NCBI GenBank assembly: GCA_002238505.1
Contig: MPMM01000009.1
Location: 62,001-126,000 of the forward strand
Length of the DNA: 64,000 nt
Source: SAR202 cluster bacterium bin22
Lineage (GTDB): Bacteria; Chloroflexota; Dehalococcoidia; Lucifugimonadales; UBA3495
Reading direction: 5' to 3'
Shown here: positions 1 to 64,000 of the stretch, one piece after another
Layout of the letters: each line of letters begins with the position of its first letter
Numbering within the stretch: the stretch's first letter is position 1
Made by a program: the position numbers and the translations under genes
Notes under the pieces: model-generated
Seen by the model: the letters and a program-made list of their open reading frames with translations, nothing else
Database searches by the model: none
Told to the model about the DNA's origin: nothing

Positions 1-1
1 G

Positions 2-250
2 CGCCGGTACGACTACCCCGCCGCCCGGGTGGCCATAACCCTGGAGGACGGGCGCACCGTGGAGGGTACGGCCAGCGCCCACTACGGCGACAGCCACAAT
101 CCCCGCCCGAGGGAGGACCTGCTGGGGAAGTTCCGCTCACTGGCGGGAGACAGCCTGGGAGAAGGGGGAACGGAGCAGGTTATTGCCGTTACCGGAAGGC
201 TGGAAGAACTGGGAAGCATTCGCGAGTTGACCGGATTGCTGGGTGGGTGA
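2..250 (+). CDS. MmgE/PrpD family protein, C-terminal fragment
   Basis: The reading frame is open from the left edge of the window, so this is the last 82 codons of a longer gene. The peptide ends in a block of the type FRSLAGDSLGE followed by a short helix-rich tail ending in TGLLGG. That resembles the C-terminus of the MmgE/PrpD family (2-methylcitrate dehydratase and related cis-aconitate decarboxylase-like enzymes), in which a K/R-rich segment is followed by a closing helix. A strong intrinsic terminator lies 22 bp after the stop. The catalytic part is outside the window, so the substrate cannot be judged. The family call is moderate because only the tail is visible. Confidence 0.6.
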   Translation, partial: RRYDYPAARVAITLEDGRTVEGTASAHYGDSHNPRPREDLLGKFRSLAGDSLGEGGTEQVIAVTGRLEELGSIRELTGLLGG

Positions 251-272
251 GTAAACCTCGGGACAAGACAAG

Positions 273-312
273 AATCGGCGCTCCCCTGTAATTCGGGGGA
301 GCGCCGATTTTT
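273..312 (+). terminator. Intrinsic terminator after the MmgE/PrpD gene
   Basis: A perfect 14-bp stem (273-286 paired with 296-309, beginning AATCGGCGC) encloses a 9-base loop. It is followed directly by a run of five T at 308-312. It sits 22 bp after the stop codon of the upstream gene. Confidence 0.92.
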
Positions 313-347
313 GCGTTGATGGGCAGGGCTGGAGCGCGTTGGTGGTG

Positions 348-379
348 GCCCCCTTACCATGCTTGAATGGTAAGGGGGC
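348..379. repeat. Perfect 13-bp hairpin between convergent genes
   Basis: GCCCCCTTACCAT at 348-360 pairs perfectly with ATGGTAAGGGGGC at 367-379 around a 6-base loop. It lies about 60 bp beyond the minus-strand transporter gene and beyond the plus-strand terminator. There is no T-run on either strand, so it may be a REP-like element or a factor-assisted terminator for the transporter. Confidence 0.6.
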
Positions 380-440
380 GGCTTCCGGGTCGATTAAGCT
401 GTCCGCCTACGCTGGCGGGTCGGCCCGGGCGCGTAACGGC

Positions 441-1166
441 CTAGGTGAAGATGCCCAGGGGGTTGAGAGAGCGTGGAACGTCGGTAACGTCCATTTCTTC
501 CTTGCGCTTCATGAAGTTGACCACCAGGTAGGTCAGGGGAGTGGCGGCGGACTCGTAGAGAATCTTGACTATCCACTGGGCCAGGGCCGCGCCGAGCAGG
601 GCCGTGCCGGACCAGTCGCTGAAGACGCCGAAGGCAATGAAGATGAAGATGAAGGAGTCGAGACCCTGCCCCACGATGGTGGAACCGATGGTGCGGACGA
701 AGAGCAGCCTTCCCTGCATCTTGTATTTGAGCAAGGCCAGGACAGTAGAGTTGGAAAATTCGCCAACCAAGTACGCAATAAACGATGCTACGAGGATGCC
801 CGGAACCTGACCCAATATACGGTCGTATGATGCTTGATCCGATTCTCCCCAGAAGAAGGCGCCCGGGATAATGCCCGCGACCCAAAGCGCTATCACTACC
901 AGCAGGTTCATGGCAAAGCCCAGCCAGATGACACCGCGGGCAATTCGGAAACCATATACCTCGGTAAGCACGTCACCCACGATGTAGCTGATGGGGAAAA
1001 TGATGATGGAGGCGGGTAGTATTATTGCCGGGTCGCCAAACCACTGGATGGAGAAAAGGTTTTCAATGGGCAAAATCGTGATGGTCCTTACCGCAATGAT
1101 GTTTGACACAATCAGAACGGTGATAAACAGGGCCACGACAACAACAAAGGTTCCGGTGAATCGCAT
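441..1166 (-). CDS. yhhQ: Queuosine precursor transporter (YhhQ/VUT family)
   Basis: This 241-residue integral membrane protein has about six hydrophobic segments. It opens with a hydrophobic stretch leading into SNIIAVRTITI and carries the family-typical SYIVGDVLTEVYGF block near residue 60, then a second conserved region around LVGEFSNSTVLALLK. These features match the COG1738/YhhQ family, which imports 7-deazaguanine precursors such as preQ0 and preQ1 across the cytoplasmic membrane. The gene begins 62 bp after queF on the same strand, so the two probably form a queuosine salvage and synthesis operon driven by the promoter upstream of queF. The ATG start leaves a normal first transmembrane helix. 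Confidence 0.88.
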   Translation of the reverse strand: MRFTGTFVVVVALFITVLIVSNIIAVRTITILPIENLFSIQWFGDPAIILPASIIIFPISYIVGDVLTEVYGFRIARGVIWLGFAMNLLVVIALWVAGIIPGAFFWGESDQASYDRILGQVPGILVASFIAYLVGEFSNSTVLALLKYKMQGRLLFVRTIGSTIVGQGLDSFIFIFIAFGVFSDWSGTALLGAALAQWIVKILYESAATPLTYLVVNFMKRKEEMDVTDVPRSLNPLGIFT

Positions 1167-1228
1167 AACTGCCTCCGAGAGGTCGGGTGTACGCCGGGCT
1201 CACTACAGCGCTAAACAGAAAGCCGGGG

Positions 1229-1657
1229 CTACTTCCCCGGCTCCTGGTACTCCACAATTACATCGGTGTGAATGCCGCCCCGGACCTTGTAGTCCAGCTC
1301 TATTCTCATCCGCCGGGGACAGCAGCAGGCCACCAGGTCCTGGAGGATTCGGTTGGCGGCGTGTTCCTGAACGATGCCCACATCCCGGAAAGACAGCAGG
1401 TAGTACTTGAAGGACTTCAGCTCGATGCAGCTTTCGCCGGGGACGTAGGTTATGGTCAGGGTGCCGTAATCGGGCAGGCCGGTCCAGGGGCAGACGGCGG
1501 TAAACTCGTCGGTGTCGATGATTACCTCGGTTTCCTGGCCTGGATACTCGTACTGAAAGGCCATCAGGCATTCGGTATCTATGGACGCGTCCTGTCGAAT
1601 ATCAACGCGCCGATCGAGGCCTTCGTATTGGTCCTTGAGTTCAGGTATGGTGGCCAT
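1229..1657 (-). CDS. queF: NADPH-dependent 7-cyano-7-deazaguanine reductase QueF
   Basis: This 142-residue protein matches type I (unimodular) QueF, which reduces the nitrile of preQ0 to the amine of preQ1 in queuosine biosynthesis. The nucleophilic cysteine is Cys56 in TAVCPWTGLPDYG. The substrate-binding stretch ELKSFKYYLLSFRD and the following VQEH motif are present, and the length is normal for the short form. The ATG at 1657 was chosen over an upstream in-frame start because AGGTG lies at the right distance before it and homologs begin near this MATIPELK-like N-terminus. The queuosine precursor transporter follows on the same strand. A near-consensus promoter with an inverted repeat lies upstream. 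Confidence 0.95.
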   Translation of the reverse strand: MATIPELKDQYEGLDRRVDIRQDASIDTECLMAFQYEYPGQETEVIIDTDEFTAVCPWTGLPDYGTLTITYVPGESCIELKSFKYYLLSFRDVGIVQEHAANRILQDLVACCCPRRMRIELDYKVRGGIHTDVIVEYQEPGK

Positions 1658-1700
1658 AGTTTCACCTGCAAGTTCCGGAGAGCATTGTATTAGTTGACAT

Positions 1701-1729
1701 ATATTAAATATGTTTTGGGTATGTGTCAA
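1701..1729 (-). promoter_or_regulatory. Sigma-70-type promoter of queF, overlapped by an inverted repeat
   Basis: On the minus strand TTGACA (1724-1729) is followed by a 17-bp spacer and TAATAT (1701-1706). The plus strand shows a near-palindrome: TTGACATAT at 1694-1702 is mirrored by ATGTGTCAA at 1721-1729, with one mismatched pair. A dimeric regulator could therefore bind across the promoter. No preQ1 riboswitch was recognised in the 43-bp leader. Confidence 0.75.
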
Positions 1730-1860
1730 AAGAAAAGAGCCAGGCACGGGACTAAAGCGCTCATGAACTTGCGCCGCAAGCAACGAATTACTGAATTGCC
1801 TTGACGAAATCAGACGCTATAATTGTGACCAGCAGCAAGTTAATTTTGGAGGAAATGAAA

Positions 1861-2706
1861 ATGGCAGATTACGCCCATCCCGAGTCTCTGGTAAGCACCG
1901 AATGGGTGGCGGAACATGGCAGCGACGCCAACGTGCGCCTGATAGAGGTGGACGTGGACACTGCGGCCTACGAGCAGGGTCACGTCGCTGGCGCCGTGGG
2001 CTGGAACTGGCAGAGTCAGTTGCAACAGTCCCTCCGCCGGGATCTTTTGAGCAAAGAGGAGATGGAACAGCTTCTGGGCAACGCCGGAGTCGGCGGTGAC
2101 ACGACCATAGTGGTGTACGGCGACAACAATAACTGGTTTGCCGCCTGGGCTTTCTGGCAGATCCGTTATTACGGCCACGCTGACGTTAAGCTGATGAACG
2201 GCGGCCGGGCCAAGTGGGAGGCCGAGAGCCGGCCCATGACCACGGAGGTTCCCAGCTACACTGCGACCAACTACACCGCCAAGGACCCGAACGAGAGCAT
2301 TCGGGCCTACCGGGACCAGGTACTTGCGGCGGTGGGCGCGGGCAACACCGCCCTGGTGGACGTGCGGTCGCCGGCGGAATTCAGCGGAGAACTGCTGGCT
2401 CCCCCCAACATGCCCCAGGAAGGCTCCCAGCGGGGCGGGCACATCCCCGGCGCCGCCAACATCCCCTGGGGCCAGGCCGCCAACGAGGACGGCACCTTCA
2501 AGTCGGCCGATGAACTGGCCGCGCTGTACGGCGGCAACGGGATCGACGGCAGCAGGGACACCATCGCCTACTGCCGCATCGGCGAGCGTTCGTCCCACAC
2601 CTGGTTCGTGCTGACCCAACTGCTGGGCTACGATAATGTCCGCAACTACGACGGTTCGTGGACGGAGTGGGGAAGCATTGTGGGGGCGCCGATAGAGAAG
2701 CCGTAG
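1861..2706 (+). CDS. sseA: Sulfurtransferase, tandem rhodanese domains
   Basis: This 281-residue protein has two rhodanese domains and matches thiosulfate/3-mercaptopyruvate sulfurtransferases, which pass a sulfane sulfur through a cysteine persulfide. The N-terminal domain (about residues 5-130) lacks the cysteine and has VVYGDNNNW at the corresponding loop. The C-terminal domain carries the active-site loop CRIGERS with catalytic Cys238 and the upstream HIPGAANIPW motif. The ATG at 1861 is preferred over 1801 because the Shine-Dalgarno GGAGGAA ends about 9 bases before it. The gene diverges from queF. The choice between thiosulfate and mercaptopyruvate as donor is not settled; the CRIGERS loop fits bacterial thiosulfate-type enzymes. 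Confidence 0.93.
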   Translation: MADYAHPESLVSTEWVAEHGSDANVRLIEVDVDTAAYEQGHVAGAVGWNWQSQLQQSLRRDLLSKEEMEQLLGNAGVGGDTTIVVYGDNNNWFAAWAFWQIRYYGHADVKLMNGGRAKWEAESRPMTTEVPSYTATNYTAKDPNESIRAYRDQVLAAVGAGNTALVDVRSPAEFSGELLAPPNMPQEGSQRGGHIPGAANIPWGQAANEDGTFKSADELAALYGGNGIDGSRDTIAYCRIGERSSHTWFVLTQLLGYDNVRNYDGSWTEWGSIVGAPIEKP

Positions 2707-2723
2707 CGGCTACCCAGACTCAG

Positions 2724-2790
2724 ACATGGATGGACAGGATGGACAGGATTAGACATTGGTTTTCTGTTTTTCCTGTCCTCTTTTGTGTGG
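2724..2790. repeat. Dispersed repeat, ATGGACAGGAT family, with inverted arms
   Basis: The left arm has ATGGA followed by two tandem TGGACAGGAT-like units, and the right arm contains TTTTCCTGTCCTC, which can pair back to the GACAGGA units. Similar sequence occurs at 30246-30320 and 60741-60775, always between genes. Confidence 0.6.
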
Positions 2791-3010
2791 GTCAGCGAAA
2801 AATCTCCCCGGAGAAAGTAGGGGGGCTTTTGGTTGGTGACGTCTGTCATGTTTGCGGTCAGGGATTTGCATTTAACAGGGCACCCGCACTATGGACAAAT
2901 GTCTTGCTGAGTCCTTCGGCAAGCTCAGGATAAACTCCGCCGAAGTACCGAAGCCCCTGCCCCATAACCCGGTGTCTGCTCCCAGGTAAGGGCTTCCATC
3001 GAGGATTTCA

Positions 3011-3035
3011 GGCCCTTCGGCTGCGCTCAGGGCGA
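3011..3035. repeat. REP-like element (CCCTTCG...CTCAGGGCGA family)
   Basis: GCCCTTCGGCTGCGCTCAGG is followed by GCGA, a clear variant of the GTTCGCCCTGAGC..GTCGAAGGGC element found in at least eight other intergenic sites of this window. A weaker copy lies at 2911-2935. Confidence 0.65.
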
Positions 3036-3083
3036 CATTCATTCTTGCGGCAGAGTCCAGGGCAACGGAGTAAAGTGGAGACC

Positions 3084-3239
3084 GTGAACATTGTGAAGCC
3101 GGAATTCAAGGGCGGTAGAGGCGGCAGCGGTGGCAAAGGTGGTGGAAACAGAGGAGGTGGCCGCCCGGCCAACGCTCCGAGCACGACCGGAAACCCCTCC
3201 GGTAGTGGACGGGGCAATAACCCGCCCAAGGGTAAATAG
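3084..3239 (+). CDS. Small glycine-rich basic hypothetical protein
   Basis: This 51-residue frame from GTG at 3084 encodes a very Gly/Lys/Arg/Asn-rich peptide with runs such as GGRGGSGGKGGGNRGGG and a C-terminal NNPPKGK. A weak GGAG precedes the start by about 5 bases; an alternative start is ATG 3045. It has no recognisable domain and is predicted to be disordered; the Gly/Arg/Lys content would suit nucleic-acid contact, but that is speculation. It stands alone between the rhodanese and the convergent asnS. It may not be a real gene. Confidence 0.3.
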   Translation: MNIVKPEFKGGRGGSGGKGGGNRGGGRPANAPSTTGNPSGSGRGNNPPKGK

Positions 3240-3329
3240 ATTGCAGGTGCAGCGGTTAAACACAGGACGAGAGGCGCCCTGTGTGAGCGCCTCTCGTCTT
3301 TCACTTCAGGAGCCATTTTTGCTGTTCGC

Positions 3330-4727
3330 CTAAAACTCCGCGTTTTTGGGTGTTCTTGGGAAGGGGATTACGTCGCGGATGTTTTGCATGCCGGTGGCGA
3401 ACTGGACGGTTCGCTCGAAGCCCAGGCCGAAGCCGGCGTGGGGGACGGTGCCGTAGCGGCGCAGGTCGAGGTACCACCAGTAGTTTTCTGCGTCCAGGCC
3501 CGACTGGCGCATACGGTCCAGCAGAACATCTTCCCGTTCCTCGCGCTGGCTGCCGCCGATAATCTCCCCGATGCGGGGCACCAGCACGTCCATGGCCCGC
3601 ACGGTTTCCCCGTCCTCGTTCATGCGCATGTAGAAGGCCTTGATGTCTTTGGGGTAGTCGGTTACGACCACCGGCCGGCCTATGCGCTTTTCGGTGATGT
3701 AGCGTTCGTGCTCGGACTGGAGGTCGAGGCCCCAGGAGACGGGGAACTCGAAGGTCTCGCCGGATGTTTCCAGGAGCTTGATGGCCTCGGTATAGGTCAG
3801 GCGCTCGAAGCTGGAGTTGATGATGCCTTCCAGCGTGGAAATGGCCGTGTTGTCGTACCACTGATTGAAGAAGGCCATGTCCTCAGGGCACTTGTCCAGG
3901 GCCGCGCTGAAGACGTACTTGAGGAAGTCCTCGGCCAGTTCGGCCAGGCCATCGAGGTCGCAGAAGGCCACCTCGGGTTCCACCATCCAGAACTCGGCCA
4001 GGTGGCGGGAGGTGTTGGAGTTTTCGGCCCGGAAGGTGGGGCCGAAGGTATAGACATCGGTCATGGCCAGGGCGAAGATTTCGGCTTCCAGCTGGCCGCT
4101 AACGGTGAGGAAGGTGGGCTGACCGAAGAAGTCCTCGGCAGCATCCACCAGGCCATCGCGGCGGGGCGGGTCCTGCAGGTCCAGGGTGGTTACCCGGAAC
4201 ATGGAGCCGGCGCCCTCGGCATCGCTGGCCGTAATCATGGGGGTCTGGATGTACTGGAATCCCCGTTCCTGGAAGAAGCTGTGGATGGCATAGGCCATGG
4301 TGTTGCGGACACGGGCCATGGCGCCGAAGGTGTTGGTGCGGGGCCGCAGATGGGCTATCTCCCGCAGGAACTCTAGGGTATGGCGCTTTTTCTGGAGGGG
4401 GTACTCCTCGGGGTTGGCCTGGCCCAGCACTTCCAGCTTGCTGGCGTTAATTTCGTACTTCTGGTTCCGACCCTCGGACTCCAGGAGTTCGCCTACAACG
4501 CTGATACTGCAGCCGGTGTTTAGAGTTTCCACCAGGGCAAAATCGGGCGATGACGGCTCCACCACGATCTGAAGGTCTTTGAGGGTTGACCCGTCGCTGA
4601 TCTGGATGAAGGAAACCGCGCCCGAAGAGCGCCGGGTCTTGACCCAACCCTGTACCAGCACCTGGCCGCCGGCGGATTCACGATCGAGAATGTCTTTGAC
4701 TCTGGTACGCTGCGTGGAATGTTGCAT
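3330..4727 (-). CDS. asnS: Asparagine--tRNA ligase
   Basis: This 465-residue class IIb aminoacyl-tRNA synthetase charges tRNA-Asn with asparagine in the cytoplasm. An N-terminal OB-fold anticodon-binding domain (about residues 10-110, including [14 protein letters not shown]) is followed by the class II core with the [18 protein letters not shown] region, the [12 protein letters not shown] motif 2 region and the motif 3 block [16 protein letters not shown] ahead of the terminal IPFPRTP. The ATG at 4727 is preceded by GGGAGGG and fits homologs better than an in-frame start 21 bases upstream. Length is normal. The presence of AsnS implies that the GatCAB genes nearby are needed mainly for Gln-tRNA formation. 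The gene is convergent with the small glycine-rich frame. Confidence 0.96.
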
Positions 4728-4872
4728 GATGGTCCCTCCCCGTACCAACTAACCCGATTCTAGCATTGAGGCAAGGAGAGGGAAAGGGCGGACGCCACAT
4801 TAGAGTCCGGCCAGGGGCAGACTGAGAAGCCTGAACCGGATTACTTACGGCCTTGTCTGGTAACCTGAGCCC

Positions 4873-6138
4873 TTATTGCTGGCGGCGGTTCCGGCGACGG
4901 TCCTCCTCCTCCGGGGGCCGGACATTGCGGAACATGAAATAGAGGGAAAGGTCGTAAGTGATTTTCAGTAGGGCGGAACCCACCAGCGGTACCCAGGCAG
5001 CGGTAATGTTCCAGATAGCGGTGGTCACCGACGGGCCGACTGACCCGGCGGCGCTTCGAGTCACCATGTTAATGCTGGCCATGGCAACCCGTTCCTCGGA
5101 ATTGATCACCGCCATGTTGTACGAGTCCCGGGTGGGCACATCCATCTGGCTCAAGAAGGCGCGGCACTGCCAGAACACTATTGCCAGAGTGGCTGTGGGG
5201 GCGAAGGCTGCGGCCAGTAGAAAGAAGCTGGACGGTATATGGGTGAATACCATCGTGTTCAGAAGCCCGATCCTGTTGGCTATCTTGGCCGCCAGCCACA
5301 GAGAAGACGCGGTCAGCAGATGGGACAAGGCAAAGACCAGGGCCAGCGATTCCACGGTCAACCCAAATTTCGTGTAAAACCAGTAGGCCACCAGGCTCTG
5401 CATCACCATAGAGGTTGTAAAGGTATCGACGCTGTACAGGGATATCAGGGTGAATATTCTGCGCCGCGACGGCAGCTTCAGCGGGTTTTGCCACTGCTGA
5501 CGGGCCGTGCCCCCTTCTACTTCCGACGAGACGAAGAGGTACAGCGCCGCCCCCGCAAGCTGGCACAGGGCGAATCCCAGGAACATTGCCTTGTAGGACG
5601 ACAGGTCGGACAGGCCAAGAGCATCCTGCAGCAGAACAGGCAAACCGGCGGCCAGCGCGCCCAGAAAGGTGCCGGTGCGGGCCACGATGCTGTAAATGGC
5701 AAAGATGTCGGTACGTCTTTCGGGAGGACCGGTATCGGGGAGAATGGCAACTTCCAGGGGTTGAGCCGGGCTCTCCCCGCCCCCTCCGCCGGTGGACAGG
5801 CTGCCCAGGAAAGCGATAACCAGGAGCGGGATAAAGGCCTCGGTGAAGTACATCGCCAGCCCGGCGACCGCCGCCAGCAGGGAAAAGAAGACCAGGAGAC
5901 GCCTCCGCCCCACCCTTTCACTGGCAATGCCCACTACCAGCGCAAAGAATGAGACCCCGGCAACCCCCACGGTAAGGACCGCGCCTATCTGCACCAGGCT
6001 GAAACCCAATTCGGCCAGATAGATCGCCATGATGACGGCGATGAAGCTCTGGGAGAAGGTACGAATCCCACGGGCCAAGGTTATCAGCCTGGCATCGGGG
6101 TTTACCCAGGACAATGACGAACGGAGTCGGTCAATCAT
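4873..6138 (-). CDS. Major facilitator superfamily transporter
   Basis: This 421-residue protein has about 12 hydrophobic segments and an MFS layout: an N-terminal half beginning near residue 24 with the motif-A-like loop GIASERVGRRRLLVF, a central loop near residues 205-230, and a C-terminal half ending in a charged PPEEEDRRRNRRQQ tail. It belongs to the drug/sugar-exporter-like MFS groups, and no substrate can be assigned. It is transcribed on the same strand as gatA and asnS but is separated from each by more than 100 bp. An ATG start at 6138 leaves a normal first helix. A short repeat hairpin lies just upstream at 6146-6185. Confidence 0.85.
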   Translation of the reverse strand: MIDRLRSSLSWVNPDARLITLARGIRTFSQSFIAVIMAIYLAELGFSLVQIGAVLTVGVAGVSFFALVVGIASERVGRRRLLVFFSLLAAVAGLAMYFTEAFIPLLVIAFLGSLSTGGGGGESPAQPLEVAILPDTGPPERRTDIFAIYSIVARTGTFLGALAAGLPVLLQDALGLSDLSSYKAMFLGFALCQLAGAALYLFVSSEVEGGTARQQWQNPLKLPSRRRIFTLISLYSVDTFTTSMVMQSLVAYWFYTKFGLTVESLALVFALSHLLTASSLWLAAKIANRIGLLNTMVFTHIPSSFFLLAAAFAPTATLAIVFWQCRAFLSQMDVPTRDSYNMAVINSEERVAMASINMVTRSAAGSVGPSVTTAIWNITAAWVPLVGSALLKITYDLSLYFMFRNVRPPEEEDRRRNRRQQ

Positions 6139-6145
6139 GGTCAGT

Positions 6146-6185
6146 CCCTTCCCCCTTGACGGGGGAAGGTCAGGATAGGGGTGAT
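6146..6185. repeat. Dispersed hairpin repeat, CCTTCCCCC...GGGGGAAGG family
   Basis: CCTTCCCCC at 6147-6155 pairs with GGGGGAAGG at 6161-6169 and is followed by TCAGGATAGGGGTGA. A close relative with the same flank lies at about 60698-60736, and a related hairpin (CCCCTCTCCC / GGGAGAGGGG) lies at 42677-42699. Confidence 0.65.
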
Positions 6186-6269
6186 AGCCTTACCCTCCTA
6201 TCCGAGAATCTCAGATCTGCATCCCGAATTCAGACTATAGTTACCCTGTTGGAGATCTGTTGGGGCACC

Positions 6270-7727
6270 TTAAATCCCCGGCCGGGCCTTGTGCCACTCG
6301 GTGGCCTGTTCGTAGGCGCTGGCCAGGTTCAACAGCATTCCCTCGGAAAGGTGGGGGCCGATCAGCTGCATTCCCACGGGCAGACCGTCGGAGAAGCCGC
6401 AGGGCACCGACATTGCCGGCAGGCCAGCGATATTGATGGGCAGGGTGCAGACATCGATCAGGTACATCTGCACCGGGTCAGCGGTCTTTTCGCCAATGGG
6501 GAAAGCCACCACCGGCGAAGTGGGGGTCACCAGGGCGTCCACCTGCTCGAAGACACGGGCAAAGTCCTGACGGATGAGCGTGCGCACCTGCTGGGCCTTG
6601 AGATAGTAGGCATCGTAGTAGCCGGCGGACAGGGCGTAGGCGCCCAGCATTATCCGGCGCTTGACCTCCGGGCCAAACCCCTGCTGGCGGGTGGTTTCCA
6701 TGGCCTGCCACATATCCGGAGTGTCCTGGTAGGAGTAGCCGAACTTTACGCCGTCGTAACGGGCCAGGTTGGCCGAGCACTCGGAAGGGGCGATGATGTA
6801 ATAGCAGGCCAGGGCGTACTGGGTGGTGGGCAGAGACACCGGTTCCACGGAAGCCCCGAGGGACTCCAACCCCTTGATTGCGGTTTCCACCGCCGTCCTC
6901 ACCCCCGGCTCCATTCCGTCCACAAAATACTCCCCGGGAATGCCCAGGCGCAGGCCTTTTATGTCTCCCGTGATGCTGGCGGCGAAATCGGTGGCGGGCA
7001 GATCCAGGGAGGTGGAATCCCTGGAGTCGTAGCCGGCGATGGCGTTCATGGTAATGGCGCAGTCCATTGCGTTCTTGCCCACGGGGCCGATCTGGTCCAG
7101 GGACGAGGCAAAGGCGATGAGGCCGTAGCGGCTGACGCGACCGTAGGTGGGCTTTAGGCCCACCACTCCGCAAAGGGAAGCGGGCTGGCGAATGCTGCCG
7201 CCGGTGTCGGAGCCCAGGGCAACAATGGCTTCGTCGGCGGCCACCGAGGCTGCGGCGCCTCCGCTGCTGCCGCCGGGGACCCGGTCCAGGTCCCAGGGGT
7301 TGTGGGTGGGGAAGAAGGCCGAGTTTTCGCAGGAGGACCCCATGGCAAACTCGTCCATGTTGCCCTTGCCCAGCAGCACAGCGCCCTGGCGGGAGAGTTT
7401 CTCCCAGACCGTCGCGTCATAGACCGGCACATAGTTTTCCAGCATGCGCGAGGAACAGGTGGTGGCAATACCCCGGGTGCTGATGAGGTCCTTTACCTGC
7501 ACCGGTATGCCGGTCATGGGGCCGCCCCGTCCTTCTGAAAGGGCACGGTCGGCCTGCTCAGCCTGCTGCAGGGCGTGGGATTCGGTAAGGGTGACGAATG
7601 CCTTGACCCGGTTCTCCACCTGGGCAATGCGTTCAAAGCAGGAACGGGCAAGGTCCACGGCGCTGAAAGACCCGGAATCCAGTCCGGCCCGGGCCTCGTG
7701 CAGGGTCAACTGCCAAAGTTCAGACAA
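6270..7727 (-). CDS. gatA: Glu-tRNA(Gln)/Asp-tRNA(Asn) amidotransferase subunit A
   Basis: This 485-residue protein is an amidase-signature enzyme. GatA releases ammonia from glutamine for the transamidation of misacylated Glu-tRNA(Gln) by GatB. The Ser-cisSer-Lys triad is intact: Lys79 in VQVKDL, Ser154 in PGGSSGGAAA and Ser178 in SDTGGSIRQPAS, the same positions as in characterised GatA. The start is a TTG at 7727, preceded by GGAGGAG overlapping the end of gatC, so translation of the two is probably coupled. GatB is not in the window. Because asnS is also present, the likely in vivo role is Gln-tRNA(Gln) synthesis. Confidence 0.97.
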   Translation of the reverse strand: MSELWQLTLHEARAGLDSGSFSAVDLARSCFERIAQVENRVKAFVTLTESHALQQAEQADRALSEGRGGPMTGIPVQVKDLISTRGIATTCSSRMLENYVPVYDATVWEKLSRQGAVLLGKGNMDEFAMGSSCENSAFFPTHNPWDLDRVPGGSSGGAAASVAADEAIVALGSDTGGSIRQPASLCGVVGLKPTYGRVSRYGLIAFASSLDQIGPVGKNAMDCAITMNAIAGYDSRDSTSLDLPATDFAASITGDIKGLRLGIPGEYFVDGMEPGVRTAVETAIKGLESLGASVEPVSLPTTQYALACYYIIAPSECSANLARYDGVKFGYSYQDTPDMWQAMETTRQQGFGPEVKRRIMLGAYALSAGYYDAYYLKAQQVRTLIRQDFARVFEQVDALVTPTSPVVAFPIGEKTADPVQMYLIDVCTLPINIAGLPAMSVPCGFSDGLPVGMQLIGPHLSEGMLLNLASAYEQATEWHKARPGI

Positions 7728-7733
7728 GGGGTG

Positions 7734-8024
7734 TCACTCCTCCAGCACGGCCTTTACGCGGAACAGGTCTCCCTCGCGGCGAGGGGCGTTCAGCAGTGTA
7801 TCTTCAGGATCCAGGGGTTCATCGGGGACATCTTCCCGCATTACCGAGTTCACCTCCACGGCGTGGCCGGTAGGTTCCACGGCGCTGGTGTCCAATTGCT
7901 TCAGCAACTCAAACTGGTCGAGGATGTTGGACAACTGCTCCTGGAAGGTGGCTATCTCGTCTTCGGACAGGCCGATGCGGGCCAGGGCAGCTATGTGTTC
8001 AACGTCGGCGCGGTCAAGGGGCAT
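7734..8024 (-). CDS. gatC: Glu-tRNA(Gln) amidotransferase subunit C
   Basis: This 96-residue protein matches GatC, the small subunit that wraps around GatA and GatB and stabilises the complex. The N-terminal helix has the typical pattern VEHIAALARIGLSEDE, and the C-terminal part has the conserved VMREDVPDEPLD followed by an LLNAPRREGDLFRVKAVLEE tail. Length is normal. It is the first gene of a gatC-gatA pair with only 6 bp between them. A hairpin-forming member of the CACGAA repeat family lies immediately upstream, leaving little room for a distant promoter. Confidence 0.95.
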   Translation of the reverse strand: MPLDRADVEHIAALARIGLSEDEIATFQEQLSNILDQFELLKQLDTSAVEPTGHAVEVNSVMREDVPDEPLDPEDTLLNAPRREGDLFRVKAVLEE

Positions 8025-8033
8025 TACGTATAC

Positions 8034-8121
8034 CTTTTCTTATCCACGAATGGGCAGAAATATACACTGGTGGAAGCCAGCCAGTGGTATTCGTGCCTAT
8101 TCGTGTGTATTCGTGGATAAA
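8034..8121. repeat. Dispersed inverted repeat, ATTCGTGGATAA family
   Basis: The left arm CTTATCCACGAAT is mirrored by ATTCGTGGATAAAG at the right end, with further CGTG/CACG half-units between them. Related sequence is found at 8989-9112, 34190-34232 and 59310-59382, always between genes. It separates gatC from the SDR gene. Confidence 0.65.
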
Positions 8122-8123
8122 GG

Positions 8124-8972
8124 CTAGTTCATCTCCGAGCCGCCGGAGACGCTGATGGACAGGCCGGTCATGTAGTCTGATTCAGCGGATGCCAGGAAGG
8201 CGGCCATATTGGCGATGTCGCCGCCCTGGGCGATGCGGCCCATGGGCACCCGGGTGGAGCGTTCCTGAACCATCAGGGCGCGGTGTTCCTCGGCGGACTC
8301 GCCCTCTTCGGCCAGAGCGGCGGCGATGAAGTCCACCCGCTCGGTATCCACCAGGCCGGGGCAGATGGCGTTGACGTTGACCCTGTGGGCCGCCATTTCC
8401 TGGGCCAGGGCCTGGGTGAAGCCCACCAGGGCGAACTTGGAGGCGCAGTAAACAGCGTAACGGGCGATGCCGCGCTTGCCTGCGCCCGAGGAGATGATGA
8501 TTATCTTGCCGCCCTCACCCCGGGCTGTCATGTGCCGGGCAACGGCGCGGGAGCATAGGTAGGTGCCACGGACATTTACCCGCATCACCTCGTCGAAGGC
8601 GTCTTCTTCCAGGTCCACCACCAGTACCCGGTCCCGTCCGGGGCGGGAACCGGCATTGTTGACCAGGATGTCGATTTTGCCGAAGCGGTCCAGCACCTGC
8701 CTGATCATGTCGTCCACCTGGGCGCTGTCAGAGACATCGGAGAAGATGCCGAGGGCCTGGCGTCCCTCGGCTTCAATTTCCTGGACGACGCTGGGCAGAC
8801 CTTCCCAGCCGTCGGCCCGATCCTCGGCGCGAATAGCCGTTACGGATTCGGGAACGTCAGTGACCACCACGTCGGCGCCCTCGCGGGCCAGGCGAGTGGC
8901 GATGGCGCGGCCAATGCCATTACGGCCGCCAGCGCCGGTTACTATGGCTACTTTGCCGTTGAGGTCGTACAT
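8124..8972 (-). CDS. SDR family NAD(P)-dependent oxidoreductase
   Basis: This 282-residue protein is a classical short-chain dehydrogenase/reductase. The cofactor-binding motif TGAGGRNGIGRA is near residue 11, the NNAG motif follows at about residue 106, the catalytic serine lies in IIISSGAGKRG, and YAVYCASK gives the Tyr-x3-Lys pair. The C-terminus ends in the usual MTGLSISVSGGSEMN. The substrate is unknown; the neighbouring MaoC hydratases suggest acyl-CoA or related organic-acid metabolism, as an inference only. Codons are typical of the region. The ATG is preceded by GAGGT at good spacing. Confidence 0.92.
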   Translation of the reverse strand: MYDLNGKVAIVTGAGGRNGIGRAIATRLAREGADVVVTDVPESVTAIRAEDRADGWEGLPSVVQEIEAEGRQALGIFSDVSDSAQVDDMIRQVLDRFGKIDILVNNAGSRPGRDRVLVVDLEEDAFDEVMRVNVRGTYLCSRAVARHMTARGEGGKIIIISSGAGKRGIARYAVYCASKFALVGFTQALAQEMAAHRVNVNAICPGLVDTERVDFIAAALAEEGESAEEHRALMVQERSTRVPMGRIAQGGDIANMAAFLASAESDYMTGLSISVSGGSEMN

Positions 8973-8988
8973 TTTCTACCTCTTTTTC

Positions 8989-9112
8989 ATCCACGAAGGG
9001 ACACGAAGAATCACGAAGGAGGAGTTATCCACAAATGGGCACGAATTATCACGAATCTCTTAAGGGCATTAAATTGGCATTCGCGGACATTCGTGCTTAT
9101 TCGTGGGGGAAA
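8989..9112. repeat. Dispersed inverted repeat, CACGAA family
   Basis: Several CACGAA units on the left (for example ACACGAAGAATCACGAAGG) oppose ATTCGTGCTTATTCGTGGG on the right. This forms an imperfect long hairpin between the SDR and the MaoC gene. It includes one TTATCCACA that matches a DnaA box by chance. Confidence 0.6.
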
Positions 9113-9553
9113 TTACTCTCCGCTGCTGGGCAGGGTGATTATGGCGATGCCTCCCACGTACCGTTCTCCGGCCTCGCCCATCATCAGCACGTCGCACTCG
9201 ATTATGTTCTCCCCGTCCTCTTCCCGGGTGTCGGTGACGGTGGCGGAGATGAGCAGGGGCTTGTTGTGGGGGATTGGCTGACGAAACACCAGGTCCAGGT
9301 CCTTCAGCGACTCGGGCCCCGCCCAGTCGGTAAGAGCCTGGCTCATTATGGCCATGCTCATGACGCCGGGAACAATGGGGCCGGGCAGGCCGGACTTCTC
9401 GGCGATTTCCTGGCTGGTGAAACGGTTGGGCATGGGGTTGCCCCACAACTCGCAGAAGGTGCTCACGTTCTCGTCAGTGGCCACCAATTCTATGGGGCCG
9501 ATCTCGTCGCCCATATCAATGTCTTCAAAGAAGGGTCCGTTCTGGTCAGGCAT
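9113..9553 (-). CDS. MaoC-like hydratase subunit (C-terminal half type)
   Basis: This 146-residue hot-dog-fold protein matches MaoC-type dehydratases. It carries the hydratase signature in the stretch FTSQEIAEKSGLPGPIVPGVMSMAIMSQ. Canonical MaoC proteins have a D-x(4)-H pair here; the aspartate or histidine is not obvious in this copy, so activity may depend on the partner. The ATG at 9553 follows the MPDQNGPF-like start of homologs; an in-frame start 84 bases upstream would overlap the neighbouring gene. The upstream gene encodes a FAS1-like dehydratase domain ending 8 bp away, so the two probably form a two-subunit enoyl-CoA or related hydratase. Confidence 0.8.
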   Translation of the reverse strand: MPDQNGPFFEDIDMGDEIGPIELVATDENVSTFCELWGNPMPNRFTSQEIAEKSGLPGPIVPGVMSMAIMSQALTDWAGPESLKDLDLVFRQPIPHNKPLLISATVTDTREEDGENIIECDVLMMGEAGERYVGGIAIITLPSSGE

Positions 9554-9561
9554 GGATGGCT

Positions 9562-10011
9562 TCACTCCCGAGAGGCGTAGGATTCCTGGACGTCGGCTAC
9601 CACCGTGCCGTCCTGGTTGGTGAAGGTGGTCTCCCAAACGGTGAAGACCATGGTGCCGCTGCGGCCGGTCTTGGGATAGACCTCCTTGAGGTGTGAGGAG
9701 GCCATCAGGCTGTCGCCAGCCACGATGGGGGCGCGGGACTGGACTCGCTGTCCGGCGTGGAAACGCATAACGCCGAAATTCAGTTCAATATCAGGCAGTT
9801 CCACGTTGCGGACCAGCATAGTCACCAGGGTGGGCGGCGCGAGGACGCCGGAGTAGCCCGCCGCCTGGGCTGTGGCCTGGTCGGTAAACATGGCGCTGGT
9901 TTCGCCGATGCTGCGGTTGAATATTTGGATCAGGTCGGCGGTAATTTCAAAGGGACCAGCCTCGTGTTCCACGCCGTACAGGTCCCGGTTGTATTCCAGT
10001 TCCATTGTCAT
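9562..10011 (-). CDS. MaoC N-terminal (FAS1-like) dehydratase subunit
   Basis: This 149-residue protein has the hot-dog fold of the MaoC-dehydratase N-terminal family, with the segment FEITADLIQIFNRSIGETSAMF near the N-terminus, YSGVLAPPTLVTML in the middle and a second half with FHAGQRVQSRAPIVAGDSL. It is probably the partner of the adjacent MaoC-like subunit 8 bp downstream. Such pairs hydrate trans-enoyl-CoA or unsaturated hydroxy acids. The actual substrate is unknown. The ATG start at 10011 is the only convincing one, close to an AGGAGACACCC sequence upstream. Confidence 0.82.
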   Translation of the reverse strand: MTMELEYNRDLYGVEHEAGPFEITADLIQIFNRSIGETSAMFTDQATAQAAGYSGVLAPPTLVTMLVRNVELPDIELNFGVMRFHAGQRVQSRAPIVAGDSLMASSHLKEVYPKTGRSGTMVFTVWETTFTNQDGTVVADVQESYASRE

Positions 10012-10089
10012 GGGTGTCTCCTCAGCGGGGCAGGCCGCTGCGGTTAATCTGCCCTGGAAAAAAGTTTTCGGTGAGCCGGAGGCGGGCTA

Positions 10090-10737
10090 TTATTTCGCGT
10101 CCTTCAGCCACACGGGAGTAAAGTCACCGGCCAGCAGGGCTTCCACCAACTGCCGCTCGTCCCTGACATCGGTGGGGAAGGAGGTCAGGCAGGCGCCCAG
10201 GTGGCTGGCCAGGTGAGCGTCGCTGCCGCCGGTGCCCAGGTAGTTCTGCTCCTGGCACAGGGTGTCGGCCCGCTCGTTTTCTCCGGCCCGGCTGCCGCCA
10301 TTCAGGCGTTCAACCATATTGAGGCCGGGGAAGGTCTCCCCCTGCTCCATGTAATCCACCAGGCCAATTCCAAAGCGTCCCGGGTGGGCCGGAACGGCAA
10401 TGGCCCCGTGGTGGCGCGCGGCCTTCATCAATTCACGGGCGTCCATCTTAACGTCGCCCAGGTCAATGTCTTTGGCCAATGCTTCGGTGACGCCATAAAC
10501 CAGGACATGACCATAGCGGGTGTCCAGTTCCGACCCTTTCATGATAAGGACGTCGTACTCGGCGGCCAGTTGAGAGTAGTCCTTGTCGAAATCGAACTTG
10601 CGGTGCTCGGTGAGGACGAAGCCGTCAATGGTGCAGCCCCGCTTGTTGCGGAGCACCTGCACCCATTTTACGTACTGCTCTACGGTGGCACGAGAATCGT
10701 CGGAGGATACGGAGTGGCTGTGAAGGTCCAGGTACAT
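10090..10737 (-). CDS. PHP domain phosphoesterase-like protein
   Basis: This 215-residue protein is a PHP-domain member. It begins with MYLDLHSHSVSSDD, which provides the His-x-His metal-binding motif. Later metal ligands lie in TEHRKFDF, AVPAHPGRFG and the C-terminal GGSDAHLASHLG. These proteins are metal-dependent phosphoesterases or nucleases; without a fused domain the substrate cannot be given. It is the most upstream gene of the long minus-strand block. A 463-bp gap with repeats separates it from the divergent TPP-enzyme operon. Confidence 0.85.
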   Translation of the reverse strand: MYLDLHSHSVSSDDSRATVEQYVKWVQVLRNKRGCTIDGFVLTEHRKFDFDKDYSQLAAEYDVLIMKGSELDTRYGHVLVYGVTEALAKDIDLGDVKMDARELMKAARHHGAIAVPAHPGRFGIGLVDYMEQGETFPGLNMVERLNGGSRAGENERADTLCQEQNYLGTGGSDAHLASHLGACLTSFPTDVRDERQLVEALLAGDFTPVWLKDAK

Positions 10738-10995
10738 CGGTTGCGACTATTGCTCCAAGCTGCGGTTACCGGCAGGGCTTCAGTCGGGTTGTAACATTGA
10801 ATCGGGCGGTTCGGACCCGCGCTGAAGTTGCTTTGAGCTACGGCAACAATAATAGCGTTTGGGCCGTTATTCGGCAACCAAAGGGGACCGGCGGGGGGGT
10901 CGTCCGCTCCCGGTGTGCCAGGTCAGGTAACGCTTTTTTGGGGCAGGCTACAGGGGCAGCCGATTATTGTTGGGCATTCCCCGGAAACCGTTCGT

Positions 10996-11078
10996 GGTGA
11001 GCCCTTCGTCGGGCTCCGGTCAGGCTGGTCGAACCACACCGGATGGCCCTTCGACATGCTCAGGGCGAACGGATGAAA
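10996..11078. repeat. REP-like element, GTGGTGAGC...CTCAGGGCGAACGG family
   Basis: The element starts GTTCGTGGTGAGC, contains GGTCGAACCAC and ends CATGCTCAGGGCGAACGG. In inverse orientation this matches the interior of the terminal-inverted-repeat elements at 42879 and 45721, showing that they share a core. Confidence 0.7.
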
Positions 11079-11129
11079 AGTCCCCAACCGAAACAGTAAA
11101 AAGGGCCCTGGTGGCGGCGATTCGCTTTG

Positions 11130-11158
11130 TTGACTACATATGGGCCCCTTAATATAAT
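11130..11158 (+). promoter_or_regulatory. Near-consensus sigma-70-type promoter of the TPP-enzyme operon
   Basis: TTGACT (11130-11135), a 17-bp spacer and TATAAT (11153-11158) lie 42 bp before the start codon. This would place transcription start near 11165. It is one of the cleanest promoters in the window. Confidence 0.85.
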
Positions 11159-11200
11159 GAGGCAGATTTGAAGCCAAATTCAGTCCCGTAAGGAGACGTA

Positions 11201-11707
11201 ATGACGACCTACGATTCAGTGTTGCATCCACCGGCAATAATTGCCGAGTTGAAGAAAAACAACATTACCCACGTGGTCTGGCTGCCGGACAGCGAGACCA
11301 ATTTCATGTACCAGCTTTTGAACGACGAGGATTCGCTGGATCTGGTGCCCGTGTGCCGCGAGGGCGAGACCATGGCCATCGCCGCCGGACTGTGGGTGGG
11401 CGGCAAGAAGCCGGTAGTCCTGATTCAGAACACCGGCATTTTCGAGTCCGGCGACTCCATCCGGGGGCTGGGACTGGACATTAACCAGCCGCTGGTAATG
11501 CTCATCGGCTACCGGGGCTGGACTCGCCGGGGTCCCACACCCGATTCGGCAGCCCGCTTTATTGAGCCCATCCTGCACACCTGGGGCATCAACTGCTACC
11601 TGATTGAAACCGATGACGACGCAGACCGCATCAGCATTGCCTGCGAAGAGGCGGAGCGTACCCAGAAGCCCGTCGGCGTCCTGGTCGGAACTGAATTCGG
11701 CGTCTAG
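11201..11707 (+). CDS. Sulfopyruvate decarboxylase-like alpha subunit (TPP enzyme PYR domain)
   Basis: This 168-residue protein matches the PYR domain of thiamine-diphosphate decarboxylases of the ComD (sulfopyruvate decarboxylase alpha) and phosphonopyruvate decarboxylase group. The catalytic glutamate region VCREGETMAIAAGLWVGGKK is near residue 50, followed by PVVLIQNTG and MLIGYRG. The partner with the cofactor PP domain lies 24 bp downstream, so the functional enzyme is probably a two-subunit decarboxylase of a 2-oxo acid bearing a sulfonate or phosphonate. The substrate is inferred from family only. RBS AAGGAG lies 7 bases before ATG. Confidence 0.85.
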   Translation: MTTYDSVLHPPAIIAELKKNNITHVVWLPDSETNFMYQLLNDEDSLDLVPVCREGETMAIAAGLWVGGKKPVVLIQNTGIFESGDSIRGLGLDINQPLVMLIGYRGWTRRGPTPDSAARFIEPILHTWGINCYLIETDDDADRISIACEEAERTQKPVGVLVGTEFGV

Positions 11708-11731
11708 CCCGTTACTGAGGAGAATGAAAGC

Positions 11732-12328
11732 ATGATTAACAACACCGACGCCGTAAAGCTTATTGACAGCAAGCGGACCGATTCGGTCATAGTACCCACC
11801 ATGAACGCCAACAACGTGGGCTTTGGCCTGCCCAGCGTCACCAGCAACCAGGACCTGGACCTGCCCCTTTCCGGAGCCATGGGCAAGGCTTCCAACCTGG
11901 GCCTGGGGATCGCGCTGGCCCAGCCCGACCGCAAGGTTATGGTGCTGGACGGGGATGGCAGCCTTTTGATGAACCTGGGCACCATGGTAACCTCGGCCAA
12001 CAAGGCTCCCACCAACTTCTATCACTTCCTGTTCAACAACAAGGTCTATGCCGTTACCGGCGGGCAGCCCATTCCGGGCTCAGATTGCCAGGACTGGGAA
12101 GGCATGGCCAAGGCAGCAGGATACGCCGCGGTCTTTTCCTACGACAACCTGGAGGACTTTACCACCGGCATTGATGAAGCCCTGGCCGCAACCGGCCCGG
12201 TGTTCATCCATCTGTCCGTTGAGCCGCAGGTTGAGAATACGCCGGTGCAGTTCCGCCAGCGGTCTCCCCGCACGGTCAAGATGGCCTTCGACGAAGTACC
12301 GGCGGCCCTGGGCGCCAGGTCCGGCTAA
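11732..12328 (+). CDS. Sulfopyruvate decarboxylase-like beta subunit (TPP-binding PP domain)
   Basis: This 198-residue protein carries the thiamine-diphosphate and Mg-binding motif: VLDGDGSLLMNLG starting near residue 70 and ending with FNNKVYAVTGGQP, so the GDG...NN pattern is complete. It matches the ComE/phosphonopyruvate decarboxylase beta group and pairs with the PYR subunit 24 bp upstream. The ATG is preceded by GAGGAG. A strong terminator follows 37 bp after the stop, so these two genes form a closed transcription unit. Confidence 0.87.
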   Translation: MINNTDAVKLIDSKRTDSVIVPTMNANNVGFGLPSVTSNQDLDLPLSGAMGKASNLGLGIALAQPDRKVMVLDGDGSLLMNLGTMVTSANKAPTNFYHFLFNNKVYAVTGGQPIPGSDCQDWEGMAKAAGYAAVFSYDNLEDFTTGIDEALAATGPVFIHLSVEPQVENTPVQFRQRSPRTVKMAFDEVPAALGARSG

Positions 12329-12365
12329 GGTCGAGCAGCCCCTCTTTACCGGGAGCAACAGTTCG

Positions 12366-12400
12366 CGAGGCGGCCCCTTGCTGGCCGCCTCGTTTTGTTT
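12366..12400 (+). terminator. Intrinsic terminator of the TPP-enzyme pair
   Basis: CGAGGCGGCC (12366-12375) pairs perfectly with GGCCGCCTCG (12383-12392) around a 7-base loop, followed by TTTTGTTT. It separates the decarboxylase pair from the small membrane protein gene. Confidence 0.92.
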
Positions 12401-12464
12401 GTATATTGAACCCGTAAGGGTGCAGCGAGGGGCGGTCCCCAATGCTTGGAAACGGCTGTAACAT

Positions 12465-12737
12465 TTGATAAAGGACTTGAGCAGAAGTCTGCTGGGGCGG
12501 CTGATAAGCCTGGGCATTTTTGCCCTGGGGTTCTGGGTGCTGTACCAGGGACTGCTGCGGGATGACAACCCGGTGCTATTGGCATTGGGCGTGGTGGCGG
12601 GAAGCGCGCTCATCCTGGGGGGCCTGTACCTGATGGCCACCACGCGAAAGCTGGCCGCCCGGACGGCAGCGCAACGGGAAAAGGAACTGGAGGAGACGAC
12701 TGGTGATTCCCTCGAAGGAAGCGGCAAGGGCGATTAG
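12465..12737 (+). CDS. Small two-helix membrane protein
   Basis: This 90-residue frame encodes two transmembrane helices (about residues 12-30 and 36-58, with GIFALGFWVLYQG and ALILGGLYLMAT), followed by a cytoplasmic charged tail rich in Glu and Lys. No family was recognised. The start is TTG at 12465, and no good ribosome-binding site is visible, so a TTG at 12477 is an alternative. Its last 35 bases overlap the following beta-like gene in another frame, so the two are likely co-expressed. The role is unknown. Confidence 0.6.
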   Translation: MIKDLSRSLLGRLISLGIFALGFWVLYQGLLRDDNPVLLALGVVAGSALILGGLYLMATTRKLAARTAAQREKELEETTGDSLEGSGKGD

Positions 12738-13272
12738 TTTCCACCGGCAGGACGCGCTGGTGGTATCGACCTCGGCGGCGCTGCGGGACTGGAACCAGGT
12801 TTCGGAACGGCGAGAGCTGGATATTGACCTGACGGACTGCATGGACCGGGCCCCGGCAGTGGGCCTGGGTCTGTCGCTGGCCCAGCCGGAACGAAAAGTG
12901 CTGGTGCTGGACTGCGACGCTACCCTGCGCACGGACCTGGGGTCCCTGGCGACCATTGGTGAGTCGCGGCCGGAAAATCTGGTCCACTTTGTATTTGACG
13001 ACGCCACTCACCTGTCCACCGACGGGATTCCGGTAGAGGGACTGGACAACGTGAACTTCGCCTCCATGGCCGAGGGGGCCGGCTACTCGCGCACCTACCG
13101 TTTCGAAAACCCTGAGGAACTGTTCATCGGGCTGGAAGAAGTGATGAAGGAACCGGGCCCGGTGTTTGTGGTGGTGAAAGTGCTGCGAGATGAGGAAATG
13201 GCGCCCTTCCCGGAGCGACAAATGGCCGAGGGCTGGGCCGAAGTACGGGAAACCCTGCTGGCGGGAGGCTAG
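12703..13272 (+). CDS. Divergent TPP-enzyme beta-like subunit with altered cofactor motif
   Basis: This 189-residue protein is a paralog of the beta subunit encoded about 1 kb upstream. Both share the layout GLGLSLAQPERKVLVLD, the central motif and the C-terminal GPVFVVVKV. Here the GDG...NN motif reads LDCDATLRTDLG and FVFDDATH, so both glycines of GDG and both asparagines are replaced while the central Asp stays. Metal ligation may survive but TPP binding is doubtful. The GTG start at 12703 has GGAGGAG about 8 bases upstream and lies inside the preceding gene. No alpha partner adjoins it, so it may assemble with the upstream alpha subunit, act as a regulator, or be decaying. Confidence 0.75.
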   Translation: MIPSKEAARAISFHRQDALVVSTSAALRDWNQVSERRELDIDLTDCMDRAPAVGLGLSLAQPERKVLVLDCDATLRTDLGSLATIGESRPENLVHFVFDDATHLSTDGIPVEGLDNVNFASMAEGAGYSRTYRFENPEELFIGLEEVMKEPGPVFVVVKVLRDEEMAPFPERQMAEGWAEVRETLLAGG

Positions 13273-13310
13273 CAACTACTGGTTCTATTGGGGGCAGCGC
13301 CAGCGCTGTC

Positions 13311-13335
13311 TGGAGGTCTGGAGGTCTGGAGGCTT
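13311..13335. repeat. Short tandem repeat, three 8-bp units
   Basis: Three consecutive CTGGAGGT-type units occur just after the beta-like gene. A chance or slippage origin is likely. Confidence 0.5.
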
Positions 13336-13401
13336 TACGTCCTGGCGATATTCAATCCGAGAGGCATAACCGGCAAATCTGCGCGTCATTGGGGGTAAGT
13401 T

Positions 13402-13770
13402 ATGGCAGCAGCAACCGACTACCTGCGAATCCTCGGAGACCTGGGAATCGACACAGACCAATCGGGACCAAGACAGACCAACTCAAGCCGAATATTGAAG
13501 GGCAAAGATGGCCAGCGGTATTCGGGCATTTATCTGAATCGGCAGGTGGGCATCACCTATTTCGCGGTAAATCCTGGCGCGGCAACGGTGGAAATTGACT
13601 GGGACCTGTGGCAGGCAGTACCACCTTCCGTATCAGTTCCCCGCTTCGACCTGGACAAGCACAACATAATGCCCAAGCCGGGCCAGGAGCAACGCGCGCT
13701 GCGGAGCCTGCTGGAAATGTCGTCGGGCGGGGGCTTTTTGAATTTCCTCAAGGGCCTGTTCGGCGGCTAA
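13402..13770 (+). CDS. Hypothetical protein
   Basis: This 122-residue soluble protein starts ATAATGCC-independent at ATG 13402 and has no domain that I recognise. Visible features are a mid-protein stretch YSGIYLNRQVGITYFAVNPGAATVEIDWDLWQ that looks like alternating beta strands, and a C-terminal Gly/Phe/Leu-rich tail GGGFLNFLKGLFGG that could be membrane-active or a docking peptide. It stands alone, 130 bp after the beta-like gene and convergent with the DtxR-family gene. Base composition is like its neighbours. Confidence 0.6.
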   Translation: MAAATDYLRILGDLGIDTDQSGPRQTNSSRILKGKDGQRYSGIYLNRQVGITYFAVNPGAATVEIDWDLWQAVPPSVSVPRFDLDKHNIMPKPGQEQRALRSLLEMSSGGGFLNFLKGLFGG

Positions 13771-13800
13771 AACCCGGTCGAACCAGCGGACTGCCTTACT

Positions 13801-14571
13801 TCAGGCCTGCTCGACTTCAGTTTGGGCGGGTCTCACCAGGATCTGTCTTGCCACGTTGAAGCCCATGGACACCTGCTCTGTGGGCGTGGCCAACGTCATT
13901 ACCCCCAGATAAGGTGTGGCTTCGGCAACACTTACCCTGCTTTCCGGCACAATTTGCGCGCCGTCCAGGAACCGCAACAGGTTGGGGTCCTCTTCGGGTA
14001 TGCGCTCGACCACGTACTCTGTGTCCCCTGAGGCCGCGTCCAGGGTAATGCAGTCGGGCGGCAGGGGTGCGGCCCCGGCTCCTGGTATCGGACGGCCAAA
14101 TGGCGACTTTTCGGGATAGTCCAGCCTTTCCCGCAGCTTGGCTTCCAGTTCTCCGGAAATACCGTGCTCCAAGCGATGAGCCTCAATGTGGGCGGATTCC
14201 AGGTTCATTCCCAGCAGGCGGACCACCAGCCATTCGGCCAACCGGTGGCGACGGGCAATATCCTCTCCGCCCTCGAAGCCCTTTCCGGTCAGGCGGATGC
14301 GCTTGTCCGACCCAATGTCCACCAGGCCCTGCTTCTGCATCCGGCGAGTCATGCCGGCCACGGAGGGTACCGAGGAACCCAGTCCTTCGGTGGAGGGCAA
14401 CTGCTTGATTGCGTCGGTAAGCTGGGTCACCGTAGGCGTGACGGCGTCTTCCCACAGGCGGTACAGGCAGAGCAGGTAGTTTTCCGTCACCGCCGAAAAA
14501 CGTTCAAGACCATCTTCCTCGTCTTCCATCGCTGCCTGGGCGCGGGAGGGCGCCTTCCTGGACCTGGGCAT
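13801..14571 (-). CDS. DtxR/MntR-family metal-dependent transcriptional regulator
   Basis: This 256-residue protein has an N-terminal winged helix (about residues 25-105, with VTENYLLCLYRLWEDAVTPTVTQLTDAI and the recognition region SVAGMTRRMQKQGLVDI), then a metal-binding and dimerisation domain with RHRLAEWLVVRLLGM and HIEAHRLEHGIS. The C-terminus is an SH3/FeoA-like domain (from about residue 185). DtxR proteins repress genes when loaded with Fe(II) or Mn(II). The divergent iron ABC transporter 2 kb away is the obvious candidate target. The gene is a little longer than the usual 230 residues owing to an N-terminal extension rich in Arg, Ser and Ala. Confidence 0.9.
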   Translation of the reverse strand: MPRSRKAPSRAQAAMEDEEDGLERFSAVTENYLLCLYRLWEDAVTPTVTQLTDAIKQLPSTEGLGSSVPSVAGMTRRMQKQGLVDIGSDKRIRLTGKGFEGGEDIARRHRLAEWLVVRLLGMNLESAHIEAHRLEHGISGELEAKLRERLDYPEKSPFGRPIPGAGAAPLPPDCITLDAASGDTEYVVERIPEEDPNLLRFLDGAQIVPESRVSVAEATPYLGVMTLATPTEQVSMGFNVARQILVRPAQTEVEQA

Positions 14572-14913
14572 AAAGTTACCTCGCTAACGTGGCGTGGCTG
14601 CGCAATTCACACATGCTATAACGTCACTTAATCGGGCGCATAGCCTGAGATGGATGAATTATACAACGGGGCAGCAGCAATGGTAAAAAAGTTGCCCGCA
14701 GGGTCAGGACAATCGCGTCTTGTTCCTGGCTGTGCACTCAAGTGGGAGTCGTGCCGCCCTGAGCCCGCCGATGGGCCCGATATTCTTCCGCAGGCCCCGG
14801 TTATGGGTCCGAATGGTAGCTTGTGGAAAGGAATTTGGATTCCTCACTTCGTTAACAATGACAATCCTGGCAGTTCAGGTTGACAATTCGTTAAAACGCG
14901 ATGGCCCTGCCCG
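14572..14913. other. Intergenic region, no recognised gene
   Basis: This 342-bp gap lies between two minus-strand genes and should hold the promoter of the DtxR-family gene at its left end. TTATAG near 14615 (minus strand) is a possible -10, but no convincing -35 accompanies it. Nothing else was recognised. Confidence 0.5.
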
Positions 14914-15702
14914 TTAACCGAAGTCGAAGCTGGCGTTAATGGGCGGCGCCGAAGCAGGCGACGGTCGGTACAGATCGACACGATAGATGCGAGTTGTCAC
15001 ACCATCTCTCGCTTGAACGGTCACGGCAAATTCGGTGATGGCGTCCTCGGCCAGGGAAACACTGGCGGCAAGCCGGTTGCTGGCCGGGTCCTGAATAGTG
15101 GTGACGTCACCGACAGTAGTCGAGATTATGCGTGCGCCGGCTTCCGTCGTCTCCGCGACTACGCTGACGGAGTCAGCATTGACCGAGAGTGCGTAAGAGG
15201 TTACATCCGGGTCAAACCCCGGCGTCAACGCGGCCATGGTTCCGTCTTTAACGACAGTCAATGAAATCAGGGAGGCGTCCTCCAGGGAGGAAACCTGCAC
15301 CGCCTCCGGAGCGAAGGGTGACAACCGGTTCGTTTCGGCGGGCGTTACCGGTGCCCAACCATTGAACCGCGGTTCCGAAGAAGCCAAACCCGCCAGGGAG
15401 AAGGAAATAACCTGCAGGCTTGGGTAAGTGTGATTGCCAACACCCTCGTGGTTTGATACTTCTACTGCCTGGGCGGGTATTGCCTGCGCTGGCAGCGGGG
15501 GCTGAAGCGAGTCCCGATGGGCTTGGGCTTGCGCAGTTTCAGCTTCAATCCCTGGCGAACCGAATGGGGCCGCGTCCACCGCCTCTGATGGTGTGGCACA
15601 AAGGGTTGATACCGTGAATGTCACAATAAGAAGGAAAAGGCCCAGGCATGCCACCAGGGTGGTGATATTCGGTCCCTGTGAATTTGATGCGCTGTATTTC
15701 AT
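14914..15702 (-). CDS. Secreted protein with cadherin-like beta-sandwich domain
   Basis: This 262-residue protein has an N-terminal hydrophobic segment (about residues 14-36, TTLVACLGLFLLIVTFTVS) that fits a signal peptide or anchor, a low-complexity Ala/Gln/Pro middle, and a C-terminal domain (about residues 155-250). The domain starts LTVVKDGTMAALTPGFDP and closes with the TRIYRVDLYR strand. That is the pattern of the bacterial cadherin-like beta-sandwich family often found in surface proteins. It probably acts outside the cell. No partner genes adjoin it; a candidate promoter lies about 170 bp upstream. Confidence 0.75.
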   Translation of the reverse strand: MKYSASNSQGPNITTLVACLGLFLLIVTFTVSTLCATPSEAVDAAPFGSPGIEAETAQAQAHRDSLQPPLPAQAIPAQAVEVSNHEGVGNHTYPSLQVISFSLAGLASSEPRFNGWAPVTPAETNRLSPFAPEAVQVSSLEDASLISLTVVKDGTMAALTPGFDPDVTSYALSVNADSVSVVAETTEAGARIISTTVGDVTTIQDPASNRLAASVSLAEDAITEFAVTVQARDGVTTRIYRVDLYRPSPASAPPINASFDFG

Positions 15703-16196
15703 TGCCTGTTCCTCCTTTGGCTGGCCGCCAAATCTCCTGAATTGTGCACAGCATTGTTGCCCGTTCGAACACTGGTGGTCGTTGACACCTCCGGCTTCGA
15801 GAAGCAGTTGGAAATGACGAGCAATGTTTATCCGGTAAATAAACTCTTATGATTATTATATAAAGCTATATTTAGTATAATATATTTCAATAATTTGTGC
15901 AACAGTGGCACTCCCGGTTGGGAAAAGCGACGAAGGGAGCGATGTGGGAGACAGCAGAAGTTCAGGAGGGTTGCCGTTCCCTGGCTTTGCGTGTGTGCGG
16001 CTTGGACTGCAGCCCTTGTCACTGTTTTGGAAGGACGTGCTGTCATATGGCATGCATTACTGCCCAGCGGAGAGGCGGCAAAAATTAGGGAGGGCTGATA
16101 GCGCGAACGTTACCCGCCGGCAAGATACACCGAGGGTTCGGAGCTTAATAGGCCAAGGAGAAACCGCGAAAGAGGAAATCCCGGGGGAGGCCTGGC
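15703..16196. other. Intergenic region with an AT-rich promoter zone
   Basis: The stretch 15830-15902 is AT-rich and contains a candidate minus-strand promoter. The remainder up to the iron-transport ATPase gene holds no gene or RNA that I recognise. Confidence 0.55.
15874..15902 (-). promoter_or_regulatory. Candidate promoter of the cadherin-like gene
   Basis: TTGCAC (15897-15902, minus strand), a 17-bp spacer and TATACT (15874-15879) lie in an AT-rich island. The leader would be about 165 bases. Confidence 0.5.
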
Positions 16197-17348
16197 CTAG
16201 TCCTCGAGGGCGACACCGTCAACGAAGGGCTTGAGGGAGTGGCCGCATCGGACCTGAACCGCCACCCGGGTACCTACATCGTACTCGTCGGTGTGAGATA
16301 GAAGGCTGCGCACCGTTCCGCCACCATCCAGGGCGATCCAGTACAGGTAGAAGGCTCCCCGAAACTCGCGCTCTACAATGACGCCATTGCCGTCCTCTGA
16401 GGGGTGGCAATCGATGCAGTCGGGGCGAACCATGGCTTCCAGAACGCCTTCCCGCTCGACGTGGGACGGCCACTGGGTGGAGCCTATAGAGGTGGAGAAA
16501 GTATCGCCCTCCTGCCGGGCGGGTACGAAGTCCACCATGCCGATGAACTCGGCGACAAACTTGCTGCGCGGTTGGTGAAAGATCTCTGCCGGTGTTCCCT
16601 GCTGCTCAATGCTGCCCAGGTTCATAACGGCGATGCTGTCGCCCACGTACATGGCCTCATCCTGGTCGTGGGTCACGAAAACGGCGGTAATGCCGCTGGA
16701 ACGCAGGATGGCAACAACGTCGCGGCGGACCTGCTCGCGAAGTCCGGGGTCCAGGTTGGAGAAAGGTTCGTCCAGCAGGAGCAGTTCCGGGCGTGGCGCA
16801 AGGGCCCGGGCAAGGGCCACCCGCTGCTGCTGGCCACCGGACAGTTCGTAGGGCATACGCTGGGTCAGGCCTTCCAGTCCGGTCAGCTTCACAACGTCGG
16901 CCACGCGCTGGGAGGAGTCTTCACCCTTGGGCAATCCGTAGGCGATGTTCTGTTCCACGGTGAGATGGGGGAAAAGAGCGCCTTCCTGGAAAACCATGCC
17001 CACCCGGCGCTTTTCGGGGGGAGTGCTTCCGCCCTGATCGTAAACGGTCTCCGATGCCAGCCTGATGGAGCCCGCGTCTGGGTTGGAAAACCCGGCCATC
17101 AAGCGAAGGGCCGTGGTTTTGCCGCAACCGCTGGGGCCCAGCAGGGCCAGGATGCGACCCTGGGGGACCTGAACGCTGAAACCGTTAAGGACAACCACGC
17201 CATCGAACTGCTTGGTCAGGCCGGCGCACTCCAGCATAGGAGCTTCGTCAGGAGAAGCAAAATCCCAATCTGCGACTCCGCTGCCGGTACCTGTTGCATG
17301 TTCCGGGTCCTGGTGGGAAACCTTAGCTAGTCGGTCCCTGATTACCAA
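16197..17348 (-). CDS. fbpC: Ferric iron ABC transporter ATP-binding protein
   Basis: This 383-residue ABC ATPase energises iron(III) import. Walker A is GPSGCGKT (about residues 80-87), the signature is [15 protein letters not shown], Walker B is LLLLDEP and the H-loop is [12 protein letters not shown]-terminal regulatory TOBE-like region covers the last 110 residues. The TTG at 17348 is proposed as the start because GGAGG lies exactly 6 bases upstream; another TTG at 17378 is less well placed. The gene faces away from the binding protein and permease genes across a 741-bp divergent region, with its own promoter at 17424-17452. Confidence 0.9.
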
Positions 17349-17423
17349 AGACGGCCTCCGTGCCTTAAAGGGCTCCAACGACCTGCTGCAATTTACGTAT
17401 CAGCATTATTGCCCTGTCGGCAC

Positions 17424-17452
17424 ACTATACCCTTATCGTACGTTCTTTTCAA
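17424..17452 (-). promoter_or_regulatory. Promoter of the iron ABC ATPase gene
   Basis: On the minus strand TTGAAA (17447-17452), a 17-bp spacer and TATAGT (17424-17429) lie about 75 bp before the start codon. Confidence 0.7.
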
Positions 17453-17861
17453 CCTTTTAAGCCGACACAATAATAGGGGTTATGACAGACAAAAGCAATA
17501 GTTATTGCATATTGTTTAGCCAGAACATTCCGCAGTTCTTTCACGGAACACTACAGCAACCACGCCCCATGGGTCTCCAATACGGCGCCACCTCTATTAA
17601 CTGCAATTGTTGGCAATTTAACGTACGCCGCAACAGCTATAACCTTCCGGAAAATACCTGAGTTGGACGCTGCCAAATGGCGGTCTCACACGCAAGCCCT
17701 TACAACAAACCCTGGCCCTGGCAAGCGGATTTTATGCCGCGCCACGGTACAGAGTGGCAAAACCGCTGCATACAAAATTGGTCCGGAAACCCGTAATGTC
17801 TGCGCGTCTCCTGAACCAATACCACTGAACAACTCTCGTGCGTTTATTTGTGGAATAAGTG

Positions 17862-17890
17862 TTGACTTTAATTTTTTAGCCTGCTATATT
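17862..17890 (+). promoter_or_regulatory. Promoter of the iron-binding protein gene
   Basis: TTGACT (17862-17867), a 17-bp spacer and TATATT (17885-17890) predict transcription start near 17897. This leaves a leader of about 190 bases that includes the hairpin. Confidence 0.8.
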
Positions 17891-17958
17891 CTCTCAAAAT
17901 TACAGTGTGTATATTTATTAAGGAGTGATGTACATCTTTATGAGAAGAATATTGCCCG

Positions 17959-18012
17959 GCGTGTCCACTGCTTTTACCTGTCCTCCTCCCCGGGCAGGAG
18001 CAGTGGACACGC
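17959..18012 (+). promoter_or_regulatory. Leader hairpin with anti-Shine-Dalgarno loop
   Basis: GCGTGTCCACTGCT (17959-17972) pairs perfectly with AGCAGTGGACACGC (17999-18012). An inner CCTG/CAGG stem adds to it. The apical loop carries TCCTCCTCC, which is complementary to the AAGGAGGG ribosome-binding site of the iron-binding protein gene at 18077-18084. It lies inside the predicted transcript between promoter and gene. It could be a translational control element; an alternative is a simple structured leader. Confidence 0.6.
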
Positions 18013-18089
18013 GCCGTCATTGCCCAGATAAGAAGCACGGGCCGTGGCCGGTAATCTCAGGAATGTCTTTATTTACAAGGAGGGCACCC

Positions 18090-19157
18090 ATGTCGAGGTC
18101 TCACCATGCCGGCCGGAGCTACCTGGCTATAATACTGAGTGTTCTAATTGTTGCCATGCTGGCGACAGGCTGCGCCCGCGAGGTTGTCAAGGAGATGCCC
18201 GTTGAGGTAGTAGTCGAGAAGGAAGCGGACACCGGCAAGCTGGTGGTTTACTCCGGCCGCAGTGAGTCCCTGGTCGATAACATTATCAGTCAGTTCGCCG
18301 AAGCCACGGGAATAGATGTGGAGGTCAGGTACGCCAATACGGGTCAGCTGGCCGCGACCCTTCTGGAAGAGGGCGAGAATTCGCCGGCGGATATCTTCTT
18401 TGCTCAGGATCCCGGAGGGCTGGGAACAGTAGAGTCCCAGTTGGCCTCCCTGCAGGCCAGCGTCCTGCAAAAGGTGCCAGAGTGGGCGCAGTCGCCCAAC
18501 GGAAAATGGGTAGGCATTTCCGGTCGGGCTCGCACCGTGGTTTACAACTCGGAGAATCTTACCGAAGCAGACTTGCCGGACGATATGTTCGGGTTTACTG
18601 ACCCTGAGTGGAAGGACCGCATCGGCTGGGCGCCAACCAACGCTTCATTCCAGACCATGGTGACCGCCATGCGCTCCCAGTGGGGAGAGGAGCGGACCCG
18701 GCAATGGCTGGAAGGGGTCCAGGCCAACGACCCAAGGGTCTATCCCAAGAACACTCCCCAAGTGGCTGCGGCAGCCTCCGGGGAGATTGACGTGGGTTTT
18801 GTGAACCACTACTACCTCTTCCGCTTCCTGGCCGAGGAGGGAGAGGACTTCCCGGCCCGCAACTACCATCCACGGGCGGGTGGACCCGGGTCCATAGTAA
18901 TGGTTTCAGGCGCTGGTATCCTGAACACAGCCGATAACCCGGAAAACGCTGAAAGGTTCCTGCAGTTCATGCTGTCTCCGGTAGCCCAGCAATATTTTGC
19001 CGCGCAGACTTTCGAGTACCCCCTGGTAGATGGGGTAAACACCCAGCATGTGCTGGTAGCGCTGGACGAAATTGTTAAGCCGGACCTGACCGCCGGCGAC
19101 CTGACGGACCTGGCCGGAACTCAGGCTTTGTTGCAGGATACGGGAGTTCTGCCATAA
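18090..19157 (+). CDS. fbpA: Ferric iron ABC transporter substrate-binding lipoprotein
   Basis: This 355-residue protein begins with a signal peptide whose lipobox is LATGC, so it is a membrane-anchored lipoprotein on the outer face of the cell. A short charged linker is followed by LVVYSGRSESLVDNI, the start of the iron-binding fold. Tyrosine-rich segments such as GFVNHYYLFRFL match the metal site of FbpA/AfuA-type proteins. The ATG at 18090 is chosen because AAGGAGG precedes it at 6 bases and the lipoprotein signal starts there; an upstream in-frame GTG at 17925 would run through the leader hairpin. The permease gene follows 40 bp downstream. Confidence 0.92.
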   Translation: MSRSHHAGRSYLAIILSVLIVAMLATGCAREVVKEMPVEVVVEKEADTGKLVVYSGRSESLVDNIISQFAEATGIDVEVRYANTGQLAATLLEEGENSPADIFFAQDPGGLGTVESQLASLQASVLQKVPEWAQSPNGKWVGISGRARTVVYNSENLTEADLPDDMFGFTDPEWKDRIGWAPTNASFQTMVTAMRSQWGEERTRQWLEGVQANDPRVYPKNTPQVAAAASGEIDVGFVNHYYLFRFLAEEGEDFPARNYHPRAGGPGSIVMVSGAGILNTADNPENAERFLQFMLSPVAQQYFAAQTFEYPLVDGVNTQHVLVALDEIVKPDLTAGDLTDLAGTQALLQDTGVLP

Positions 19158-19197
19158 TGGGCTGACTGCCCTCTGAAATCGGGACTGAAACACGCCT

Positions 19198-20814
19198 TTG
19201 GCTGCACCAATTTTGAAATCCCTCGGCCCGGCCCTGCGCCGGGTCAGCTTCATAAATGGCCCTTCGCCGATTCTGTGGGTTCCGGCCCTGGCCATCGGTC
19301 TGTTGCTGTTGCTGTCCCCAGGTTACCTGGTGATCCGCTCCCTGGGAGCAGGCCAGGAATTCTGGGAGGCTTTGCTGCGGTGGCGAGTACTGGAACTGCT
19401 CCTCCGAACCCTGTTGCTGGTGGGCGCGGTTACCTTCGCATCGCTGGTGATAGCCGTGCCCCTGGCCTGGCTGACGGTGCGGTCCGACCTGCCCCTGGCA
19501 AGAATCTGGGGAGTGGTGGTAACTCTGCCCCTGGTTATTCCCAGCTACGTAGCCGGCTTCGCCGTGGTAGTGGCGCTGGGTCCGAGGGGCATGCTGCAGG
19601 GGTTCCTGGAAGGGCTGGTGGGGCTGGAACGACTGCCGGACATCAACGGCTTTCCCGGGGCAGCTCTTACGTTGACCCTCCTCAGCTATCCCTACGTTTT
19701 CCTGACGGTCCGTGCCGCCATTCTGAGGCTGGACCCCAGCCTGGAAGAGTCCTCCAGGGGACTTGGGTACAGCTGGCGGGCCACCTTCTGGCGGGTTTCG
19801 GTGCCCCTGCTGCGGCCGGCTATGGCCGCGGGAGGGTTGCTCGCAGGTCTTTATACCTTAAGCGATTTTGGGGCCGTTTCCCTGCTGCGCTACGAGACCT
19901 TCACCTGGGCGATTTTCATTCAGTACGAGTCGGCCCTGGACCGTACCCTGGGCGCCGCATTCTCGCTTGCCCTGGTGGCGCTGGCGCTGGCGTTCCTGCT
20001 GGGCGAGTATTTCTCCAGGGGAAGGACGCGCTACTATCGGGTGGACCAGGGGGTGGCCCGCCCCACCCAGACAGTGCCCCTGGGCCGGTGGAAATGGCCA
20101 AGCTTTGCGTTTTGTGGCCTCATTACCCTGGTATCCCTGGTTCTTCCCATGGCGGTTCTGGCCTACTGGGTAGTGAGGGGCGTAGCGGCGGGGGAACCTT
20201 TGCTTCTGCTGTGGGAGGCGGCGGGCAACTCTCTGCTGGTATCCGCCCTGGCTGCCGGGGTAGCGGTGCTGGCGGCATTTCCCATAGCCACCCTCGCGGT
20301 ACGCCATCCAGGGCCTTTGAGTTCCCTGCTGGAGCGCATAACCTACGTGGGGTTTGCCCTGCCCGGCATTGCGGTGGCGCTGGGCCTGGTCTTCTTTGGA
20401 GCCAACTTTGCCAGATTCCTTTACCAGAATCTGACCCTGTTGATTTTCGCCTACGTGGTGCTGTTCCTGCCTGCCGCCGTCGGGTCCATCAGGTCGTCGG
20501 TCCTGCAGGTCAACCCCCGGGTGGAGGACGCGGCCCGCAGCCTGGGCCGGACACCTCCCCAGGTATTCGCCTCCATCACCCTGCCGCTGGTGAGACCCGG
20601 ACTGCTTTCGGGGGCGGCCCTGGTGTTCCTGCTGACGATGAAGGAACTGCCGGCCACGCTGATCCTGCGGCCCACTGGCTTTCCCACCCTGGCCACATCG
20701 ATATGGAGCGCCGCCTCGGAGGCTTTCTTTGCCCAGGCGGCGGCCCCCGCCCTGCTGCTGGTTCTGGCCTCTTCCGTGCCCCTGGCATTCCTGATGCTGC
20801 GGGGACGCCAGTAG
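19198..20814 (+). CDS. fbpB: Ferric iron ABC transporter permease (two fused halves)
   Basis: This 538-residue integral membrane protein contains two homologous permease halves of the ABC iron type, as in FbpB. The N-terminal half carries the EAA-like loop EESSRGLGYSWRATFWRVSVPLL (about residues 182-204), and the C-terminal half repeats it as VEDAARSLGRTPPQVFASITLPL near residue 443. About 12 transmembrane helices are expected. The only in-frame start is TTG at 19198, with no good ribosome-binding site; translation may be coupled to the binding protein gene 40 bp upstream. The ATPase is encoded divergently. A hairpin downstream (20837-20874) may end the operon. Confidence 0.92.
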   Translation: MAAPILKSLGPALRRVSFINGPSPILWVPALAIGLLLLLSPGYLVIRSLGAGQEFWEALLRWRVLELLLRTLLLVGAVTFASLVIAVPLAWLTVRSDLPLARIWGVVVTLPLVIPSYVAGFAVVVALGPRGMLQGFLEGLVGLERLPDINGFPGAALTLTLLSYPYVFLTVRAAILRLDPSLEESSRGLGYSWRATFWRVSVPLLRPAMAAGGLLAGLYTLSDFGAVSLLRYETFTWAIFIQYESALDRTLGAAFSLALVALALAFLLGEYFSRGRTRYYRVDQGVARPTQTVPLGRWKWPSFAFCGLITLVSLVLPMAVLAYWVVRGVAAGEPLLLLWEAAGNSLLVSALAAGVAVLAAFPIATLAVRHPGPLSSLLERITYVGFALPGIAVALGLVFFGANFARFLYQNLTLLIFAYVVLFLPAAVGSIRSSVLQVNPRVEDAARSLGRTPPQVFASITLPLVRPGLLSGAALVFLLTMKELPATLILRPTGFPTLATSIWSAASEAFFAQAAAPALLLVLASSVPLAFLMLRGRQ

Positions 20815-20836
20815 TTTGTCCCCGCCAGGAATAGTT

Positions 20837-20880
20837 CCGCCCCGCACCTCCACTTCGAGAGAGATACGGGGCGGTATTTG
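20837..20880 (+). terminator. Possible terminator of the iron transport operon
   Basis: CCGCCCCG (20837-20844) pairs with CGGGGCGG (20867-20874) across a 22-base loop, and TATTTGTT follows. The large loop and interrupted T-tract make it weak. Confidence 0.4.
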
Positions 20881-20980
20881 TTCCCTGAGTCGCCGTATTG
20901 CCGGCGCAGTCGAGGGCTGGCTGGGTAATCCTTGAATAACGGCTCAACGGCCCTGCCTTGGCTCCAACAGTAGCATCCTG

Positions 20981-22195
20981 CTAGATGGTCAGTTCGAGGA
21001 TGTAGAGTCCACCCTTCAGGCGGTCCACCACGTACATAATTCCGTTTTCGTCCACGTACACGTCGTTGATGCCGTTGGACGGGGCGCCGTCGGGTATCTC
21101 CGGCACGAAGTAGGCAACCTCTTCAGGACGGAAGGGGTCGCTGGTGTCGTAAACCCGCACGCCGGCATTGAACAGGGTGGCGAAAATCAGGTTGTCCGAG
21201 AAGAAGCAGGTCGAACCGGGCTGATTCTCGTAAACGTTGTGGGCGCCGAACCGGCCGGGGCGATTGAAGTAGTCGTCCGTATCCGGCATGGGCAGGGTGC
21301 TGATGATAATGGGGTTGGTCTCGTCCCGGATGTCCATCATCCACATCAGCTTGGGGTAGTCCTCGCCGCCCAGCCGCACTGCCTCCTGGGTTACCAGCAT
21401 CAGGTCGCGGTTAAACAGGGGCAGGACCGTGTGGGTAAAGCCCGGGAATGGCGGGGCGTAGTTGATGTGGCTGACCATCTTCGGGTTGGACTTGTCCTCG
21501 ATGTCCAGGATAACCACGCCGGAGTCCATATAGGCGCAATAGGCCCGGTCGGGGCGCTCGGGATAGACGTTGCCGTTGTGCAGGCGGTGTCCGGCGTCGA
21601 ACTGGGGATGGCGGGCCGGCATGGGGTCGGAGTCGCCTTCACGGGTGCCCGGGAACCACCAGCGGCCCGCCTCCTGCGGAGAAGTCGGGTCGGAGACGTC
21701 CACTATCATGTAGAACTGGTCGTCCTTCTGGTTGCGGGGCTGGAAGTCGGCGGCGCCGGTGGACAGATGGGCATAGTTGCCCTCGACCCACCAGAGGCAG
21801 TGGCAGCCGCGGGAGTACTCGCCGCCCAGGTCCATGAAGCCGATCTGGCGGGGTTCCTCGGGGTTGCTGATGTTGTACACGCCCATGCCCGTACCCGGCT
21901 GCCCGGGTTCCAGGGACTGGTAGGCCACCAGCATGGTGTCGTCCACGATGGACAGGGAGTTGGAGCGCAGGTGGCCGTAGGCCAGTTCCGTCTGGGCCAG
22001 CAGGCGGGGATTGGCAATGTCGGTAACGTCCACGCTGGTGATGTCCTTGGGGGCGCTCTCGTGGGCCATGTAGAGGACGCGGCGGCCGTCCGATGTCACG
22101 TGCAGGTGGACGCCCTCACCAATGTTCCCGTAGCCGTTCAGGTCATGGTGGGAGATTAGCCGCATGTTCCTGATTTCCTGCGTTTGTGTCGCCAT
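20981..22195 (-). CDS. LVIVD-repeat beta-propeller-like protein
   Basis: This 404-residue protein has repeated segments of the LVIVD type, each ending in a strand like VYDTSDP or DVTDIANPRLL, for example ITSVDVTDIANPRLLAQ, GVYNISNPEEPRQIGF, VDVSDPTSPQEAG and RVYDTSDPFRPEEV. Such repeats form beta-propeller-like structures in extracellular or periplasmic proteins, but no signal peptide is visible here. The start ATG at 22195 has GGAGG before it and is preferred over an in-frame start 147 bases upstream. Several His and Asp residues (SHHDLNGYGNIGEGVHLHV) sit near the N-terminus. The substrate is unknown. Confidence 0.82.
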   Translation of the reverse strand: MATQTQEIRNMRLISHHDLNGYGNIGEGVHLHVTSDGRRVLYMAHESAPKDITSVDVTDIANPRLLAQTELAYGHLRSNSLSIVDDTMLVAYQSLEPGQPGTGMGVYNISNPEEPRQIGFMDLGGEYSRGCHCLWWVEGNYAHLSTGAADFQPRNQKDDQFYMIVDVSDPTSPQEAGRWWFPGTREGDSDPMPARHPQFDAGHRLHNGNVYPERPDRAYCAYMDSGVVILDIEDKSNPKMVSHINYAPPFPGFTHTVLPLFNRDLMLVTQEAVRLGGEDYPKLMWMMDIRDETNPIIISTLPMPDTDDYFNRPGRFGAHNVYENQPGSTCFFSDNLIFATLFNAGVRVYDTSDPFRPEEVAYFVPEIPDGAPSNGINDVYVDENGIMYVVDRLKGGLYILELTI

Positions 22196-22427
22196 TATTC
22201 CTCCGTATTTCTCAATTACACCTGGGTAATTCCGAAGCATCACCACAGTCGTGAAACAATGCTCCTGTTCGGGGGGAGCAGGGGGATTGGGAATCGAGCC
22301 CTTTGCTCCAGGAATCTGCAGCAGGGATGATACCACAGACACTAAAAGCTGGCCCCCCGGGGATGCCCCGGGAGGCCATTATGCCGCTTTTAGACCCTGC
22401 GCATCAGGGTTTGGCCGTGGGTTCAGC

Positions 22428-24329
22428 TTACTGGGCAGCCTTCAACAGATCCCAGTGGCTGGTCTTGGAACCGGCAGTACCGGGGAATGTCCAGCTTTCC
22501 ACGACATTAGGATTGAATGTTACCTGCAGTGTGAACCAGAAGAAGGGGATATCGGCAAAGTTGTAGAACTTGTCGTTGCCCACTTCCAGCAGCAACTCAT
22601 TAATTCGGTCGTTGTCAACTTCCTGGAGACCCTGGAACTCGGCGTAGTTCTTCTCAATTACCGGAGAGAAGTAGCCAGGACCGCCGTTGTAGCCGCCAGG
22701 AGCTTCGGGATTTGCATTGCCGACAGTTGACCAGCTGCGCAGGCGGTTGGTCAGGGAGCGCATGGTGATTACGTTGCCCCAACCGCCCTTCTTTATGAAG
22801 TCGCCCTTGGATCGATATTCCCCTCGAACGGTTCCCCATTCGCTGTCGAGCAGGGTTACATCAATACCGATGGGCTGCCAGAAGTTAATCAGGGCTTCCA
22901 GCATTACCGCCGTTTCCGGTTCGTCGGACGAGAAGTAATTGTAGGAAGTGAAGGGCATCGGGTTCTCGGTGCTGTAGCCGGCCTGGGCCATCAAGGCCTT
23001 GGCTGCCTCAGGATCGTAGCCATACTGTTCTTCCCAATCCGCTTCCCACTGTTCGTTCCATACGCCTAGAACCGGGTGGAACTGGGTCAGGAGCATAAGG
23101 CTTCCCTGGCCCTTGAGGACGTGCTCGAGCATCGCGTCCCGGTCAATAGCCTTGTTCATGGCCTGGCGGATAATCTTGCCGTGCTCGGGGCTGGCCCAGG
23201 GTATGGTGGGATCGTAGGATGTGTCACCGTCAAGATAATACTGGCCACCCAGGAACATGGTCAGGTAGTGGGTGGGAGCGCCGGCCTCGGCATTTTCCAT
23301 GCCGTTCCGCGCAGCTTCCAGCTGCAACTCCCGGGACAGGGCGGCGATGTGGATTTCTTCGGTCAGCAAGGCAGCCAACCGGGTAAGGTCTTCGCGAACC
23401 CAGCGCAGTTCCACTTCCTGGAAGTCCGGGTTCTCACCCCGCCAGTGGGGCTGAGGGGCCTTCTCGAACCAGATGTTCTGGCCATCTGTCCTGCCGCCAT
23501 ACATATACGAGCCGGTGCCAGCGGGCTTTTCGTCGAAACCGTCGACGCCCACTTCATCGAACTGGCTCTTGCTCAGCATCATAATTTCGCCGCCGCCAAA
23601 GCCGCGAGACAAGATAGCCGGTGTATCAAGAGCTATGGAGGGGAAAACCAGCTTTACGGTGTAGTCGTCCACCGCCTCATAAGTCGTGTCATCGAAGAAT
23701 GAGGCCGCAGATACCTGGGAGTCGTCGCCCAGGATGCGATCAAAGGACGCTATCACGTCTGCAGAAGTGAACTCTCCCCAATCAAAATGGAAGGGGACAC
23801 CTTCCTCAAGGTACAGGGTCCATTCCCTGCCATCCGGGCTGGATTCCCAGCTCTTGGCCAGACGGGGGATGCGTGCGTTGGTTACCGAGTCAATCCCTAT
23901 CAGAGTTTCGGAGTAGGGGTCAAACTGGTAGTAGGAGGGGCGGCCGACAGTCCAGTGCCGGTTGGTCTCCTGCACTTCGCCCAGGGCGTATATCACCCGG
24001 TCCACCTTGGTTTCCACCGGACCGGCGCTAACGGGTATGGGCGTAGGAGTGGCGATAACCGTCCTTTCAACAACGGTTTCCTTGGGTACTTCCTTGACTA
24101 CCTCGACTTCCTTGAGTACCTCGACTTCCCTGACAATCTCTTTTTCTACTTCGACAGGGACTTCTACCTCGCGGACGACCTCTTTTTCTACTTCAACAGG
24201 GACTTCTACCTCGCGGACAACCTCCCTGACCTCGGGAGCGGAACTGCCGCAGGCCACCACGAAGGCGAGCACACTAATTAAAGCACCAGCTAATAGTGCG
24301 CGGGGTCCCTTTTTCGACCAAAAACCCAT
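22428..24329 (-). CDS. Peptide ABC transporter substrate-binding lipoprotein
   Basis: This 633-residue protein belongs to the SBP_bac_5 family that feeds oligopeptide or nickel-type ABC importers. Its lipobox is FVVACG near residue 26. The linker is a run of REVEVPVEVEKE-like units (about residues 33-75), typical of Chloroflexota binding proteins and perhaps a spacer to the cell surface. The binding domain follows, with DPYSETLIGIDSV, PDGREWTLYLEEGVPFHF and a C-terminal WDLLKAAQ. The ATG at 24329 has GGAGG upstream. A decayed second copy of its C-terminus lies at 24613-25006, followed by divergent permease genes. The solute is unknown. Confidence 0.92.
   Translation of the reverse strand: MGFWSKKGPRALLAGALISVLAFVVACGSSAPEVREVVREVEVPVEVEKEVVREVEVPVEVEKEIVREVEVLKEVEVVKEVPKETVVERTVIATPTPIPVSAGPVETKVDRVIYALGEVQETNRHWTVGRPSYYQFDPYSETLIGIDSVTNARIPRLAKSWESSPDGREWTLYLEEGVPFHFDWGEFTSADVIASFDRILGDDSQVSAASFFDDTTYEAVDDYTVKLVFPSIALDTPAILSRGFGGGEIMMLSKSQFDEVGVDGFDEKPAGTGSYMYGGRTDGQNIWFEKAPQPHWRGENPDFQEVELRWVREDLTRLAALLTEEIHIAALSRELQLEAARNGMENAEAGAPTHYLTMFLGGQYYLDGDTSYDPTIPWASPEHGKIIRQAMNKAIDRDAMLEHVLKGQGSLMLLTQFHPVLGVWNEQWEADWEEQYGYDPEAAKALMAQAGYSTENPMPFTSYNYFSSDEPETAVMLEALINFWQPIGIDVTLLDSEWGTVRGEYRSKGDFIKKGGWGNVITMRSLTNRLRSWSTVGNANPEAPGGYNGGPGYFSPVIEKNYAEFQGLQEVDNDRINELLLEVGNDKFYNFADIPFFWFTLQVTFNPNVVESWTFPGTAGSKTSHWDLLKAAQ
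24080..24235. repeat. Coding tandem repeat for the Val/Glu linker
   Basis: The sequence here repeats units of about 33-57 bases encoding REVEVPVEVEKE-type peptides on the minus strand. Two long identical pieces (for example CTCTTTTTCTACTTC) recur, so it is prone to slippage. Confidence 0.7.
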
Positions 24330-24412
24330 ATTAAAATTACCTCCCCAATTCTTAACTTGGGATACAAGCCTCCGGAAGGCAAGAACGCCTTGTCCTCCCG
24401 GAAATCTGACCG

Positions 24413-24442
24413 AGTATATCCCTCTATTTTTCAGGGTTTCAA
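24413..24442 (-). promoter_or_regulatory. Candidate promoter of the peptide-binding lipoprotein gene
   Basis: On the minus strand TTGAAA (24437-24442), an 18-bp spacer and TATACT (24413-24418) lie about 85 bp before the start codon at 24329. Confidence 0.55.
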
Positions 24443-24612
24443 TAGGCAATATTCATCTATATCTGGCGTAATAATGAATGCAATCATCTATATACGAGGA
24501 TCAGTAGCGAAGTGAACTGTATAAACAGACGGCTTTCTCGCATAATTCAGTAAGACATCTGTGATCTATAGCGGTAGGGCGATCTTGCAGAGCGCCGTTT
24601 GCGCGAATATCG

Positions 24613-25006
24613 CTACTGGGCTCCCTTCAACAAATCCCAGTGACCGGTCCTGGATGAAAGATGCCAGGGAAGCTCCACTTCTCCACCACCTCAGTGTTGT
24701 ACATGACCATCAAGCGAAACCGAAGAAGGGAATGTCGGCAAAGCGGTAGAACGGGTCGTCGCCAATCTCCCGGATCAACCGGTCTATGACCGCGCGGTCA
24801 ACTGTCTCCAGGCCGATGTAATTCAGGTATTTCTGGCAATTCTGGTCCTGGCGGTCGGTCTCGTAACCTTCGCCGTTACCGGTTGCGGCAAAGCTCCACA
24901 CCGGAATGCGGGTGGTCAGGGACCGCATGGCGATAACGTTGCCCCATCCGCCCTTCTTGATGAAGTCGCCCCTGGCCCGGTGTTTCTCTTGCCATTGGTA
25001 CATTCT
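24613..25006 (-). pseudogene. Remnant C-terminus of a second peptide-binding protein gene
   Basis: The minus strand encodes RGDFIKKGGWGNVIAMRSLT and DRLIREIGDDPFYRFADIPFF, close to the C-terminal part of the intact binding protein downstream. After FFGFA the frame breaks, but another frame continues with MYNTEVVEKWSFPG and then GHWDLLKGAQ and a stop at 24613, mirroring the paralog end WDLLKAAQ. At least two frameshifts and loss of the N-terminal two-thirds show that it is a decayed duplicate. The 5' part of the matching frame beyond about 25006 shows no similarity. Confidence 0.8.
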
Positions 25007-25107
25007 GAATGCAAAGCAAATCTCGGTGCCCTCTTGCGAAAAAGCGCGTCGAAAGGGCTCTGGCAGTTTTGCAGTGGGGCGGGCGATACGAAGAGGAATA
25101 CCGAGTA

Positions 25108-25136
25108 TTGACATACCCATATGGGTAGAATATATT
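25108..25136 (+). promoter_or_regulatory. Promoter of dppB-like gene with a palindrome in the spacer
   Basis: TTGACA (25108-25113), a 17-bp spacer and TATATT (25131-25136) form a near-consensus promoter. The spacer contains the perfect 14-bp palindrome TACCCATATGGGTA (25114-25127), which would place a dimeric regulator between the two boxes. Confidence 0.75.
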
Positions 25137-25147
25137 GCCTAAACGCT

Positions 25148-25188
25148 AAGGCCAGGCGGGATTGGTGACTCTTGGCCTTTTTGTCTTG
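25148..25188 (+). terminator. Possible early terminator or attenuator before dppB
   Basis: AAGGCCA (25148-25154) pairs with TGGCCTT (25173-25179) and a T-rich run (TTTTTGTCTT) follows. It lies between the promoter and the dppB start at 25263, so it could attenuate the operon. Confidence 0.5.
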
Positions 25189-25262
25189 TGTTCTTTCTAA
25201 TAGCCAGATCGGGGGTTTACAGGTAGTAGCTTACCCGACCTGAAGCCCTCAGGAAAAGCAAT

Positions 25263-26186
25263 ATGCAACGCTTCATATTGGTTCGGCTGCTCCACTCGAT
25301 AATCGCCCTGATGGCTGTGAGCATCATTGTCTTTGGGTTGGGACGCATGTCAGGGGATCCGCTGGACACCCTGCTGGACGTGGATGCCACTGCCGAAGAC
25401 TACGCCAGGGTTCGGGCTTACTGGGGTCTGGACAAGCCCCTTCACATCCAGTACTTCACCTATGTCGGCAACTTTGCCACGGGCAAGTTCGGCGAGTCCA
25501 TTCGTTTCTCCGGTAAGGACGCTCGCGAACTGCTGTGGCAGCGTCTTCCCGCAACCATCGAACTGGCAGCCATCGCCCTGGTGGTCAGCGCCGTAATTGC
25601 CGTCCCGCTTGGTGTAATCGTCGCGGTAAAGAAAGATACGGGCATAGATTTTGCCGGGAAGATTATTGCCCTTTTAGGTCAATCTCTCCCCAACTTCTGG
25701 ATTGCGCTCATGCTGATGTGGGTGTTTGCCGTCCAACTGGGATGGCTGCCTACTTCAGGCAGAGGCACCTGGAAGCACTTGCTCATGCCCGGCATTGCGC
25801 TGGGTTATTTCCAGGTGGCGGCCCTGATGCGCCTGACCCGCTCCTCTATGCTGGAGGTGCTGGACACCGAATACATCAAGCTGGCGCGCATCAAGGGACT
25901 ACGAGAGAGTTCCGTAATCTGGAAGCACTCGCTTCGCAACGCCCTCATCGCGCCCATTACATATTTTGGGCTGATTCTGGGCGGCGCCATGACCGGTTCG
26001 GTGGTTATTGAGTCAATCTTCTCCTGGCCCGGTGTGGGACTGCTTGCTATCGACGCCTTGAGAGCCAAGGATTTCTCGGTAGTTCAGTCGGTAGTAATTT
26101 TCTTTGCTGCCATATACATTGGCGCCAACCTGCTCGTGGATATTGCTTACGCATACCTGGACCCGCGCATACGCTACACCCACTAG
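25263..26186 (+). CDS. Peptide/nickel-type ABC transporter permease, DppB family
   Basis: This 307-residue protein has six transmembrane helices. The N-terminal helix starts MQRFILVRLLHSIIALMAVS, followed by the extracytoplasmic loop with RVRAYWGLDKPLHIQY, a typical DppB feature. The conserved cytoplasmic EAA loop is EYIKLARIKGLRESSVIWKHSLRNALI. It pairs with the DppC-type gene 32 bp downstream. ATP-binding subunits are not in the window. The nearest binding protein is the intact minus-strand gene at 22428-24329; the closer copy is a pseudogene. Dipeptides, oligopeptides or nickel are possible substrates. Confidence 0.92.
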   Translation: MQRFILVRLLHSIIALMAVSIIVFGLGRMSGDPLDTLLDVDATAEDYARVRAYWGLDKPLHIQYFTYVGNFATGKFGESIRFSGKDARELLWQRLPATIELAAIALVVSAVIAVPLGVIVAVKKDTGIDFAGKIIALLGQSLPNFWIALMLMWVFAVQLGWLPTSGRGTWKHLLMPGIALGYFQVAALMRLTRSSMLEVLDTEYIKLARIKGLRESSVIWKHSLRNALIAPITYFGLILGGAMTGSVVIESIFSWPGVGLLAIDALRAKDFSVVQSVVIFFAAIYIGANLLVDIAYAYLDPRIRYTH

Positions 26187-26218
26187 GGAGATAGCGAAGG
26201 CGGAGGAGATTTTATCCT

Positions 26219-27151
26219 ATGGCAAATTTGGCAGTACGGGGCGCCGTTCCTGGCGCAAGGACCGCTGGCCAGGTCTGGCGGGCCCTGGGCTCCGCGCGAC
26301 GGTACCCCATTATCCCGGTGGCCATTCTTCTTTTTGTTCTGGTGTTGCCGGCCATATTCGCCGGCTGGGTTGCCCCCCACGATCCGGTGGTAGGCAGCCT
26401 GGCCGATCGGCTGGCTCCGCCCTTCTGGGTTGAAGCCGAAGGGGAAGGCATTTTTGCCACGAAGGCTGGTACCACCAAGCATCTCCTGGGCACTGACAAG
26501 CAGGGCAGGGACATTCTCAGCCGCATCGTTTACGGCGCCCGGGTCTCGCTGACGGTAGCGGCCATATCCATTTTCCTGGCTGGCACCATAGGCACCATCC
26601 TGGGCATGGTCGCCGGTTATTTCGGCGGAAACATCGACCACATTGTAATGCGGGCGGTGGACATCTGCCTTTCCATGCCTGCGATCCTGTTTGCCCTGGT
26701 ACTGGCGGTGGTGCTGGGGCCAAGCTTCCAAACGGTGATTATCGTCATTGTGTCCATCTTCTGGTCACGCTACGCCCGGCTGGTCCGGGGAGAAACCCTG
26801 AGCATCAAGGGCCAGGACTTTGTGGCCCGCGCCAAGGTTGCGGGGGCATCCAACGTGCGGATCATCTTCCGGCACGTCTTCCCTAATATAGTGAACACCA
26901 TCATCGTTCTGGCCACCCTGGAAGTGGGTCAGGTCATATTGCTGGAATCGACCCTCAGCTTCCTGGGCGCCGGTCTGCCCCGCCCCACGCCGGCCTGGGG
27001 CCTGATGGTGGCCGACGGCAGGGAACTGCTGGTAACGTCGTGGTGGCTGACCGTCTGGCCCGGCACCGCAATTCTGCTGTCCGTGCTGTCCATGAACCTG
27101 CTGGGTGACTGGCTTCGCGACCGGCTTGACCCCAAACTGCGCAACGTTTAG
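26219..27151 (+). CDS. Peptide/nickel-type ABC transporter permease, DppC family
   Basis: This 310-residue protein is the DppC partner. It has an N-terminal helix (about residues 34-56), the characteristic GTDKQGRDILSRIVYGARVSL segment near residue 83 and the EAA loop KGQDFVARAKVAGASNVRIIFRHVFPN around residue 195. It closes with LGDWLRDRLDPKL, a usual DppC ending. GGAGGAG precedes the ATG. It is the last gene of the operon, and a GC-rich hairpin lies 35 bp downstream. Confidence 0.93.
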   Translation: MANLAVRGAVPGARTAGQVWRALGSARRYPIIPVAILLFVLVLPAIFAGWVAPHDPVVGSLADRLAPPFWVEAEGEGIFATKAGTTKHLLGTDKQGRDILSRIVYGARVSLTVAAISIFLAGTIGTILGMVAGYFGGNIDHIVMRAVDICLSMPAILFALVLAVVLGPSFQTVIIVIVSIFWSRYARLVRGETLSIKGQDFVARAKVAGASNVRIIFRHVFPNIVNTIIVLATLEVGQVILLESTLSFLGAGLPRPTPAWGLMVADGRELLVTSWWLTVWPGTAILLSVLSMNLLGDWLRDRLDPKLRNV

Positions 27152-27185
27152 ATACGCCAGCAGTTGTAATCCTGTAAACCTGCCT

Positions 27186-27216
27186 GCCCCCGCCGACCGT
27201 TCTGGACTGCGGGGGC
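27186..27216 (+). terminator. GC hairpin after the permease operon
   Basis: GCCCCCGC (27186-27193) pairs with GCGGGGGC (27209-27216) around a 15-base loop. There is no clean T-run after it, so it is a weak intrinsic terminator or a factor-dependent one. Confidence 0.5.
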
Positions 27217-27338
27217 AAGTCTTATCACTTACGGACAACGCGGGGGGCCTTCGGACTCCGTCTGTTGCAGGACGGCAAATCCTGCAACGCGTCCGCGCCG
27301 TATAAGTGGTAAATCTCTCTTACGTGGCGAGTGTTCAA

Positions 27339-28815
27339 ATGAGCGTTATTACTCGCAAAGTCCGTTTCATCATCCCCGGCGCAGTCGGTCTGGCCCTGTT
27401 GTGGCTGAGCGCCGTCGCATGTTTTCCCGGATCGCCCACACCCGCGCCGGAGGTCGCCGCGCCCGCAGAGCAAGTACGGGAAGTAACCGCGGCCCCGACA
27501 CTGGAACCCACAGTCGCGCCGCCGTCGAATACACCCACTGCGGTCCCCACGCCAACCCAGGCGTCGGCCGTAGCAGAGGAAGAACCCACAGCGATACCGG
27601 AAATCACGGAACCTGTTGAGGCAGAGCCTTCGGCGGCCAGCAAGGCGATATTTGACAACATTGGCCAATTGGAGGAGCGGGCCTTCAGCTATCTCAGCGA
27701 ACTGGCGGAAGACCTGGGCCCCCGGACCAGCGGCACCGACCTGGAGCTGGAAGCAGCGGAGTTCCTGGTACAGCGGCTTGAAGAACTGGGCTATGACCCT
27801 GAGGTGCAGGACTTTTCGTGGGATGCTCCCACGGCCAGCTTCAGCGCCGACGTACCCGAACAGCAGGAACTGGAGGCCAACACCCTGAGCGGAACCGCCG
27901 GGGGAAGAGCCGTCGGGCCCCTGGTATTTGTGGGACTGGGCAAGCCGGGAGATATGCCATCAGAAGGACTGGAAGGCAAAATCGCCCTGATCGAACGAGG
28001 GGAGATTACCTTCGGCACCAAGGTGGCCCAGGTAGCCAGCGAGGGAGCCGTGGCCGCCGTAATCTTCAACAACGTGTCCGGTTCCTTCCGGGGCCACGCT
28101 GGGGGGCCGCAGCCAGATTCCCGCCATTTCACTTTCCCGGGCCGACGGACTGGAACTGAAGGAGTTGCTGGACCAGGGCGAGGTCGTCGAGGCGACGGTG
28201 GCGGTGGAGGACAACGCCATTCCTTCGCGCAACTTGATAGCCGAGATTCCCGGAACCGGCGAAGGGGTCATCGTGCTGGGGGCGCACTACGACACCGTGC
28301 CCAACTCAGTGGGGGCATCGGATAATGCCTCCGGAATGGGAGCACTGATGGCCGTGGCCGAAGCTGTGGCCGGGCGTTCCTTCCCCTTCACCCTGCGCTT
28401 CATCGCCTTTGGCTCGGAGGAGACAGGCCTGCACGGCAGCGAGTACTACGTCGAAAGCCTGCCAGCAGAAGACCTGGACGACATTTTCCTTATGATCAAC
28501 CTGGACTCGGTGGGATCCGGCGCTCACCTGCGCGTTTCCGGTGACCGGTGGGCCGCCAGCCACGTGCTGGAGACCGCCAATCGGGAAGCCCTTTCCATCG
28601 CCGGAAGGACGGGCAGCGCGCGGGGCGCCAGCGACCATCTTCCCTTCCGAGAGGCCTGGGTGCCCATCATTTACTTCCAGGCCGATGACCTGCATCGCAT
28701 CAACTCGCCGGAAGACACTATGGAACACATCAACCCCGAACTGCTGGGCGACGTTACGGCCCTGGTGCTGGACTTGCTGGAGAACGCCGACCAACTGGCC
28801 GGGTACGGCGAATAG
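27339..28815 (+). pseudogene. M28-family metallopeptidase with PA domain, frameshifted
   Basis: The N-terminal part, about residues 1-250, has a signal segment with lipobox-like SAVACFPG, a Pro/Thr linker and the start of a PA domain (PLVFVGLGKPGDM, KIALIERGEITFGTKV). It then breaks at about 28094. In the next frame the protein continues as a complete catalytic domain to 28815. Metal and catalytic residues are intact: LGAHYDTV, ASDNASGMG, GSEETGLHGSEYYV, NLDSVGS and SDHLPF. One extra C in GGGGCC near 28094 accounts for the break: removing it gives GTLGGRSQIPAISLSRADG, typical of the family. It may be a sequencing error; if real, the gene is inactivated. The expected length would be about 492 residues. 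Confidence 0.85.
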
Positions 28816-28867
28816 GGTTCAATTCGGTTAAGTCCTGGGTGGCATCGGGCAGAATCAGGACAGGCTT

Positions 28868-28915
28868 GTCGAACCACGAACGGACAGCCCTTCGGCAGGA
28901 TCAGGGCAAAGGGAA
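28868..28915. repeat. Degenerate REP-like element
   Basis: It contains GTCGAACCACGAACGG and CCCTTCGGCAGGATCAGGGC, matching parts of the element at 10996-11078. It lies between the peptidase and the aminotransferase. Confidence 0.55.
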
Positions 28916-29048
28916 GAGTTGGCGCCCTGCAGATAATCGTAAGACCGCGCCCGACGGTCCGAGCGGGAGTCCCGCAGCGGGCGGGTTGTGATAGACTCAA
29001 CACCTAGCGACGGCGCAAGCGCCGATCCCAATGTTGAGGAGAGCAACC

Positions 29049-30224
29049 ATGGCCCGCACTCCCGCCTCTCGCATCCAGCGAGTGCAGCCACCGGCCACCC
29101 TTACCGCCGGAGAAAAGGCCCGCCAACTGGCCAGGCAGGGTCACGATGTCATAGACCTGGGCCAGTCCAGCCCCCACCACGTTACGCCGCAACACATCAT
29201 TGACGCCGGTGTTCAGGCCCTGAACCAGGGGCTCACCAACATCAGCTCTTCACGGGGCCTGCCCGAATGGCGGCGGGCCATGGCCCAAAAGCTGCGGGCC
29301 CACAACGGCCGCACCGTGGATCCCGACGGGGACATCCTGGTAACCCCCGGCAGCAAGATGGGCCTGTACGACGCTATCAACGCCTACATTGAGCGGGGCG
29401 ACGAGGTATTGGTGCTTGAGCCGACCTGGGTCAGCTTCCGCCAGCAGGTGGAGATGGCGGAAGGAACGCCCGTGGCAGTACCCCTCAGCGAAGAGGAGGA
29501 GTACTACATCAGCTACGAGCAGCTTGAGGAGTACGTCACCCCCCAGACCAGGATGATTATTATCAACAACCCCAACAACCCCACGGGGCGGGTTTACACC
29601 CTGGAGGAACTGGAGGCGGTGGCCCGGGTAGCCCGGGAGCATGATCTCCTGGTGGTCTGCGATGAGACCTACGAGTACTTCACCTACGATTCCAGCAGCC
29701 ACCTGACCATTGCCAACCTGGACGGCATGGCCGAGCGGACCTTGACCAGCTACACCTTCACCAAGGCCTACTCCATGGCCGGCTGGCGGCTGGGGTGCAT
29801 TGTGGCCCAGTCCGACCTGCTGGACCCGCTGCTGAAAGTCCAGGAACAGACGGCGAGCTTCGTTTCTCCCTTTGTGCAGATGGCCGGGGTGGCCGCGCTG
29901 CAGGGCCCGCAGGACCACGTGGCGCGGTGGCGGGAGGACTGCAACGAGTTGCGCATCCGGTGCGCCGACCGCCTCTACCAGGTCCCCGGGATCCATTGTC
30001 CCCTGCCCGAAGGCGCAACCTTCCTGTTTCCCCGTTATTCGGCGGACCTGACCTCGGCCGAACTGGCAGACCTGCTGGTAGAACAGGAGGGCGTGGTAGT
30101 GACTCCTGGCGCCGGCTTCGGGGAGAGTGGCGAGGGTCACTTCCGCATTGCCCTCATGCGCTCACCCGCCGAACGGGTGCTGGAAGGCGTCGAACGCATA
30201 GCCCGCATTCTGGAAAGCTTGTAG
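29049..30224 (+). CDS. Pyridoxal-phosphate-dependent aminotransferase, class I/II
   Basis: This 391-residue fold-type I aminotransferase resembles the aspartate aminotransferase subgroup. The PLP lysine is Lys239 in SYTFTKAYSMAGWRLG. The cofactor-contact region NNPNNPTGRVYT lies near residue 170, followed by VCDETYEYFTYD. The C-terminal arginine for the substrate carboxylate is in HFRIALMRS. The amino-acid substrate cannot be fixed from sequence. The ATG at 29049 has GAGGAG before it; an in-frame ATG at 29031 is close to it and less likely. The gene is alone, with a repeat element downstream. Confidence 0.9.
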   Translation: MARTPASRIQRVQPPATLTAGEKARQLARQGHDVIDLGQSSPHHVTPQHIIDAGVQALNQGLTNISSSRGLPEWRRAMAQKLRAHNGRTVDPDGDILVTPGSKMGLYDAINAYIERGDEVLVLEPTWVSFRQQVEMAEGTPVAVPLSEEEEYYISYEQLEEYVTPQTRMIIINNPNNPTGRVYTLEELEAVARVAREHDLLVVCDETYEYFTYDSSSHLTIANLDGMAERTLTSYTFTKAYSMAGWRLGCIVAQSDLLDPLLKVQEQTASFVSPFVQMAGVAALQGPQDHVARWREDCNELRIRCADRLYQVPGIHCPLPEGATFLFPRYSADLTSAELADLLVEQEGVVVTPGAGFGESGEGHFRIALMRSPAERVLEGVERIARILESL

Positions 30225-30245
30225 CCGAATCGGAGTCACACATTG

Positions 30246-30320
30246 ACCCCCAGAATAGACAGGATGAAATACTAAAGTAGAAACAAAATCATCCTGTACA
30301 TCCTGTTAATCCATGTTAAA
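30246..30320. repeat. Dispersed inverted repeat, GACAGGAT family
   Basis: AATAGACAGGATGAAATAC on the left is mirrored by ATCATCCTGTACATCCTGTTAATCCATG on the right, so it can form a long imperfect hairpin. It is related to repeats at 2724-2790 and 60741-60775. Confidence 0.6.
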
Positions 30321-30335
30321 TAAACGAGAGAGGGG

Positions 30336-31208
30336 ATGAAAGTTCACCTGGTTGACGGGACTTACGAGTTGTTCCGGGCCTTCTTCGCCATGCCCTCCAT
30401 TTCTGCGCCCGATGGCCGCGAGGTGGGCGCGGTGAGGGGCCTGGTGCAGACCCTTGTCAGCCTGCTCCGTCAGCCCGACGTCTCCCACGTTGCCGTGGCC
30501 TTCGACAGCGAAATCCTTTCTTTCCGCAACCAGCTTTTTGACGGGTACAAGACGGGCGAGGGAACGCCTCCGGAGCTGCTGACCCAGTTTCCCCTGGCGG
30601 AACGGGCGGCGGCGGCTTTGGGCCTGGTCGTGTGGCCGATGACGGAGTTTGAGGCGGACGATGCCCTGGGCGCGGCGGCGGTCCGCTGGCAGGACGAGCC
30701 CGGGGTGGAGCAGATTGTCCTGTGCTCGCCGGACAAGGACCTGTCGCAAGTCATACGGGGTGACCGCGTGGTTGCCCTCGACCGGCGCAGGGAAACGATA
30801 ATGAACGAAGCCGGAGTACGCGAAAAGTTTGGTGTGTCACCCGCCTCCATCCCCGATTACCTGGGGCTGGTGGGCGACAGCGCCGACGGCATCCCAGGCA
30901 TTCCCCGCTGGGGCGCCAAGAGCACCGCCCAGGTGCTGGACCACTACGGCCACATCGAGGCCATCCCCGCCGATGCCTCCGACTGGGCCATCAACGTGCG
31001 CGGCGCCAAATCCCTGGCCGCCAGCCTGGCCGACAACATGGAAGCAGCCCTCCTCTACCGCCACCTGGCCACCCTCCGCCTCGACGTCCCCATCGCGGAA
31101 ATAGTTCCGGACCTGGAATGGCAAGGCGCCCACCAGGATCCCTACCAGCACCTCTGCGATGAGCTGGGGTTTGGCCGGCTGCGGGAAGGGGTGGGGAAGT
31201 GGCGTTGA
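30336..31208 (+). CDS. Stand-alone 5'-3' exonuclease (FEN/PolA N-terminal type)
   Basis: This 290-residue protein resembles the N-terminal 5'-3' exonuclease domain of DNA polymerase I and T5-type FEN nucleases, without polymerase or proofreading parts. Metal-binding acidic residues are in VDGTYELF, FEADDALG and SPDKDLSQVI. The helix-hairpin-helix region GDSADGIPGIPRWGAKSTAQVL is intact. It would act in the cytoplasm on flaps and RNA primers. The start ATG has GAGAGG closely before it. PolA proper is not in the window. It is followed by a convergent EEP-fold nuclease gene. Confidence 0.88.
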   Translation: MKVHLVDGTYELFRAFFAMPSISAPDGREVGAVRGLVQTLVSLLRQPDVSHVAVAFDSEILSFRNQLFDGYKTGEGTPPELLTQFPLAERAAAALGLVVWPMTEFEADDALGAAAVRWQDEPGVEQIVLCSPDKDLSQVIRGDRVVALDRRRETIMNEAGVREKFGVSPASIPDYLGLVGDSADGIPGIPRWGAKSTAQVLDHYGHIEAIPADASDWAINVRGAKSLAASLADNMEAALLYRHLATLRLDVPIAEIVPDLEWQGAHQDPYQHLCDELGFGRLREGVGKWR

Positions 31209-31230
31209 TAGGGTTGTACCTCGGGCCTGG

Positions 31231-32076
31231 TTAGGCTTGTTCCACGTCGATTGTAATCCGGCAGTGGTCACTTGAGCCCCACTCTTCAATTTCGTTTAAT
31301 GCCCTGACCTGTATTCCCTGATGGAATCCTTTTGACGCAAACACATAATCAAGTTGGTTTTGGGCCGTTTCTTTGGTTTCTCTCGTGGTGAAGTAAGTTG
31401 GGACATTAGCTGTGTCCTTAGGCAGGCCAACTGCTGGTGGGTTGGCCTGCCTGCCGTGAGGGTACCTCGGACCTATAAATTCCAAGCCGATTGACCGCAT
31501 TCTGTCGAATACACTCTGTGCACGCTGAGGGAGTTCCAAGTGGTGCCCTTCTAGCGCTCCATATATGACGTTTAGATCGCCTGCCGCCAAAATACGGTGG
31601 GTTGCAGGGTTTAGGTGACCAATAAACGCACTTATGTCAGAGATTATCCGATGTGTCGACGCATCGGAATAGATCCTTATTTGTCGACGATAACTTGCAG
31701 GATGTATGTTCAACCAGCGGGAATACATTGAAAAGGCTAGAAACGGTTCTTGGCCGTCTAGCGGGATAATTCGAGCTGCAGCGACGGTTCCGGGACAGCT
31801 CACGGCGATTTCATCCTCCGCAACATTCCCTTCAAATCCAGTTTGACGAAACCGCTGGATTTCAACTCTATCAGACAATCTTACGATCATTGGCCATCGA
31901 TCATAGCTCGCCGACTGTGCCCCATAGTGATGAGGTTCGCCAATCTCCAGACGACCGGCAACCTCATCAGGTACAGAACCCACTTCCTGTAACAAGGCTA
32001 TGTCTGCATCCGTCTCCAGCAAATCACGCCAAGGTTGGCTCCGCTTTCCCATGTTCCAACTGATTATTTTGATCAA
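31231..32076 (-). CDS. Endonuclease/exonuclease/phosphatase (EEP) family protein
   Basis: This 281-residue protein has the full EEP catalytic pattern: IISWNMGK near the start, LLQEVGS with the metal-binding Glu, AAGDLNVIYG in the middle and SSDHCRITID at the end. The family includes DNase I-like nucleases, AP endonucleases and phosphodiesterases; which it is cannot be told. A TTG start at 32076, preceded by AGGGGAAG, is chosen; TTG 32106 and 32103 are alternatives. Base composition is clearly lower in GC than the neighbours, which suggests recent acquisition. The gene is convergent with the exonuclease. Confidence 0.8.
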   Translation of the reverse strand: MIKIISWNMGKRSQPWRDLLETDADIALLQEVGSVPDEVAGRLEIGEPHHYGAQSASYDRWPMIVRLSDRVEIQRFRQTGFEGNVAEDEIAVSCPGTVAAARIIPLDGQEPFLAFSMYSRWLNIHPASYRRQIRIYSDASTHRIISDISAFIGHLNPATHRILAAGDLNVIYGALEGHHLELPQRAQSVFDRMRSIGLEFIGPRYPHGRQANPPAVGLPKDTANVPTYFTTRETKETAQNQLDYVFASKGFHQGIQVRALNEIEEWGSSDHCRITIDVEQA

Positions 32077-32182
32077 ATTAACTTCCCCTGTAAGTTCTAT
32101 CAACAACGAAACCTGATAGGTTTGCTAGCCAAGACACCTTAAGAAACATGATCAGATGCACTCATTTACATTCGTGGACTAA

Positions 32183-32560
32183 TCACACCCCCGCCGCCTC
32201 CACCGGGTAATCCTCCCTCATACCCGTATCCCCCGGCTGAATCACAAAGTCCCGCCGGTCGCGGTACAGTCGGGCCCGATTCAGCACGTAGTCTTCAACC
32301 CGCGCCACGTCCCAGTCAAATTCATCGTATGGGACCATAATCCAATACTTGTGCTCGCCTATGAACAGGTAAGTGTTTTCCATGTTAAAGAAACGACATG
32401 ACACGCCCTCCCCGGCCTTCCACCGCTCAACAATAAGTGCCAGCAAGTCGGCGCAGTTGTCCTTGCTGGTAAGCACGTACTCATGGGGCCACGTCTCCCG
32501 ATAAGTTACCGCCTCCCGCCAAGGGGCCCGTTCAATCAGGTCAACCAGCGTATTAGGCAT
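32183..32560 (-). CDS. Hypothetical protein, 125 residues
   Basis: This small acidic protein starts MPNTLVDLIERAPWREAVTYR and has aromatic-rich stretches such as WKAGEGVSCRFFNMENTYLFIGEHKYW. No domain was recognised. The ATG at 32560 follows AGGTGTG, and homologs are likely to start here rather than at the in-frame start 66 bases upstream. It is divergent from the dihydropyrimidinase-like gene and codirectional with the EEP nuclease, 107 bp away. Confidence 0.65.
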   Translation of the reverse strand: MPNTLVDLIERAPWREAVTYRETWPHEYVLTSKDNCADLLALIVERWKAGEGVSCRFFNMENTYLFIGEHKYWIMVPYDEFDWDVARVEDYVLNRARLYRDRRDFVIQPGDTGMREDYPVEAAGV

Positions 32561-32733
32561 TCTGCACACCTCCACTTCCAACGTTTGGATGATGTTAGCA
32601 TCGGTGGCATTGCTGTCAATTGGCAACTGTCACTATGGTAGTCTCACCCACCGGCGACGGCAGCGTTTGTTCTATTTGGAAGGACAAATCAGTTATACTC
32701 TCGGCAATTCTCAACCCCACAAGGAGGCCCCCC

Positions 32734-34164
32734 ATGACCACCAACCGCAGCGACCGGCACGTGGACACCATTGTCGTAGGAGGCCAGATTGTTACCTCCT
32801 CCCAGGTTTACGAGGCCTCCATTGCCATTGACGGGGGCGAAATCGCCGCCATCGGGCCAGAAAATCTGCTGCCCCCGGCGGACAGGTACATCGACGCCTC
32901 CGGCATGTTCGTGCTGCCCGGGCTGATCGACTGCCACGTCCACCTGGACGGCCACGACAACTATGCCCTGGGGTCGCTGGCCGCCGCCCACGCCGGCCTG
33001 ACCACGCTGGTCCCCTTCGGCACCTACAACCTGGAGGGCGACGAGACCCTGCCCGAAGCCATCAACCGCTGCCGCGAGGAGGTGGAACGCACGGCGGTCA
33101 CCGACTTCGCCTTCCATTTCATCCTGCAAAATCGGCCAAACATCCTTAACAGCCTGCCCGAGGCCCTGGACATGGGCGTCAAGTCCTACAAGATGTTCAT
33201 GACCTACAAGAAGCGCCCCTACCGGATGTGCGACGACGACTACATCTGCCAGTCAATGGAAATGGTGGCGAAGGGAGGCGGCGTACTGCAGCTTCACTGC
33301 GAAAGCGGCAACATCATCGAGTACCTGGAGAACAAGCTACTTTCGGAAGGGCACACCCACCCTACCGACTTCCCTTCGGCCTGCCCCGACTGGGCCGAGG
33401 AAGAAGCCATCAACCGGGCGGTGAAGATGGCAGCGGCCACCAACTGTCCCACCTACGTGGTGCACCTGAGCACCCAGCTTGGCCTGGAGCGGATCAAGCA
33501 GGCCCAGGCCATGGGACAGCGCATCTGGACCGAGTCTTGCCCCCAGTACCTGCTGCTGTCCGACGAGGAGATGGCCAAGTACGGCCCCCTGGCCAAGATT
33601 GGACCGCCCCTGCGACCGGCGGACGGTCCGGACCAGGACGCCCTGTGGCGCGGCCTGGAGCAAGGCCACATCTCCATCACCGCCAGCGACCATGCCCCCT
33701 ACCCCCAGGAGTTGAAGCAGGTGGGCTGGGACAACATTTTCGTGGATGCAAATGGCGCCTCGGTGCCCTTCGGATCGCCGGGGGTGGAGACCCTAGTGCC
33801 CCTGATGTACAGCGAGGGGGTGGTAAAGCGAGGGCTACCCATTTGGTGGCTGGCGCGGGTAATGTCGGAGAACCCTGCCCGCGTCTTTGGCCTCTACCCC
33901 CGAAAGGGAGTTATACAGGTGGGTTCCGACGCCGACCTGCTGATACTGGACCCGGGGAGCGACCGCATCATTACTTCGCGTGACCACCACAGCAACGCCG
34001 GTTACACCCTGTTCGAGGGGTGGCAGGTGCAGGGTCGCCCCCACATGACGCTGCTTCGGGGACAGGTGCTGCTCAACCAGGGCGTACTGGAACAGCAGCC
34101 CGGCTACGGTGGCTTCCTGGCAAGCGGCTCACCCCGTTCACCCCTGGGTGGTCCGGTGAGGTAA
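32734..34164 (+). CDS. Dihydropyrimidinase-like amidohydrolase
   Basis: This 476-residue protein is in the hydantoinase/dihydropyrimidinase/allantoinase group of metal-dependent hydrolases. Metal ligands are visible: DCHVHLDGHD (His-x-His), the carboxylated lysine region KSYKMFMTYK, LHCESGN, YVVHLSTQ and SDHAPYP. The reaction is the reversible opening of a cyclic diamide ring such as dihydrouracil or hydantoin; the exact substrate is inferred from the family only. AAGGAGG precedes the ATG at 32734, which is preferred over a start 114 bases upstream. A perfect 12-bp terminator stem lies 87 bp after the stop. Confidence 0.9.
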   Translation: MTTNRSDRHVDTIVVGGQIVTSSQVYEASIAIDGGEIAAIGPENLLPPADRYIDASGMFVLPGLIDCHVHLDGHDNYALGSLAAAHAGLTTLVPFGTYNLEGDETLPEAINRCREEVERTAVTDFAFHFILQNRPNILNSLPEALDMGVKSYKMFMTYKKRPYRMCDDDYICQSMEMVAKGGGVLQLHCESGNIIEYLENKLLSEGHTHPTDFPSACPDWAEEEAINRAVKMAAATNCPTYVVHLSTQLGLERIKQAQAMGQRIWTESCPQYLLLSDEEMAKYGPLAKIGPPLRPADGPDQDALWRGLEQGHISITASDHAPYPQELKQVGWDNIFVDANGASVPFGSPGVETLVPLMYSEGVVKRGLPIWWLARVMSENPARVFGLYPRKGVIQVGSDADLLILDPGSDRIITSRDHHSNAGYTLFEGWQVQGRPHMTLLRGQVLLNQGVLEQQPGYGGFLASGSPRSPLGGPVR

Positions 34165-34189
34165 ACGCCTCAACTGTTGAAGTTTTCTC

Positions 34190-34232
34190 CCACGAAGGCC
34201 ACGAAGATTAGGGCCACGAAGAGTCACGAAAA
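34190..34232. repeat. CACGAA-type repeat element
   Basis: Three CACGAA units (for example CCCACGAAGGCCACGAAG) lie here. It is a short member of the family at 8034, 8989 and 59310. Confidence 0.55.
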
Positions 34233-34251
34233 AGAAACAGGCAGACAAGGA

Positions 34252-34284
34252 ACGCCCCCGGACATTCAGTCCGGGGGCGTTTTG
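34252..34284 (+). terminator. Intrinsic terminator of the dihydropyrimidinase-like gene
   Basis: ACGCCCCCGGAC (34252-34263) pairs perfectly with GTCCGGGGGCGT (34269-34280) around a 5-base loop, then TTTTGC. It may also serve the convergent binding-protein gene, although the minus-strand T-run is weaker. Confidence 0.9.
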
Positions 34285-34299
34285 CTTAACCGGTTAAGC
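34284..34299. repeat. Perfect 16-bp palindrome
   Basis: GCTTAACCGGTTAAGC is self-complementary and lies between the terminator and the end of the convergent binding-protein gene. No function is visible. Confidence 0.6.
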
Positions 34300-34317
34300 G
34301 GTAAGGGGGTCGGCTGT

Positions 34318-36225
34318 TTACTGCGTCCAGGTCATGGTGTTGATCAGGATGCGGCGGCCGCCGGGCATGTTGACGAACTCCAGGTCCTTGTTGACGCCCC
34401 AGACGGAGACGATCTCCATCATGGGAAGCTGCAGCAGGTTCTCGGAGAACAGCTCGTAAGCCTCGGTCATCAGCTCGCGCCGATCTTCACCGGTAGATGC
34501 CAGGGCCTGCTGGCCAAGGGCGTGCCACTCGGCGTTGCAGTTCTTGGACCGGTTGGAAGCGCAGCTCATGTAGAAGTTGATCTGGCGACCGAAGTCGAAG
34601 TACTCGCCACCGGGGGCGAAGAAGACCAGTCCGGGGGAAGCGCCGGTGCGCGGCGGGTCATTCTGCGGTACCGCAGCGGCGGCGTCTACGGAGGAAGCTC
34701 CGGCATCAATCTGTTCATCGTAGGTGACGGCCGGGCCGGTCAGGTGGCGGTCACGCCACACGCTGCCCTCCACAATCTGGGCTTCCACGTTCAGGCCCAC
34801 GTCCTGCCAGAAGGTAATCAGGGACTCGGTAATTTCCACGTCCTTGGCATAGCGGCCGGCGCGGGTCCAGAACTGGATGGTGTTTTCCGGGTTGTAGTTG
34901 GCCTGGGCCAGGAGTTCCTGGGCCCGTTCGGGGTCGTAACCGTAGATGGGCTGCCAGTTGTCCTCGTTCACTCCCAGGGTTCCGGGGATGCCGTTGGGAC
35001 CGCTGGAGCAGCGGGACTCGGGGCCGAAGAAGGCCAGGGCCAGTTCTTCGCAGTTGATGGCGTGGGTCAGGGCCTGGCGGACTTCCAGCTTCTGCAATTC
35101 AGGGTGCCAGATGGTGTCCACGTTGATGGTGTACACCTCGCCGGATACAACCTTGACCGTCTTGCCGTGTTCGCTGTTGTTGATCGGGTCGGCCTGGTCA
35201 ATGGACACGGCCCAGGACAGGTCGGCTTCACCGGTCTGGATCATGGCGGAGCGGACGGTTTCCTCTTCGCGCCAGATGTAGGTTGCGTCCTTGATGGAAG
35301 GCGCCTGGGTGATGAAGTCGACGGGCTGAGGCTCAATGTAGTTCTCATTGGCGGTCAGCGTAATGGACTCGCCGCGAACGTACTCATCCCAGACATAGGG
35401 GCCCCAGCCGATCACCTGGGCGGAGGCGTCCCGCTCTTCCTGGGAAACGTTCTGGTGGTAGCCAGGGGCTACGAAAATGTGGAACTGCCCGAAGCGGGGC
35501 AGCACCGGGCAACCCGCGGCGCTGGTGCAGACAAAGTCCACCGTCATGTCGTCAATGACCTCGGCCTTGGCATCGCGCACCTGGGAATAGGGCTGGTATT
35601 CAACGTTGCCGCCCAGCTGATTGATGGTATAGGCAGCGGCTTCCGCGTTCCAGGGCTCACCATTGTGGAATTGAACGCCCTCGCGCAGGGACAGGCGCCA
35701 CTTGTTGGGCTCTATCTGTTCAAAACCGGTGAAACCGGCAGTGGCAGTATCGGTGAAGTCTGGCCCGAAGAAAGAAATGGGCTGGGCAACGTTGTGGACT
35801 ATCTGGTTGGGGTACAGGGTCGTGCTGAGCCAGGGGTCGGGAATCGAAGGCTCTTCGTTGATAACGATGATTACGTCATCCCGGGCGGCTTCCACCATGG
35901 CCTCGGTAGGACGGGGCGTAGGCTGGACCGTAGGTACCGGGGTGTTAGTCGGGGCCGGGGTGTCTTCCATGGATTCGGAAGGGGAGCTGGAATCGGCCAT
36001 GGCCTCGCTGCTGGAGCTGCTGGAATCGGTCATCGAGCCGGAATCCATGCTTTCGGCGGGAGCGGCAGGCTCAGCCGGACCGGCAGGCGCCTCGGCGGGG
36101 GCGGCTGGGGGAGCGGAGGTGGGTGCTTCTGCTCCGCCACAGGCGATCAGGAAAATAGATGTAATTGCTGTCAAAGCGACCAGCAAGCGCCCAATGCGCC
36201 GCCGGCCTTTGGTTCTTGGAATCAC
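34318..36225 (-). CDS. Peptide/nickel-type ABC transporter substrate-binding lipoprotein
   Basis: This 635-residue SBP_bac_5 protein has a signal peptide with lipobox FLIACG (about residue 29), then a linker rich in Ala, Pro and Ser up to residue 110. The binding domain includes NEEPSIPDPWLSTTLYPNQ, SLREGVQFHNGEPWNAEAAA and the hinge region LRQALTHAINCEEL. It is a lipoprotein on the outer face. The start is GTG at 36225 with GGGAGG before it. No permease or ATPase adjoins it, so it may use the permeases at 25.2-27.1 kb or another system. A candidate TTGACT promoter lies at about 36293-36321. Confidence 0.9.
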   Translation of the reverse strand: MIPRTKGRRRIGRLLVALTAITSIFLIACGGAEAPTSAPPAAPAEAPAGPAEPAAPAESMDSGSMTDSSSSSSEAMADSSSPSESMEDTPAPTNTPVPTVQPTPRPTEAMVEAARDDVIIVINEEPSIPDPWLSTTLYPNQIVHNVAQPISFFGPDFTDTATAGFTGFEQIEPNKWRLSLREGVQFHNGEPWNAEAAAYTINQLGGNVEYQPYSQVRDAKAEVIDDMTVDFVCTSAAGCPVLPRFGQFHIFVAPGYHQNVSQEERDASAQVIGWGPYVWDEYVRGESITLTANENYIEPQPVDFITQAPSIKDATYIWREEETVRSAMIQTGEADLSWAVSIDQADPINNSEHGKTVKVVSGEVYTINVDTIWHPELQKLEVRQALTHAINCEELALAFFGPESRCSSGPNGIPGTLGVNEDNWQPIYGYDPERAQELLAQANYNPENTIQFWTRAGRYAKDVEITESLITFWQDVGLNVEAQIVEGSVWRDRHLTGPAVTYDEQIDAGASSVDAAAAVPQNDPPRTGASPGLVFFAPGGEYFDFGRQINFYMSCASNRSKNCNAEWHALGQQALASTGEDRRELMTEAYELFSENLLQLPMMEIVSVWGVNKDLEFVNMPGGRRILINTMTWTQ

Positions 36226-36292
36226 TGAGTATGTTCCTCCCTAATTCTTAAAGTTAAGCTTTCCGCAAAGCCCATTCAGATAATCCACAAAT

Positions 36293-36321
36293 ACGTTAAA
36301 GGTTAATACCGATTAAGTCAA
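36293..36321 (-). promoter_or_regulatory. Candidate promoter of the binding-protein gene
   Basis: TTGACT (36316-36321, minus strand), a 17-bp spacer and TAACGT (36293-36298) lie about 70 bp before the GTG start. The -10 box is weak. Confidence 0.45.
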
Positions 36322-36553
36322 TTGCTTGACGTATTTCGTTAAAATATTCATTTCTCTAGCCAGTCGTCCTTCACATTTATCCCCGCAATTACGCTTAAGC
36401 AAGGAACTGCGGAGAATTCAAGGGAGAGGTCGAAAAAAACCAGGGGTTCAGCATGCGCAAAAAAGTATGTGCGGCTGGCAAAAGGGTTGCAATACCTCGT
36501 CAGACCAGAGCGGCGAAGGGAAACAAGAGGCTACGGGTTGCAGAGGACCGGCG

Positions 36554-37081
36554 CTATGCCTGCTCCCTGGGCAGCGGCAGACTTGCCTGCTCCAGTTGCA
36601 GCAGACGGGCCTTTACCGACAGGCCTCCCGCGCCGTAACCGTGCAGGTCGCCGTTGCTGCCGATGACCCGGTGGCAGGGGATTACCAAGGCCAGGGGATT
36701 TCTTGCCATGGCCTGGCCGGCAGCCCTGGCGGCGTTGGGCCGGCCGGCCTCGGCAGCCAGCCAGGCGTAACTGCGGGTTTCTCCGGCGGGTATGCCCCGG
36801 CATGCTTCCCACGCCGCGGCAAAGAAGGAGGGCGCGCCACTCAGGTCCAGGACTATCTCGGCAAGAGCGCCGGCATCGCCCTGGAAGTACCGGTCCAGGC
36901 ACTGGCGGGCCTGGGGGAAGGCCGAGTCGTCCTGCTCGGAACCCCGAATGTCATTCTCCATGTCTTCCAGCAACTCTTCCGGCGTGGGTTTCATGGACAG
37001 GCGCGACAGTCCGTCGTCGCTGCCGGCCATGCCGATCCAGCCCTGGGGCCCGGGGAAAATGCAGTGCTTCCTGGCGCTCAT
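36554..37081 (-). CDS. ogt: Methylated-DNA--[protein]-cysteine methyltransferase
   Basis: This 175-residue protein matches O6-methylguanine-DNA methyltransferase. It transfers an alkyl group irreversibly from DNA to its own cysteine. The active site is the motif PCHRVIGSNG with Cys136. The helix-turn-helix region IPAGETRSYAWLAAEAG (from about residue 97) and the C-terminal GYGAGGLSVKARLL are present. The start codon overlaps the stop of the TgpA-like gene by 4 bases (ATGA), so expression is coupled to the moxR operon. The N-terminus is short, as in the Ogt form. Confidence 0.93.
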   Translation of the reverse strand: MSARKHCIFPGPQGWIGMAGSDDGLSRLSMKPTPEELLEDMENDIRGSEQDDSAFPQARQCLDRYFQGDAGALAEIVLDLSGAPSFFAAAWEACRGIPAGETRSYAWLAAEAGRPNAARAAGQAMARNPLALVIPCHRVIGSNGDLHGYGAGGLSVKARLLQLEQASLPLPREQA

Positions 37082-39657
37082 GCTTGCGCTCCTTCGGTGG
37101 TTTGTCTCCTGCTCTGCAGCATGTGGAACAACAGGGGCATCCGGATTTCCAGCCAGGCCTGCACCAGGCGGTCCGCGTCTTCTTCTGTCGTTTCCCGCCT
37201 TCCGTACAAATGGCCCACGTAACTGCGGCCTATAATCGACAACTGCTGCCGGTGGTCCGGCATTTCTCCGTAGAGGCGCTCCATGTACTGGAACGGTGTC
37301 TGGTAGCTGGCGGGCCCCACGGCGTTCAGACGGCCCAGGTTGGCCAGGCGGCGGAAGGCGACCTCCGGGTCGGGCGAAGGCGAAAGGAACCTGCGCCACA
37401 GGAACCAGGTTGTCAAGCCCATGGCTGCCATGAAAGCAAGGACTCCGCCGATCCAGGGCAGGTATTGTTGCAGCAATTGAATAATCTGTGAACCCTCCTC
37501 AAGGCCGGCCGGGCTCTCGGGAAAGAAATCTTCCTCGCAGTCTTCCTCGTCCTCAAATTCGCACAGGGGTATTTCCAGCGCCGTCGAGGTCAGGCCGGAG
37601 AGGTCGAAACCCTCCTCCGCTACTGGCCGCATAGCTACGGGAATGCTGGAGCCAGGCGTGGGTTCAAAACTTATCCAGCCATAGCGGGGGAAGAACACCT
37701 CCACCCAGCCGTGGCTGTGGCTGTCGGTAACAACATAGACTTCATGGTCCGGTACCTGGTTGCCCACGGTGTACCCCGTAACCATTCGGGCCGGTATGCC
37801 CTGGGTGCGGAGCAGGACTGTCATGGCCGATGCAAAGTACTCGCTGTAGCCCGTCTTCTGCTCGAACAGGAAGTAGTCCACGCCATCGGCATCGTAGGGT
37901 GGCGGTTGGATGGACAGGGAGTAGGGCAGGGTCTTCAGGTGCGCCTCGATGGCCTTGGCCTTGTCGTAAGGGGTGTCGGCCTCCGCTGCCAGTTCCCGTC
38001 CCAGGTCCCGCACTCTCTGCGGAAGTTCCGGCGGCAGCGCCGTGTACTTGTCCAGCGCCCAGGTGGGATAGTCCAGGCCGGCCAGTCGCAGGTCTTCGGC
38101 GGTGGCCAGTGACACTGACGAAGTGACCTCGTAGGTCTCGCCCCGCTTGAATTCCTTGTCGGCCGAGCGTATGGACAGGGTGTCGGGCTGCTCGGGCAAC
38201 ACCTCTGCCAGGGTAACTTCCCGCACGTGGTCTCCATCCCTGGCGACATCCACCAGGTGAAAGCCATCGGGCACCGACTGGGCAAGCTGGGACCGCCCCG
38301 CCGTCGGTCCGGCCTCGCGGAGGACCCGGTCCAGGTTGACGGAAGCAATGTCCAGCTTGGGGTACGATTGTCCCAGCTGCAGCGGCCCGCTCAGGTCAAT
38401 GTTATAGACGGGTGAATCGTAAGTTTCGATACGCACATCCCTGTCGGAAGAAATGATCTGTCCTCCGGCAAAGAGATTGCGGGTGCGGTAGTTGGTCGTA
38501 AGGGTATGGGTGACCTCGAACCGCTTCTCATAAGGCTGGGGCACGGAGTGGCTGGGAGTCCAGTCCGTGGGCTGCAACTCCGTATTTTCGGACATCCAGC
38601 CCTTGGGGGTGTAGGTGCCGTAGCTCCGAGCCTTCCAGTACATGGCCACCGGCGACTCCACCTGCAACACGGGAGTGGTGGTGGGATTGATGGTCCCCTG
38701 GAAGGCCATCACATCGCTCCAGATACGGTATGGCAGGGGTTTGCGCGCGGGCAGACCGGCGAAGAGGCGGTTAAAGTCCTCTTCAAACTGCACATAGGGA
38801 GACCGCGTGTACTCGTAAACATCGTGGGCCTCCTGCCAGAACCGGTCGCCGGGCACAATCCTGGGAACTACCAGGAATGCAACCAGCAATACCATGAAGG
38901 TCACAATCACGCTGTCTGAAATCGATAGTATCCCCAGGTGGCTGTCGGCCTGAAAGCCCCGTTCTCGCCACTCGTTCAGGCGTCGAACGGCCTGCACCCG
39001 AGCCACCAGCAGCAGGCCAGTGAACAGGTAAAATACGAGATACGTGATTCCCTCTGAGGGCAGGAATGTGAGGTTGCTGAGCAACGCCGCGCCCCCCAGC
39101 GCGAAGACACCCCAGAAGCTGCGGTAGCGAGAGAAGACCCAGGCGGCGAGATAGCCGGCCAGCCAGGTAAGGCACATCAGGGCAAAGGCGAATGGCACTC
39201 GGTCAATGTTGATGCCGCCGGCTTGTGCAGCTGCCCACCACAGGCCCAGCCGGTCGTAGAGTTCGGCAGCGCTAGCCAGTTCGATGCCCTCGCCCTCAAA
39301 GCCGGTGAGTTGCGCCGTAACGACCCAGAGGCCGATGAGCACACCCAGCGGCAGCAGCAAAGCTCCCCAGACAGGTATCCGGGAAAGCGCCAGTCCCGTC
39401 GCCATTGCTATCAGTATCAGGGTTTCCAGGCTGGGCGTGGGTACCCAGTCGCCTCCCCTGTCCACCGACCAGGCTACTACCAGCAGGTTTAGGGCCAGCA
39501 GAAACACCGCGGCCCAACCGTCGGCGGGACGGCCATAACGCCACAACCAGAGGGCTCCCTGAACTATAGGGTAGAAGGACAGCTTCCTGCCCTCCGTCGA
39601 TGAAACAGCAGGGCTGGCGGAGGTCTGGCTGCCTGTGGTCTGGGCGGCGCTGGTCAC
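37078..39657 (-). CDS. TgpA-like transglutaminase-domain membrane protein with Ser in place of catalytic Cys
   Basis: This 859-residue protein has about six N-terminal transmembrane helices (residues 40-270), a long extracytoplasmic region, a transglutaminase core (about residues 560-680), one further helix near residue 735 and a C-terminal DUF4129-like tail. The core triad that is usually Cys-His-Asp reads Ser605 in GYSEYFASAM, His649 in SHSHGWVEV and Glu665 in SFEPTPG. So the usual nucleophile and acid are both changed. TgpA-type proteins process or crosslink envelope substrates; here activity is uncertain. It sits in the order moxR, DUF58, TgpA-like, and its GTG start overlaps the DUF58 stop by 4 bases. 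Confidence 0.88.
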   Translation of the reverse strand: MTSAAQTTGSQTSASPAVSSTEGRKLSFYPIVQGALWLWRYGRPADGWAAVFLLALNLLVVAWSVDRGGDWVPTPSLETLILIAMATGLALSRIPVWGALLLPLGVLIGLWVVTAQLTGFEGEGIELASAAELYDRLGLWWAAAQAGGINIDRVPFAFALMCLTWLAGYLAAWVFSRYRSFWGVFALGGAALLSNLTFLPSEGITYLVFYLFTGLLLVARVQAVRRLNEWRERGFQADSHLGILSISDSVIVTFMVLLVAFLVVPRIVPGDRFWQEAHDVYEYTRSPYVQFEEDFNRLFAGLPARKPLPYRIWSDVMAFQGTINPTTTPVLQVESPVAMYWKARSYGTYTPKGWMSENTELQPTDWTPSHSVPQPYEKRFEVTHTLTTNYRTRNLFAGGQIISSDRDVRIETYDSPVYNIDLSGPLQLGQSYPKLDIASVNLDRVLREAGPTAGRSQLAQSVPDGFHLVDVARDGDHVREVTLAEVLPEQPDTLSIRSADKEFKRGETYEVTSSVSLATAEDLRLAGLDYPTWALDKYTALPPELPQRVRDLGRELAAEADTPYDKAKAIEAHLKTLPYSLSIQPPPYDADGVDYFLFEQKTGYSEYFASAMTVLLRTQGIPARMVTGYTVGNQVPDHEVYVVTDSHSHGWVEVFFPRYGWISFEPTPGSSIPVAMRPVAEEGFDLSGLTSTALEIPLCEFEDEEDCEEDFFPESPAGLEEGSQIIQLLQQYLPWIGGVLAFMAAMGLTTWFLWRRFLSPSPDPEVAFRRLANLGRLNAVGPASYQTPFQYMERLYGEMPDHRQQLSIIGRSYVGHLYGRRETTEEDADRLVQAWLEIRMPLLFHMLQSRRQTTEGAQA

Positions 39658-40994
39658 GACGAACTCCCGGAGTCCTGGGGTTGGTCGGCTCCCTGGAATA
39701 CATACTGGGGCTGTGGCGACCCGGCGGACTGCCCGCTGCCGTCATCCTCTCGTTCCCCAGTATATTGCCGGGGAGCGAAGAAGGCGTAGGGCTGGTCAAA
39801 GGCAGGTACCTGCAATGCTTCGTTCAGGGGGCGCCCGCGCCGCACCAGGTACACGGGGATGTCGTTGGAATGCAGAAAGTCCATCGGCGACTGAACTTCC
39901 TCAGGGGCTCCGAAGTCTGTGGGCTCCACATAAACCACCGCGACATTGACTCCGTCCCGTCGCAGGCTGGCCAGGGCGGGTATCCATTCGGAGCGGCGGG
40001 AAGGCGTTATCACCGTCAGGGCATTGAAGCGGCTCAGGTGGGGCTGCAGGTCGTATATGAACCGCTCCAGGGTCAGGTTGCCCCGTGCCCGTACGCCGGC
40101 CAGCGCTTCCATCAGGTTGCCCAGGTGGCTGGGACCGGACCCCGGCCGCATCAGCCAGGTCTGGTCACCGTTGGTGGCCATTCCCACCGGCATGGAAAGC
40201 TGGTCGAACCGTTCGATGAGCGAGGCCGCGATGGTTACCGACAGTTCTTCGCTGTTGTCCACCGGATCGTCGCCCACGTGGGAACTGCGCTGCATGTCCA
40301 GCAGCACCCAGCTTTCCGCAGAAATGCCCATGTCAAATTCCTTGACCATCAGGCTGTTCATGCGGGCGGTATAGGGCCAGTGGATCTGGCGGACGCTGTC
40401 GCCGTAAACGTACTCCCGCACCCCGGAAGACTCCGGGGTAATGTGGTCGGCACGGCGGGTAACGCGGTGGTCGCTGGGCAGAAAAGCGAAGCGGGGGTCC
40501 AGGTCGGGCAGCGGCTCCGTGGACGGGAACACCACGTACTGCTCCGATTCCAGGAACCGGCGGCTCAGCCGGAACAGCCCGAAGGGGTCCTGGCTGGTAA
40601 CCTCTAGCACGCCAGTGCTGAATACACCTCTGCGGGCCAGGTAGGTCTCAATGCGCCAGCTGCGGGACTGGTCCCGCAACATGGCGATGCCCCGGCCGGT
40701 GGTGTAACCAGGAACATCGGTTACTTCGCGCACTTCCAGCCACGACTTGGGAAAACGGAAGCGGTTGGTTACCTGTACCTGTCCCTCCAGGTAGCCACCC
40801 ACCTGGCCCCGGTGGGAAAGGCGGGTCAACCGCACCTGGAGACCCTGCAGGTTAATCCAGGCCCAGAACAGGCCAAAGATCAAGACCAGGGCAATGACAT
40901 AAAGGAAACGGTAGAAAAAGGAAAAGCCGGTGCCCAGGGTGTAGAAAGTAACTACCCCCAGCAGGATCAAGATGCCGATAGTCCGCTTGCTCAC
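39654..40994 (-). CDS. DUF58 domain protein
   Basis: This 446-residue protein has two N-terminal transmembrane helices (about residues 7-45) and a C-terminal DUF58 domain, recognised by the conserved GDSVRQIHWPYTARMNSLMVKEF stretch near residue 205. DUF58 proteins usually accompany MoxR ATPases and TgpA-like transglutaminases. The domain resembles a von Willebrand A fold, and WVLLDMQRSSHVG provides a partial MIDAS-like segment. The GTG start at 40994 and the 4-base overlap with the next gene indicate an operon. The molecular role is unknown. Confidence 0.9.
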   Translation of the reverse strand: MSKRTIGILILLGVVTFYTLGTGFSFFYRFLYVIALVLIFGLFWAWINLQGLQVRLTRLSHRGQVGGYLEGQVQVTNRFRFPKSWLEVREVTDVPGYTTGRGIAMLRDQSRSWRIETYLARRGVFSTGVLEVTSQDPFGLFRLSRRFLESEQYVVFPSTEPLPDLDPRFAFLPSDHRVTRRADHITPESSGVREYVYGDSVRQIHWPYTARMNSLMVKEFDMGISAESWVLLDMQRSSHVGDDPVDNSEELSVTIAASLIERFDQLSMPVGMATNGDQTWLMRPGSGPSHLGNLMEALAGVRARGNLTLERFIYDLQPHLSRFNALTVITPSRRSEWIPALASLRRDGVNVAVVYVEPTDFGAPEEVQSPMDFLHSNDIPVYLVRRGRPLNEALQVPAFDQPYAFFAPRQYTGEREDDGSGQSAGSPQPQYVFQGADQPQDSGSSS

Positions 40995-41155
40995 AGTCCG
41001 GTTACCTGCAGAATTGCATACGGCTGGAAATTAGCTGGGCAAGAATACCATAAAAGTATAGTGAACCGAAATATCGGCGTTTCGATTTCGAGTGACGCCC
41101 TAAGGGAAAGGTTTCAGCAGGGCAGAATGGACAACCCCTGGTCGGCCATCGCCCC

Positions 41156-42112
41156 CTATACCTGCGCCATGCCAGGAACGGTAACCTGGTTGAGCAGGTC
41201 GTTGATCAGATCGTCGGGGCGGATTCCCCGCATCCTGGCCGAGGGGGACAGAACAAGACGGTGAGCCAGGACCGAGGAAGCTAGCGATTTGACGTCGTCG
41301 GGAATTACATAGTCGCGGTCCTGCACCAGGGCCATGGCCCGGGCTATACGGAACAAACCCAGGGTGGCCCGGGGCGAGGCGCCCAGGGCAACGTCCCGGT
41401 GGTTTCGCGTCGATTCGGTCAGGGACACTATGTATTGGCGGACCAGCCGGTCCACGTACACTTCTTTGGCCGCTTCCTGCAGGGCTGTCACCTCTTCCGG
41501 CGTGGCCACCGGCTCCAGGGAGTCGATGGGATTGGTAAGCTCCTGCCGCTCGATAATCGCCATTTCTTCGTTGAAGTCGGGATACCCCAGGCTGAGGCGC
41601 ATCAGGAATCTGTCCAGCTCCGCCTCGGGCAGGGGAAAAGTGCCTTCGTATTCAATGGGGTTCTGGGTGGCCACCACCATGAAGGGCGGAGCCAGGATGT
41701 GGGACACACCGTCCACCGTTACCTGCAACTCTTCCATGGCTTCCAGCAGGGCCGCCTGGGTTTTGGGGGTGGCGCGGTTGATTTCGTCGGCCAGTACCAC
41801 CTGGGACATAATCGGGCCGGGACGAAAGGCAAAATCCCCGTTCTGCTGGTTATAAACGGAAATACCGGTCACGTCGCTGGGCAGCAGGTCGGGGGTGAAC
41901 TGGATGCGCTGGAAAGAACAGCCCACGGAAATGGCCAGCGCCTTGGACAGCGTGGTCTTGCCGACGCCGGGCACGTCCTCTACCAGTATGTGGCCCTGGG
42001 CAATGAGGGTCGCCAGCGCCTGCTGGACCGCCGAAGTCTTGCCTACAATGACCTTCCCCACATTTTCCACGATGCGGTGGCCTACAGCGGCCAGAGAAGC
42101 GGTATCCTGCAA
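41156..42112 (-). CDS. MoxR family AAA+ ATPase
   Basis: This 318-residue AAA+ protein has Walker A GVGKTTLSKAL near residue 45, Walker B VVLADEINRATPKTQAALLEAMEE near residue 108, and sensor-like ATQNPIEYEGTFPLPEAELDRF. MoxR proteins act as chaperones that mature or activate partners, often the DUF58 and transglutaminase proteins encoded next to them, as here. The TTG start at 42112 has GGAGG upstream. The gene leads the operon and is preceded by a long intergenic region with repeats. Confidence 0.93.
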   Translation of the reverse strand: MQDTASLAAVGHRIVENVGKVIVGKTSAVQQALATLIAQGHILVEDVPGVGKTTLSKALAISVGCSFQRIQFTPDLLPSDVTGISVYNQQNGDFAFRPGPIMSQVVLADEINRATPKTQAALLEAMEELQVTVDGVSHILAPPFMVVATQNPIEYEGTFPLPEAELDRFLMRLSLGYPDFNEEMAIIERQELTNPIDSLEPVATPEEVTALQEAAKEVYVDRLVRQYIVSLTESTRNHRDVALGASPRATLGLFRIARAMALVQDRDYVIPDDVKSLASSVLAHRLVLSPSARMRGIRPDDLINDLLNQVTVPGMAQV

Positions 42113-42241
42113 GTTGGCCTCCGATAAACATTCATATAAAGGCTGAAGAGATTATCTTCTTGCCCAAACGCCAAAGGATTTTAACACAAGCACTAAGGCA
42201 AGACATCCCTGGTCTCACGAGTCCGGCAGGGCAATCGCGCC

Positions 42242-42303
42242 TCAGTTTAATGTCGCGCTGAGCGAGTCCGATTACTGTGGCGCTGAGCGAGCCCGAAGCG
42301 CCG
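42242..42303. repeat. Two CGCTGAGCGAG repeats
   Basis: GTCGCGCTGAGCGAGTCCGA and GTGGCGCTGAGCGAGCCCGA lie about 27 bases apart and resemble the REP-like core with G/C changes. Confidence 0.5.
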
Positions 42304-42456
42304 AACTCCTGCCCAGCAGGTTTGTATCGGCGTCCCGACCACGACTTGTCTGCCGATTCCATACCTCTTGACTGGCTCAAGGTGACATTACTTTCCTACG
42401 CACCCCTGCGCGCCCCGTTGAACAAGTTCACAATGCATTTGCCCTGCTCCTGTCAC

Positions 42457-42530
42457 GGTCTTTCGATTGTATCGGTGCAGACTCTTCCTCCGATCGCTCT
42501 TAGCCTGTCGAGGAGCCCACCACCAACGGT
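42457..42530 (+). repeat. Degenerate copy C of the terminal-inverted-repeat element
   Basis: It starts GGTCTTTCGATTGTATC, then AGACTCTTCCTCCG, GCTCTTAGCCTGTCGAGGAG and CACCACCAACGG, each matching the intact copies at 42879 and 45721 with many changes. The right inverted end is missing. Confidence 0.65.
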
Positions 42531-42676
42531 TTCCGGCAAAGGCCATCAAGAACCGCCTGTCCCTGTGGATAACCGTCTCCGTACCCCCTTCGTGGACAAC
42601 TCCCATCCCCTTGACACCACCCCCTTCCCACCCTGGATAACCCGCCCCTACCATTAAGAGACAATACCAGGCATCC

Positions 42677-42699
42677 CCCCTCTCCCTATGGGAGAGGGG
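42677..42699. repeat. CCCCTCTCCC/GGGAGAGGGG hairpin
   Basis: A perfect 10-bp stem with a 3-base loop, followed by CAGGGGGTGAGGG. It is a common type of environmental bacterial repeat, related to those at 6146 and 60698. Confidence 0.6.
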
Positions 42700-42878
42700 C
42701 AGGGGGTGAGGGCCACCCCTTCACCCCCGCCACTTGGCAATCTGGGCAATGGCGGACCACCCTTTCATCAACCTGTCATCTGCCCCCATCCCCAGCTACA
42801 AAACAACAGGAAATGAAAGGAAATAACAGGAAAAAACAAAATTCACTCCTCGCCCTGTCGGACAAGGGCCAGGTGCAG

Positions 42879-43006
42879 GGTCTTTCGATTCTTTTGGTAG
42901 AGTCTCTTTCACCGTTCGCCCTGAGCCCGTCGAAGGGCCGCCCGGAATGGTTCTCCAAGCTCACCACTAACGGACTTGAGGAGTTGCCACCGACAATCGA
43001 AAGACC
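42879..43006 (+). mobile_element. MITE-like element, copy A
   Basis: This 128-bp element has 12-bp perfect terminal inverted repeats, GGTCTTTCGATT on the left and AATCGAAAGACC on the right. The interior contains the REP core (CGCCCTGAGCCCGTCGAAGG) and CCAAGCTCACCAC. It encodes nothing. Copy B at 45721-45850 has the same orientation and is nearly identical (about eight substitutions plus a small indel by eye). No target duplication was found by eye. Confidence 0.75.
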
Positions 43007-43154
43007 CCGCTGTTCCTGCGTCCTGAATCAACCGGTCTCCACCATCTCTGGTATCATTTGGAGTGGTGATTTGGCGTTTGGGGGCGACATCCGCAAAGTT
43101 CTCGCCTTCGTATAAGTAATTCAACCAGCCTTCGCAAACTTTTCGCAACCAAGG

Positions 43155-44666
43155 GTGTATAAATTGAACCGCTCCTTTCGCACTCGAAAACCCGGGGTAT
43201 CCTGGTTTAAGAGCAGCAGTGTGGCCGCCGCCATGCTGTCGCTCATACTGATTCTGGCCCTGGCCTGTGGCTCCAGCGCCGAACCTGAACCCGCCGCCCC
43301 GGCTGTAGAAACAGGTCCCGAGCCCACTGCCGCCAGCGTTCAGGCAGCCTCCGAAACCGGCGCGACAACCCCGGCCGACCCCCCCAGGGTTGAGACCGCC
43401 CCCACGGAATCAATGCAGGAAAGAAGCCCGGCCGAAGCCGTATCCGAGCCGTCGAAGGAAACCGAGCCCGAGGCCGAACCCACGGCCGCCGCCGAGGTGG
43501 AACCGGAGCCAGCGCCCACTCCCACCGTTTCCGTCGGTGAACTGGCCGCCCTGATTGAGGCCAATCCCGTTGCCGACGCGGTGGAACCGGAGCCTGAACC
43601 CACGGCGGAGGTCCAACGGGAGCGGGCGGAGGGGCCCCTGGCCGCCGACCCCGTGGGCATCAATGCCTGGATTAACAGCGACCCCCTGACCCTGGAACAA
43701 CTTCGGGGCAAGGTGGTCCTGGTGGACTTCTGGACCTACACCTGTGTCAATTGCATCCGCACCTTCCCCTTCCTGAAGTTGTGGCATTCCCGCTACGCCG
43801 ACGACGGGCTGGTGATTCTTGGAATCCACACTCCCGAGTTCGACTTTGAAAGGGACTACGACAACGTCGTGGAGGCTACTGAGGAGAACGGCATTGTCTG
43901 GCCCGTGGCCCAGGACAACGAGTTTGCGACCTGGCAGGCCTACGAAAACCGTTACTGGCCTGCCAAGTACCTGATCGACCAGGACGGAGTTATTCGTTAC
44001 ACCCACTTTGGCGAAGGCAAGTACGCCGAAACTGAGGAAGAAATCCGAAAACTGCTGGAGGAATCCGGCGCCGACCTTTCCGATGACGTGGGTCTGCCCG
44101 AAGACCAGGTGCTTGACCCTCTTTTCCTCCAGTCTACGTCGGCCGACGTTACTCCGGAGCTTTACGCAGGCTACCAGCGGAACGTCAACTCCATATATAG
44201 TGGCTTGCTCCCCTACGTTATTCAGTATGACTACTACGATGCTGTGGACACGGTGGGCAACCTGGTGGCTCCCCTCGACCTGGAACGCCACCACCTTTAC
44301 TTCCACGGCACGTGGCAAGTGGGGCGGGAACACGTCAAGCACGGCCGCACCACCCGGAACTACGAGGACTACATAGCCCTGGAGTATTCGGCCAGAAGCG
44401 TCAACGCGGTGCTGACATCCGACTCCGGCGAACCCTACAGCGTGCGCATTACCCTGGACGGCGAATACCTGACCGAGGACAATGCAGGAGCCGACATCCA
44501 CTTTGATGATGAGGGGCGAAGCTTTCTGATGGTGGACCAGCCCCGTCTGTACGCAATTATCGAAAGCCCCACTTACACCCAGGGGCAGATGCTGCTGATG
44601 AGTTCTAATTCAGAAAACTTTGGCCTGTTTGCCTTTACCTTCGGCATCTACACGGAGGGTCCGTGA
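43155..44666 (+). CDS. Thioredoxin-fold lipoprotein (TlpA/DipZ C-terminal-like)
   Basis: This 503-residue protein has a signal peptide with the lipobox ALAC at Cys38, then a Pro/Glu/Ala-rich linker to about residue 165. A redoxin domain follows, with VVLVDFWTYTCVNCIRTFPFL: the active site is Cys197-Val-Asn-Cys200. The C-terminal half (from about residue 330) contains YFHGTWQVGREHVKHGRTTRNYED, which resembles the carbohydrate-binding-like tail of the DipZ/thiol-disulfide family. It probably reduces or oxidises thiols outside the membrane. The GTG start at 43155 is tentative. The stop overlaps the ATG of the next gene by one base. Confidence 0.85.
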   Translation: MYKLNRSFRTRKPGVSWFKSSSVAAAMLSLILILALACGSSAEPEPAAPAVETGPEPTAASVQAASETGATTPADPPRVETAPTESMQERSPAEAVSEPSKETEPEAEPTAAAEVEPEPAPTPTVSVGELAALIEANPVADAVEPEPEPTAEVQRERAEGPLAADPVGINAWINSDPLTLEQLRGKVVLVDFWTYTCVNCIRTFPFLKLWHSRYADDGLVILGIHTPEFDFERDYDNVVEATEENGIVWPVAQDNEFATWQAYENRYWPAKYLIDQDGVIRYTHFGEGKYAETEEEIRKLLEESGADLSDDVGLPEDQVLDPLFLQSTSADVTPELYAGYQRNVNSIYSGLLPYVIQYDYYDAVDTVGNLVAPLDLERHHLYFHGTWQVGREHVKHGRTTRNYEDYIALEYSARSVNAVLTSDSGEPYSVRITLDGEYLTEDNAGADIHFDDEGRSFLMVDQPRLYAIIESPTYTQGQMLLMSSNSENFGLFAFTFGIYTEGP

Positions 44667-45685
44667 TGCGGAGCCATTCCGGCCGCATTAACGCTGGTAG
44701 CGTCCGCTGGCGGCTGGGGACAACCCTGGGCGCTGCGGCTCTGTTCCTGGTAATTGGCTGCGCCACGGCCGCACCCGAACCAACGGCAACTCCTGTGCCA
44801 GCGCCGACCGCCACCGCCATTCCTGCCGCAGAGTCCGAGCCCCAGCCTTCGAAGCCGGCGCCAGACGGCAACCCCATGGTCGGGGAAGAGGCAATCACTC
44901 CCATCCTGGCCACCACCCTGCTGAACCCGGGAGAGCAGCGGGTATCTTTCCTGCTGGCCGGCGAACGGGCCATCATCAAGGCTCCCGAAGCCGCCGTTAC
45001 CGCCACCTACGTGGGGGAAGGCGATACGGCGGAGCAGCAGGCAAATGCCACATACTACGACTGGCCCTACGGCATCCGCGGCGCCTACAGCGCCCCCATG
45101 ACCTTTGACCGACCCGGCCGCTGGCAGCTGAATGTTGCGGTGGATGACGGCGAGGTTGCGGGCGCCACGGTAATAGACCTGGAAGTTGTGGAAAACTCGC
45201 CCGTACCAGCCATCGGCGAGCGCCCTCCCCTGAGCCAGACCAAGACCCTGGACAAGGTGGATGGGGTAGAATACCTGACCACCGACTACAACGCCGACGA
45301 GGACCTGTACCGGATAACCGTGGCCGAAGCCATTGAAAGCCCCCGACCGGCGGTGGTGGTCTTCGCATCCCCTACCTTCTGCACCAGCCCCACCTGCGGG
45401 CCCCAGGTAGATACGGTCAAGGAACTGAAGGCCGCCTTCCTGGACCAGGCAGACTTTGTCCACGTCGAAATTTACGACGAACCCCAGGAAATCCAGGGCG
45501 ACCTGTCCCGGGCGACCGTGGTGGAAGCCGTGGAGGAATGGGGATTTACCGAGCTTCCCCACTGGCTGAACGAGTCCTGGGTATTTATCATGAACGATGA
45601 AGGCATTGTCGAGCAGCGGTTTGAGGGCTACGTAACGCTGACCGAACTGGAAGCATCCCTGGAGACGGTTCTGGGGAAAGGTTAG
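44666..45685 (+). CDS. Thioredoxin-like lipoprotein with CxxxxC motif
   Basis: This 339-residue protein has a signal peptide ending VIGC (Cys32), a Pro/Ala/Thr linker and a beta-rich middle domain. The C-terminal domain (about residues 215-335) reads AVVVFASPTFCTSPTCGPQVDTVKELK, thioredoxin-like but with Cys239-x4-Cys244, a spacing unlike the usual CxxC; it might bind metal or act in redox. It overlaps the previous redoxin gene by one base and likely shares its function. The closing part WVFIMNDEGIVEQRFEGYVTLTELE resembles a thioredoxin end. Substrates are unknown. Confidence 0.75.
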   Translation: MRSHSGRINAGSVRWRLGTTLGAAALFLVIGCATAAPEPTATPVPAPTATAIPAAESEPQPSKPAPDGNPMVGEEAITPILATTLLNPGEQRVSFLLAGERAIIKAPEAAVTATYVGEGDTAEQQANATYYDWPYGIRGAYSAPMTFDRPGRWQLNVAVDDGEVAGATVIDLEVVENSPVPAIGERPPLSQTKTLDKVDGVEYLTTDYNADEDLYRITVAEAIESPRPAVVVFASPTFCTSPTCGPQVDTVKELKAAFLDQADFVHVEIYDEPQEIQGDLSRATVVEAVEEWGFTELPHWLNESWVFIMNDEGIVEQRFEGYVTLTELEASLETVLGKG

Positions 45686-45720
45686 CAGCCAGGCAATCAG
45701 CCGAAGCCGCCCTCTCACAG

Positions 45721-45850
45721 GGTCTGTCGATTATATTTTGGTAGAGTCCCTTCCACCGTTCGCCCTGAGCCCGTCGAAGGGCCGCCCGGAATGGTTCTCC
45801 AAGCTCACCACGACCGGACTCGAGGCGTTGCCACCGGCAATCGAAAGACC
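45721..45850 (+). mobile_element. MITE-like element, copy B
   Basis: This 130-bp element starts GGTCTGTCGATT and ends AATCGAAAGACC, so the terminal repeats differ at one position. Its interior matches copy A (42879-43006) closely and in the same orientation. The two copies bracket the redoxin gene pair, one upstream and one downstream. Confidence 0.75.
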
Positions 45851-45932
45851 TTGGCCCTCCCACCGGCCCCTTGCCGGTAGCTGATACGGTGGGGTAGGAT
45901 AGCGCAAGACTTTTCGCCAGGAGATCCTCGCC

Positions 45933-46427
45933 ATGACCACCGCCGGGCAGTACCACACCGCAGACCTGACCCTGAACGTCAACGGCCAGGCCCACCAGTT
46001 GCAGGTGCGCCACCACTGGACGCTGCTGGACGTTCTCCGCGAGCAGCTGGACCTTACCGGCTCCAAGAAGGGTTGCGACCGGGGCGAGTGCGGTTCCTGC
46101 ACCGTTCTGCTGGAGGGCAAGCCCGTGTACGCCTGCCAGATTCTGGCGGTCCAGGTGGGCAGCAAACCCGTCATCACCATCGAGGGACTGGGCGACGGCT
46201 CCCCCGACCCCGAGAACATGGACCTGGTGCAGCGGGCATTCCTCGAAAACGACGGCGGGCAATGCGGTTTCTGCACCCCCGGCTTTGTCATGTCCACCCG
46301 CGCCCTGCTCGACGACAATCCCAACCCCAGCGACGAGGAAATCCGCCAGGCTCTGTCCGGCAACCTGTGCCGCTGCAACGCCTACGGCCGCATCCTGGAA
46401 TCGGTCCGGGCCGCCCGTCAGACCTGA
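45933..46427 (+). CDS. (2Fe-2S) ferredoxin-like subunit of a molybdenum hydroxylase (CoxS type), orphan
   Basis: This 164-residue protein has the full two-cluster pattern of CoxS/XdhC small subunits. The plant-type cluster is GCDRGECGSCTVLLEGKPVYAC, and the second is GQCGFCTPGFVM plus NLCRCNAYGRIL. Normally it works with a flavin subunit and a molybdopterin subunit to oxidise CO, aldehydes or purines. No such subunits lie near it; the next genes are unrelated. AGGAG precedes the ATG. It may serve distant partners or be a leftover. A perfect hairpin follows 43 bp downstream. Confidence 0.9.
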   Translation: MTTAGQYHTADLTLNVNGQAHQLQVRHHWTLLDVLREQLDLTGSKKGCDRGECGSCTVLLEGKPVYACQILAVQVGSKPVITIEGLGDGSPDPENMDLVQRAFLENDGGQCGFCTPGFVMSTRALLDDNPNPSDEEIRQALSGNLCRCNAYGRILESVRAARQT

Positions 46428-46470
46428 CCGCAAGCTTGTCCCGCCTTCCTCCCCATTAGATTTCAATTGA

Positions 46471-46500
46471 GCGGCTTCCTAAAACCAGGAAGCCGCCTGG
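46471..46500 (+). terminator. Probable terminator after the CoxS-type gene
   Basis: GCGGCTTCCT (46471-46480) pairs perfectly with AGGAAGCCGC (46487-46496) around a 6-base loop. The downstream sequence CTGGTTATT has only a weak T content. Confidence 0.55.
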
Positions 46501-46595
46501 TTATTCCGCCGCCGTCTGCTCCGGCCAAATCGCCCCTCTCCCTTTCGTCACCTCCTCCACTCATCCTTCTCACCACTACCTGGCCATAAAGAATA

Positions 46596-46622
46596 TTGAC
46601 TGTTCCGAGGCATTACTATTAA
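46596..46622 (+). promoter_or_regulatory. Candidate promoter of the duplicated-domain protein gene
   Basis: TTGACT (46596-46601) is followed by an AT-rich stretch with TATTAA (15-bp spacer, 46617-46622) or TTAAAA at 17 bp. The spacing is less certain than for the other TTGACT promoters. Confidence 0.45.
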
Positions 46623-46716
46623 AATATATTTATAGCATCGATGTTATTTATCACCGAAGTGTATACCGCGGGGCCCCGATCAGGCCCCTTCGCGGAATGG
46701 CAGGGAGGTAAATAAT

Positions 46717-47892
46717 ATGTACTCCCGTTCAGGGAGTGTCTCGGACACCATATCTCACGCAGCGCCCGGTTACCGGCGCCTGGTCACAATAGTTCTGGTA
46801 AGCCTGGCAATTATCGCCAGTGTGATCGCCTCGGCGGTCATTGGTTACCGGTCAGTCTTTGCCATTGGTCCCGAAGCGGCAGGCGGCTGTCTTCCGGACT
46901 GCTCAACTGCGGGCATCACATCTACCCCCATGAGTTGGGAAGGCCCCGCTCAGCCGGACCTCAGTCCCAACGTGATTTCGCCGATGGACCCCGCAATTGG
47001 AGGGAACATAGACAGTTTCGGATCTGTGGCGCCGCAACCCCAGCCCCAGCCCGAGGGCGCCGACCAGACACGAAGTGTCTATGTATGGGCCGCATTTCTC
47101 TGCGTATCGGAATACTCGGATACGGAATCCACATACCTGGGATATATGCCGGAACTTCTTCCCACTGAAGGTGGGCTGAACCCTGCCTCCTTCTCTTATC
47201 TGGATACTAACCGCAGAGTGGAGGGCCTCTATTACCAGGAAACGGACACCGACAACCGGCGGCTGGTCCTGGAGCTAAACGAACCCCTGGAAATTGACCT
47301 GACTTTCTTTGCCGGCAACATGGCCTTCCCCTTTGCCGCCTCGACAACGTCTGAACTCGGCCCCAACGCTCGTGTCTGGATGCTCGACAGCAGCCTGGGG
47401 TGGGCGCCGGGTCAGCCCATCCTGGTAGTACTGGGAGAAAATTTCGATATGCCCATGAGCCAGGCTGGACAAGAGGAAATCAGCCACAGCCAGGTTGGGA
47501 TATTCTGCGACAATTCTTCAGAGCCGGCCTGGACTGCAAACCTGGTCGTGGGGGAGGCCTCGAATTCCTCGACTACATACCTGGGCTACATGCCCAGCAT
47601 GTCTCCCCCTGAAGGTCAGCTGGACATTACTACCTTCACCTATGATGGCGTCGAATATTCCATTCGCTCCCTCTTCTACCAGGAAGTTGGGCAAGCGCGG
47701 CAACTGGTCTTGAGTACAGACCAGCAATTGCCTGACGAACTCGTGCTTGAAATTGGAGGCAGGGAATACTCGGTTGCCGACTCCCTGAAGATGGGAACCG
47801 ATCGGAACATCCACGGCTGGCGCCTGGACTCCGACCTGGGCTGGACTGAAGATCAGAGGCTGGAAGTCAGCCTGCTGATTTCCAGGGAGTAA
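46717..47892 (+). CDS. Membrane-anchored protein with internal duplication
   Basis: This 391-residue protein has an N-terminal transmembrane segment or signal (about residues 23-48, LVTIVLVSLAIIASVIASAVIG) and a Pro/Gln linker. Two repeated domains of about 120 residues each follow. Repeat 1 contains TYLGYMPELLP, VEGLYYQET, RRLVLELNEPLEI and WMLDSSLGWAPG. Repeat 2 contains TYLGYMPSMSP, IRSLFYQEVG, RQLVLSTDQQLPDEL and WRLDSDLGWTED. The repeat type is found in many environmental bacterial surface proteins, but I know no function. A GGAGG site precedes the ATG and a strong terminator follows. Confidence 0.75.
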   Translation: MYSRSGSVSDTISHAAPGYRRLVTIVLVSLAIIASVIASAVIGYRSVFAIGPEAAGGCLPDCSTAGITSTPMSWEGPAQPDLSPNVISPMDPAIGGNIDSFGSVAPQPQPQPEGADQTRSVYVWAAFLCVSEYSDTESTYLGYMPELLPTEGGLNPASFSYLDTNRRVEGLYYQETDTDNRRLVLELNEPLEIDLTFFAGNMAFPFAASTTSELGPNARVWMLDSSLGWAPGQPILVVLGENFDMPMSQAGQEEISHSQVGIFCDNSSEPAWTANLVVGEASNSSTTYLGYMPSMSPPEGQLDITTFTYDGVEYSIRSLFYQEVGQARQLVLSTDQQLPDELVLEIGGREYSVADSLKMGTDRNIHGWRLDSDLGWTEDQRLEVSLLISRE

Positions 47893-47909
47893 TTATCGGC
47901 GATATACAA

Positions 47910-47953
47910 GACTGAAGGGCCCCGCAATCGGGGCCCCTCAGTCTTTCTTGTCT
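47910..47953 (+). terminator. Strong intrinsic terminator
   Basis: GACTGAAGGGCCCCG (47910-47924) pairs with CGGGGCCCCTCAGTC (47929-47943) with one mismatch around a 4-base loop, then TTTCTTGTCT. It ends the previous gene. Confidence 0.9.
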
Positions 47954-47995
47954 GCTCAGCGAACGGGGGGACGGCTCACGCCATTCCCTTCAACG

Positions 47996-49889
47996 CTAAT
48001 TCCACCACATCTCAGCCACCCGCAGGCGCTGGTCGGGACGCGGCGCAAACTCCAGGTCCTCCACCAGCCCATGAATTTCGAAGGCCTGGAACACGCCGAT
48101 GAACAGGACTTCCTCCTTCATACGGTCGGCCAGTTGCTCCAGCAGGTCGGCGCGTCCCTCTTCCAGCGTGGCGGCCCTGGCCTGCTCCAGCAGCACCTGC
48201 ATATCCGCATCGCAGACCCGAGACTGGAAGTAGTAGCAGTTCAGAAGCCGTCCGGCGGGGCGGCCGAAGTCCAGGCTGGGCCATTCGGGGGTGAACTCAA
48301 TCAGGTGGCCGGAGCCAGACGACCCTTCGCAGTTGATGGGTGGCTCCGACAGGTTCTGGGCGGTAATTTCACCGGCCTCGGAAACGGAGTTGCCCACACC
48401 GCAGTTGCGGATGCTGCGCCACAGGCTGCGCTCGGTAACTTCCACCTTGCCCTTGATCCCTACCTCCTCCCAGTAACCGGCCATGGCCTCGTAAACCTCG
48501 GGCTGCTTGGGCACCCGGCCCTCCCTGCCGATTATCCGGATTTCCTCGCCGTCATATCCGGCTTCCTGCAGCAATTGCCGCGATTTATCGGGATCGAACT
48601 CCCAGTAGCTGCCGTTGTGTTCGGTAATGCCCGGCATACCTATAACCCCGGGCAGGGGAGTGCAGGTAGTAGCCGAATTGAAAATCTCTTCCACAATCTC
48701 CTGGCAGTTGATGGCGTGCACCAGCGCCTGCCGGAATCCGGTCTGCTTCAACATCGGATGCCACAGGGTATCTATGTAAAATCCCTCGACTTCCCACTGG
48801 GGCATCGAAATGGACTTGGGTACGTTGGAAATGTCTTCCACGTTCAGCAGATAGGTATGGTCCGCCTCCCCGGCCTGGATCATGGCCGACCGCACGGTGG
48901 TCTCCAGACGCCAGACGTACTGCACATTGGGAATTGACGGCGCCGGCAGGTCAGCACGCCCCGAGGGTACGTAGTCCTCGTAGGCTACCGATTCGACCGA
49001 CACCCCGGGCACATACCCGTCAAACCTGTAGGCCCCGAACCCTACTGTCGTCCTGTCCCTGACGTCGTCTTCCGTAGATTGCCACCATTCCGGGGCCTGG
49101 AAGGCTACGCCGGTAATGTCGCCGGGCAGAATGGGGCAGCTTTGCGTCGCGCCCTCATCGTAGTTGGCGTGGCCGCAGGTAATGTCTATGGTGTACTCGT
49201 CCACCACCGCGCCCGTCATCGGGCCGTGAACCCCGAAGCCCAGCCCTATTTGCGGGTCGCCGTTGTGGTTGATATTCCAGGCAGCGGACTCCGCGTTCCA
49301 GGGCTCGCCGTTAACAAACTTCACGCCCTTGCGCAGGCTGAAACGCCACCGGTCCGGCGCCACCTGCTCCCAGCCCGTGGTGGAAGTGGTGGGGCCCAAT
49401 TCCAGGGTGGTCGTATCCAGCCACACCAGGGGTTCACCCCAGTTGTAGGAAACGATGGAGCTGGTTTCCGCGCTGCCGGTGCTCCAGGGCGACAGGGCGT
49501 CGGGCTCCGTGGGAATCACCACGATGATGGAGTCCTTGCCGCTGCCCTCCGTCTCGGGCATGGCCGCAGGGACCGGAGTCGCCGTGGGCGAGGGAGCGGC
49601 GGGGGGGGGGGGCGGCCCGGGGGGCGCCCGGGGCGCCGGCGCCCCCGGGGGCGGCGGGAGCGGCCGACGCCTGGGAGCCCGTCTGGGCCGCCGGCGCCTG
49701 AGTGGCCGCTATGCCCATGGCCTCCGCGGCGGCGGTGGGCTCGGCCTGCTGGGCCTGGACTTCTGGAGCGGCGGAGGCCACCGGCGCCTGGGTGGGACTG
49801 TCGGTGGAACCGCAGGCCACCGCCAGAATCAGGAAGATCATGGACACCAAATAGCCGGTCCGCCGGTAGTTCAGTTCCCCTTTCAGCAT
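47996..49889 (-). pseudogene. Peptide-type ABC substrate-binding lipoprotein, frameshifted in a G/C tract
   Basis: The minus strand starts at ATG 49889 (GGAGG upstream) with a signal peptide and lipobox AVACG, then a linker with Ala, Pro and Gln. It then meets a run of 12 G (49601-49612, plus strand) and a GC-only stretch to about 49675. After this the frame shifts by one base and the main SBP_bac_5 domain continues to 47996: MPETEGSGKDSIIVVIP, SLRKGVKFVNGEPWNAESAA, GFRQALVHAINCQEI. The domain is complete. The homopolymer makes a sequencing or assembly error likely, but phase variation by slippage is possible. Merged length would be about 630 residues. A TTGACA promoter lies upstream. Confidence 0.82.
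49601..49675. repeat. GC-only low-complexity tract in a coding region
   Basis: It contains a run of 12 G and then a G/C mixture with only a few A or T. It coincides with the frameshift in the binding-protein gene and resembles the insertion at 58826-58896. Confidence 0.7.
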
Positions 49890-49964
49890 CTCTTGGCACC
49901 TCCGCTCGTCCCAAAGTTCGTTGACTGCCAATCGGGCACACGTAATGCCCCGTTGGTGGCCTTA

Positions 49965-49993
49965 TGTTAAGGGTTTCAGGTTTATTATGTCAA
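49965..49993 (-). promoter_or_regulatory. Candidate promoter of the binding-protein gene
   Basis: TTGACA (49988-49993, minus strand), a 17-bp spacer and TTAACA (49965-49970) lie about 76 bp before the start codon at 49889. The -10 is poor. Confidence 0.5.
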
Positions 49994-50129
49994 AACTTTA
50001 TTTATGCGTCGATTATTGACAGTATATCGTAAACATTAGGACTATCAGGTTCCGCATTTCGGCCACAGGCGCATTAGCATCCGCCTGGCAGTACAGGAGG
50101 CAAACACCCTCTGATAAGCGACTGAACCG

Positions 50130-50158
50130 TTGACTTATTACTCCCACAAATATATAAT
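50130..50158 (+). promoter_or_regulatory. Near-consensus promoter of the spondin-domain gene
   Basis: TTGACT (50130-50135), a 17-bp spacer and TATAAT (50153-50158) lie 177 bp before the start codon. It repeats the -35/-10 pair seen at 11130-11158. Confidence 0.8.
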
Positions 50159-50334
50159 ATTCTTATATAAGAGCTGACTAACATAGTTAGTTATTATATT
50201 CAGTTCAGCTCACGCGGAGGTGGCGAGAACCCATGGTTCAGTAGGCGCCCTTCCGGTTGGAGGCTTTCAACCATTCGGCCTCCATTCCGGAGTTACAGCA
50301 GACACCCCTTTTAACCATATGAGGAGATTTAGAG

Positions 50335-51048
50335 ATGACTAGACGAGCATCTTTGGTCCTGGGTTCAGGACTGTTGCTCTCCCTGCTGGCCATTATGGGC
50401 TTTATGGCCACAGGAATACTCAGCGCCGACAGTGGCGACGACCAGTTACTGGTAGAGGTTTCTCTCACCAATCTGACGCCTGGCCAGATACTGTCCCCCG
50501 TTTTCATGGCGAGGCACGATGGGGATATGGATCCCCTTTATACCCTGGGTTTGCCTGCCAGCGAACAGCTAGCCATGATGGCTGAGGACGCCGACGCCAG
50601 CGGCCTGCTGACAGACTACGATCCGGCAACCAACGCCTATGTCAGCGAGTCCATGCTGTTGACCCTGGACGACGGCCCCATACCGCCGGGCCACACGGTT
50701 TCGACCCAGTTCCAGGTAGATGACGACGATACCTACTTGTCCTTCATCAGCATGCTGGTAACCACCAACGACGCCTTCATCGGCGCCAGTGGCCTGGACC
50801 TTTCCCAGTCGCGGACCATCAACCTGACCGCCTACGACTCGGGGACCGAGGCCAACAGCGAAAGCTGCGCTTACATCCCCGGGCCTCCCTGCGGCAGCCA
50901 TGCCGAGGACGACGCCATGGCCGAAGGCTACGTTTACGTCCACAACGGCGTGCACGGCGTGGAAGGTTCCGGCCTCGATCCGGCAACCCACGACTGGCAC
51001 AATCCCGTAGCCCGCATGACCATCAAGACCTGGTCCCTGATGAAATAG
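50335..51048 (+). CDS. Secreted spondin-domain protein
   Basis: This 237-residue protein has a signal peptide (LVLGSGLLLSLLAIMGFMATG) and a domain that matches the bacterial spondin family: VEVSLTNLTPGQILSPVFMARH near the start, PASEQLAMMAEDADASGLL in the middle and a later tract with PYNPVARMTIKTW-like C-terminal strand (here HNPVARMTIKTWSLMK). It probably functions outside the cell; spondin-type domains are found in extracellular and surface proteins. GAGGAG lies 8 bases before ATG. It is alone between a divergent binding protein and a repeat array. Confidence 0.82.
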   Translation: MTRRASLVLGSGLLLSLLAIMGFMATGILSADSGDDQLLVEVSLTNLTPGQILSPVFMARHDGDMDPLYTLGLPASEQLAMMAEDADASGLLTDYDPATNAYVSESMLLTLDDGPIPPGHTVSTQFQVDDDDTYLSFISMLVTTNDAFIGASGLDLSQSRTINLTAYDSGTEANSESCAYIPGPPCGSHAEDDAMAEGYVYVHNGVHGVEGSGLDPATHDWHNPVARMTIKTWSLMK

Positions 51049-51169
51049 GTCCGGTCATGCCGAACGCCCCCGCCGGTATAAACGTAAGACACCGGGCGGG
51101 GCAGGAAAGCGGCGTGGCTGGCCCCAACTTCCCAGGGCCTGACCCATCCGCCCTCCAGGTAGAAACCAG

Positions 51170-51228
51170 GGAAGCCCCCCATTGGCTAAGAAAGGGTTGA
51201 ATGAGCGCCCAGCCAGAGGGGGGCTTCC
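51170..51228 (+). terminator. Long hairpin after the spondin-domain gene
   Basis: GGAAGCCCCCC (51170-51180) pairs perfectly with GGGGGGCTTCC (51218-51228), with an inner GGCT/AGCC pairing and a 23-base loop. TTAT follows. It could be a terminator or structured RNA end. Confidence 0.55.
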
Positions 51229-51282
51229 TTATACTCCAGCACTGCTCACCACAGTCACGTCAAGAACCTTCCCAAATCAAGA

Positions 51283-51598
51283 TTCCCGTTCGCCCTGCGC
51301 TGGTCGAAGGGCCATCTTGCTCGACCCACGCCCGTTCCCGTTCGCCCTGCGCTGGTCGAAGGGCCCTTTTGCTAGACCCACGCCATGTTACCGTTCGCCC
51401 TGAGCCTGCCAAAGGGCCCCTTTGCTAGACCCGCGCCATGTTCCCGTTCGCCCTGAGCCTGTCGAAGGGCCCCCTCGCTTGACCCACGCCCGTTCCCATT
51501 CACCCTGCGCTGGTCTAAGGGCCCTCTTGCTCGACCCACGCCATGTTCCCGTTCGCCCCGAGCCTGTCGAAGGGCAGTTCCTTGCGGTTCGACAAGCC
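51283..51598. repeat. Tandem array of six REP-like units, 52/53-bp period
   Basis: Six units begin at 51283, 51335, 51388, 51441, 51493 and 51546; the last is partial. Each contains TTCCCGTTCGCCCTG, then AGCCTGTCGAAGGGC or CGCTGGTCGAAGGGC, then a CTT.GCT.GACCCACGCC tail. Units differ in a few bases. This is the same core as the dispersed REP-like elements elsewhere. Confidence 0.8.
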
Positions 51599-51861
51599 AC
51601 CCTCACGCCAGTCACCGTTCCAATTTGGGTAGTTTGGCAACGGGACAGCAATCAAGACCAGGGGCAGGGGCGGTTCGCGAGCCACCCCTGCGGGTACCAC
51701 GGCCACACGCCAGGGAACGCTGCCGCCGCGCCTCTATTTCTTGCCCCTTACACCCCTTCCGGTTATCATTAGTGGCGATTCTGGAGTGGCGATTCTGGCG
51801 CCCCGCGCGCCAATGAACGTTTCCTTCCAACTAATTTTGTTTAACCCATTGGAGGTGTGTC

Positions 51862-53358
51862 TTGGCTCAGGAATACGACGTAATTGTGGTGGGAGCAGGC
51901 AACGCCGCTCTCAGCGCCGCCATTGCGGCCAGGGAACAGTGCGAGTCCGTGCTGGTGGTGGAGAAGGCCCCCGAATATTTCCGCGGCGGCAATACCTACT
52001 TCACCGGCGGCATCATCCGCTTCGCCTTTGACGGCATCGACGACATCAAGGCCATTATCCCCGACATGTCCGAGACGGAGGAAAACTCCATCGAGGTGGG
52101 CCAGTACACCGAGGACATGTACTACGACGACATGATGCGCGTCACCCACGGCCTTTCCGACCCGGAACTGGCCCAGATCCTGGTCGCCAACTCCCATCCC
52201 ACCATGAAATGGCTGCAGGAGCACGGCGTCCGCTTCGTCCTTTCCTTCGGCCGCCAGGCTTTCCTGGACGGCGACAAGTACCGTTTCTGGGGCGGCCTGG
52301 TGGTAGAAGCGGTAGGCGCCGGCAAGGGCCTGTCCGACCAGCAGTTTGACGTGGCCGACCGCATGGACATCGAGGTCCGTTACTCCACCCAGGGCACCAG
52401 GCTGCTGCAGGACGAAAAGGGTCGTGTCAACGGTCTGCAGGTGCTGGGGCCCGACGGATTTGAAGACATTCACGCCCGTTCGGTGGTCCTGGCCGCCGGC
52501 GGCTTTGAAGCCAACGCGGAGATGCGCTGCCGTTACCTGGGCCCCGGCTGGGAAATGGTCAAGGTTCGCGGCATCCCCTACAACACCGGCGACGGCATCC
52601 GCATGGCTCTGGACGTGGGCGCCCAGTCACACGGTCACTGGAGCAGCTGCCATGCCGTGGCCTGGGACATGAACGCGCCGCCCTTCGGTGACCGTACCAT
52701 CACCGAGCTTTTCCAGAAACACTCCTATCCCTTCGGCATCATCAGCAACATCAACGGCGAGCGGTTCCTGGACGAAGGGTACGACTTCCGAAACTACACC
52801 TACGTCACCTACGGTCGCGCCCTCTTGAGTCAGCCCCAGGGCCTGGCCTTCCAGATATTCGACGACAAGGTCAAGCACCTGCTGCGGGACGAGTACTGGA
52901 TTCCCCAGGTGACCATGGCCCAGGCCAACACCATCGAGGAACTGGCGGCCCGCCTGGACATTGACCCCGAAGGTCTGGCAAATACTGTCAAGGAATACAA
53001 CGCCGCTGTCCGGCAAGACATTCCCTACAACCCCACCATCAAGGACGGCCGCCGCACCGAGGGCCTGGCTCTGGACAAGACCAACTGGGCCGAGACCATC
53101 GACACTCCTCCTTACCTGGGCTTTGCCGTAACCACGGGCATCAGCTTCACCTTCGGTGGCGTCAAGATCAACAACCGGGGCCAGGTCGTAACCAACGCCC
53201 AGGAACCTATCCCCGGCCTGTACGCCGCCGGTGAAATGGTGGGCGGCCTCTTCTACTACAACTACCCCGGCGGTTCCGGCCTATCCGCGGGCATGGTCTT
53301 CGGCAAACTCTCCGGCACCAGCGCCGGCCAGGACGCCAACTTGCTGAAGGATATTTAG
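51862..53358 (+). CDS. FAD-dependent dehydrogenase, TcuA-like (tricarballylate/fumarate reductase type)
   Basis: This 498-residue flavoprotein has the FAD-binding motif DVIVVGAGNAALSAAIAARE at the start and the FAD-binding C-terminal part GLYAAGEMVGGLFYYNYPGGSGLSAGMVFG. The central substrate domain includes NGERFLDEGYDFRNYTYVTYG and MLDVGAQSHGHWS-type segments, here ALDVGAQSHGHWS. The closest family is TcuA, which oxidises tricarballylate to cis-aconitate, but other FAD-linked organic acid or 3-ketosteroid-type dehydrogenases are possible. The TTG start at 51862 has GGAGGTG upstream. No TcuB partner adjoins it. Confidence 0.85.
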   Translation: MAQEYDVIVVGAGNAALSAAIAAREQCESVLVVEKAPEYFRGGNTYFTGGIIRFAFDGIDDIKAIIPDMSETEENSIEVGQYTEDMYYDDMMRVTHGLSDPELAQILVANSHPTMKWLQEHGVRFVLSFGRQAFLDGDKYRFWGGLVVEAVGAGKGLSDQQFDVADRMDIEVRYSTQGTRLLQDEKGRVNGLQVLGPDGFEDIHARSVVLAAGGFEANAEMRCRYLGPGWEMVKVRGIPYNTGDGIRMALDVGAQSHGHWSSCHAVAWDMNAPPFGDRTITELFQKHSYPFGIISNINGERFLDEGYDFRNYTYVTYGRALLSQPQGLAFQIFDDKVKHLLRDEYWIPQVTMAQANTIEELAARLDIDPEGLANTVKEYNAAVRQDIPYNPTIKDGRRTEGLALDKTNWAETIDTPPYLGFAVTTGISFTFGGVKINNRGQVVTNAQEPIPGLYAAGEMVGGLFYYNYPGGSGLSAGMVFGKLSGTSAGQDANLLKDI

Positions 53359-53360
53359 CC

Positions 53361-53390
53361 CAGCCCTTCGACAAGCTCAGGATGAGCGGG
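53361..53390. repeat. REP-like element
   Basis: CAGCCCTTCGACAAGCTCAG lies in this interval and is followed by GATGAGCGG, a variant of the CCCTTCGACAAGCTCAGG core, 2 bp after the TcuA-like gene. Confidence 0.6.
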
Positions 53391-53480
53391 TAAAGTAAAT
53401 ACTACACAGGGCCCCTCTCGCCATTTTCGGCAGTCTGAGGGGCCTCTCTTAACCCGAACGGCCCCGTAAGGATGGACGGC

Positions 53481-54491
53481 ATGATAAATGAGCTCGAAAT
53501 CCACAACTTCAAGTCCATAAAGGACCTGACCCTGCCCTGCAAGCGGTTCAACCTCTTCATCGGCGAACCCAACACCGGCAAATCCAACATTTTGGAAGCG
53601 CTGGGGCTGGTTTCGTTTATTGGGGTCCGCCAGTATGAGCCAGATGCAAGATTGGGCGGGTTTGTTAGGCATGAAAGAACATCCAATCTGTTCTTTGACG
53701 AAGAGGTTGGGGACCCTATTAAGGTTCAGCTTGACGACCTACTTGTTACATTTGGTTATCAACAAGGTCAATACGTCGGGGGGATCGCGTTTAGACAAGG
53801 TTCAACCCTTCATCCAAACGTTACTTTAATTAGTGGAGATGACATTACCATAGGCAGAGTTGAACCCATCTCTTATAATCCCAGAAATGAGATGTTGCCT
53901 GACAGAATCAGATTTTATCGCCTTCCCTCGACAGAACTCCACCGGAGGTCAACTAAGAACTTCTTGGTCCCTCCTTCGGGGGTTAACTTACCTTCTCTGT
54001 TGCTACAAAACCGTGAATTGCGGAACCTAGTAAACTCGCCATTAATGGCGAGTGGTTTACGGTTGGGGCTTCGACCTCAAGAAAACAGGATTGAAGTAAT
54101 TAAACAAGCAGACGACGTAATAATTTCATACCCATACTCCCTTGCATCAGAAACCCTTCAACGTATTACGTTTTACACTGCCGCCATAGAAACAAATGAG
54201 AACGCTGTAATCGTCCTCGAAGAACCAGAGGCCCACTCCTTCCCAGGGGAAACCAAGATACTCGCCGAACAAATAGCCATGGACGAAAATAACAACCAAT
54301 ACTTCATAGTCACCCACAACCCTTATTTCCTTATGCCTTTGCTCAGCAAAGCCCCCAAGGACGATATAGCCATAAACATCGTTTATAGCGAGGACTACCA
54401 GACCAAAGTCAGGCCGCTGGCATCAGAGGAACTGCCTGAGCTGTTTGAAATCAACATATTTGCTAACTTAAAGAGGTACCTGGAAGAATAG
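53481..54491 (+). CDS. AAA-type ATPase (OLD/AAA_15-like), low GC
   Basis: This 336-residue protein starts MINELEIHNFKSIKDLTLP and has Walker A GEPNTGKS (residues 28-35). The ABC-like ATPase end carries Walker B VIVLEEPEAHSFP (about residues 244-256) and the H-loop VTHNPYF. These match the OLD/AAA_15-type ATPases that serve in overcoming-lysogenization-like and several anti-phage systems, without the TOPRIM domain fused. The ATG at 53481 is chosen over 53472 because AAGGA spaces better. The stop overlaps the next start by one base. GC content is clearly below that of the neighbours, which suggests transfer. The function is inferred. Confidence 0.85.
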   Translation: MINELEIHNFKSIKDLTLPCKRFNLFIGEPNTGKSNILEALGLVSFIGVRQYEPDARLGGFVRHERTSNLFFDEEVGDPIKVQLDDLLVTFGYQQGQYVGGIAFRQGSTLHPNVTLISGDDITIGRVEPISYNPRNEMLPDRIRFYRLPSTELHRRSTKNFLVPPSGVNLPSLLLQNRELRNLVNSPLMASGLRLGLRPQENRIEVIKQADDVIISYPYSLASETLQRITFYTAAIETNENAVIVLEEPEAHSFPGETKILAEQIAMDENNNQYFIVTHNPYFLMPLLSKAPKDDIAINIVYSEDYQTKVRPLASEELPELFEINIFANLKRYLEE

Positions 54492-54958
54492 TGCTCTATT
54501 TGGAATGCCTTGCAGACGAAGCCCTGGCCCGCAGTTTAGGCCAGCGAAGGAGAGACTTAAGCCACGAACTCAATAAGGACGAAGTGTTGAAACGTATATT
54601 TGAGGTTTCGGGTTGTTTGGGAATGGTGGACGAAGACCCCAATTCTCCGACACCTGTCCAATTCGGTCGGCTGCTCAAACAGGAGGACTATTCAGAGTGG
54701 GGAATAATTAGCTACTTGAACGGTCGCAGAAATAGCCGTTTGTTGGTACTTTGCCCGACTCTGGAAGGCTGGCTCTTACAATCGGCCCGCAGTTCGGGCA
54801 TCAGACTGGATGATCCTCGATACGGTCTGCCTGTTTCCATCAATTCACTGCACCGAACTATAAATGGCAAGCTGGACAAGTTAGACCTTTTGGTAAACGA
54901 CCTCCTCATCGCCCAATCCCCCCGAATCCTCAAACTCAAAGAACTCCTGACTCACTAG
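54491..54958 (+). CDS. Small TOPRIM-like partner protein, hypothetical
   Basis: This 155-residue protein has an N-terminal Glu in MLYLECLADEALARSLGQRR, an acidic motif GMVDEDPNSP (Asp47 and Asp49), and LVLCPTLEGWLLQSAR, which together look like a minimal TOPRIM or DUF4276-like nuclease fold. I could not confirm it. Translation starts at GTG 54491, overlapping the ATPase stop by one base, and codon use is low in GC like the ATPase, so the two form one cassette. The likely role is as nuclease or effector partner of the ATPase. Confidence 0.6.
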   Translation: MLYLECLADEALARSLGQRRRDLSHELNKDEVLKRIFEVSGCLGMVDEDPNSPTPVQFGRLLKQEDYSEWGIISYLNGRRNSRLLVLCPTLEGWLLQSARSSGIRLDDPRYGLPVSINSLHRTINGKLDKLDLLVNDLLIAQSPRILKLKELLTH

Positions 54959-54971
54959 GAGGCCTCTCCCC

Positions 54972-55811
54972 ATGCCCACCCTCACCGAAATGCAAACCCG
55001 CACCCGCTTGGCCCGGTTTGAGGCCGAGCGGCTGGGCCAATACTTGGGCAGCCTCTCTCCCGAAGGCTGGAACCATCCCACTGCCTGCGACCTTTGGCAG
55101 GTGGCAGACCTGGCGGGCCACATGGTGTGGATTGGGGAGTTCTATGTGAAATTTGTCAGCCGCGCCCTGGCCGGTGACATTACGCCGCCGCCGGGCTCTC
55201 CCAAGGACCCCCGGTACGGCGACCTGCCCCCTGAGGCTTTCTACGACCTGACGGCCCGGGAGTACCGTCAAAGCCTGGGCGATGACCTGCTCCCCGCCTT
55301 CGTCCGCCACTTTGAGGAACTCAACGCCCTCCTGGACTCCATGACTCCCGACGATTACGAGAAGGCCTGCTTCTACCACTCGGGCAACCGGCCCCTTTGG
55401 ACCCTGGCCGACCTCACCATCCAGGAGTTAGCCGTCCACGCGTGGGATATCCAGTCCCATACCGAACCCGGTACGCCCCTGTCTCCGGAAAGCCAGCTTG
55501 TGCTGCTGGATCGAGTGGTACAGCGGCCCCAGCCCGTTCTGACCATCGAAGCCACGGCATCCGGCCCGGCTACCCTCAGGTTCCAGCTTTCCGGAGTATC
55601 GGACCGGGCTTACGACATCATCCTCTCCGCCGACTCCACCAGCATCCAGCCTTCCGGAAACACCCCCGCCAACGCTGCAATTTCCTGCGACACGGAGACC
55701 TTCATCCTGATGCTGTACCGGCGGCTGAACCTGGCCCATATTCTCGCCGGCGGCCGGGGATCCCTGACTGGCGATGAAGCTCTCGCGCAGGACTTTGCCC
55801 GCACCTTCTAA
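54972..55811 (+). CDS. MDMPI-fold protein (maleylpyruvate isomerase-like)
   Basis: This 279-residue protein has an N-terminal DinB-like four-helix bundle with LSPEGWNHPTACDLWQVADLAGHMVWIGEFY, whose His and Asp could form a metal site (LAGHMVW, LAVHAWD). A C-terminal SCP2-like domain ends in FILMLYRRLNLAHILAG. It matches the mycothiol-dependent maleylpyruvate isomerase N-terminal family (TIGR03083), members of which act on mycothiol or bacillithiol adducts or are uncharacterised. A second copy follows at 55871. It begins 14 bp after the ATPase cassette at normal GC. Confidence 0.82.
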   Translation: MPTLTEMQTRTRLARFEAERLGQYLGSLSPEGWNHPTACDLWQVADLAGHMVWIGEFYVKFVSRALAGDITPPPGSPKDPRYGDLPPEAFYDLTAREYRQSLGDDLLPAFVRHFEELNALLDSMTPDDYEKACFYHSGNRPLWTLADLTIQELAVHAWDIQSHTEPGTPLSPESQLVLLDRVVQRPQPVLTIEATASGPATLRFQLSGVSDRAYDIILSADSTSIQPSGNTPANAAISCDTETFILMLYRRLNLAHILAGGRGSLTGDEALAQDFARTF

Positions 55812-55870
55812 CCCCTGCTATCATCTACATCCGGTTCTACCCTGATTAACCCTGATGCAAGGAGGCCCTG

Positions 55871-56707
55871 ATGCAGAGCCCGTCCGACCGAGTGGAAATT
55901 TTGCGGCAAGAGGTGGCAGCCTTCAAAGAGCGACTATCCGCTCTCACCCCCGAGGACTGGGAAAAGTCCAGCGCCTGCGATGGCTGGACGATAGCCGACG
56001 TGGCAGCCCATTTGGCGGGCCAAGCCTTTGCCCTGAACGTCAGCCGGGGCCTGCAGGGGGACTCTTCCCCGCCAGCCGGCGCTGCGCCGGTCACCGAACA
56101 CGACGAGGACCAATTCGCTCGCAACATTTTCCAGCGGGCCTTCAGCACCAGGGACGAGGCCGGCGACCGGCTGCAGGAAATTCTCTTCCAGCGTCTGGAC
56201 GAATCGGTGGATGTCTTTGCCGGGGTTGAAGGGGACCAATGGGACAATCCCTGCTATTGGCCGCCCGGCCCCGAACCGGTACGGACCATGCTCGACATGC
56301 GCATCAGCGAACTGACCATGCATGCCTGGGACATCTGCTCCTGCTTCGACCCCGACTATCGCCTGTCCGATGGCAGCGTGTCGGTGCTGTTGGACACGGT
56401 GAACCGGGCCGCCCGCCGCGCCTTCCGCCCCGACCCCACCATACCCGCTCCCCAGGTTTACCGTTTCAACATAGACCAGCCGGTGGAAACCAGTTTCGAA
56501 CTGGTCATCGCCAACGAAGAGGTAACCCTGCGCCAGGGTTCCGGCGACGACGAGCCCGACGTAACCTTCATTTGCGATGGCGAGACCTACGTAATGGTTA
56601 TGTACGGCCGCCTGACGCCGGACGAAGCGCTGATTTCGGAAAAGATGGACTGGGACGGGAGTGAGCGGCTGGCCCTGGGCTTCGGCGCCCGCTTCCTGGG
56701 CGGCTGA
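55871..56707 (+). CDS. MDMPI-fold protein, second copy
   Basis: This 278-residue paralog of the previous gene has the same order: an N-terminal helical bundle with LTPEDWEKSSACDGWTIADVAAHLAGQAFAL and the metal-site pattern (AHLAGQ, TMHAWDIC), then the C-terminal SCP2-like domain with VTFICDGETYVMVMYGRLTP. The two genes are 59 bp apart and probably arose by tandem duplication. Their substrates are unknown. The start ATG at 55871 follows AAGGAGG. Confidence 0.82.
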   Translation: MQSPSDRVEILRQEVAAFKERLSALTPEDWEKSSACDGWTIADVAAHLAGQAFALNVSRGLQGDSSPPAGAAPVTEHDEDQFARNIFQRAFSTRDEAGDRLQEILFQRLDESVDVFAGVEGDQWDNPCYWPPGPEPVRTMLDMRISELTMHAWDICSCFDPDYRLSDGSVSVLLDTVNRAARRAFRPDPTIPAPQVYRFNIDQPVETSFELVIANEEVTLRQGSGDDEPDVTFICDGETYVMVMYGRLTPDEALISEKMDWDGSERLALGFGARFLGG

Positions 56708-56803
56708 GGCTGCCAGCCGGTCCCGGACTGCGACGCCGGTCGTCTGTCTCCTTTTCGCCGCAAAACGGGAAAGCCCCTCCGGTGCCTCGGCCTGGCTTCC
56801 CTG

Positions 56804-57436
56804 CTAGCCGGCCCCCGCGCCATTGGGCTGGCTTGCTGGCCTTACTCCATACCTGGCGCGCCACACTCGGAACAGTTCCAGCACGGCCAGGGGCCCGAAG
56901 AAGATAACTGCGGGCGCCGGACCATGTTCCACCAGGACCCAGTGGACCAGCACCACCACCGCCGCCAGGTAGGTCAACCGCTGCAGCTGCTTCCAGCGTC
57001 GGCCGAGCAGCCGCGCCGACACCTGGTTGGAGGTTGCAGCTAGGGGTATGAAGACAAAGAAAGCCACCCACCCCAGGACAATCTCCGCCGTTCCCAGGTC
57101 GGCAATCCCTTCCCCAAGGGAATCCAGGGCCAGCACGTACAGGGCGACGTGGACGGCGGCGTAGGAAAAGGCCGCCACGCCCAGGCAACGCCGTCGCTGC
57201 ATCAACCAGCGCAGGAAGGATAGTCGGCGCAGTTGCAGCAACGGGGTGAGCAGCAACGCCACTACCATCAGCAGGGCGGCAATCTGCCCCGCGAATCCGC
57301 GTATCTCCTCCGCCGTCTCCACCAGCGCCCCATCGGCATAGCCGTTCAGCAGGCCAATCAGTATGGGTATGGAGGGGATGGACAGCAAAGCCCAGATGAA
57401 GTATCTGGAGTTAAGGGCTTTCCTGAGTCTGAGCAT
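56804..57436 (-). CDS. MsrQ/YedZ-like heme-binding membrane protein
   Basis: This 210-residue protein has about six transmembrane helices and the ferric-reductase-like pattern: RRCLGVAAFSYAAVHVALYVLALDSLG near residue 82 and LQRLTYLAAVVVLVHWVLVEHGP near residue 150, whose His residues would bind heme. It matches MsrQ, the heme subunit that passes electrons to the periplasmic MsrP methionine sulfoxide reductase. No MsrP gene lies next to it, which is unusual. The gene is convergent with the second MDMPI gene. Confidence 0.8.
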   Translation of the reverse strand: MLRLRKALNSRYFIWALLSIPSIPILIGLLNGYADGALVETAEEIRGFAGQIAALLMVVALLLTPLLQLRRLSFLRWLMQRRRCLGVAAFSYAAVHVALYVLALDSLGEGIADLGTAEIVLGWVAFFVFIPLAATSNQVSARLLGRRWKQLQRLTYLAAVVVLVHWVLVEHGPAPAVIFFGPLAVLELFRVWRARYGVRPASQPNGAGAG

Positions 57437-58299
57437 TTATCTTCCTTTGCCTGGGCATGTTCAGTGGTATTTTCAGTGTCATCCGGTAACCGGTCGGACC
57501 GGCACGGTTGCAAGCGCCCTGCCAGCCCCAGCCGCGATTACCCCATGAGGATAGGAGGCAATTGTTAGGAAATCTTGAAGACACCCCGGCGCAGGCTGGA
57601 CATACCGCCCCAGCGCACGCAGGGCAGAAAGTCTCAGGGCAATCACCTTTTAACTTGTTTGTGTGTTACACAGGACCCTATAGCAAATATTAATGTCGCC
57701 CTGAGCTTGCCGAAGGGCCTGAGATCTATCCTGACTGTCCGGTTGCGGGTCCGAAAGCTGGTTTTCGGAACGGAGTTCAGATTCTTCGACTCCGCTCAGA
57801 GTAGCATTGAACCAGGCCGCAAATGCCCCGGGCCGGGAAGGCTGGGCGACGGCACACTCAAGCTGCCCCCAAGTCGCCCACCCAGGAAAAATGAAAATTC
57901 TGCGTTATTTGTACCCATTTGTGCCCATTTTGTATCTGAGCAAGTGCTCATGCCGGCCAGCAGTGGAGCAGGTTTGGCACTTTTCCCTGCCTCCAATTCA
58001 TAGCTATAAGCGGAACTGCCGAGCCAAAATGGATAATACTGGCGCGGCCGGCAAGGCATCGTTTATTCACTCCCCTAACTGTCTGCTCAACTGTAGCGGG
58101 ACAGTCTCCTGTAACTGCCCACTCTCATAGTAGGCAATGGTTACGCAGTCGGGAAACGGGCGAGTGTCAGTAATTGGGAAGGCCAGGAGGGGCGTACGCA
58201 GAGTGAAAGGGCCTGGCCTGCAAAAAGTCCGTGGCCACGCCCTTGGCATTTCCTCTCTGTGCTAAAATTAGCCCAATTCGGCCCACCTTGGGAGGCAGT
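57437..58299. other. Intergenic region with two REP-like elements, no recognised gene
   Basis: This 863-bp gap contains REP-like elements at 57694-57720 (CGCCCTGAGCTTGCCGAAGG) and 57781-57815 (TTCTTCGACTCCGCTCAGAG). I saw no convincing reading frame or structured RNA in the rest. Confidence 0.6.
57694..57720. repeat. REP-like element
   Basis: CGCCCTGAGCTTGCCGAAGG is a clear variant of the family core. Confidence 0.6.
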
Positions 58300-59292
58300 A
58301 TGAGCGTTGCCATCGGATACGTGCCGGGCGCCTATGGTCAGGGGGGAGACGACCCTAACTTCCTGCGCCGCCTGGTTGAACTGGGCGACAAGTACGGTTA
58401 CGACTCCATCTGGCTTAGCGACCGGATCGTCAGCGACCGCTTCAGCCTCGAGCCCATGGTGGCCCTCTCCATGGTGGCCGCCTGGTCCGAGCGGATGAAG
58501 TTCGGCACCAGCGTCCTGGCCCTGCCGCTGCGCAACCCCGTGGTGCTGGCCAAGCAGATAGCCACCCTGGACTTTCTGTCCCAGGGCCGCTGCTTCCCTG
58601 CCGTGGGCCTGGGCGGCGAGGAGACCGAGGAGTACGAGGCCTGCGGCGTTCCCAAGGAGGACCGCAGCAAGCGTACCGACGAGGCAATCACCCTGATGCG
58701 CCGCCTGTGGGAGGAGGACAATGTCACCCACGAGGGGCAGTTCTTCACCTGCCACAACGTCAGCATCACCCCCAAGACCTGCTTCAAGCCATCGCCGCCG
58801 GTGTGGATTGGCGGCCGCAGTCCCGCCGCCCCCCCCCCCGCGGGGCGCCCCCGCGGCCGGCGGCGGGTGTCGATGGGCGGCCGCAGCCCCGCCGCCGCCC
58901 GCCGCGTGGGTCGCGTCGGAGACGGCTGGCTGGTCTCCGGAGCCACCACCGGAGAGATCAGCCACGGCCGCGACATAGTTTTCGAAACGGCCGATAAGTA
59001 CGAGCGGGAAATCGAAGAGGACCACATCGGCATGCTGCTGGGCTATTACATCTGCCCCGACCGGGACAAGGCCGTTGCCCAGACCCACCAGTTCGTCACC
59101 CGCCACCGGCCCGACGTCAACTTCACCGAATACAGCGCGCTGGGAGACGCCGATGAGGTATGCGAAGTGATCCAGCGCTACGTCGATGCCGGGGCCTCCA
59201 AGTTCGTGGTGCGTCCCCTTTGCGCCGGCGAGGAATCGGTGGAACAACTGGACATCATGGGCGAACAAATCCTGCCCCGCTTCCACAAGTAA
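58300..59292 (+). CDS. LLM class flavin-dependent oxidoreductase with a GC-rich insertion
   Basis: This 330-residue protein has the luciferase-like fold: it starts MSVAIGYVPGAYGQGGDDP, then YGYDSIWLSDRIVSDRF, LSMVAAWSERMKFGTSVLALPLRNPVVLAKQIATLD and GRCFPAVGLGGEETEEYEACGVPKEDRSKRTDEAI. These enzymes use FMN or F420 with flexible substrates. Between about residues 175 and 198 there is a 66-base insertion with a direct repeat of GGCGGCCGCAG..CCCGCCGCC. Without it the sequence reads PPVWIGGRSPAAARRVGRV, as in homologs. The insertion is GC-only and may be a sequencing or assembly artefact. The ATG at 58300 has GGGAGG before it. Confidence 0.85.
   Translation: MSVAIGYVPGAYGQGGDDPNFLRRLVELGDKYGYDSIWLSDRIVSDRFSLEPMVALSMVAAWSERMKFGTSVLALPLRNPVVLAKQIATLDFLSQGRCFPAVGLGGEETEEYEACGVPKEDRSKRTDEAITLMRRLWEEDNVTHEGQFFTCHNVSITPKTCFKPSPPVWIGGRSPAAPPPAGRPRGRRRVSMGGRSPAAARRVGRVGDGWLVSGATTGEISHGRDIVFETADKYEREIEEDHIGMLLGYYICPDRDKAVAQTHQFVTRHRPDVNFTEYSALGDADEVCEVIQRYVDAGASKFVVRPLCAGEESVEQLDIMGEQILPRFHK
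58826..58896. repeat. GC-only insertion with flanking direct repeat
   Basis: The segment between the two copies of the IGGRSPAA/MGGRSPAA coding sequence (58810 and 58876 regions) is almost only G and C, includes a run of C, and is in frame. It is absent from the typical family sequence. Confidence 0.65.
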
Positions 59293-59309
59293 GTCACTCC
59301 ATTTGGTCC

Positions 59310-59382
59310 ACAAAGAGACGCGAAGAACCACGAAGGTTAGAGGACCTTTCCTTCGTGTTGCTTCGCGTCCCTTCGTGGGTAA
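59310..59382. repeat. Dispersed inverted repeat, CACGAAGG family
   Basis: The left arm ACGCGAAGAACCACGAAGG is mirrored by CCTTCGTGTTGCTTCGCGT, giving a long stem with a short central mismatch, and CCTTCGTGGG follows. It separates the oxidoreductase from the MFS gene. Confidence 0.7.
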
Positions 59383-59437
59383 TCAGTAAGACGGCAACCC
59401 TTGCAGCAAACACCGACAGTTAATCGGGGCCCCCAGC

Positions 59438-60661
59438 GTGCCGGCGGCTTGCCGTTACCCCGCCTTCCGCGCCTACTGGTCGGGCCTGCTCTGTGCTGTA
59501 ACCGGCTTTCAAATGTTCCGGGTGGCCCAGAGCTGGCTGGTATATGAACTGACCGGCTCGCCCCTCTACCTGGGTTACGCCCTGGCCGCCAACGCCATCC
59601 CCGGCATTTTCTTCAACCTGGTCGGCGGCGTCTTTGCCGACCGTATGAACAAGCGCCTGCTGGTTCTGTGCACCCAGGGAGTTACCGGCGTCCTCATTCT
59701 CGTAATGGCAGTCATGACCCTGCTGGGGACGATTGAGGTATGGCACGTCCTGGTACTCGCCTTCCTGGTAGGGGCGGTGGAAGCCTTCGACAATCCGGCC
59801 CGACAGGCCTTCTTCCCTCACCTGATTGACCGTTCCGTGATGACCAGCGCGGTCGCCCTGAACTCCAGCATCTGGCAGGGCACCCGCATCACTGCCCCGG
59901 CCATTGCCGGGTTCCTCATAGACTTGGTCAACACGGGTACGGCTCTGCTGGTATCCAGCCTGGGACTCTTCGTAATGGCGGTGGTAATGCTGTTCCTGAG
60001 AGTCCCGCCCATACCCCAGGGCGCGCCGGCCAATCCGGCCCGGGCCATGTGGGAGGGCATGACTTTCATCGGAAAGAACGGCATCTTCGCCTTTCTGATC
60101 GGCATGACCTTCTTTAACAGCTTCTTTGGCATGTCCTACGTGCTGCTGATGCCGGTGTTTGCGGTGGACGTGCTGGATGTGGGCGCCCGGGGTCAGGGCT
60201 TCCTGCTGGGCGCGGGCGGTGTGGGCTCTCTGGCTACCACCGTCTGGCTGGGAGCCAGGGGCGGGTTCCAGCACCGGGGGCTGGCCATCGTTGGAGGCGC
60301 CATTACGTTTGGGTTGGGTGTGATCGCCTTCGGGATAACCTCCCACTTCCTGGGGTGGTACGCCCTGGCGCTGGCGCTGATGCTCATGGTTGGCATCAGC
60401 AACTCCATCTACATGATATCCATCCAGAGTTCGCTGCAAATGCTGGTGCCCGACAACGTGCGGGGAAGGGTAATGGGCTTCTATTCCATGACCTGGAGCA
60501 TCATGCCCCTGGGCGGCCTGCAGGCCGGCGCCCTGGCCAGCGTATCGTGGATTGGCGCCCCCTTCGCCGTGGCCATCGGCGGCGCGGCCGTAGCGCTGTT
60601 CGCCCTGGGTACGGGGACCTTTAACGGGCGGATACGGGAACTGGGAGGGCCGCCACGGTAG
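59438..60661 (+). CDS. Major facilitator superfamily transporter, EntS-like
   Basis: This 407-residue protein has 12 predicted helices and resembles the MFS_3 or EntS-type exporters. It begins with a loop and helix YWSGLLCAVTGFQMFRVAQSW, has motif-A-like GGVFADRMNKRLLVL, the conserved EAFDNPARQAFFPHLIDRSVMTSAVALNS region and a late motif IQSSLQMLVPDNVRGRVMGFYS. The substrate is unknown. The start is GTG at 59438, the only one that keeps the first segment. A repeat lies upstream and a hairpin repeat downstream. Confidence 0.87.
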   Translation: MPAACRYPAFRAYWSGLLCAVTGFQMFRVAQSWLVYELTGSPLYLGYALAANAIPGIFFNLVGGVFADRMNKRLLVLCTQGVTGVLILVMAVMTLLGTIEVWHVLVLAFLVGAVEAFDNPARQAFFPHLIDRSVMTSAVALNSSIWQGTRITAPAIAGFLIDLVNTGTALLVSSLGLFVMAVVMLFLRVPPIPQGAPANPARAMWEGMTFIGKNGIFAFLIGMTFFNSFFGMSYVLLMPVFAVDVLDVGARGQGFLLGAGGVGSLATTVWLGARGGFQHRGLAIVGGAITFGLGVIAFGITSHFLGWYALALALMLMVGISNSIYMISIQSSLQMLVPDNVRGRVMGFYSMTWSIMPLGGLQAGALASVSWIGAPFAVAIGGAAVALFALGTGTFNGRIRELGGPPR

Positions 60662-60697
60662 GGGTGAGCAGGAGGATTGCCGGACCGAATCTGGAAC

Positions 60698-60775
60698 CCC
60701 TTCCCCGTTGATGGGGGAAGGTCGGGATAGCGGTGACGCCCTCATTCAATCCTGTCCATCCTGTCCATCCATGTT
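60698..60775. repeat. Two joined dispersed repeats
   Basis: CCTTCCCC (60699-60706) pairs with GGGGGAAGG (60713-60721), the family seen at 6146. It is followed by the ATCCTGTCCATCCTGTCC element (60741-60775), the family seen at 2724 and 30246. Confidence 0.65.
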
Positions 60776-60785
60776 CGACCTTCGC

Positions 60786-61733
60786 CTACCCCCCAATCGC
60801 CTCCAGCCCCGCCTCTTCCCGCGCGTCGTTGATGTGTTCCAGCACCCGTACTTCCAGCGGGGCCATTTCGTAGCCTACGTCGGCCAGCATGCGGCTGTTG
60901 TCCACCAGGTAAACGTGGGGGACGGCCTGCTGGCCGGTGGTTATCTGCGCGTCGGGGATGAAGCGGCGCACCATATCGGCCATGTCGCCGATGGTGGCCA
61001 GGTGGCCGCCGGTGAGGTAAACGTGGTGGTTCAGGTCGCCGGACAGGACCACCTGCACAAAGACTTCCGCCGCGTCCTCGGCATGAATCATGGGCGACGC
61101 CTCGTCGGGATTGAAGGGCATGGCCACCGGGCACCCCAGGGCTGGCAGCGACACCATCAGGCCGCCAATCATGCCCGTCATGCCGGTAGTGCGGCCGTGA
61201 CCAAAGACAGTGCCGATGCGAATGCCCCGCAGGTCCAGCCCGTACCGGTCCCGGTATTTCCATGCGGAGAAGTCGTTGGCCGCCTTGGTCATGCCGTAAA
61301 CGTTGATGGGCGCGGACAGGTCGTCCTCAACCAGGGGCCGCTCACCAAAAGTCTCCTGCACCCCGTACACCGCAATGGAACTGGCGTACACGACCCGTTC
61401 CACGCTGGTCCACCGGGCCACCTCAAAGACATTGTTGGTGCCGACGATATTCACCTGCATCCCGAAGTGGGGCCGGTCCTCGGTATCCGGCGGCAGCAGG
61501 GCCGCCATATGGATAATGCGGGTGACGCCGTGGGTGTTCACCGCCTCCAGCAAATGGGGAATCTGGGTAATGTCGCCCCGGTAGAAGGGGACGTCGGCCA
61601 GGTGCCGGTGCAGGGGCAGGTTGCTGCGGGGCGGCGCCAGGTCAAAGGACATCACATCCTCGCCCCGCTCCTGCAGTTTTCGAATGATGCGGGAACCGAT
61701 AAGGCCGTTGCCCCCGGTAACCATAACTGTCAT
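60786..61733 (-). CDS. NAD-dependent epimerase/dehydratase
   Basis: This 315-residue protein is an extended SDR. The NAD-binding motif VTGGNGLIGSRI is at the start, and MDIRHMAALLPPDTED-like residues (here IIHMAALLPPDTED) lie near residue 70. The catalytic part reads YASSIAVYG with the Tyr-x3-Lys pair in YGMTKAAND. Such enzymes modify nucleotide sugars or related compounds; the substrate is unknown. The ATG at 61733 is chosen because GGAGTG precedes it and TGGNGLIG is then near the N-terminus; an upstream in-frame start would add 29 residues. Confidence 0.88.
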   Translation of the reverse strand: MTVMVTGGNGLIGSRIIRKLQERGEDVMSFDLAPPRSNLPLHRHLADVPFYRGDITQIPHLLEAVNTHGVTRIIHMAALLPPDTEDRPHFGMQVNIVGTNNVFEVARWTSVERVVYASSIAVYGVQETFGERPLVEDDLSAPINVYGMTKAANDFSAWKYRDRYGLDLRGIRIGTVFGHGRTTGMTGMIGGLMVSLPALGCPVAMPFNPDEASPMIHAEDAAEVFVQVVLSGDLNHHVYLTGGHLATIGDMADMVRRFIPDAQITTGQQAVPHVYLVDNSRMLADVGYEMAPLEVRVLEHINDAREEAGLEAIGG

Positions 61734-61770
61734 AGTCACTCCTCCGATTTGGCTGGGGTTTGGTTCAGGA

Positions 61771-62505
61771 TCAAACTTCACGAAAAGAAAATCGGAATGA
61801 ATACGCCATGAGAGAAACATTAGGCACCGCCCTGGCGGCGGCGATTAAACGTGGTTCAAATTCGCCAGCGATCAGTATTCCCCGAACAGGGTAGTCTGGC
61901 TCCTTAGCCATACTCCCCACGTATGAAAGCAATTGTCCGATGGCGGCGAGGTTAGCTCTGCCCGCTTTTAGCTCAATTACTACCGAACGGCCTTCCGCGT
62001 CTTCAGCAGTAATGTCTATCCTCCCTGTCTCAACATTCTTCTCAGAACCGCCGTCTATAATTGTCAGGCCAGTCTCAAGCTGCTGAATATTGGATCTAAG
62101 GGCGGATTGCAAGTCCTTTTCCAGGCGAAATTGAGACTCGTCAGGGGGATACTCTGGAACAGATTCAGGGAATGGACGACGAACTTCAGGCGCGGAACCG
62201 GAAATGTAGAAGGGGTTTAGGTTGATGTTCTGCAAATTGAACACGTTGCCAGGCTTTGTAAGACTGTAAACATTTCCTGTCTTGGCTTCCGTGGAATGCG
62301 GGTTCTGAAATTCACCCTGTGATGATAGAAACCAGTCTCCTTCCGGGGCATGGATCTGCGTAACTTCATGGGTAACCATCAAGTCCAATAGTGGTCTCAG
62401 GCTTCTATTGGTGAGAAGCCGAGTCTCCCCACGGAGAATTCCCTCACTGGTCAGTTCTTCAAGGGAAAAACTGTTCAAGAACTCTTTGATATGTAGAGTG
62501 GTCAT
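61771..62505 (-). CDS. NucS/DUF91-type endonuclease-like protein
   Basis: This 244-residue protein has a C-terminal half (about residues 135-235) that matches the NucS (DUF91) nuclease fold. LEKDLQSALRSNIQQLETGL is followed by GRIDITAEDAEGRSVVIELKAGRANLAAIGQLLSYVGSMA. The metal-binding Asp and the Glu-x-Lys pair (DITAED, VIELKAG) fit a PD-(D/E)XK nuclease. NucS cuts mismatched DNA in Actinobacteria and Archaea; here the N-terminal part has no recognised domain, so the role is uncertain. The ATG at 62505 has GAGGAAAG upstream. It lies between the epimerase and rsmG on the same strand. Confidence 0.82.
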   Translation of the reverse strand: MTTLHIKEFLNSFSLEELTSEGILRGETRLLTNRSLRPLLDLMVTHEVTQIHAPEGDWFLSSQGEFQNPHSTEAKTGNVYSLTKPGNVFNLQNINLNPFYISGSAPEVRRPFPESVPEYPPDESQFRLEKDLQSALRSNIQQLETGLTIIDGGSEKNVETGRIDITAEDAEGRSVVIELKAGRANLAAIGQLLSYVGSMAKEPDYPVRGILIAGEFEPRLIAAARAVPNVSLMAYSFRFSFREV

Positions 62506-62561
62506 GCTTTCCTCAATCCCGGGTCTAGTGTTGCCACTGCATATAAACCCTGGTTCATGTT

Positions 62562-63305
62562 TCACAGCGGCTGCTTTCGGGGCACGCCGTTCCTTCGCGG
62601 GTAATCATCCGGCGTTTCCCTGACCTTCTCTATCACTGCAACCACCCGGTTGTCTTCCAGGCCCGTTGCCTTGACGGGATAAATTGACCTGACGTGGCCA
62701 CCAAGGGTCTGCAAGGCATTTCGCGCCGAAGCCAGTTCCTCCCTCAGGCCCTCGCCGCCATGCTTCCAGGCAGCCACAACACCGCCCTGTCGAACAAAGG
62801 GCAGGGTAATTTCCAGCAGCGTGGGCAGGCGGGCGAGGCCACGGGCCAGGGCCACGTCGTGGGTTTCCCGCAGTTCCGGTTGATGGGCCAGCGTCTCGGC
62901 CCGGCCGGTGTACACCTCAACACTTTCCAGTCCCAGGGTTTCGGCCATGTGGCGCAGGAAACCGGCCTTCTTGCCAGTGGACTCAACCAGGGTCAGGGAC
63001 AGGTCCGGCTGCACCAGTTTCAGGGGCAGTCCTGGAAAGCCGGCGCCGGCCCCCACGTCCACCACCCTTGCGTTTTCAGGAAGCCGACCGCCCAGGGCGG
63101 GCAACAGGGTCAGCGAGTCCAGGAAGTGTTTCACCTGCACTTCAGGGTAGTCGATGACGGAGGTCAGGTTCATTCGAGTGTTCCAGTCGGCCAGTTCACG
63201 GTAATAGATCTCGAACTGTTCCAGCTGGGGGGCGTCAAGCAAAAGGCCCAGTTCCACGGCTGACTGGGCCAAGAGTTGCATGGGTTGCAGTTGTTGTGTA
63301 TTCAC
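62562..63305 (-). CDS. rsmG: 16S rRNA (guanine(527)-N7)-methyltransferase RsmG
   Basis: This 247-residue protein matches RsmG (GidB), which methylates G527 of 16S rRNA with S-adenosylmethionine. The SAM-binding motif is VVDVGAGAGFPGLPLKLVQPDLSLTLVES (about residues 84-112). It is followed by FLRHMAETLGLESVEVYTGRAET and a late VAWKHG-like part, here VVAAWKHGGEG. The start is GTG at 63305, or ATG 63281 as an alternative. Length is normal. rsmG is often near the replication origin with parA or mnmG, but here the neighbours are a NucS-like and a Uma2-like gene. Confidence 0.95.
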   Translation of the reverse strand: MNTQQLQPMQLLAQSAVELGLLLDAPQLEQFEIYYRELADWNTRMNLTSVIDYPEVQVKHFLDSLTLLPALGGRLPENARVVDVGAGAGFPGLPLKLVQPDLSLTLVESTGKKAGFLRHMAETLGLESVEVYTGRAETLAHQPELRETHDVALARGLARLPTLLEITLPFVRQGGVVAAWKHGGEGLREELASARNALQTLGGHVRSIYPVKATGLEDNRVVAVIEKVRETPDDYPRRNGVPRKQPL

Positions 63306-63339
63306 GAACAGGCGGGGTTTTCCAAAATTGGGGCTGACT

Positions 63340-63891
63340 CTAGGCGAAGATCTCCACCACCGGCATGCTCCAGCCGGGGACGACGTCGCCGCCCTCCAGC
63401 GTATCCTGGTCGGTCAGTGTTATCGGCTCCCTGCCGGGACTATGGACGGCGGCTACCCGGCGGCGGGGATCAACCACGATCACCATCCTGGTCCCGGCGT
63501 TCAACCAGTCTTCCACCTTCTCCGCAACCTCGGTGTAGCGGTCGCTGGGCGATATTACTTCAACGGCCAAGTCGGGCGGGCCAGGGAAGAAGCCATCTAC
63601 GTCACCTACTTCCTCAAATCGTTCGCGGCGCACAAAGGCAGCGTCGGGAACGCGAACATGGTCAGGGTCAGATGCCAGCAGAAAACCCGCTTCGGCAATG
63701 TAAACCTCTCCCAGATTGTTGGTGGCAACATGGTTCATAAGCGACCTGGAGACCTTACCGGCCGACCTTCCGTGTCTAGCTCCCGCTGGCGCCATCTTCT
63801 GCAACTCTCCTCTCACCAGTTCATACCGGTACCCGTCTCCGGGCATATCCAGCAATTCCTCGGCAGTTACCAGTCGGGGCTTGGAAACCAT
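63340..63891 (-). CDS. Uma2 family protein (putative restriction-like nuclease)
   Basis: This 183-residue protein matches the Uma2 (DUF820) family with a PD-(D/E)XK-like fold. The conserved ELLDMPGDGYRYELVRGELQ segment comes early, followed by PDLAVEVISPSDR and a later WLNAGTRMVIVVDPRRR. These proteins are common in Chloroflexota and Cyanobacteria in many copies; their function is unknown, and a nuclease role is a guess. The ATG at 63891 is preferred over GTG 63900 because GGAG is 8 bases before it. The last 100 bp of the window contain nothing recognised. Confidence 0.88.
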   Translation of the reverse strand: MVSKPRLVTAEELLDMPGDGYRYELVRGELQKMAPAGARHGRSAGKVSRSLMNHVATNNLGEVYIAEAGFLLASDPDHVRVPDAAFVRRERFEEVGDVDGFFPGPPDLAVEVISPSDRYTEVAEKVEDWLNAGTRMVIVVDPRRRVAAVHSPGREPITLTDQDTLEGGDVVPGWSMPVVEIFA

Positions 63892-64000
63892 GACCGTCAC
63901 TCCATGCGCGTTTGCTCAATTATCCACCAATTGGGTCCGATTTGCACCCCGGGATAGCCGGCCGCACCTGAGCCGCCTCAATTGACACTGTTAGGTACCC

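Follow-up and report, generated by a model that had tools for sequence, protein, structure and literature searches.

A stretch of 64,000 nucleotides from the genome of SAR202 cluster bacterium bin22 (contig MPMM01000009.1), hereafter called the window, contains two genes resembling beta subunits of TPP-dependent decarboxylases. The first has the cofactor motifs of an ordinary beta subunit. The second, hereafter called beta2, has these motifs in altered form and overlaps the gene of a small membrane protein, hereafter called TM. The question raised by this locus is whether beta2 is a decaying copy, an enzyme that is still active, or a protein which has taken on another role, and whether such a role would involve the decarboxylase encoded beside it.

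Organization of the locus

The intact pair codes for a two-subunit TPP decarboxylase, with the alpha (PYR-domain) subunit at 11201..11707 (+) and the beta (PP-domain) subunit (P0002) at 11732..12328 (+). The alpha subunit was recognized with NCBIfam and Pfam profiles, matching sulfopyru_alph with an E value of 2.1e-23 and 83 bits, which is less than the cut-off of 147.95, and TPP_enzyme_N with 26.9 bits (cut-off 26.8). Its CREGETMA sequence, the Glu of which we take to be the catalytic residue, is invariant in the linked alphas of all 32 aligned loci, the window counted. The beta subunit, with GDG and NN intact, matches Pfam TPP_enzyme_C (E 1.8e-18) and, under the cut-off, sulfopy_beta (E 5.4e-35); GDG is present in the linked betas of 32 out of 32 loci, again counting the window. 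The alpha-beta pair of the window reaches no NCBIfam equivalog cut-off. The organism's own genome gave no match to ComA, and hence no sign of coenzyme M synthesis, and none of its four PEP-mutase-like matches was over the cut-off.

A promoter-like site (TTGACT-17-TATAAT, 11/12 in a consensus scan) is located at 11130..11158 (+), 5' of the alpha gene. The scan returned 2 sites, against 1.1 in shuffled sequences, and gives no evidence of function. Between the beta gene and the TM gene there is a hairpin resembling an intrinsic terminator at 12365..12393 (+), consisting of an 11-pair stem and a subsequent T run, and this is the strongest of three terminator-like sites, the other stems having 7 and 5 pairs. 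The preliminary description of the locus had beta2 separated from the intact pair by a strong terminator. The stem and the T run are indeed present in the window, but three sites are no more than the mean of 3.4 obtained with shuffled sequences, the RNA fold of 12329-12464 is unexceptional (z -1.41, 13 of 200 shuffles being equally good), and since a terminator-like hairpin was found under a strict rule in the beta-beta2 gap of 9 of 32 loci (window counted), a terminator at this place is not a general feature. The Rfam search gave nothing up to E 1 across 9500-15500.

The open reading frames of TM (12465..12737, +; 90 amino acids, TTG start, identified by hydropathy and profile) and of beta2 (12703..13272, +; 189 amino acids, GTG start, identified by Pfam, profile and model) both exist as originally reported and overlap by 35 nt. 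The GTG had been called well placed, which agrees with a GGAGGAG-like ribosome site seen by eye approximately 7 nt before it. Downstream of beta2 are genes for an iron-dependent-repressor-type regulator with a FeoA domain (13801-14571, -), an ABC ATPase (16197-17378, -) and a solute-binding protein (17925-19157, +). A homolog of the regulator is found 3' of beta2 in 29 of the 34 named loci (the loci being short in at least L016 and L042), and a neighbour of this type would be of interest if beta2 binds metal.

Family membership and predicted fold of beta2

The predicted amino acid sequence of beta2 belongs to the TPP_enzyme_C family (PF02775; E 2.7e-11, 43.9 bits, cut-off 21.9), and the protein is of the beta (PP-domain) type known from ComDE/RhiEF-like, two-subunit TPP decarboxylases. 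Its scores with the sulfopyruvate decarboxylase beta subunit (TIGR03846, 69.8 bits) and with phosphonopyruvate decarboxylase (TIGR03297, 91.2 bits) lie below the respective equivalog cut-offs of 221.5 and 312.5. The best of five AF2 models (mean pLDDT 74.9, pTM 0.78) has the fold of a PP domain, with poor loops at residues 26-39, 75-77 and 168-170 and low confidence in the pocket loops; the five models differ from one another, the other four having mean pLDDT of 54-63 (lowest 54.3). The active beta subunit, modelled as a control (pLDDT 80.5), was likewise predicted with least certainty around residues 27-29, and its GDG-bearing block (71-80) had a pLDDT of 76, compared with 58 in beta2. The best solved relative of beta2 is RhiF, both by sequence profile (E 3.1e-14) and by Foldseek (E 1.8e-10), and comparison of the model with RhiF chain 9iz3_B gave a VIA Z of 20.3 and an rmsd of 2.9 with 167 residues aligned. 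The PF02775 match above the cut-off and the predicted TPP PP-domain fold bear out the earlier statement that beta2 keeps the features of the fold.

The rebuilt cofactor pocket

Three motifs are changed when beta2 is aligned to the beta subunit of the window. Codons 45-48 (12835..12846, +), in the cofactor loop, code for DCMD where beta has GAMG; codons 70-73 (12910..12921, +), in the metal/diphosphate motif, code for DCDA in place of DGDG, so that GDG has become CDA; and codons 99-100 (12997..13002, +) code for DD in place of NN. The altered positions presumably line the diphosphate/metal site, as in TPP-enzyme structures. The replacement of GDG by CDA and of NN by DD had been noticed before and both are confirmed, but the change of GAMG to DCMD had not been listed and the Asp of GDG is in fact retained.

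The signature D45 C46 M47 D48, D70 C71 D72 [AS]73 T74 R76 T77 and D100 is present in all 46 genomes of the host's family that have beta2, with A in 33 and S in 13 of them at position 73. The first relatives of beta2 were found by patterns that included the altered motif; the family was re-searched with a whole-length profile, built from 29 of 35 sequences, and the motif was read in every one of the 46 strong matches. The 35 sequences, namely that of the window and 34 named relatives, are 57-97% identical over the best segment, and their invariant positions include D42, D45, C46, M47, D48, A50, P51, D70, C71, D72, T74, R76, T77, N92, H95, D100, S105, T106 and G108. Mean column identity in the beta2 alignment is 76%, and the rebuilt pocket positions are invariant. 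Where the cofactor motif would read G-D-G...N-N, beta2 has C-D-A/S...x-D, with the Asp retained and both Gly lost, and in place of the diphosphate loop G-x-M-G it has D-C-M-D in 46 of 46 genomes.

These residues were compared with 84 other homolog rows (88 minus 4 copies of beta2, some of the rows being near copies of one another), counted after exclusion of rows with fewer than 120 matched residues or an E value above 1e-8. D48 and C71 are absent from all 84, G73 is universal among them, and position 48 is occupied by G in 79 rows and by S in 5. Singly, C46 occurs in 23 of these rows, D45 in 5 and D100 in 9. The 32 linked betas include none with D45, D48, C71 or A/S73, and three with C46. The changes specific to the beta2 lineage are thus D48, C71 and A/S73, and C46, which is found in ordinary betas, is not diagnostic. 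Because beta2 keeps the Asp of GDG, and because the change of the second N to D is also seen in relatives with intact GDG, these two points alone do not prove loss of the cofactor. D72, D100, T74 and M47 are kept at what we take to be the positions of D, N/D, S and a bulky residue in TPP enzymes, so that binding of metal or even of TPP would be possible. As judged from the alignments, the motif is rebuilt and not broken: the metal-binding Asp is kept and the glycines are replaced by acidic and thiol side chains.

Conservation and selection

A strong full-length match to the beta2 profile (E 2.7e-92 or better) was obtained in 46 of the 50 genomes of the host's family. The best match outside the family had an E value of 1.5e-54 among 293 further genomes sampled from the class and 2.3e-51 among 399 sampled from the phylum, two sets which overlap; those out-of-family matches that were read have GDG, ADG, SDG, SEG or AEG. 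Beta2 and TM are both absent from four genomes of the family (G317, G319, G326 and G338), which are 67-85% complete. The 34 named loci overlap the 50 family genomes (L044, for example, is G340:C25), and counts from the two sets are therefore not independent.

Of 17 beta2 pairs, two were without usable dS; in the other 15 the NG86 dN/dS ratio was 0.039-0.095, similar to that of the active beta (0.012-0.275, 11 pairs). In pairs which included loci lacking alpha and beta (L044 with L022, L033 and L036; L028 with L033) it was 0.039-0.068. Beta2 is under strong purifying selection. Pseudogene decay or a sequencing error, in favour of which there is the altered catalytic motif and nothing else, has a negligible probability and was rejected, as one rebuilt motif with identical changes is common to all 46 beta2 genomes and dN/dS is below 0.1 in every one of the 15 usable pairs. 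Intact motifs in relatives had been named beforehand as the observation that would speak for error or decay; all 46 orthologs have the altered motif, and a pseudo-enzyme is strongly supported over decay.

The membrane protein

TM has two hydrophobic stretches according to hydropathy and positive charge at both ends. The charges suggest an N-in/C-in hairpin, so that the tail of TM would come together with beta2 on the cytoplasmic side. A small hydrophobic open reading frame was found 5' of beta2 in all 34 named loci, in 33 by hydropathy scan and in L041 by reading. The TM profile, made from 21 aligned sequences with a common two-helix plan (the window and 20 named loci), matched 46 of the 50 family genomes, which are exactly the 46 with beta2. 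In all of these TM is located 5' of beta2 on the same strand, and in 32 it overlaps the start of beta2. The 293 other genomes of the class gave a single weak match (G114, E 4.9e-4, with an internal stop), which was taken as chance, as was a second weak match elsewhere in G339 (E 0.005). Four of the 46 profile matches cross a stop codon; in the two that were placed (G313 = L015 and G327 = L041) this codon falls right at the end of the match. TM is poorly conserved, with a mean column identity of 37%, the exceptions being G22, L26 and G46 and the near-invariant R12 and F23. The preliminary description had suggested a membrane link for beta2 and asked whether the two genes are kept together in relatives; they are, in 46 of 46 genomes, and this co-occurrence and adjacency supports the link.

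Linkage to the alpha-beta pair

In 31 of the 34 named loci, alpha and beta share the strand of beta2 and are found within 3 kb 5' of it. The family has 43 genomes with a linked-type alpha (E 5.2e-76 or better). All of them carry beta2, and the linked alpha is absent from the other 3 of the 46 beta2 genomes (G335, G337 and G340), which belong to one genus. In these three, TM is still present along with a beta2 whose signature is complete, and one has a remnant of beta. Among the named loci, L028 and L044 have lost both alpha and beta, and L035 has a beta remnant of approximately 74 matching residues, 47% identical, without a Pfam match; all three have other genes upstream on the same contigs, and their TM and beta2 are whole. 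G338 has a partial alpha, truncated where the contig ends. In this survey a whole linked alpha was never found without beta2, and TM-beta2 can outlive alpha-beta. Other alphas, 62% and 60% identical, are present in G335 and G337, respectively, and G340 (87% complete) has one distant alpha only (E 3.2e-11).

Origin of beta2

A FastTree phylogeny of 160 sequences groups the 39 rows of beta2 in a single clade (support 0.999), which is sister, with support of 0.884, to three genes, L046 (G081), L052 (G147) and L100 (G322:C138). A tree made without 12 pocket columns from 95 rows (all rows of the class "other" and every third or fourth of the rest) again had beta2 as one clade (97), grouping with the three sisters (83). 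L052 is unusual in composition and sits on a long branch, and support for the sister group is moderate. Each of the three sister genes is the second beta of an alpha-beta-beta' array, has GDG and is without a TM gene in between; from this placement, beta2 most likely started as the beta' of such an array. Its descent from a GDG-bearing beta' has moderate support from the trees, and TM would have been gained and the glycines lost in the ancestor of the host's family.

One of the arrays, L164 (G322:C138, all genes on the - strand: alpha 3146-3664, beta 2500-3087, beta' 1840-2406), has SEG in the first beta and GDG in the second, the reverse of the asymmetry in the window. This array and L166 (G147) adjoin yidC- and jag-like genes, named by eye. 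Three tandem beta-type genes, two with GDG and one with ADG, are found in L047/L121 (G037:C73).

The own genome also has two betas of a lineage in which GDG is replaced by SEG, each beside an alpha gene (L002 and L003; G000:C40:53746-54276 and G000:C12:116226-116741). The SEG lineage, which has an Asp-to-Glu change at the metal position and AEG in one row, is a single clade (18 of 160 rows, support 1.0), includes G257 and G270 of the same order and represents another conserved motif change, affecting the first beta. A further GDG beta of the own genome, L004 (G000:C39:33634-34149), has no alpha match on its contig and is followed by an MR_MLE gene of the enolase superfamily; the MR_MLE family is reported to have undergone expansion in groups I and II of SAR202 (PMC6946804).

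Possible function of TM-beta2

From its sequence conservation TM-beta2 looks like a real, selected pseudo-enzyme module. We tentatively prefer, short of calling it probable, the reading that it is a membrane-tethered, neo-functionalised non-TPP pseudo-subunit which partners or regulates the alpha-beta decarboxylase, a reading favoured by the linkage, the descent and the retained PP fold. Beta2 would have given up the ordinary diphosphate pocket, gained one lined by Asp and Cys and become inseparable from the two-helix membrane protein. It would no longer perform TPP decarboxylation. TM would keep it on the inner side of the membrane, where it may dock on alpha or on alpha-beta and tether or tune the active enzyme, possibly in answer to a ligand or metal bound by D45, C46, D48, C71, D72 and D100.

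TM-beta2 could instead be an independent membrane-bound sensor or binding protein on a TPP fold, analogous to Thi3, with alpha-beta a mere old neighbour. Its retention without alpha-beta in 3 of 46 genomes, the unbroken co-occurrence of TM and beta2 and the invariance of a pocket in a protein of otherwise lower column identity would all fit a sensor, but the pair is present in the remaining 43 genomes, the losses are confined to one genus, two of the three pair-less genomes still have other alphas approximately 60% identical, and Pfam found no signalling domain in either short protein; we regard this reading as possible rather than likely. It is improbable that beta2 is an enzyme with new chemistry, in which the two Cys and the Asp residues of the pocket would coordinate a metal or provide a thiol site replacing Mg-TPP. 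The invariance of D45, C46, D48, C71, D72, T74, R76, T77 and D100 in all 46 genomes, at positions which the alignment to RhiF presumably assigns to the diphosphate/metal pocket, is consistent with such a site, but C46 is shared with ordinary betas. An active decarboxylase, in which beta2 would still bind Mg-TPP together with alpha and have an altered substrate range, appears very improbable: D72, D100, T74 and M47 are retained, D at position 100 occurs in other rows as well, and yeast acetolactate synthase reportedly has GDA, but the replacement of Gly by Asp at 45 and 48 and by Cys at 71 would put charge and bulk at the diphosphate site, and neither D48 nor C71 was seen in the 84 other rows.

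Survival after the loss of alpha-beta favours a function of its own for TM-beta2, which keeps both the sensor and the new-site readings under consideration. We consider it unlikely that the diphosphate site of a TPP subunit has here been turned into a metal or thiol (Asp/Cys) site on a dedicated two-helix anchor, working without the parent enzyme as a membrane-tethered sensor or catalyst. As for the original suggestion of a membrane-linked modulating subunit or pseudo-enzyme, it is partly supported: a pseudo-enzyme has strong support as against decay, and modulation is plausible in view of the linked alpha in 43 of 46 genomes and the alpha-beta-beta' ancestry but is weakened by the three pair-less genomes.

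An old alpha-beta-beta' array seems to have been split into one active and one rebuilt beta, with a new membrane partner fixed across the family. Beta2 offers a natural experiment in the conversion of an enzyme subunit to a non-enzyme, with intact-motif sisters for comparison. It is near-universal in a family of uncultured Chloroflexota, and its ligand is directly testable.

Comparison with known systems

No described case in SAR202 or of a pseudo-subunit of this kind was found in the open literature searched (pseudoenzymes, GDG motif, Chloroflexi), nor was a paper on a SAR202 sulfopyruvate decarboxylase. Thi3 of yeast is said to be related to pyruvate decarboxylase and, to our knowledge, has no membrane partner. 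It further differs from TM-beta2 in being eukaryotic and in working with transcription factors, and is described as a thiamine sensor which activates Pdc2 and Thi2 (PMC4299793).

Two-subunit TPP decarboxylases described in the literature include ComDE and RhiEF (PMC12141560) and, as a further member of this type, the quinoxaline decarboxylase LumK/LumL, such enzymes being reported as rare (PMC12746152). The alpha-imino acid decarboxylase AzcB/AzcC (PDB 9u8q) is likewise a two-subunit TPP decarboxylase according to its PDB title. AzcBC and LumKL are reported to be active, and the descriptions compared do not mention a degenerate third subunit. The split alpha/beta arrangement of the sulfopyruvate decarboxylase ComDE (TIGR03845/TIGR03846) is also that of alpha and beta in the window, with matches below the cut-off; beta2 is set apart from ComDE by its score of less than a third of the TIGR03846 cut-off and by the missing ComA match in the own genome. 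The closest likeness is to RhiF, the beta subunit of the phosphonopyruvate decarboxylase RhiEF (PDB 9iz3/9iz4), which has the same small stand-alone PP-domain fold as beta2 and is encoded with a separate PYR-domain subunit (PMC12141560). RhiF, however, retains GSMG, GDGS and DN, whereas beta2 has DCMD, CDA/S and DD, and a membrane partner.

Follow-up and report, generated by a model that had tools for sequence, protein, structure and literature searches.

Two near-identical repeats lie in the same orientation on either side of a two-gene unit in the genome of the SAR202 cluster bacterium bin22, which raises the question of whether they delimit a mobile cassette, as a preliminary description of the locus had suggested, or are separate insertions beside resident genes, and what kind of transposase moved them. 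The window, i.e. the whole stretch of DNA that was analyzed, comprises 64,000 nucleotides (positions 62001–126000 of contig C13) of a genome of 4.39 Mb in 58 contigs with a completeness of 97%. The repeats are present as first described, at 42879–43006 and 45721–45850, with an identity of 94% over 115 bp, and are indeed placed around two genes at 43155–44666 and 44663–45685. We are highly confident that the repeats are ISAs1-type MITEs, probably moved in trans, that they represent two separate insertions and that the gene pair is ancestral and not cargo.

The inverted-repeat ends, initially given as 12 bp, are real and far above chance (six matches with at most one mismatch versus 0.22 expected), but the true ends are 15 bp long. 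When 30 copies were aligned with their flanks, the similarity extended three bases beyond the limits first noted, at both ends, and gave the consensus 15-bp terminal inverted repeats CAGGGTCTTTCGATT / AATCGAAAGACCCTG; the corrected units are 42876–43009 (134 bp) and 45718–45853 (136 bp). A search of the whole genome, one of the checks initially proposed, showed that the unit is common, with at least 42 blastn matches at 82–100% identity from 40 of 144 candidates. Across the genome the elements measure 134–863 bp and encode no transposase. The ISAs1 family of insertion sequences has been described as having ends of 14–22 bp that begin with CAGGG and direct repeats of 10 bp (PMC11946415), of which ISArsp11, with CAGGG ends and a 10-bp target duplication, is an example (PMC6305408). 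The consensus CAGGGTCTTTCGATT falls in this length range and begins with CAGGG at both ends, although the elements, unlike ISAs1-family insertion sequences, are short and carry no transposase.

Target duplications, of which none had been seen previously, do flank many copies, with a length of 10 bp and in some cases 9 bp. Perfect 10-bp duplications are found at 12 of 60 candidate end pairs and duplications with at most two mismatches at 30 of 60, compared with about 1% of the mismatched flank pairs that served as control; for an ISAs1-type MITE a duplication of 10 bp (8–10 bp) is expected. They lie directly outside the 15-bp ends (for example cctactccgc, ggcggggcat and ggtggtttgc), and they were probably missed earlier because the ends had been placed three bases too far inward and the left element had been given the wrong partner end. 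Together, CAGGG ends and 10-bp duplications are the signature of the ISAs1 family. Tandem MITE dimers also occur, in this genome (C53:499258–499534) and in a relative (L093 in G112), in which one 9–10 bp target duplication is common to the junction and the outside, as if the second copy had entered the duplication of the first.

Within the window, the left repeat turned out to be the right end of a longer element. This long non-autonomous ISAs1-type element (42454–43009, + strand, 556 bp) has the 15-bp ends CACGGTCTTTCGATT/AATCGAAAGACCCCG, of which the left terminal inverted repeat (42454–42468, + strand) has one mismatch to CAGGGTCTTTCGATT and the right one (42995–43009, − strand, AATCGAAAGACCCCG) likewise has one mismatch. 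Its right part is the 134-bp MITE unit delimited by the 30-copy alignment (42876–43009, + strand), which contains the REP-like core CCCTGAGCCCGTCGAAGGG at 42919–42937 (+ strand). What had been listed as a third, degenerate copy at 42457–42530 is not separate and corresponds to the left end of the same element. The flanking sequences ctgctcctgt (42444–42453) and ctgttcctgc (43010–43019) form its target duplication, identical at 8 of 10 positions; for the inner left end at 42876 the corresponding comparison shows mismatches at 9 of 10 positions and hence no duplication. The right MITE (45718–45853, + strand, 136 bp) has the ends CAGGGTCTGTCGATT/AATCGAAAGACCTTG, a REP-like core at 45763–45781 (+ strand) and its own 9-bp duplication, gccctctca (45709–45717) and gccctccca (45854–45862), identical at 8 of 9 positions. 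Both duplications are imperfect and weaker than those elsewhere in the genome, a decay that is expected for old insertions. Six further long copies of 572–863 bp (one on C13, one on C39 and four on C16) are 80–84% identical to the long element in the window, with an identity of 80–89% given for the interior they have in common, and at least three long copies elsewhere are bounded at their outer ends by perfect 10-bp duplications (ccctacgtac, ggggcaagtg and ggaaaaggaa). The long element and the right MITE are two independent insertions into two targets. The window also holds a decayed copy in reverse orientation at 28816–28949, which has a REP-like core at 28888–28906 and the right end AATCGTAAGACCGCG at 28935–28949 and has lost its left end.

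The genes between the two insertions lie outside the mobile elements and are both on the + strand. The first (43155–44666) encodes a redoxin/AhpC-TSA domain protein (Pfam PF17991, PF08534 and PF00578) with a thioredoxin-like C-terminal domain, and its partner (44663–45685) has no Pfam match; the N-termini of both products look lipoprotein-like. A composite cassette that is bounded by the two elements and moves this pair as one unit is very improbable. The elements are similar in sequence, share one orientation and stand one on either side of the genes, and DNA between such ends can move, given that an interior of about 400 bp is common to seven places in the genome. However, each element has its own duplication, no single duplication encloses the pair, and the outer ends (ctgctcctgt versus gccctccca) share none, which argues for two insertions and not a cassette. 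Close neighbours are moreover common in this genome: among 46 mapped units, 11 adjacent pairs lie within 3 kb of each other against about 1.4 estimated from even scatter, so that brackets like the one in the window are to be expected. Only a single full-identity copy of the gene pair was found in the genome.

Comparison with relatives points the same way. By our own count, about 40 of the 50 genomes of the family have the two genes side by side, and a genome of the same genus (G003) has a redoxin orthologue with 92% identity in the same gene order as in the window, MoxR – redoxin – partner gene – Fer2 (2Fe-2S). In the gaps on both sides of the pair in that genome, neither the window element nor such ends were found. 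A relative that keeps both genes and their neighbours in place without the elements is the outcome named beforehand as fatal to the cassette idea; the loss of the cargo from the site that a cassette would predict for relatives is not seen in G003. The gene pair is an old, vertically inherited ancestral locus. The upstream gap in G003 (L171:2157–2355) is occupied by a different MITE, whose ends are ISAs1-like and of the CAGGGCAATCGCAT type (the left degenerate, the right ATGCGATTGCCCTG). This MITE has REP-like palindromes inside and, by eye, a 10-bp duplication without mismatch (acctaactct), so that the gap before the redoxin gene has been struck more than once. The arrangement in the window resembles the MITE-flanked blaPER-1 cassette of Acinetobacter, listed among the references of a review of prokaryotic MITEs (PMC10969869), in that two similar MITEs surround genes, but differs in having no common outer duplication and genes that are ancestral at the place. 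An integron attC array, which the 128-bp sites in direct orientation brought to mind, was ruled out by the 9–10 bp duplications and the ancestral neighbouring genes. A false lead, the redoxin cassette, is thereby removed and replaced by a well-defined ISAs1-type MITE family in uncultured Chloroflexi.

If the elements are non-autonomous, a transposase has to be supplied from elsewhere. No transposase matching the ISAs1 model was found in the genome (97% complete, 58 contigs), which bears out and extends the first impression that none is present. The model (NCBIfam NF033564) is matched in 22 of 50 family genomes, and the ISAs1 elements there end in CAGGGCAATCGCATT-like sequences and are flanked by perfect 10-bp duplications; the end pairs reported for the first-matched elements (L061–L090) lie at least six mismatches from the MITE ends. 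An exact scan for CAGGGTCTTTCGATT found it in 29 of 250 genomes of the order, with zero hits for the reversed control among the genomes listed. One of these genomes, the Chloroflexi MAG SB0662_bin_29 (G026), carries a 1,225-bp ISAs1 element on contig C226 that matches NF033564 and has exactly CAGGGTCTTTCGATT at both ends; it is of autonomous type, with a transposase that is frame-broken and split over two frames, and has no clear target duplication (mismatches at 6 of 10 positions). An intact, active partner whose ends are exactly CAGGGTCTTTCGATT was not seen, and a scan of public genome contigs with one half of the G026 transposase returned G026 as the sole match. In another genome (G211) an exact end is found shortly before the frame of a related transposase, a frame that the contig end cuts. 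The ends beside related transposases differ from CAGGGTCTTTCGATT by one change in G118, two in G002 and G003 and three in G019, and the G003 element with two changes has a perfect gctcttacac duplication. Related transposases thus have identical or nearly identical ends beside them, and the ends track the transposase subclade.

The ISAs1-type ends, the duplications and the match in G026 together identify the repeats as non-autonomous ISAs1-type MITEs, and they support the earlier suggestion that such elements may be moved in trans. As judged from the sequences, an ISAs1-family DDE transposase would act in trans on the 15-bp ends CAGGGTCTTTCGATT and make staggered cuts of 10 bp, sometimes 9 bp; in the window, two separate events took place, in which the long member (42454–43009) entered the gap that precedes the redoxin gene and the short member (45718–45853) landed downstream of the partner gene. 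Transposases of the ISAs1 class are the probable movers, and the source copy would since have been lost or be missing from the assembly. A candidate autonomous partner with identical ends is now available for the family. Inside the ends, no sequence common to the MITEs and the G026 element could be detected; with a match confined to the ends, the comparison gives no sign of descent from that element by internal deletion. All transposase genes examined from the subclade nearest to the MITE ends (L236, L237, L238, L241 and L242 in G019, G003 and G002) appear to change into the +1 frame at a conserved TTTTCCCCC, and their zero-frame stops coincide, 21 codons past the beginning of a K[E/G]NQP motif. 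The switch is a candidate programmed frameshift; some copies are near-identical, so they count as about three independent lineages.

The 134-bp units point one way within nearly every contig (9/9 on C40, 7/7 on C16 and 4/4 on C9), and on the sole mixed contig, C10, their orientation flips where the GC skew flips. Over contigs C4, C9, C10, C12, C13, C16, C19, C40, C47 and C53 (loci L179–L210), 14 of 16 contig blocks show a negative GC skew in the flanks when read along the element (p = 0.0004 by sign flipping, in a post hoc test that was prompted by the one-way orientation and uses draft contigs, local skew and not a mapped origin, and neighbours that are not independent). Such a relation suggests replication-coupled insertion. 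For IS200/IS605, Tn7 and several IS families, a link of orientation to replication through the beta clamp has been established (PMC5371812); no report of it for ISAs1 was found in the literature searched. Coupling of element insertion to replication polarity may thus apply here, with less certainty than the identity of the elements, and we tentatively propose, at somewhat less than even odds, that in these Chloroflexi ISAs1-family transposition is tied to the replication fork, so that autonomous elements and their MITEs with REP cores would both enter in a single orientation with respect to the movement of the fork. If true, the MITEs would be a genome-wide polarity marker and a natural record of replication-coupled ISAs1 insertion.

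There is a substantial chance, short of even, that the orientation bias, as distinct from the identity of the elements, instead reflects selection or a strand-biased REP core. In favour of this, REP cores are strand-skewed overall in the assembly (154 versus 66), and the skew of the flanks is more pronounced over the nearest 100 bp. Against this, the effect is still present 6–10 kb away with repeats masked (36 of 45), and on C19 a REP array points the other way from the MITEs. The same skew relation recurs in 9 of 11 full ISAs1 copies of a complete, single-contig genome (G034). Most MITEs of G210, which have other interiors, are likewise uniform in orientation with respect to skew, although the sign of the skew is not comparable with that for the MITEs of the present genome owing to the different interior.

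The interior of the elements raises a further question, namely whether a RAYT (Y1) transposase, and not a DDE transposase, has spread them as REP/BIME repeats. The REP-like core is dispersed elsewhere, as had been noted, with 13 occurrences in the window against 0.03 expected and 220 in the genome (at most two mismatches). MITEs of the same genus contain a REP-like pair, CCGTTCGCCCTGAGC...CGAACGG, which in relatives is also dispersed alone, many matches being confined to about positions 34–96, and one marginal Y1_Tnp match exists in the genome. Despite this likeness to REP/BIME systems, in which the inner palindrome would be the dispersed unit, a RAYT origin of the elements is highly unlikely: they have both 15-bp DDE-type ends of the ISAs1 kind and target duplications, no REP core lies within 1.5 kb of the single Y1_Tnp match, where a RAYT gene would be expected to have such REPs on its flanks, and MITEs with the same ends and other interiors exist. 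REPs are not known to make target duplications or to have 15-bp ISAs1-type ends. Of the two kinds of partner with matching ends that had been proposed for the search, a transposase was thus found, in the ISAs1 element of G026, but no link to a RAYT.

Short elements that carry these ends and are flanked by perfect duplications are present in several genera of the order, with interiors that differ from one another, and a second subfamily in the present genome (154–178 bp) has a wholly different interior. That a single pair of ends encloses different dispersed palindromes hints at one way in which REP-like repeats are disseminated. Like the prokaryotic MITEs Chunjie, QMITE and the Correia elements, the present ones are short, non-coding and mostly intergenic, with inverted-repeat ends, target duplications, many copies and, in all probability, movement in trans; unlike those reviewed, they have ISAs1-type ends, a REP-like palindrome inside and an orientation that follows GC skew, and ISAs1 is not mentioned in the review (PMC10969869). 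They are a new family of ISAs1-type MITEs, ordinary in kind. REP-like cores also occur apart from MITE ends in the window, in a tandem array of about six with a period of about 52 bp at 51286–51580.
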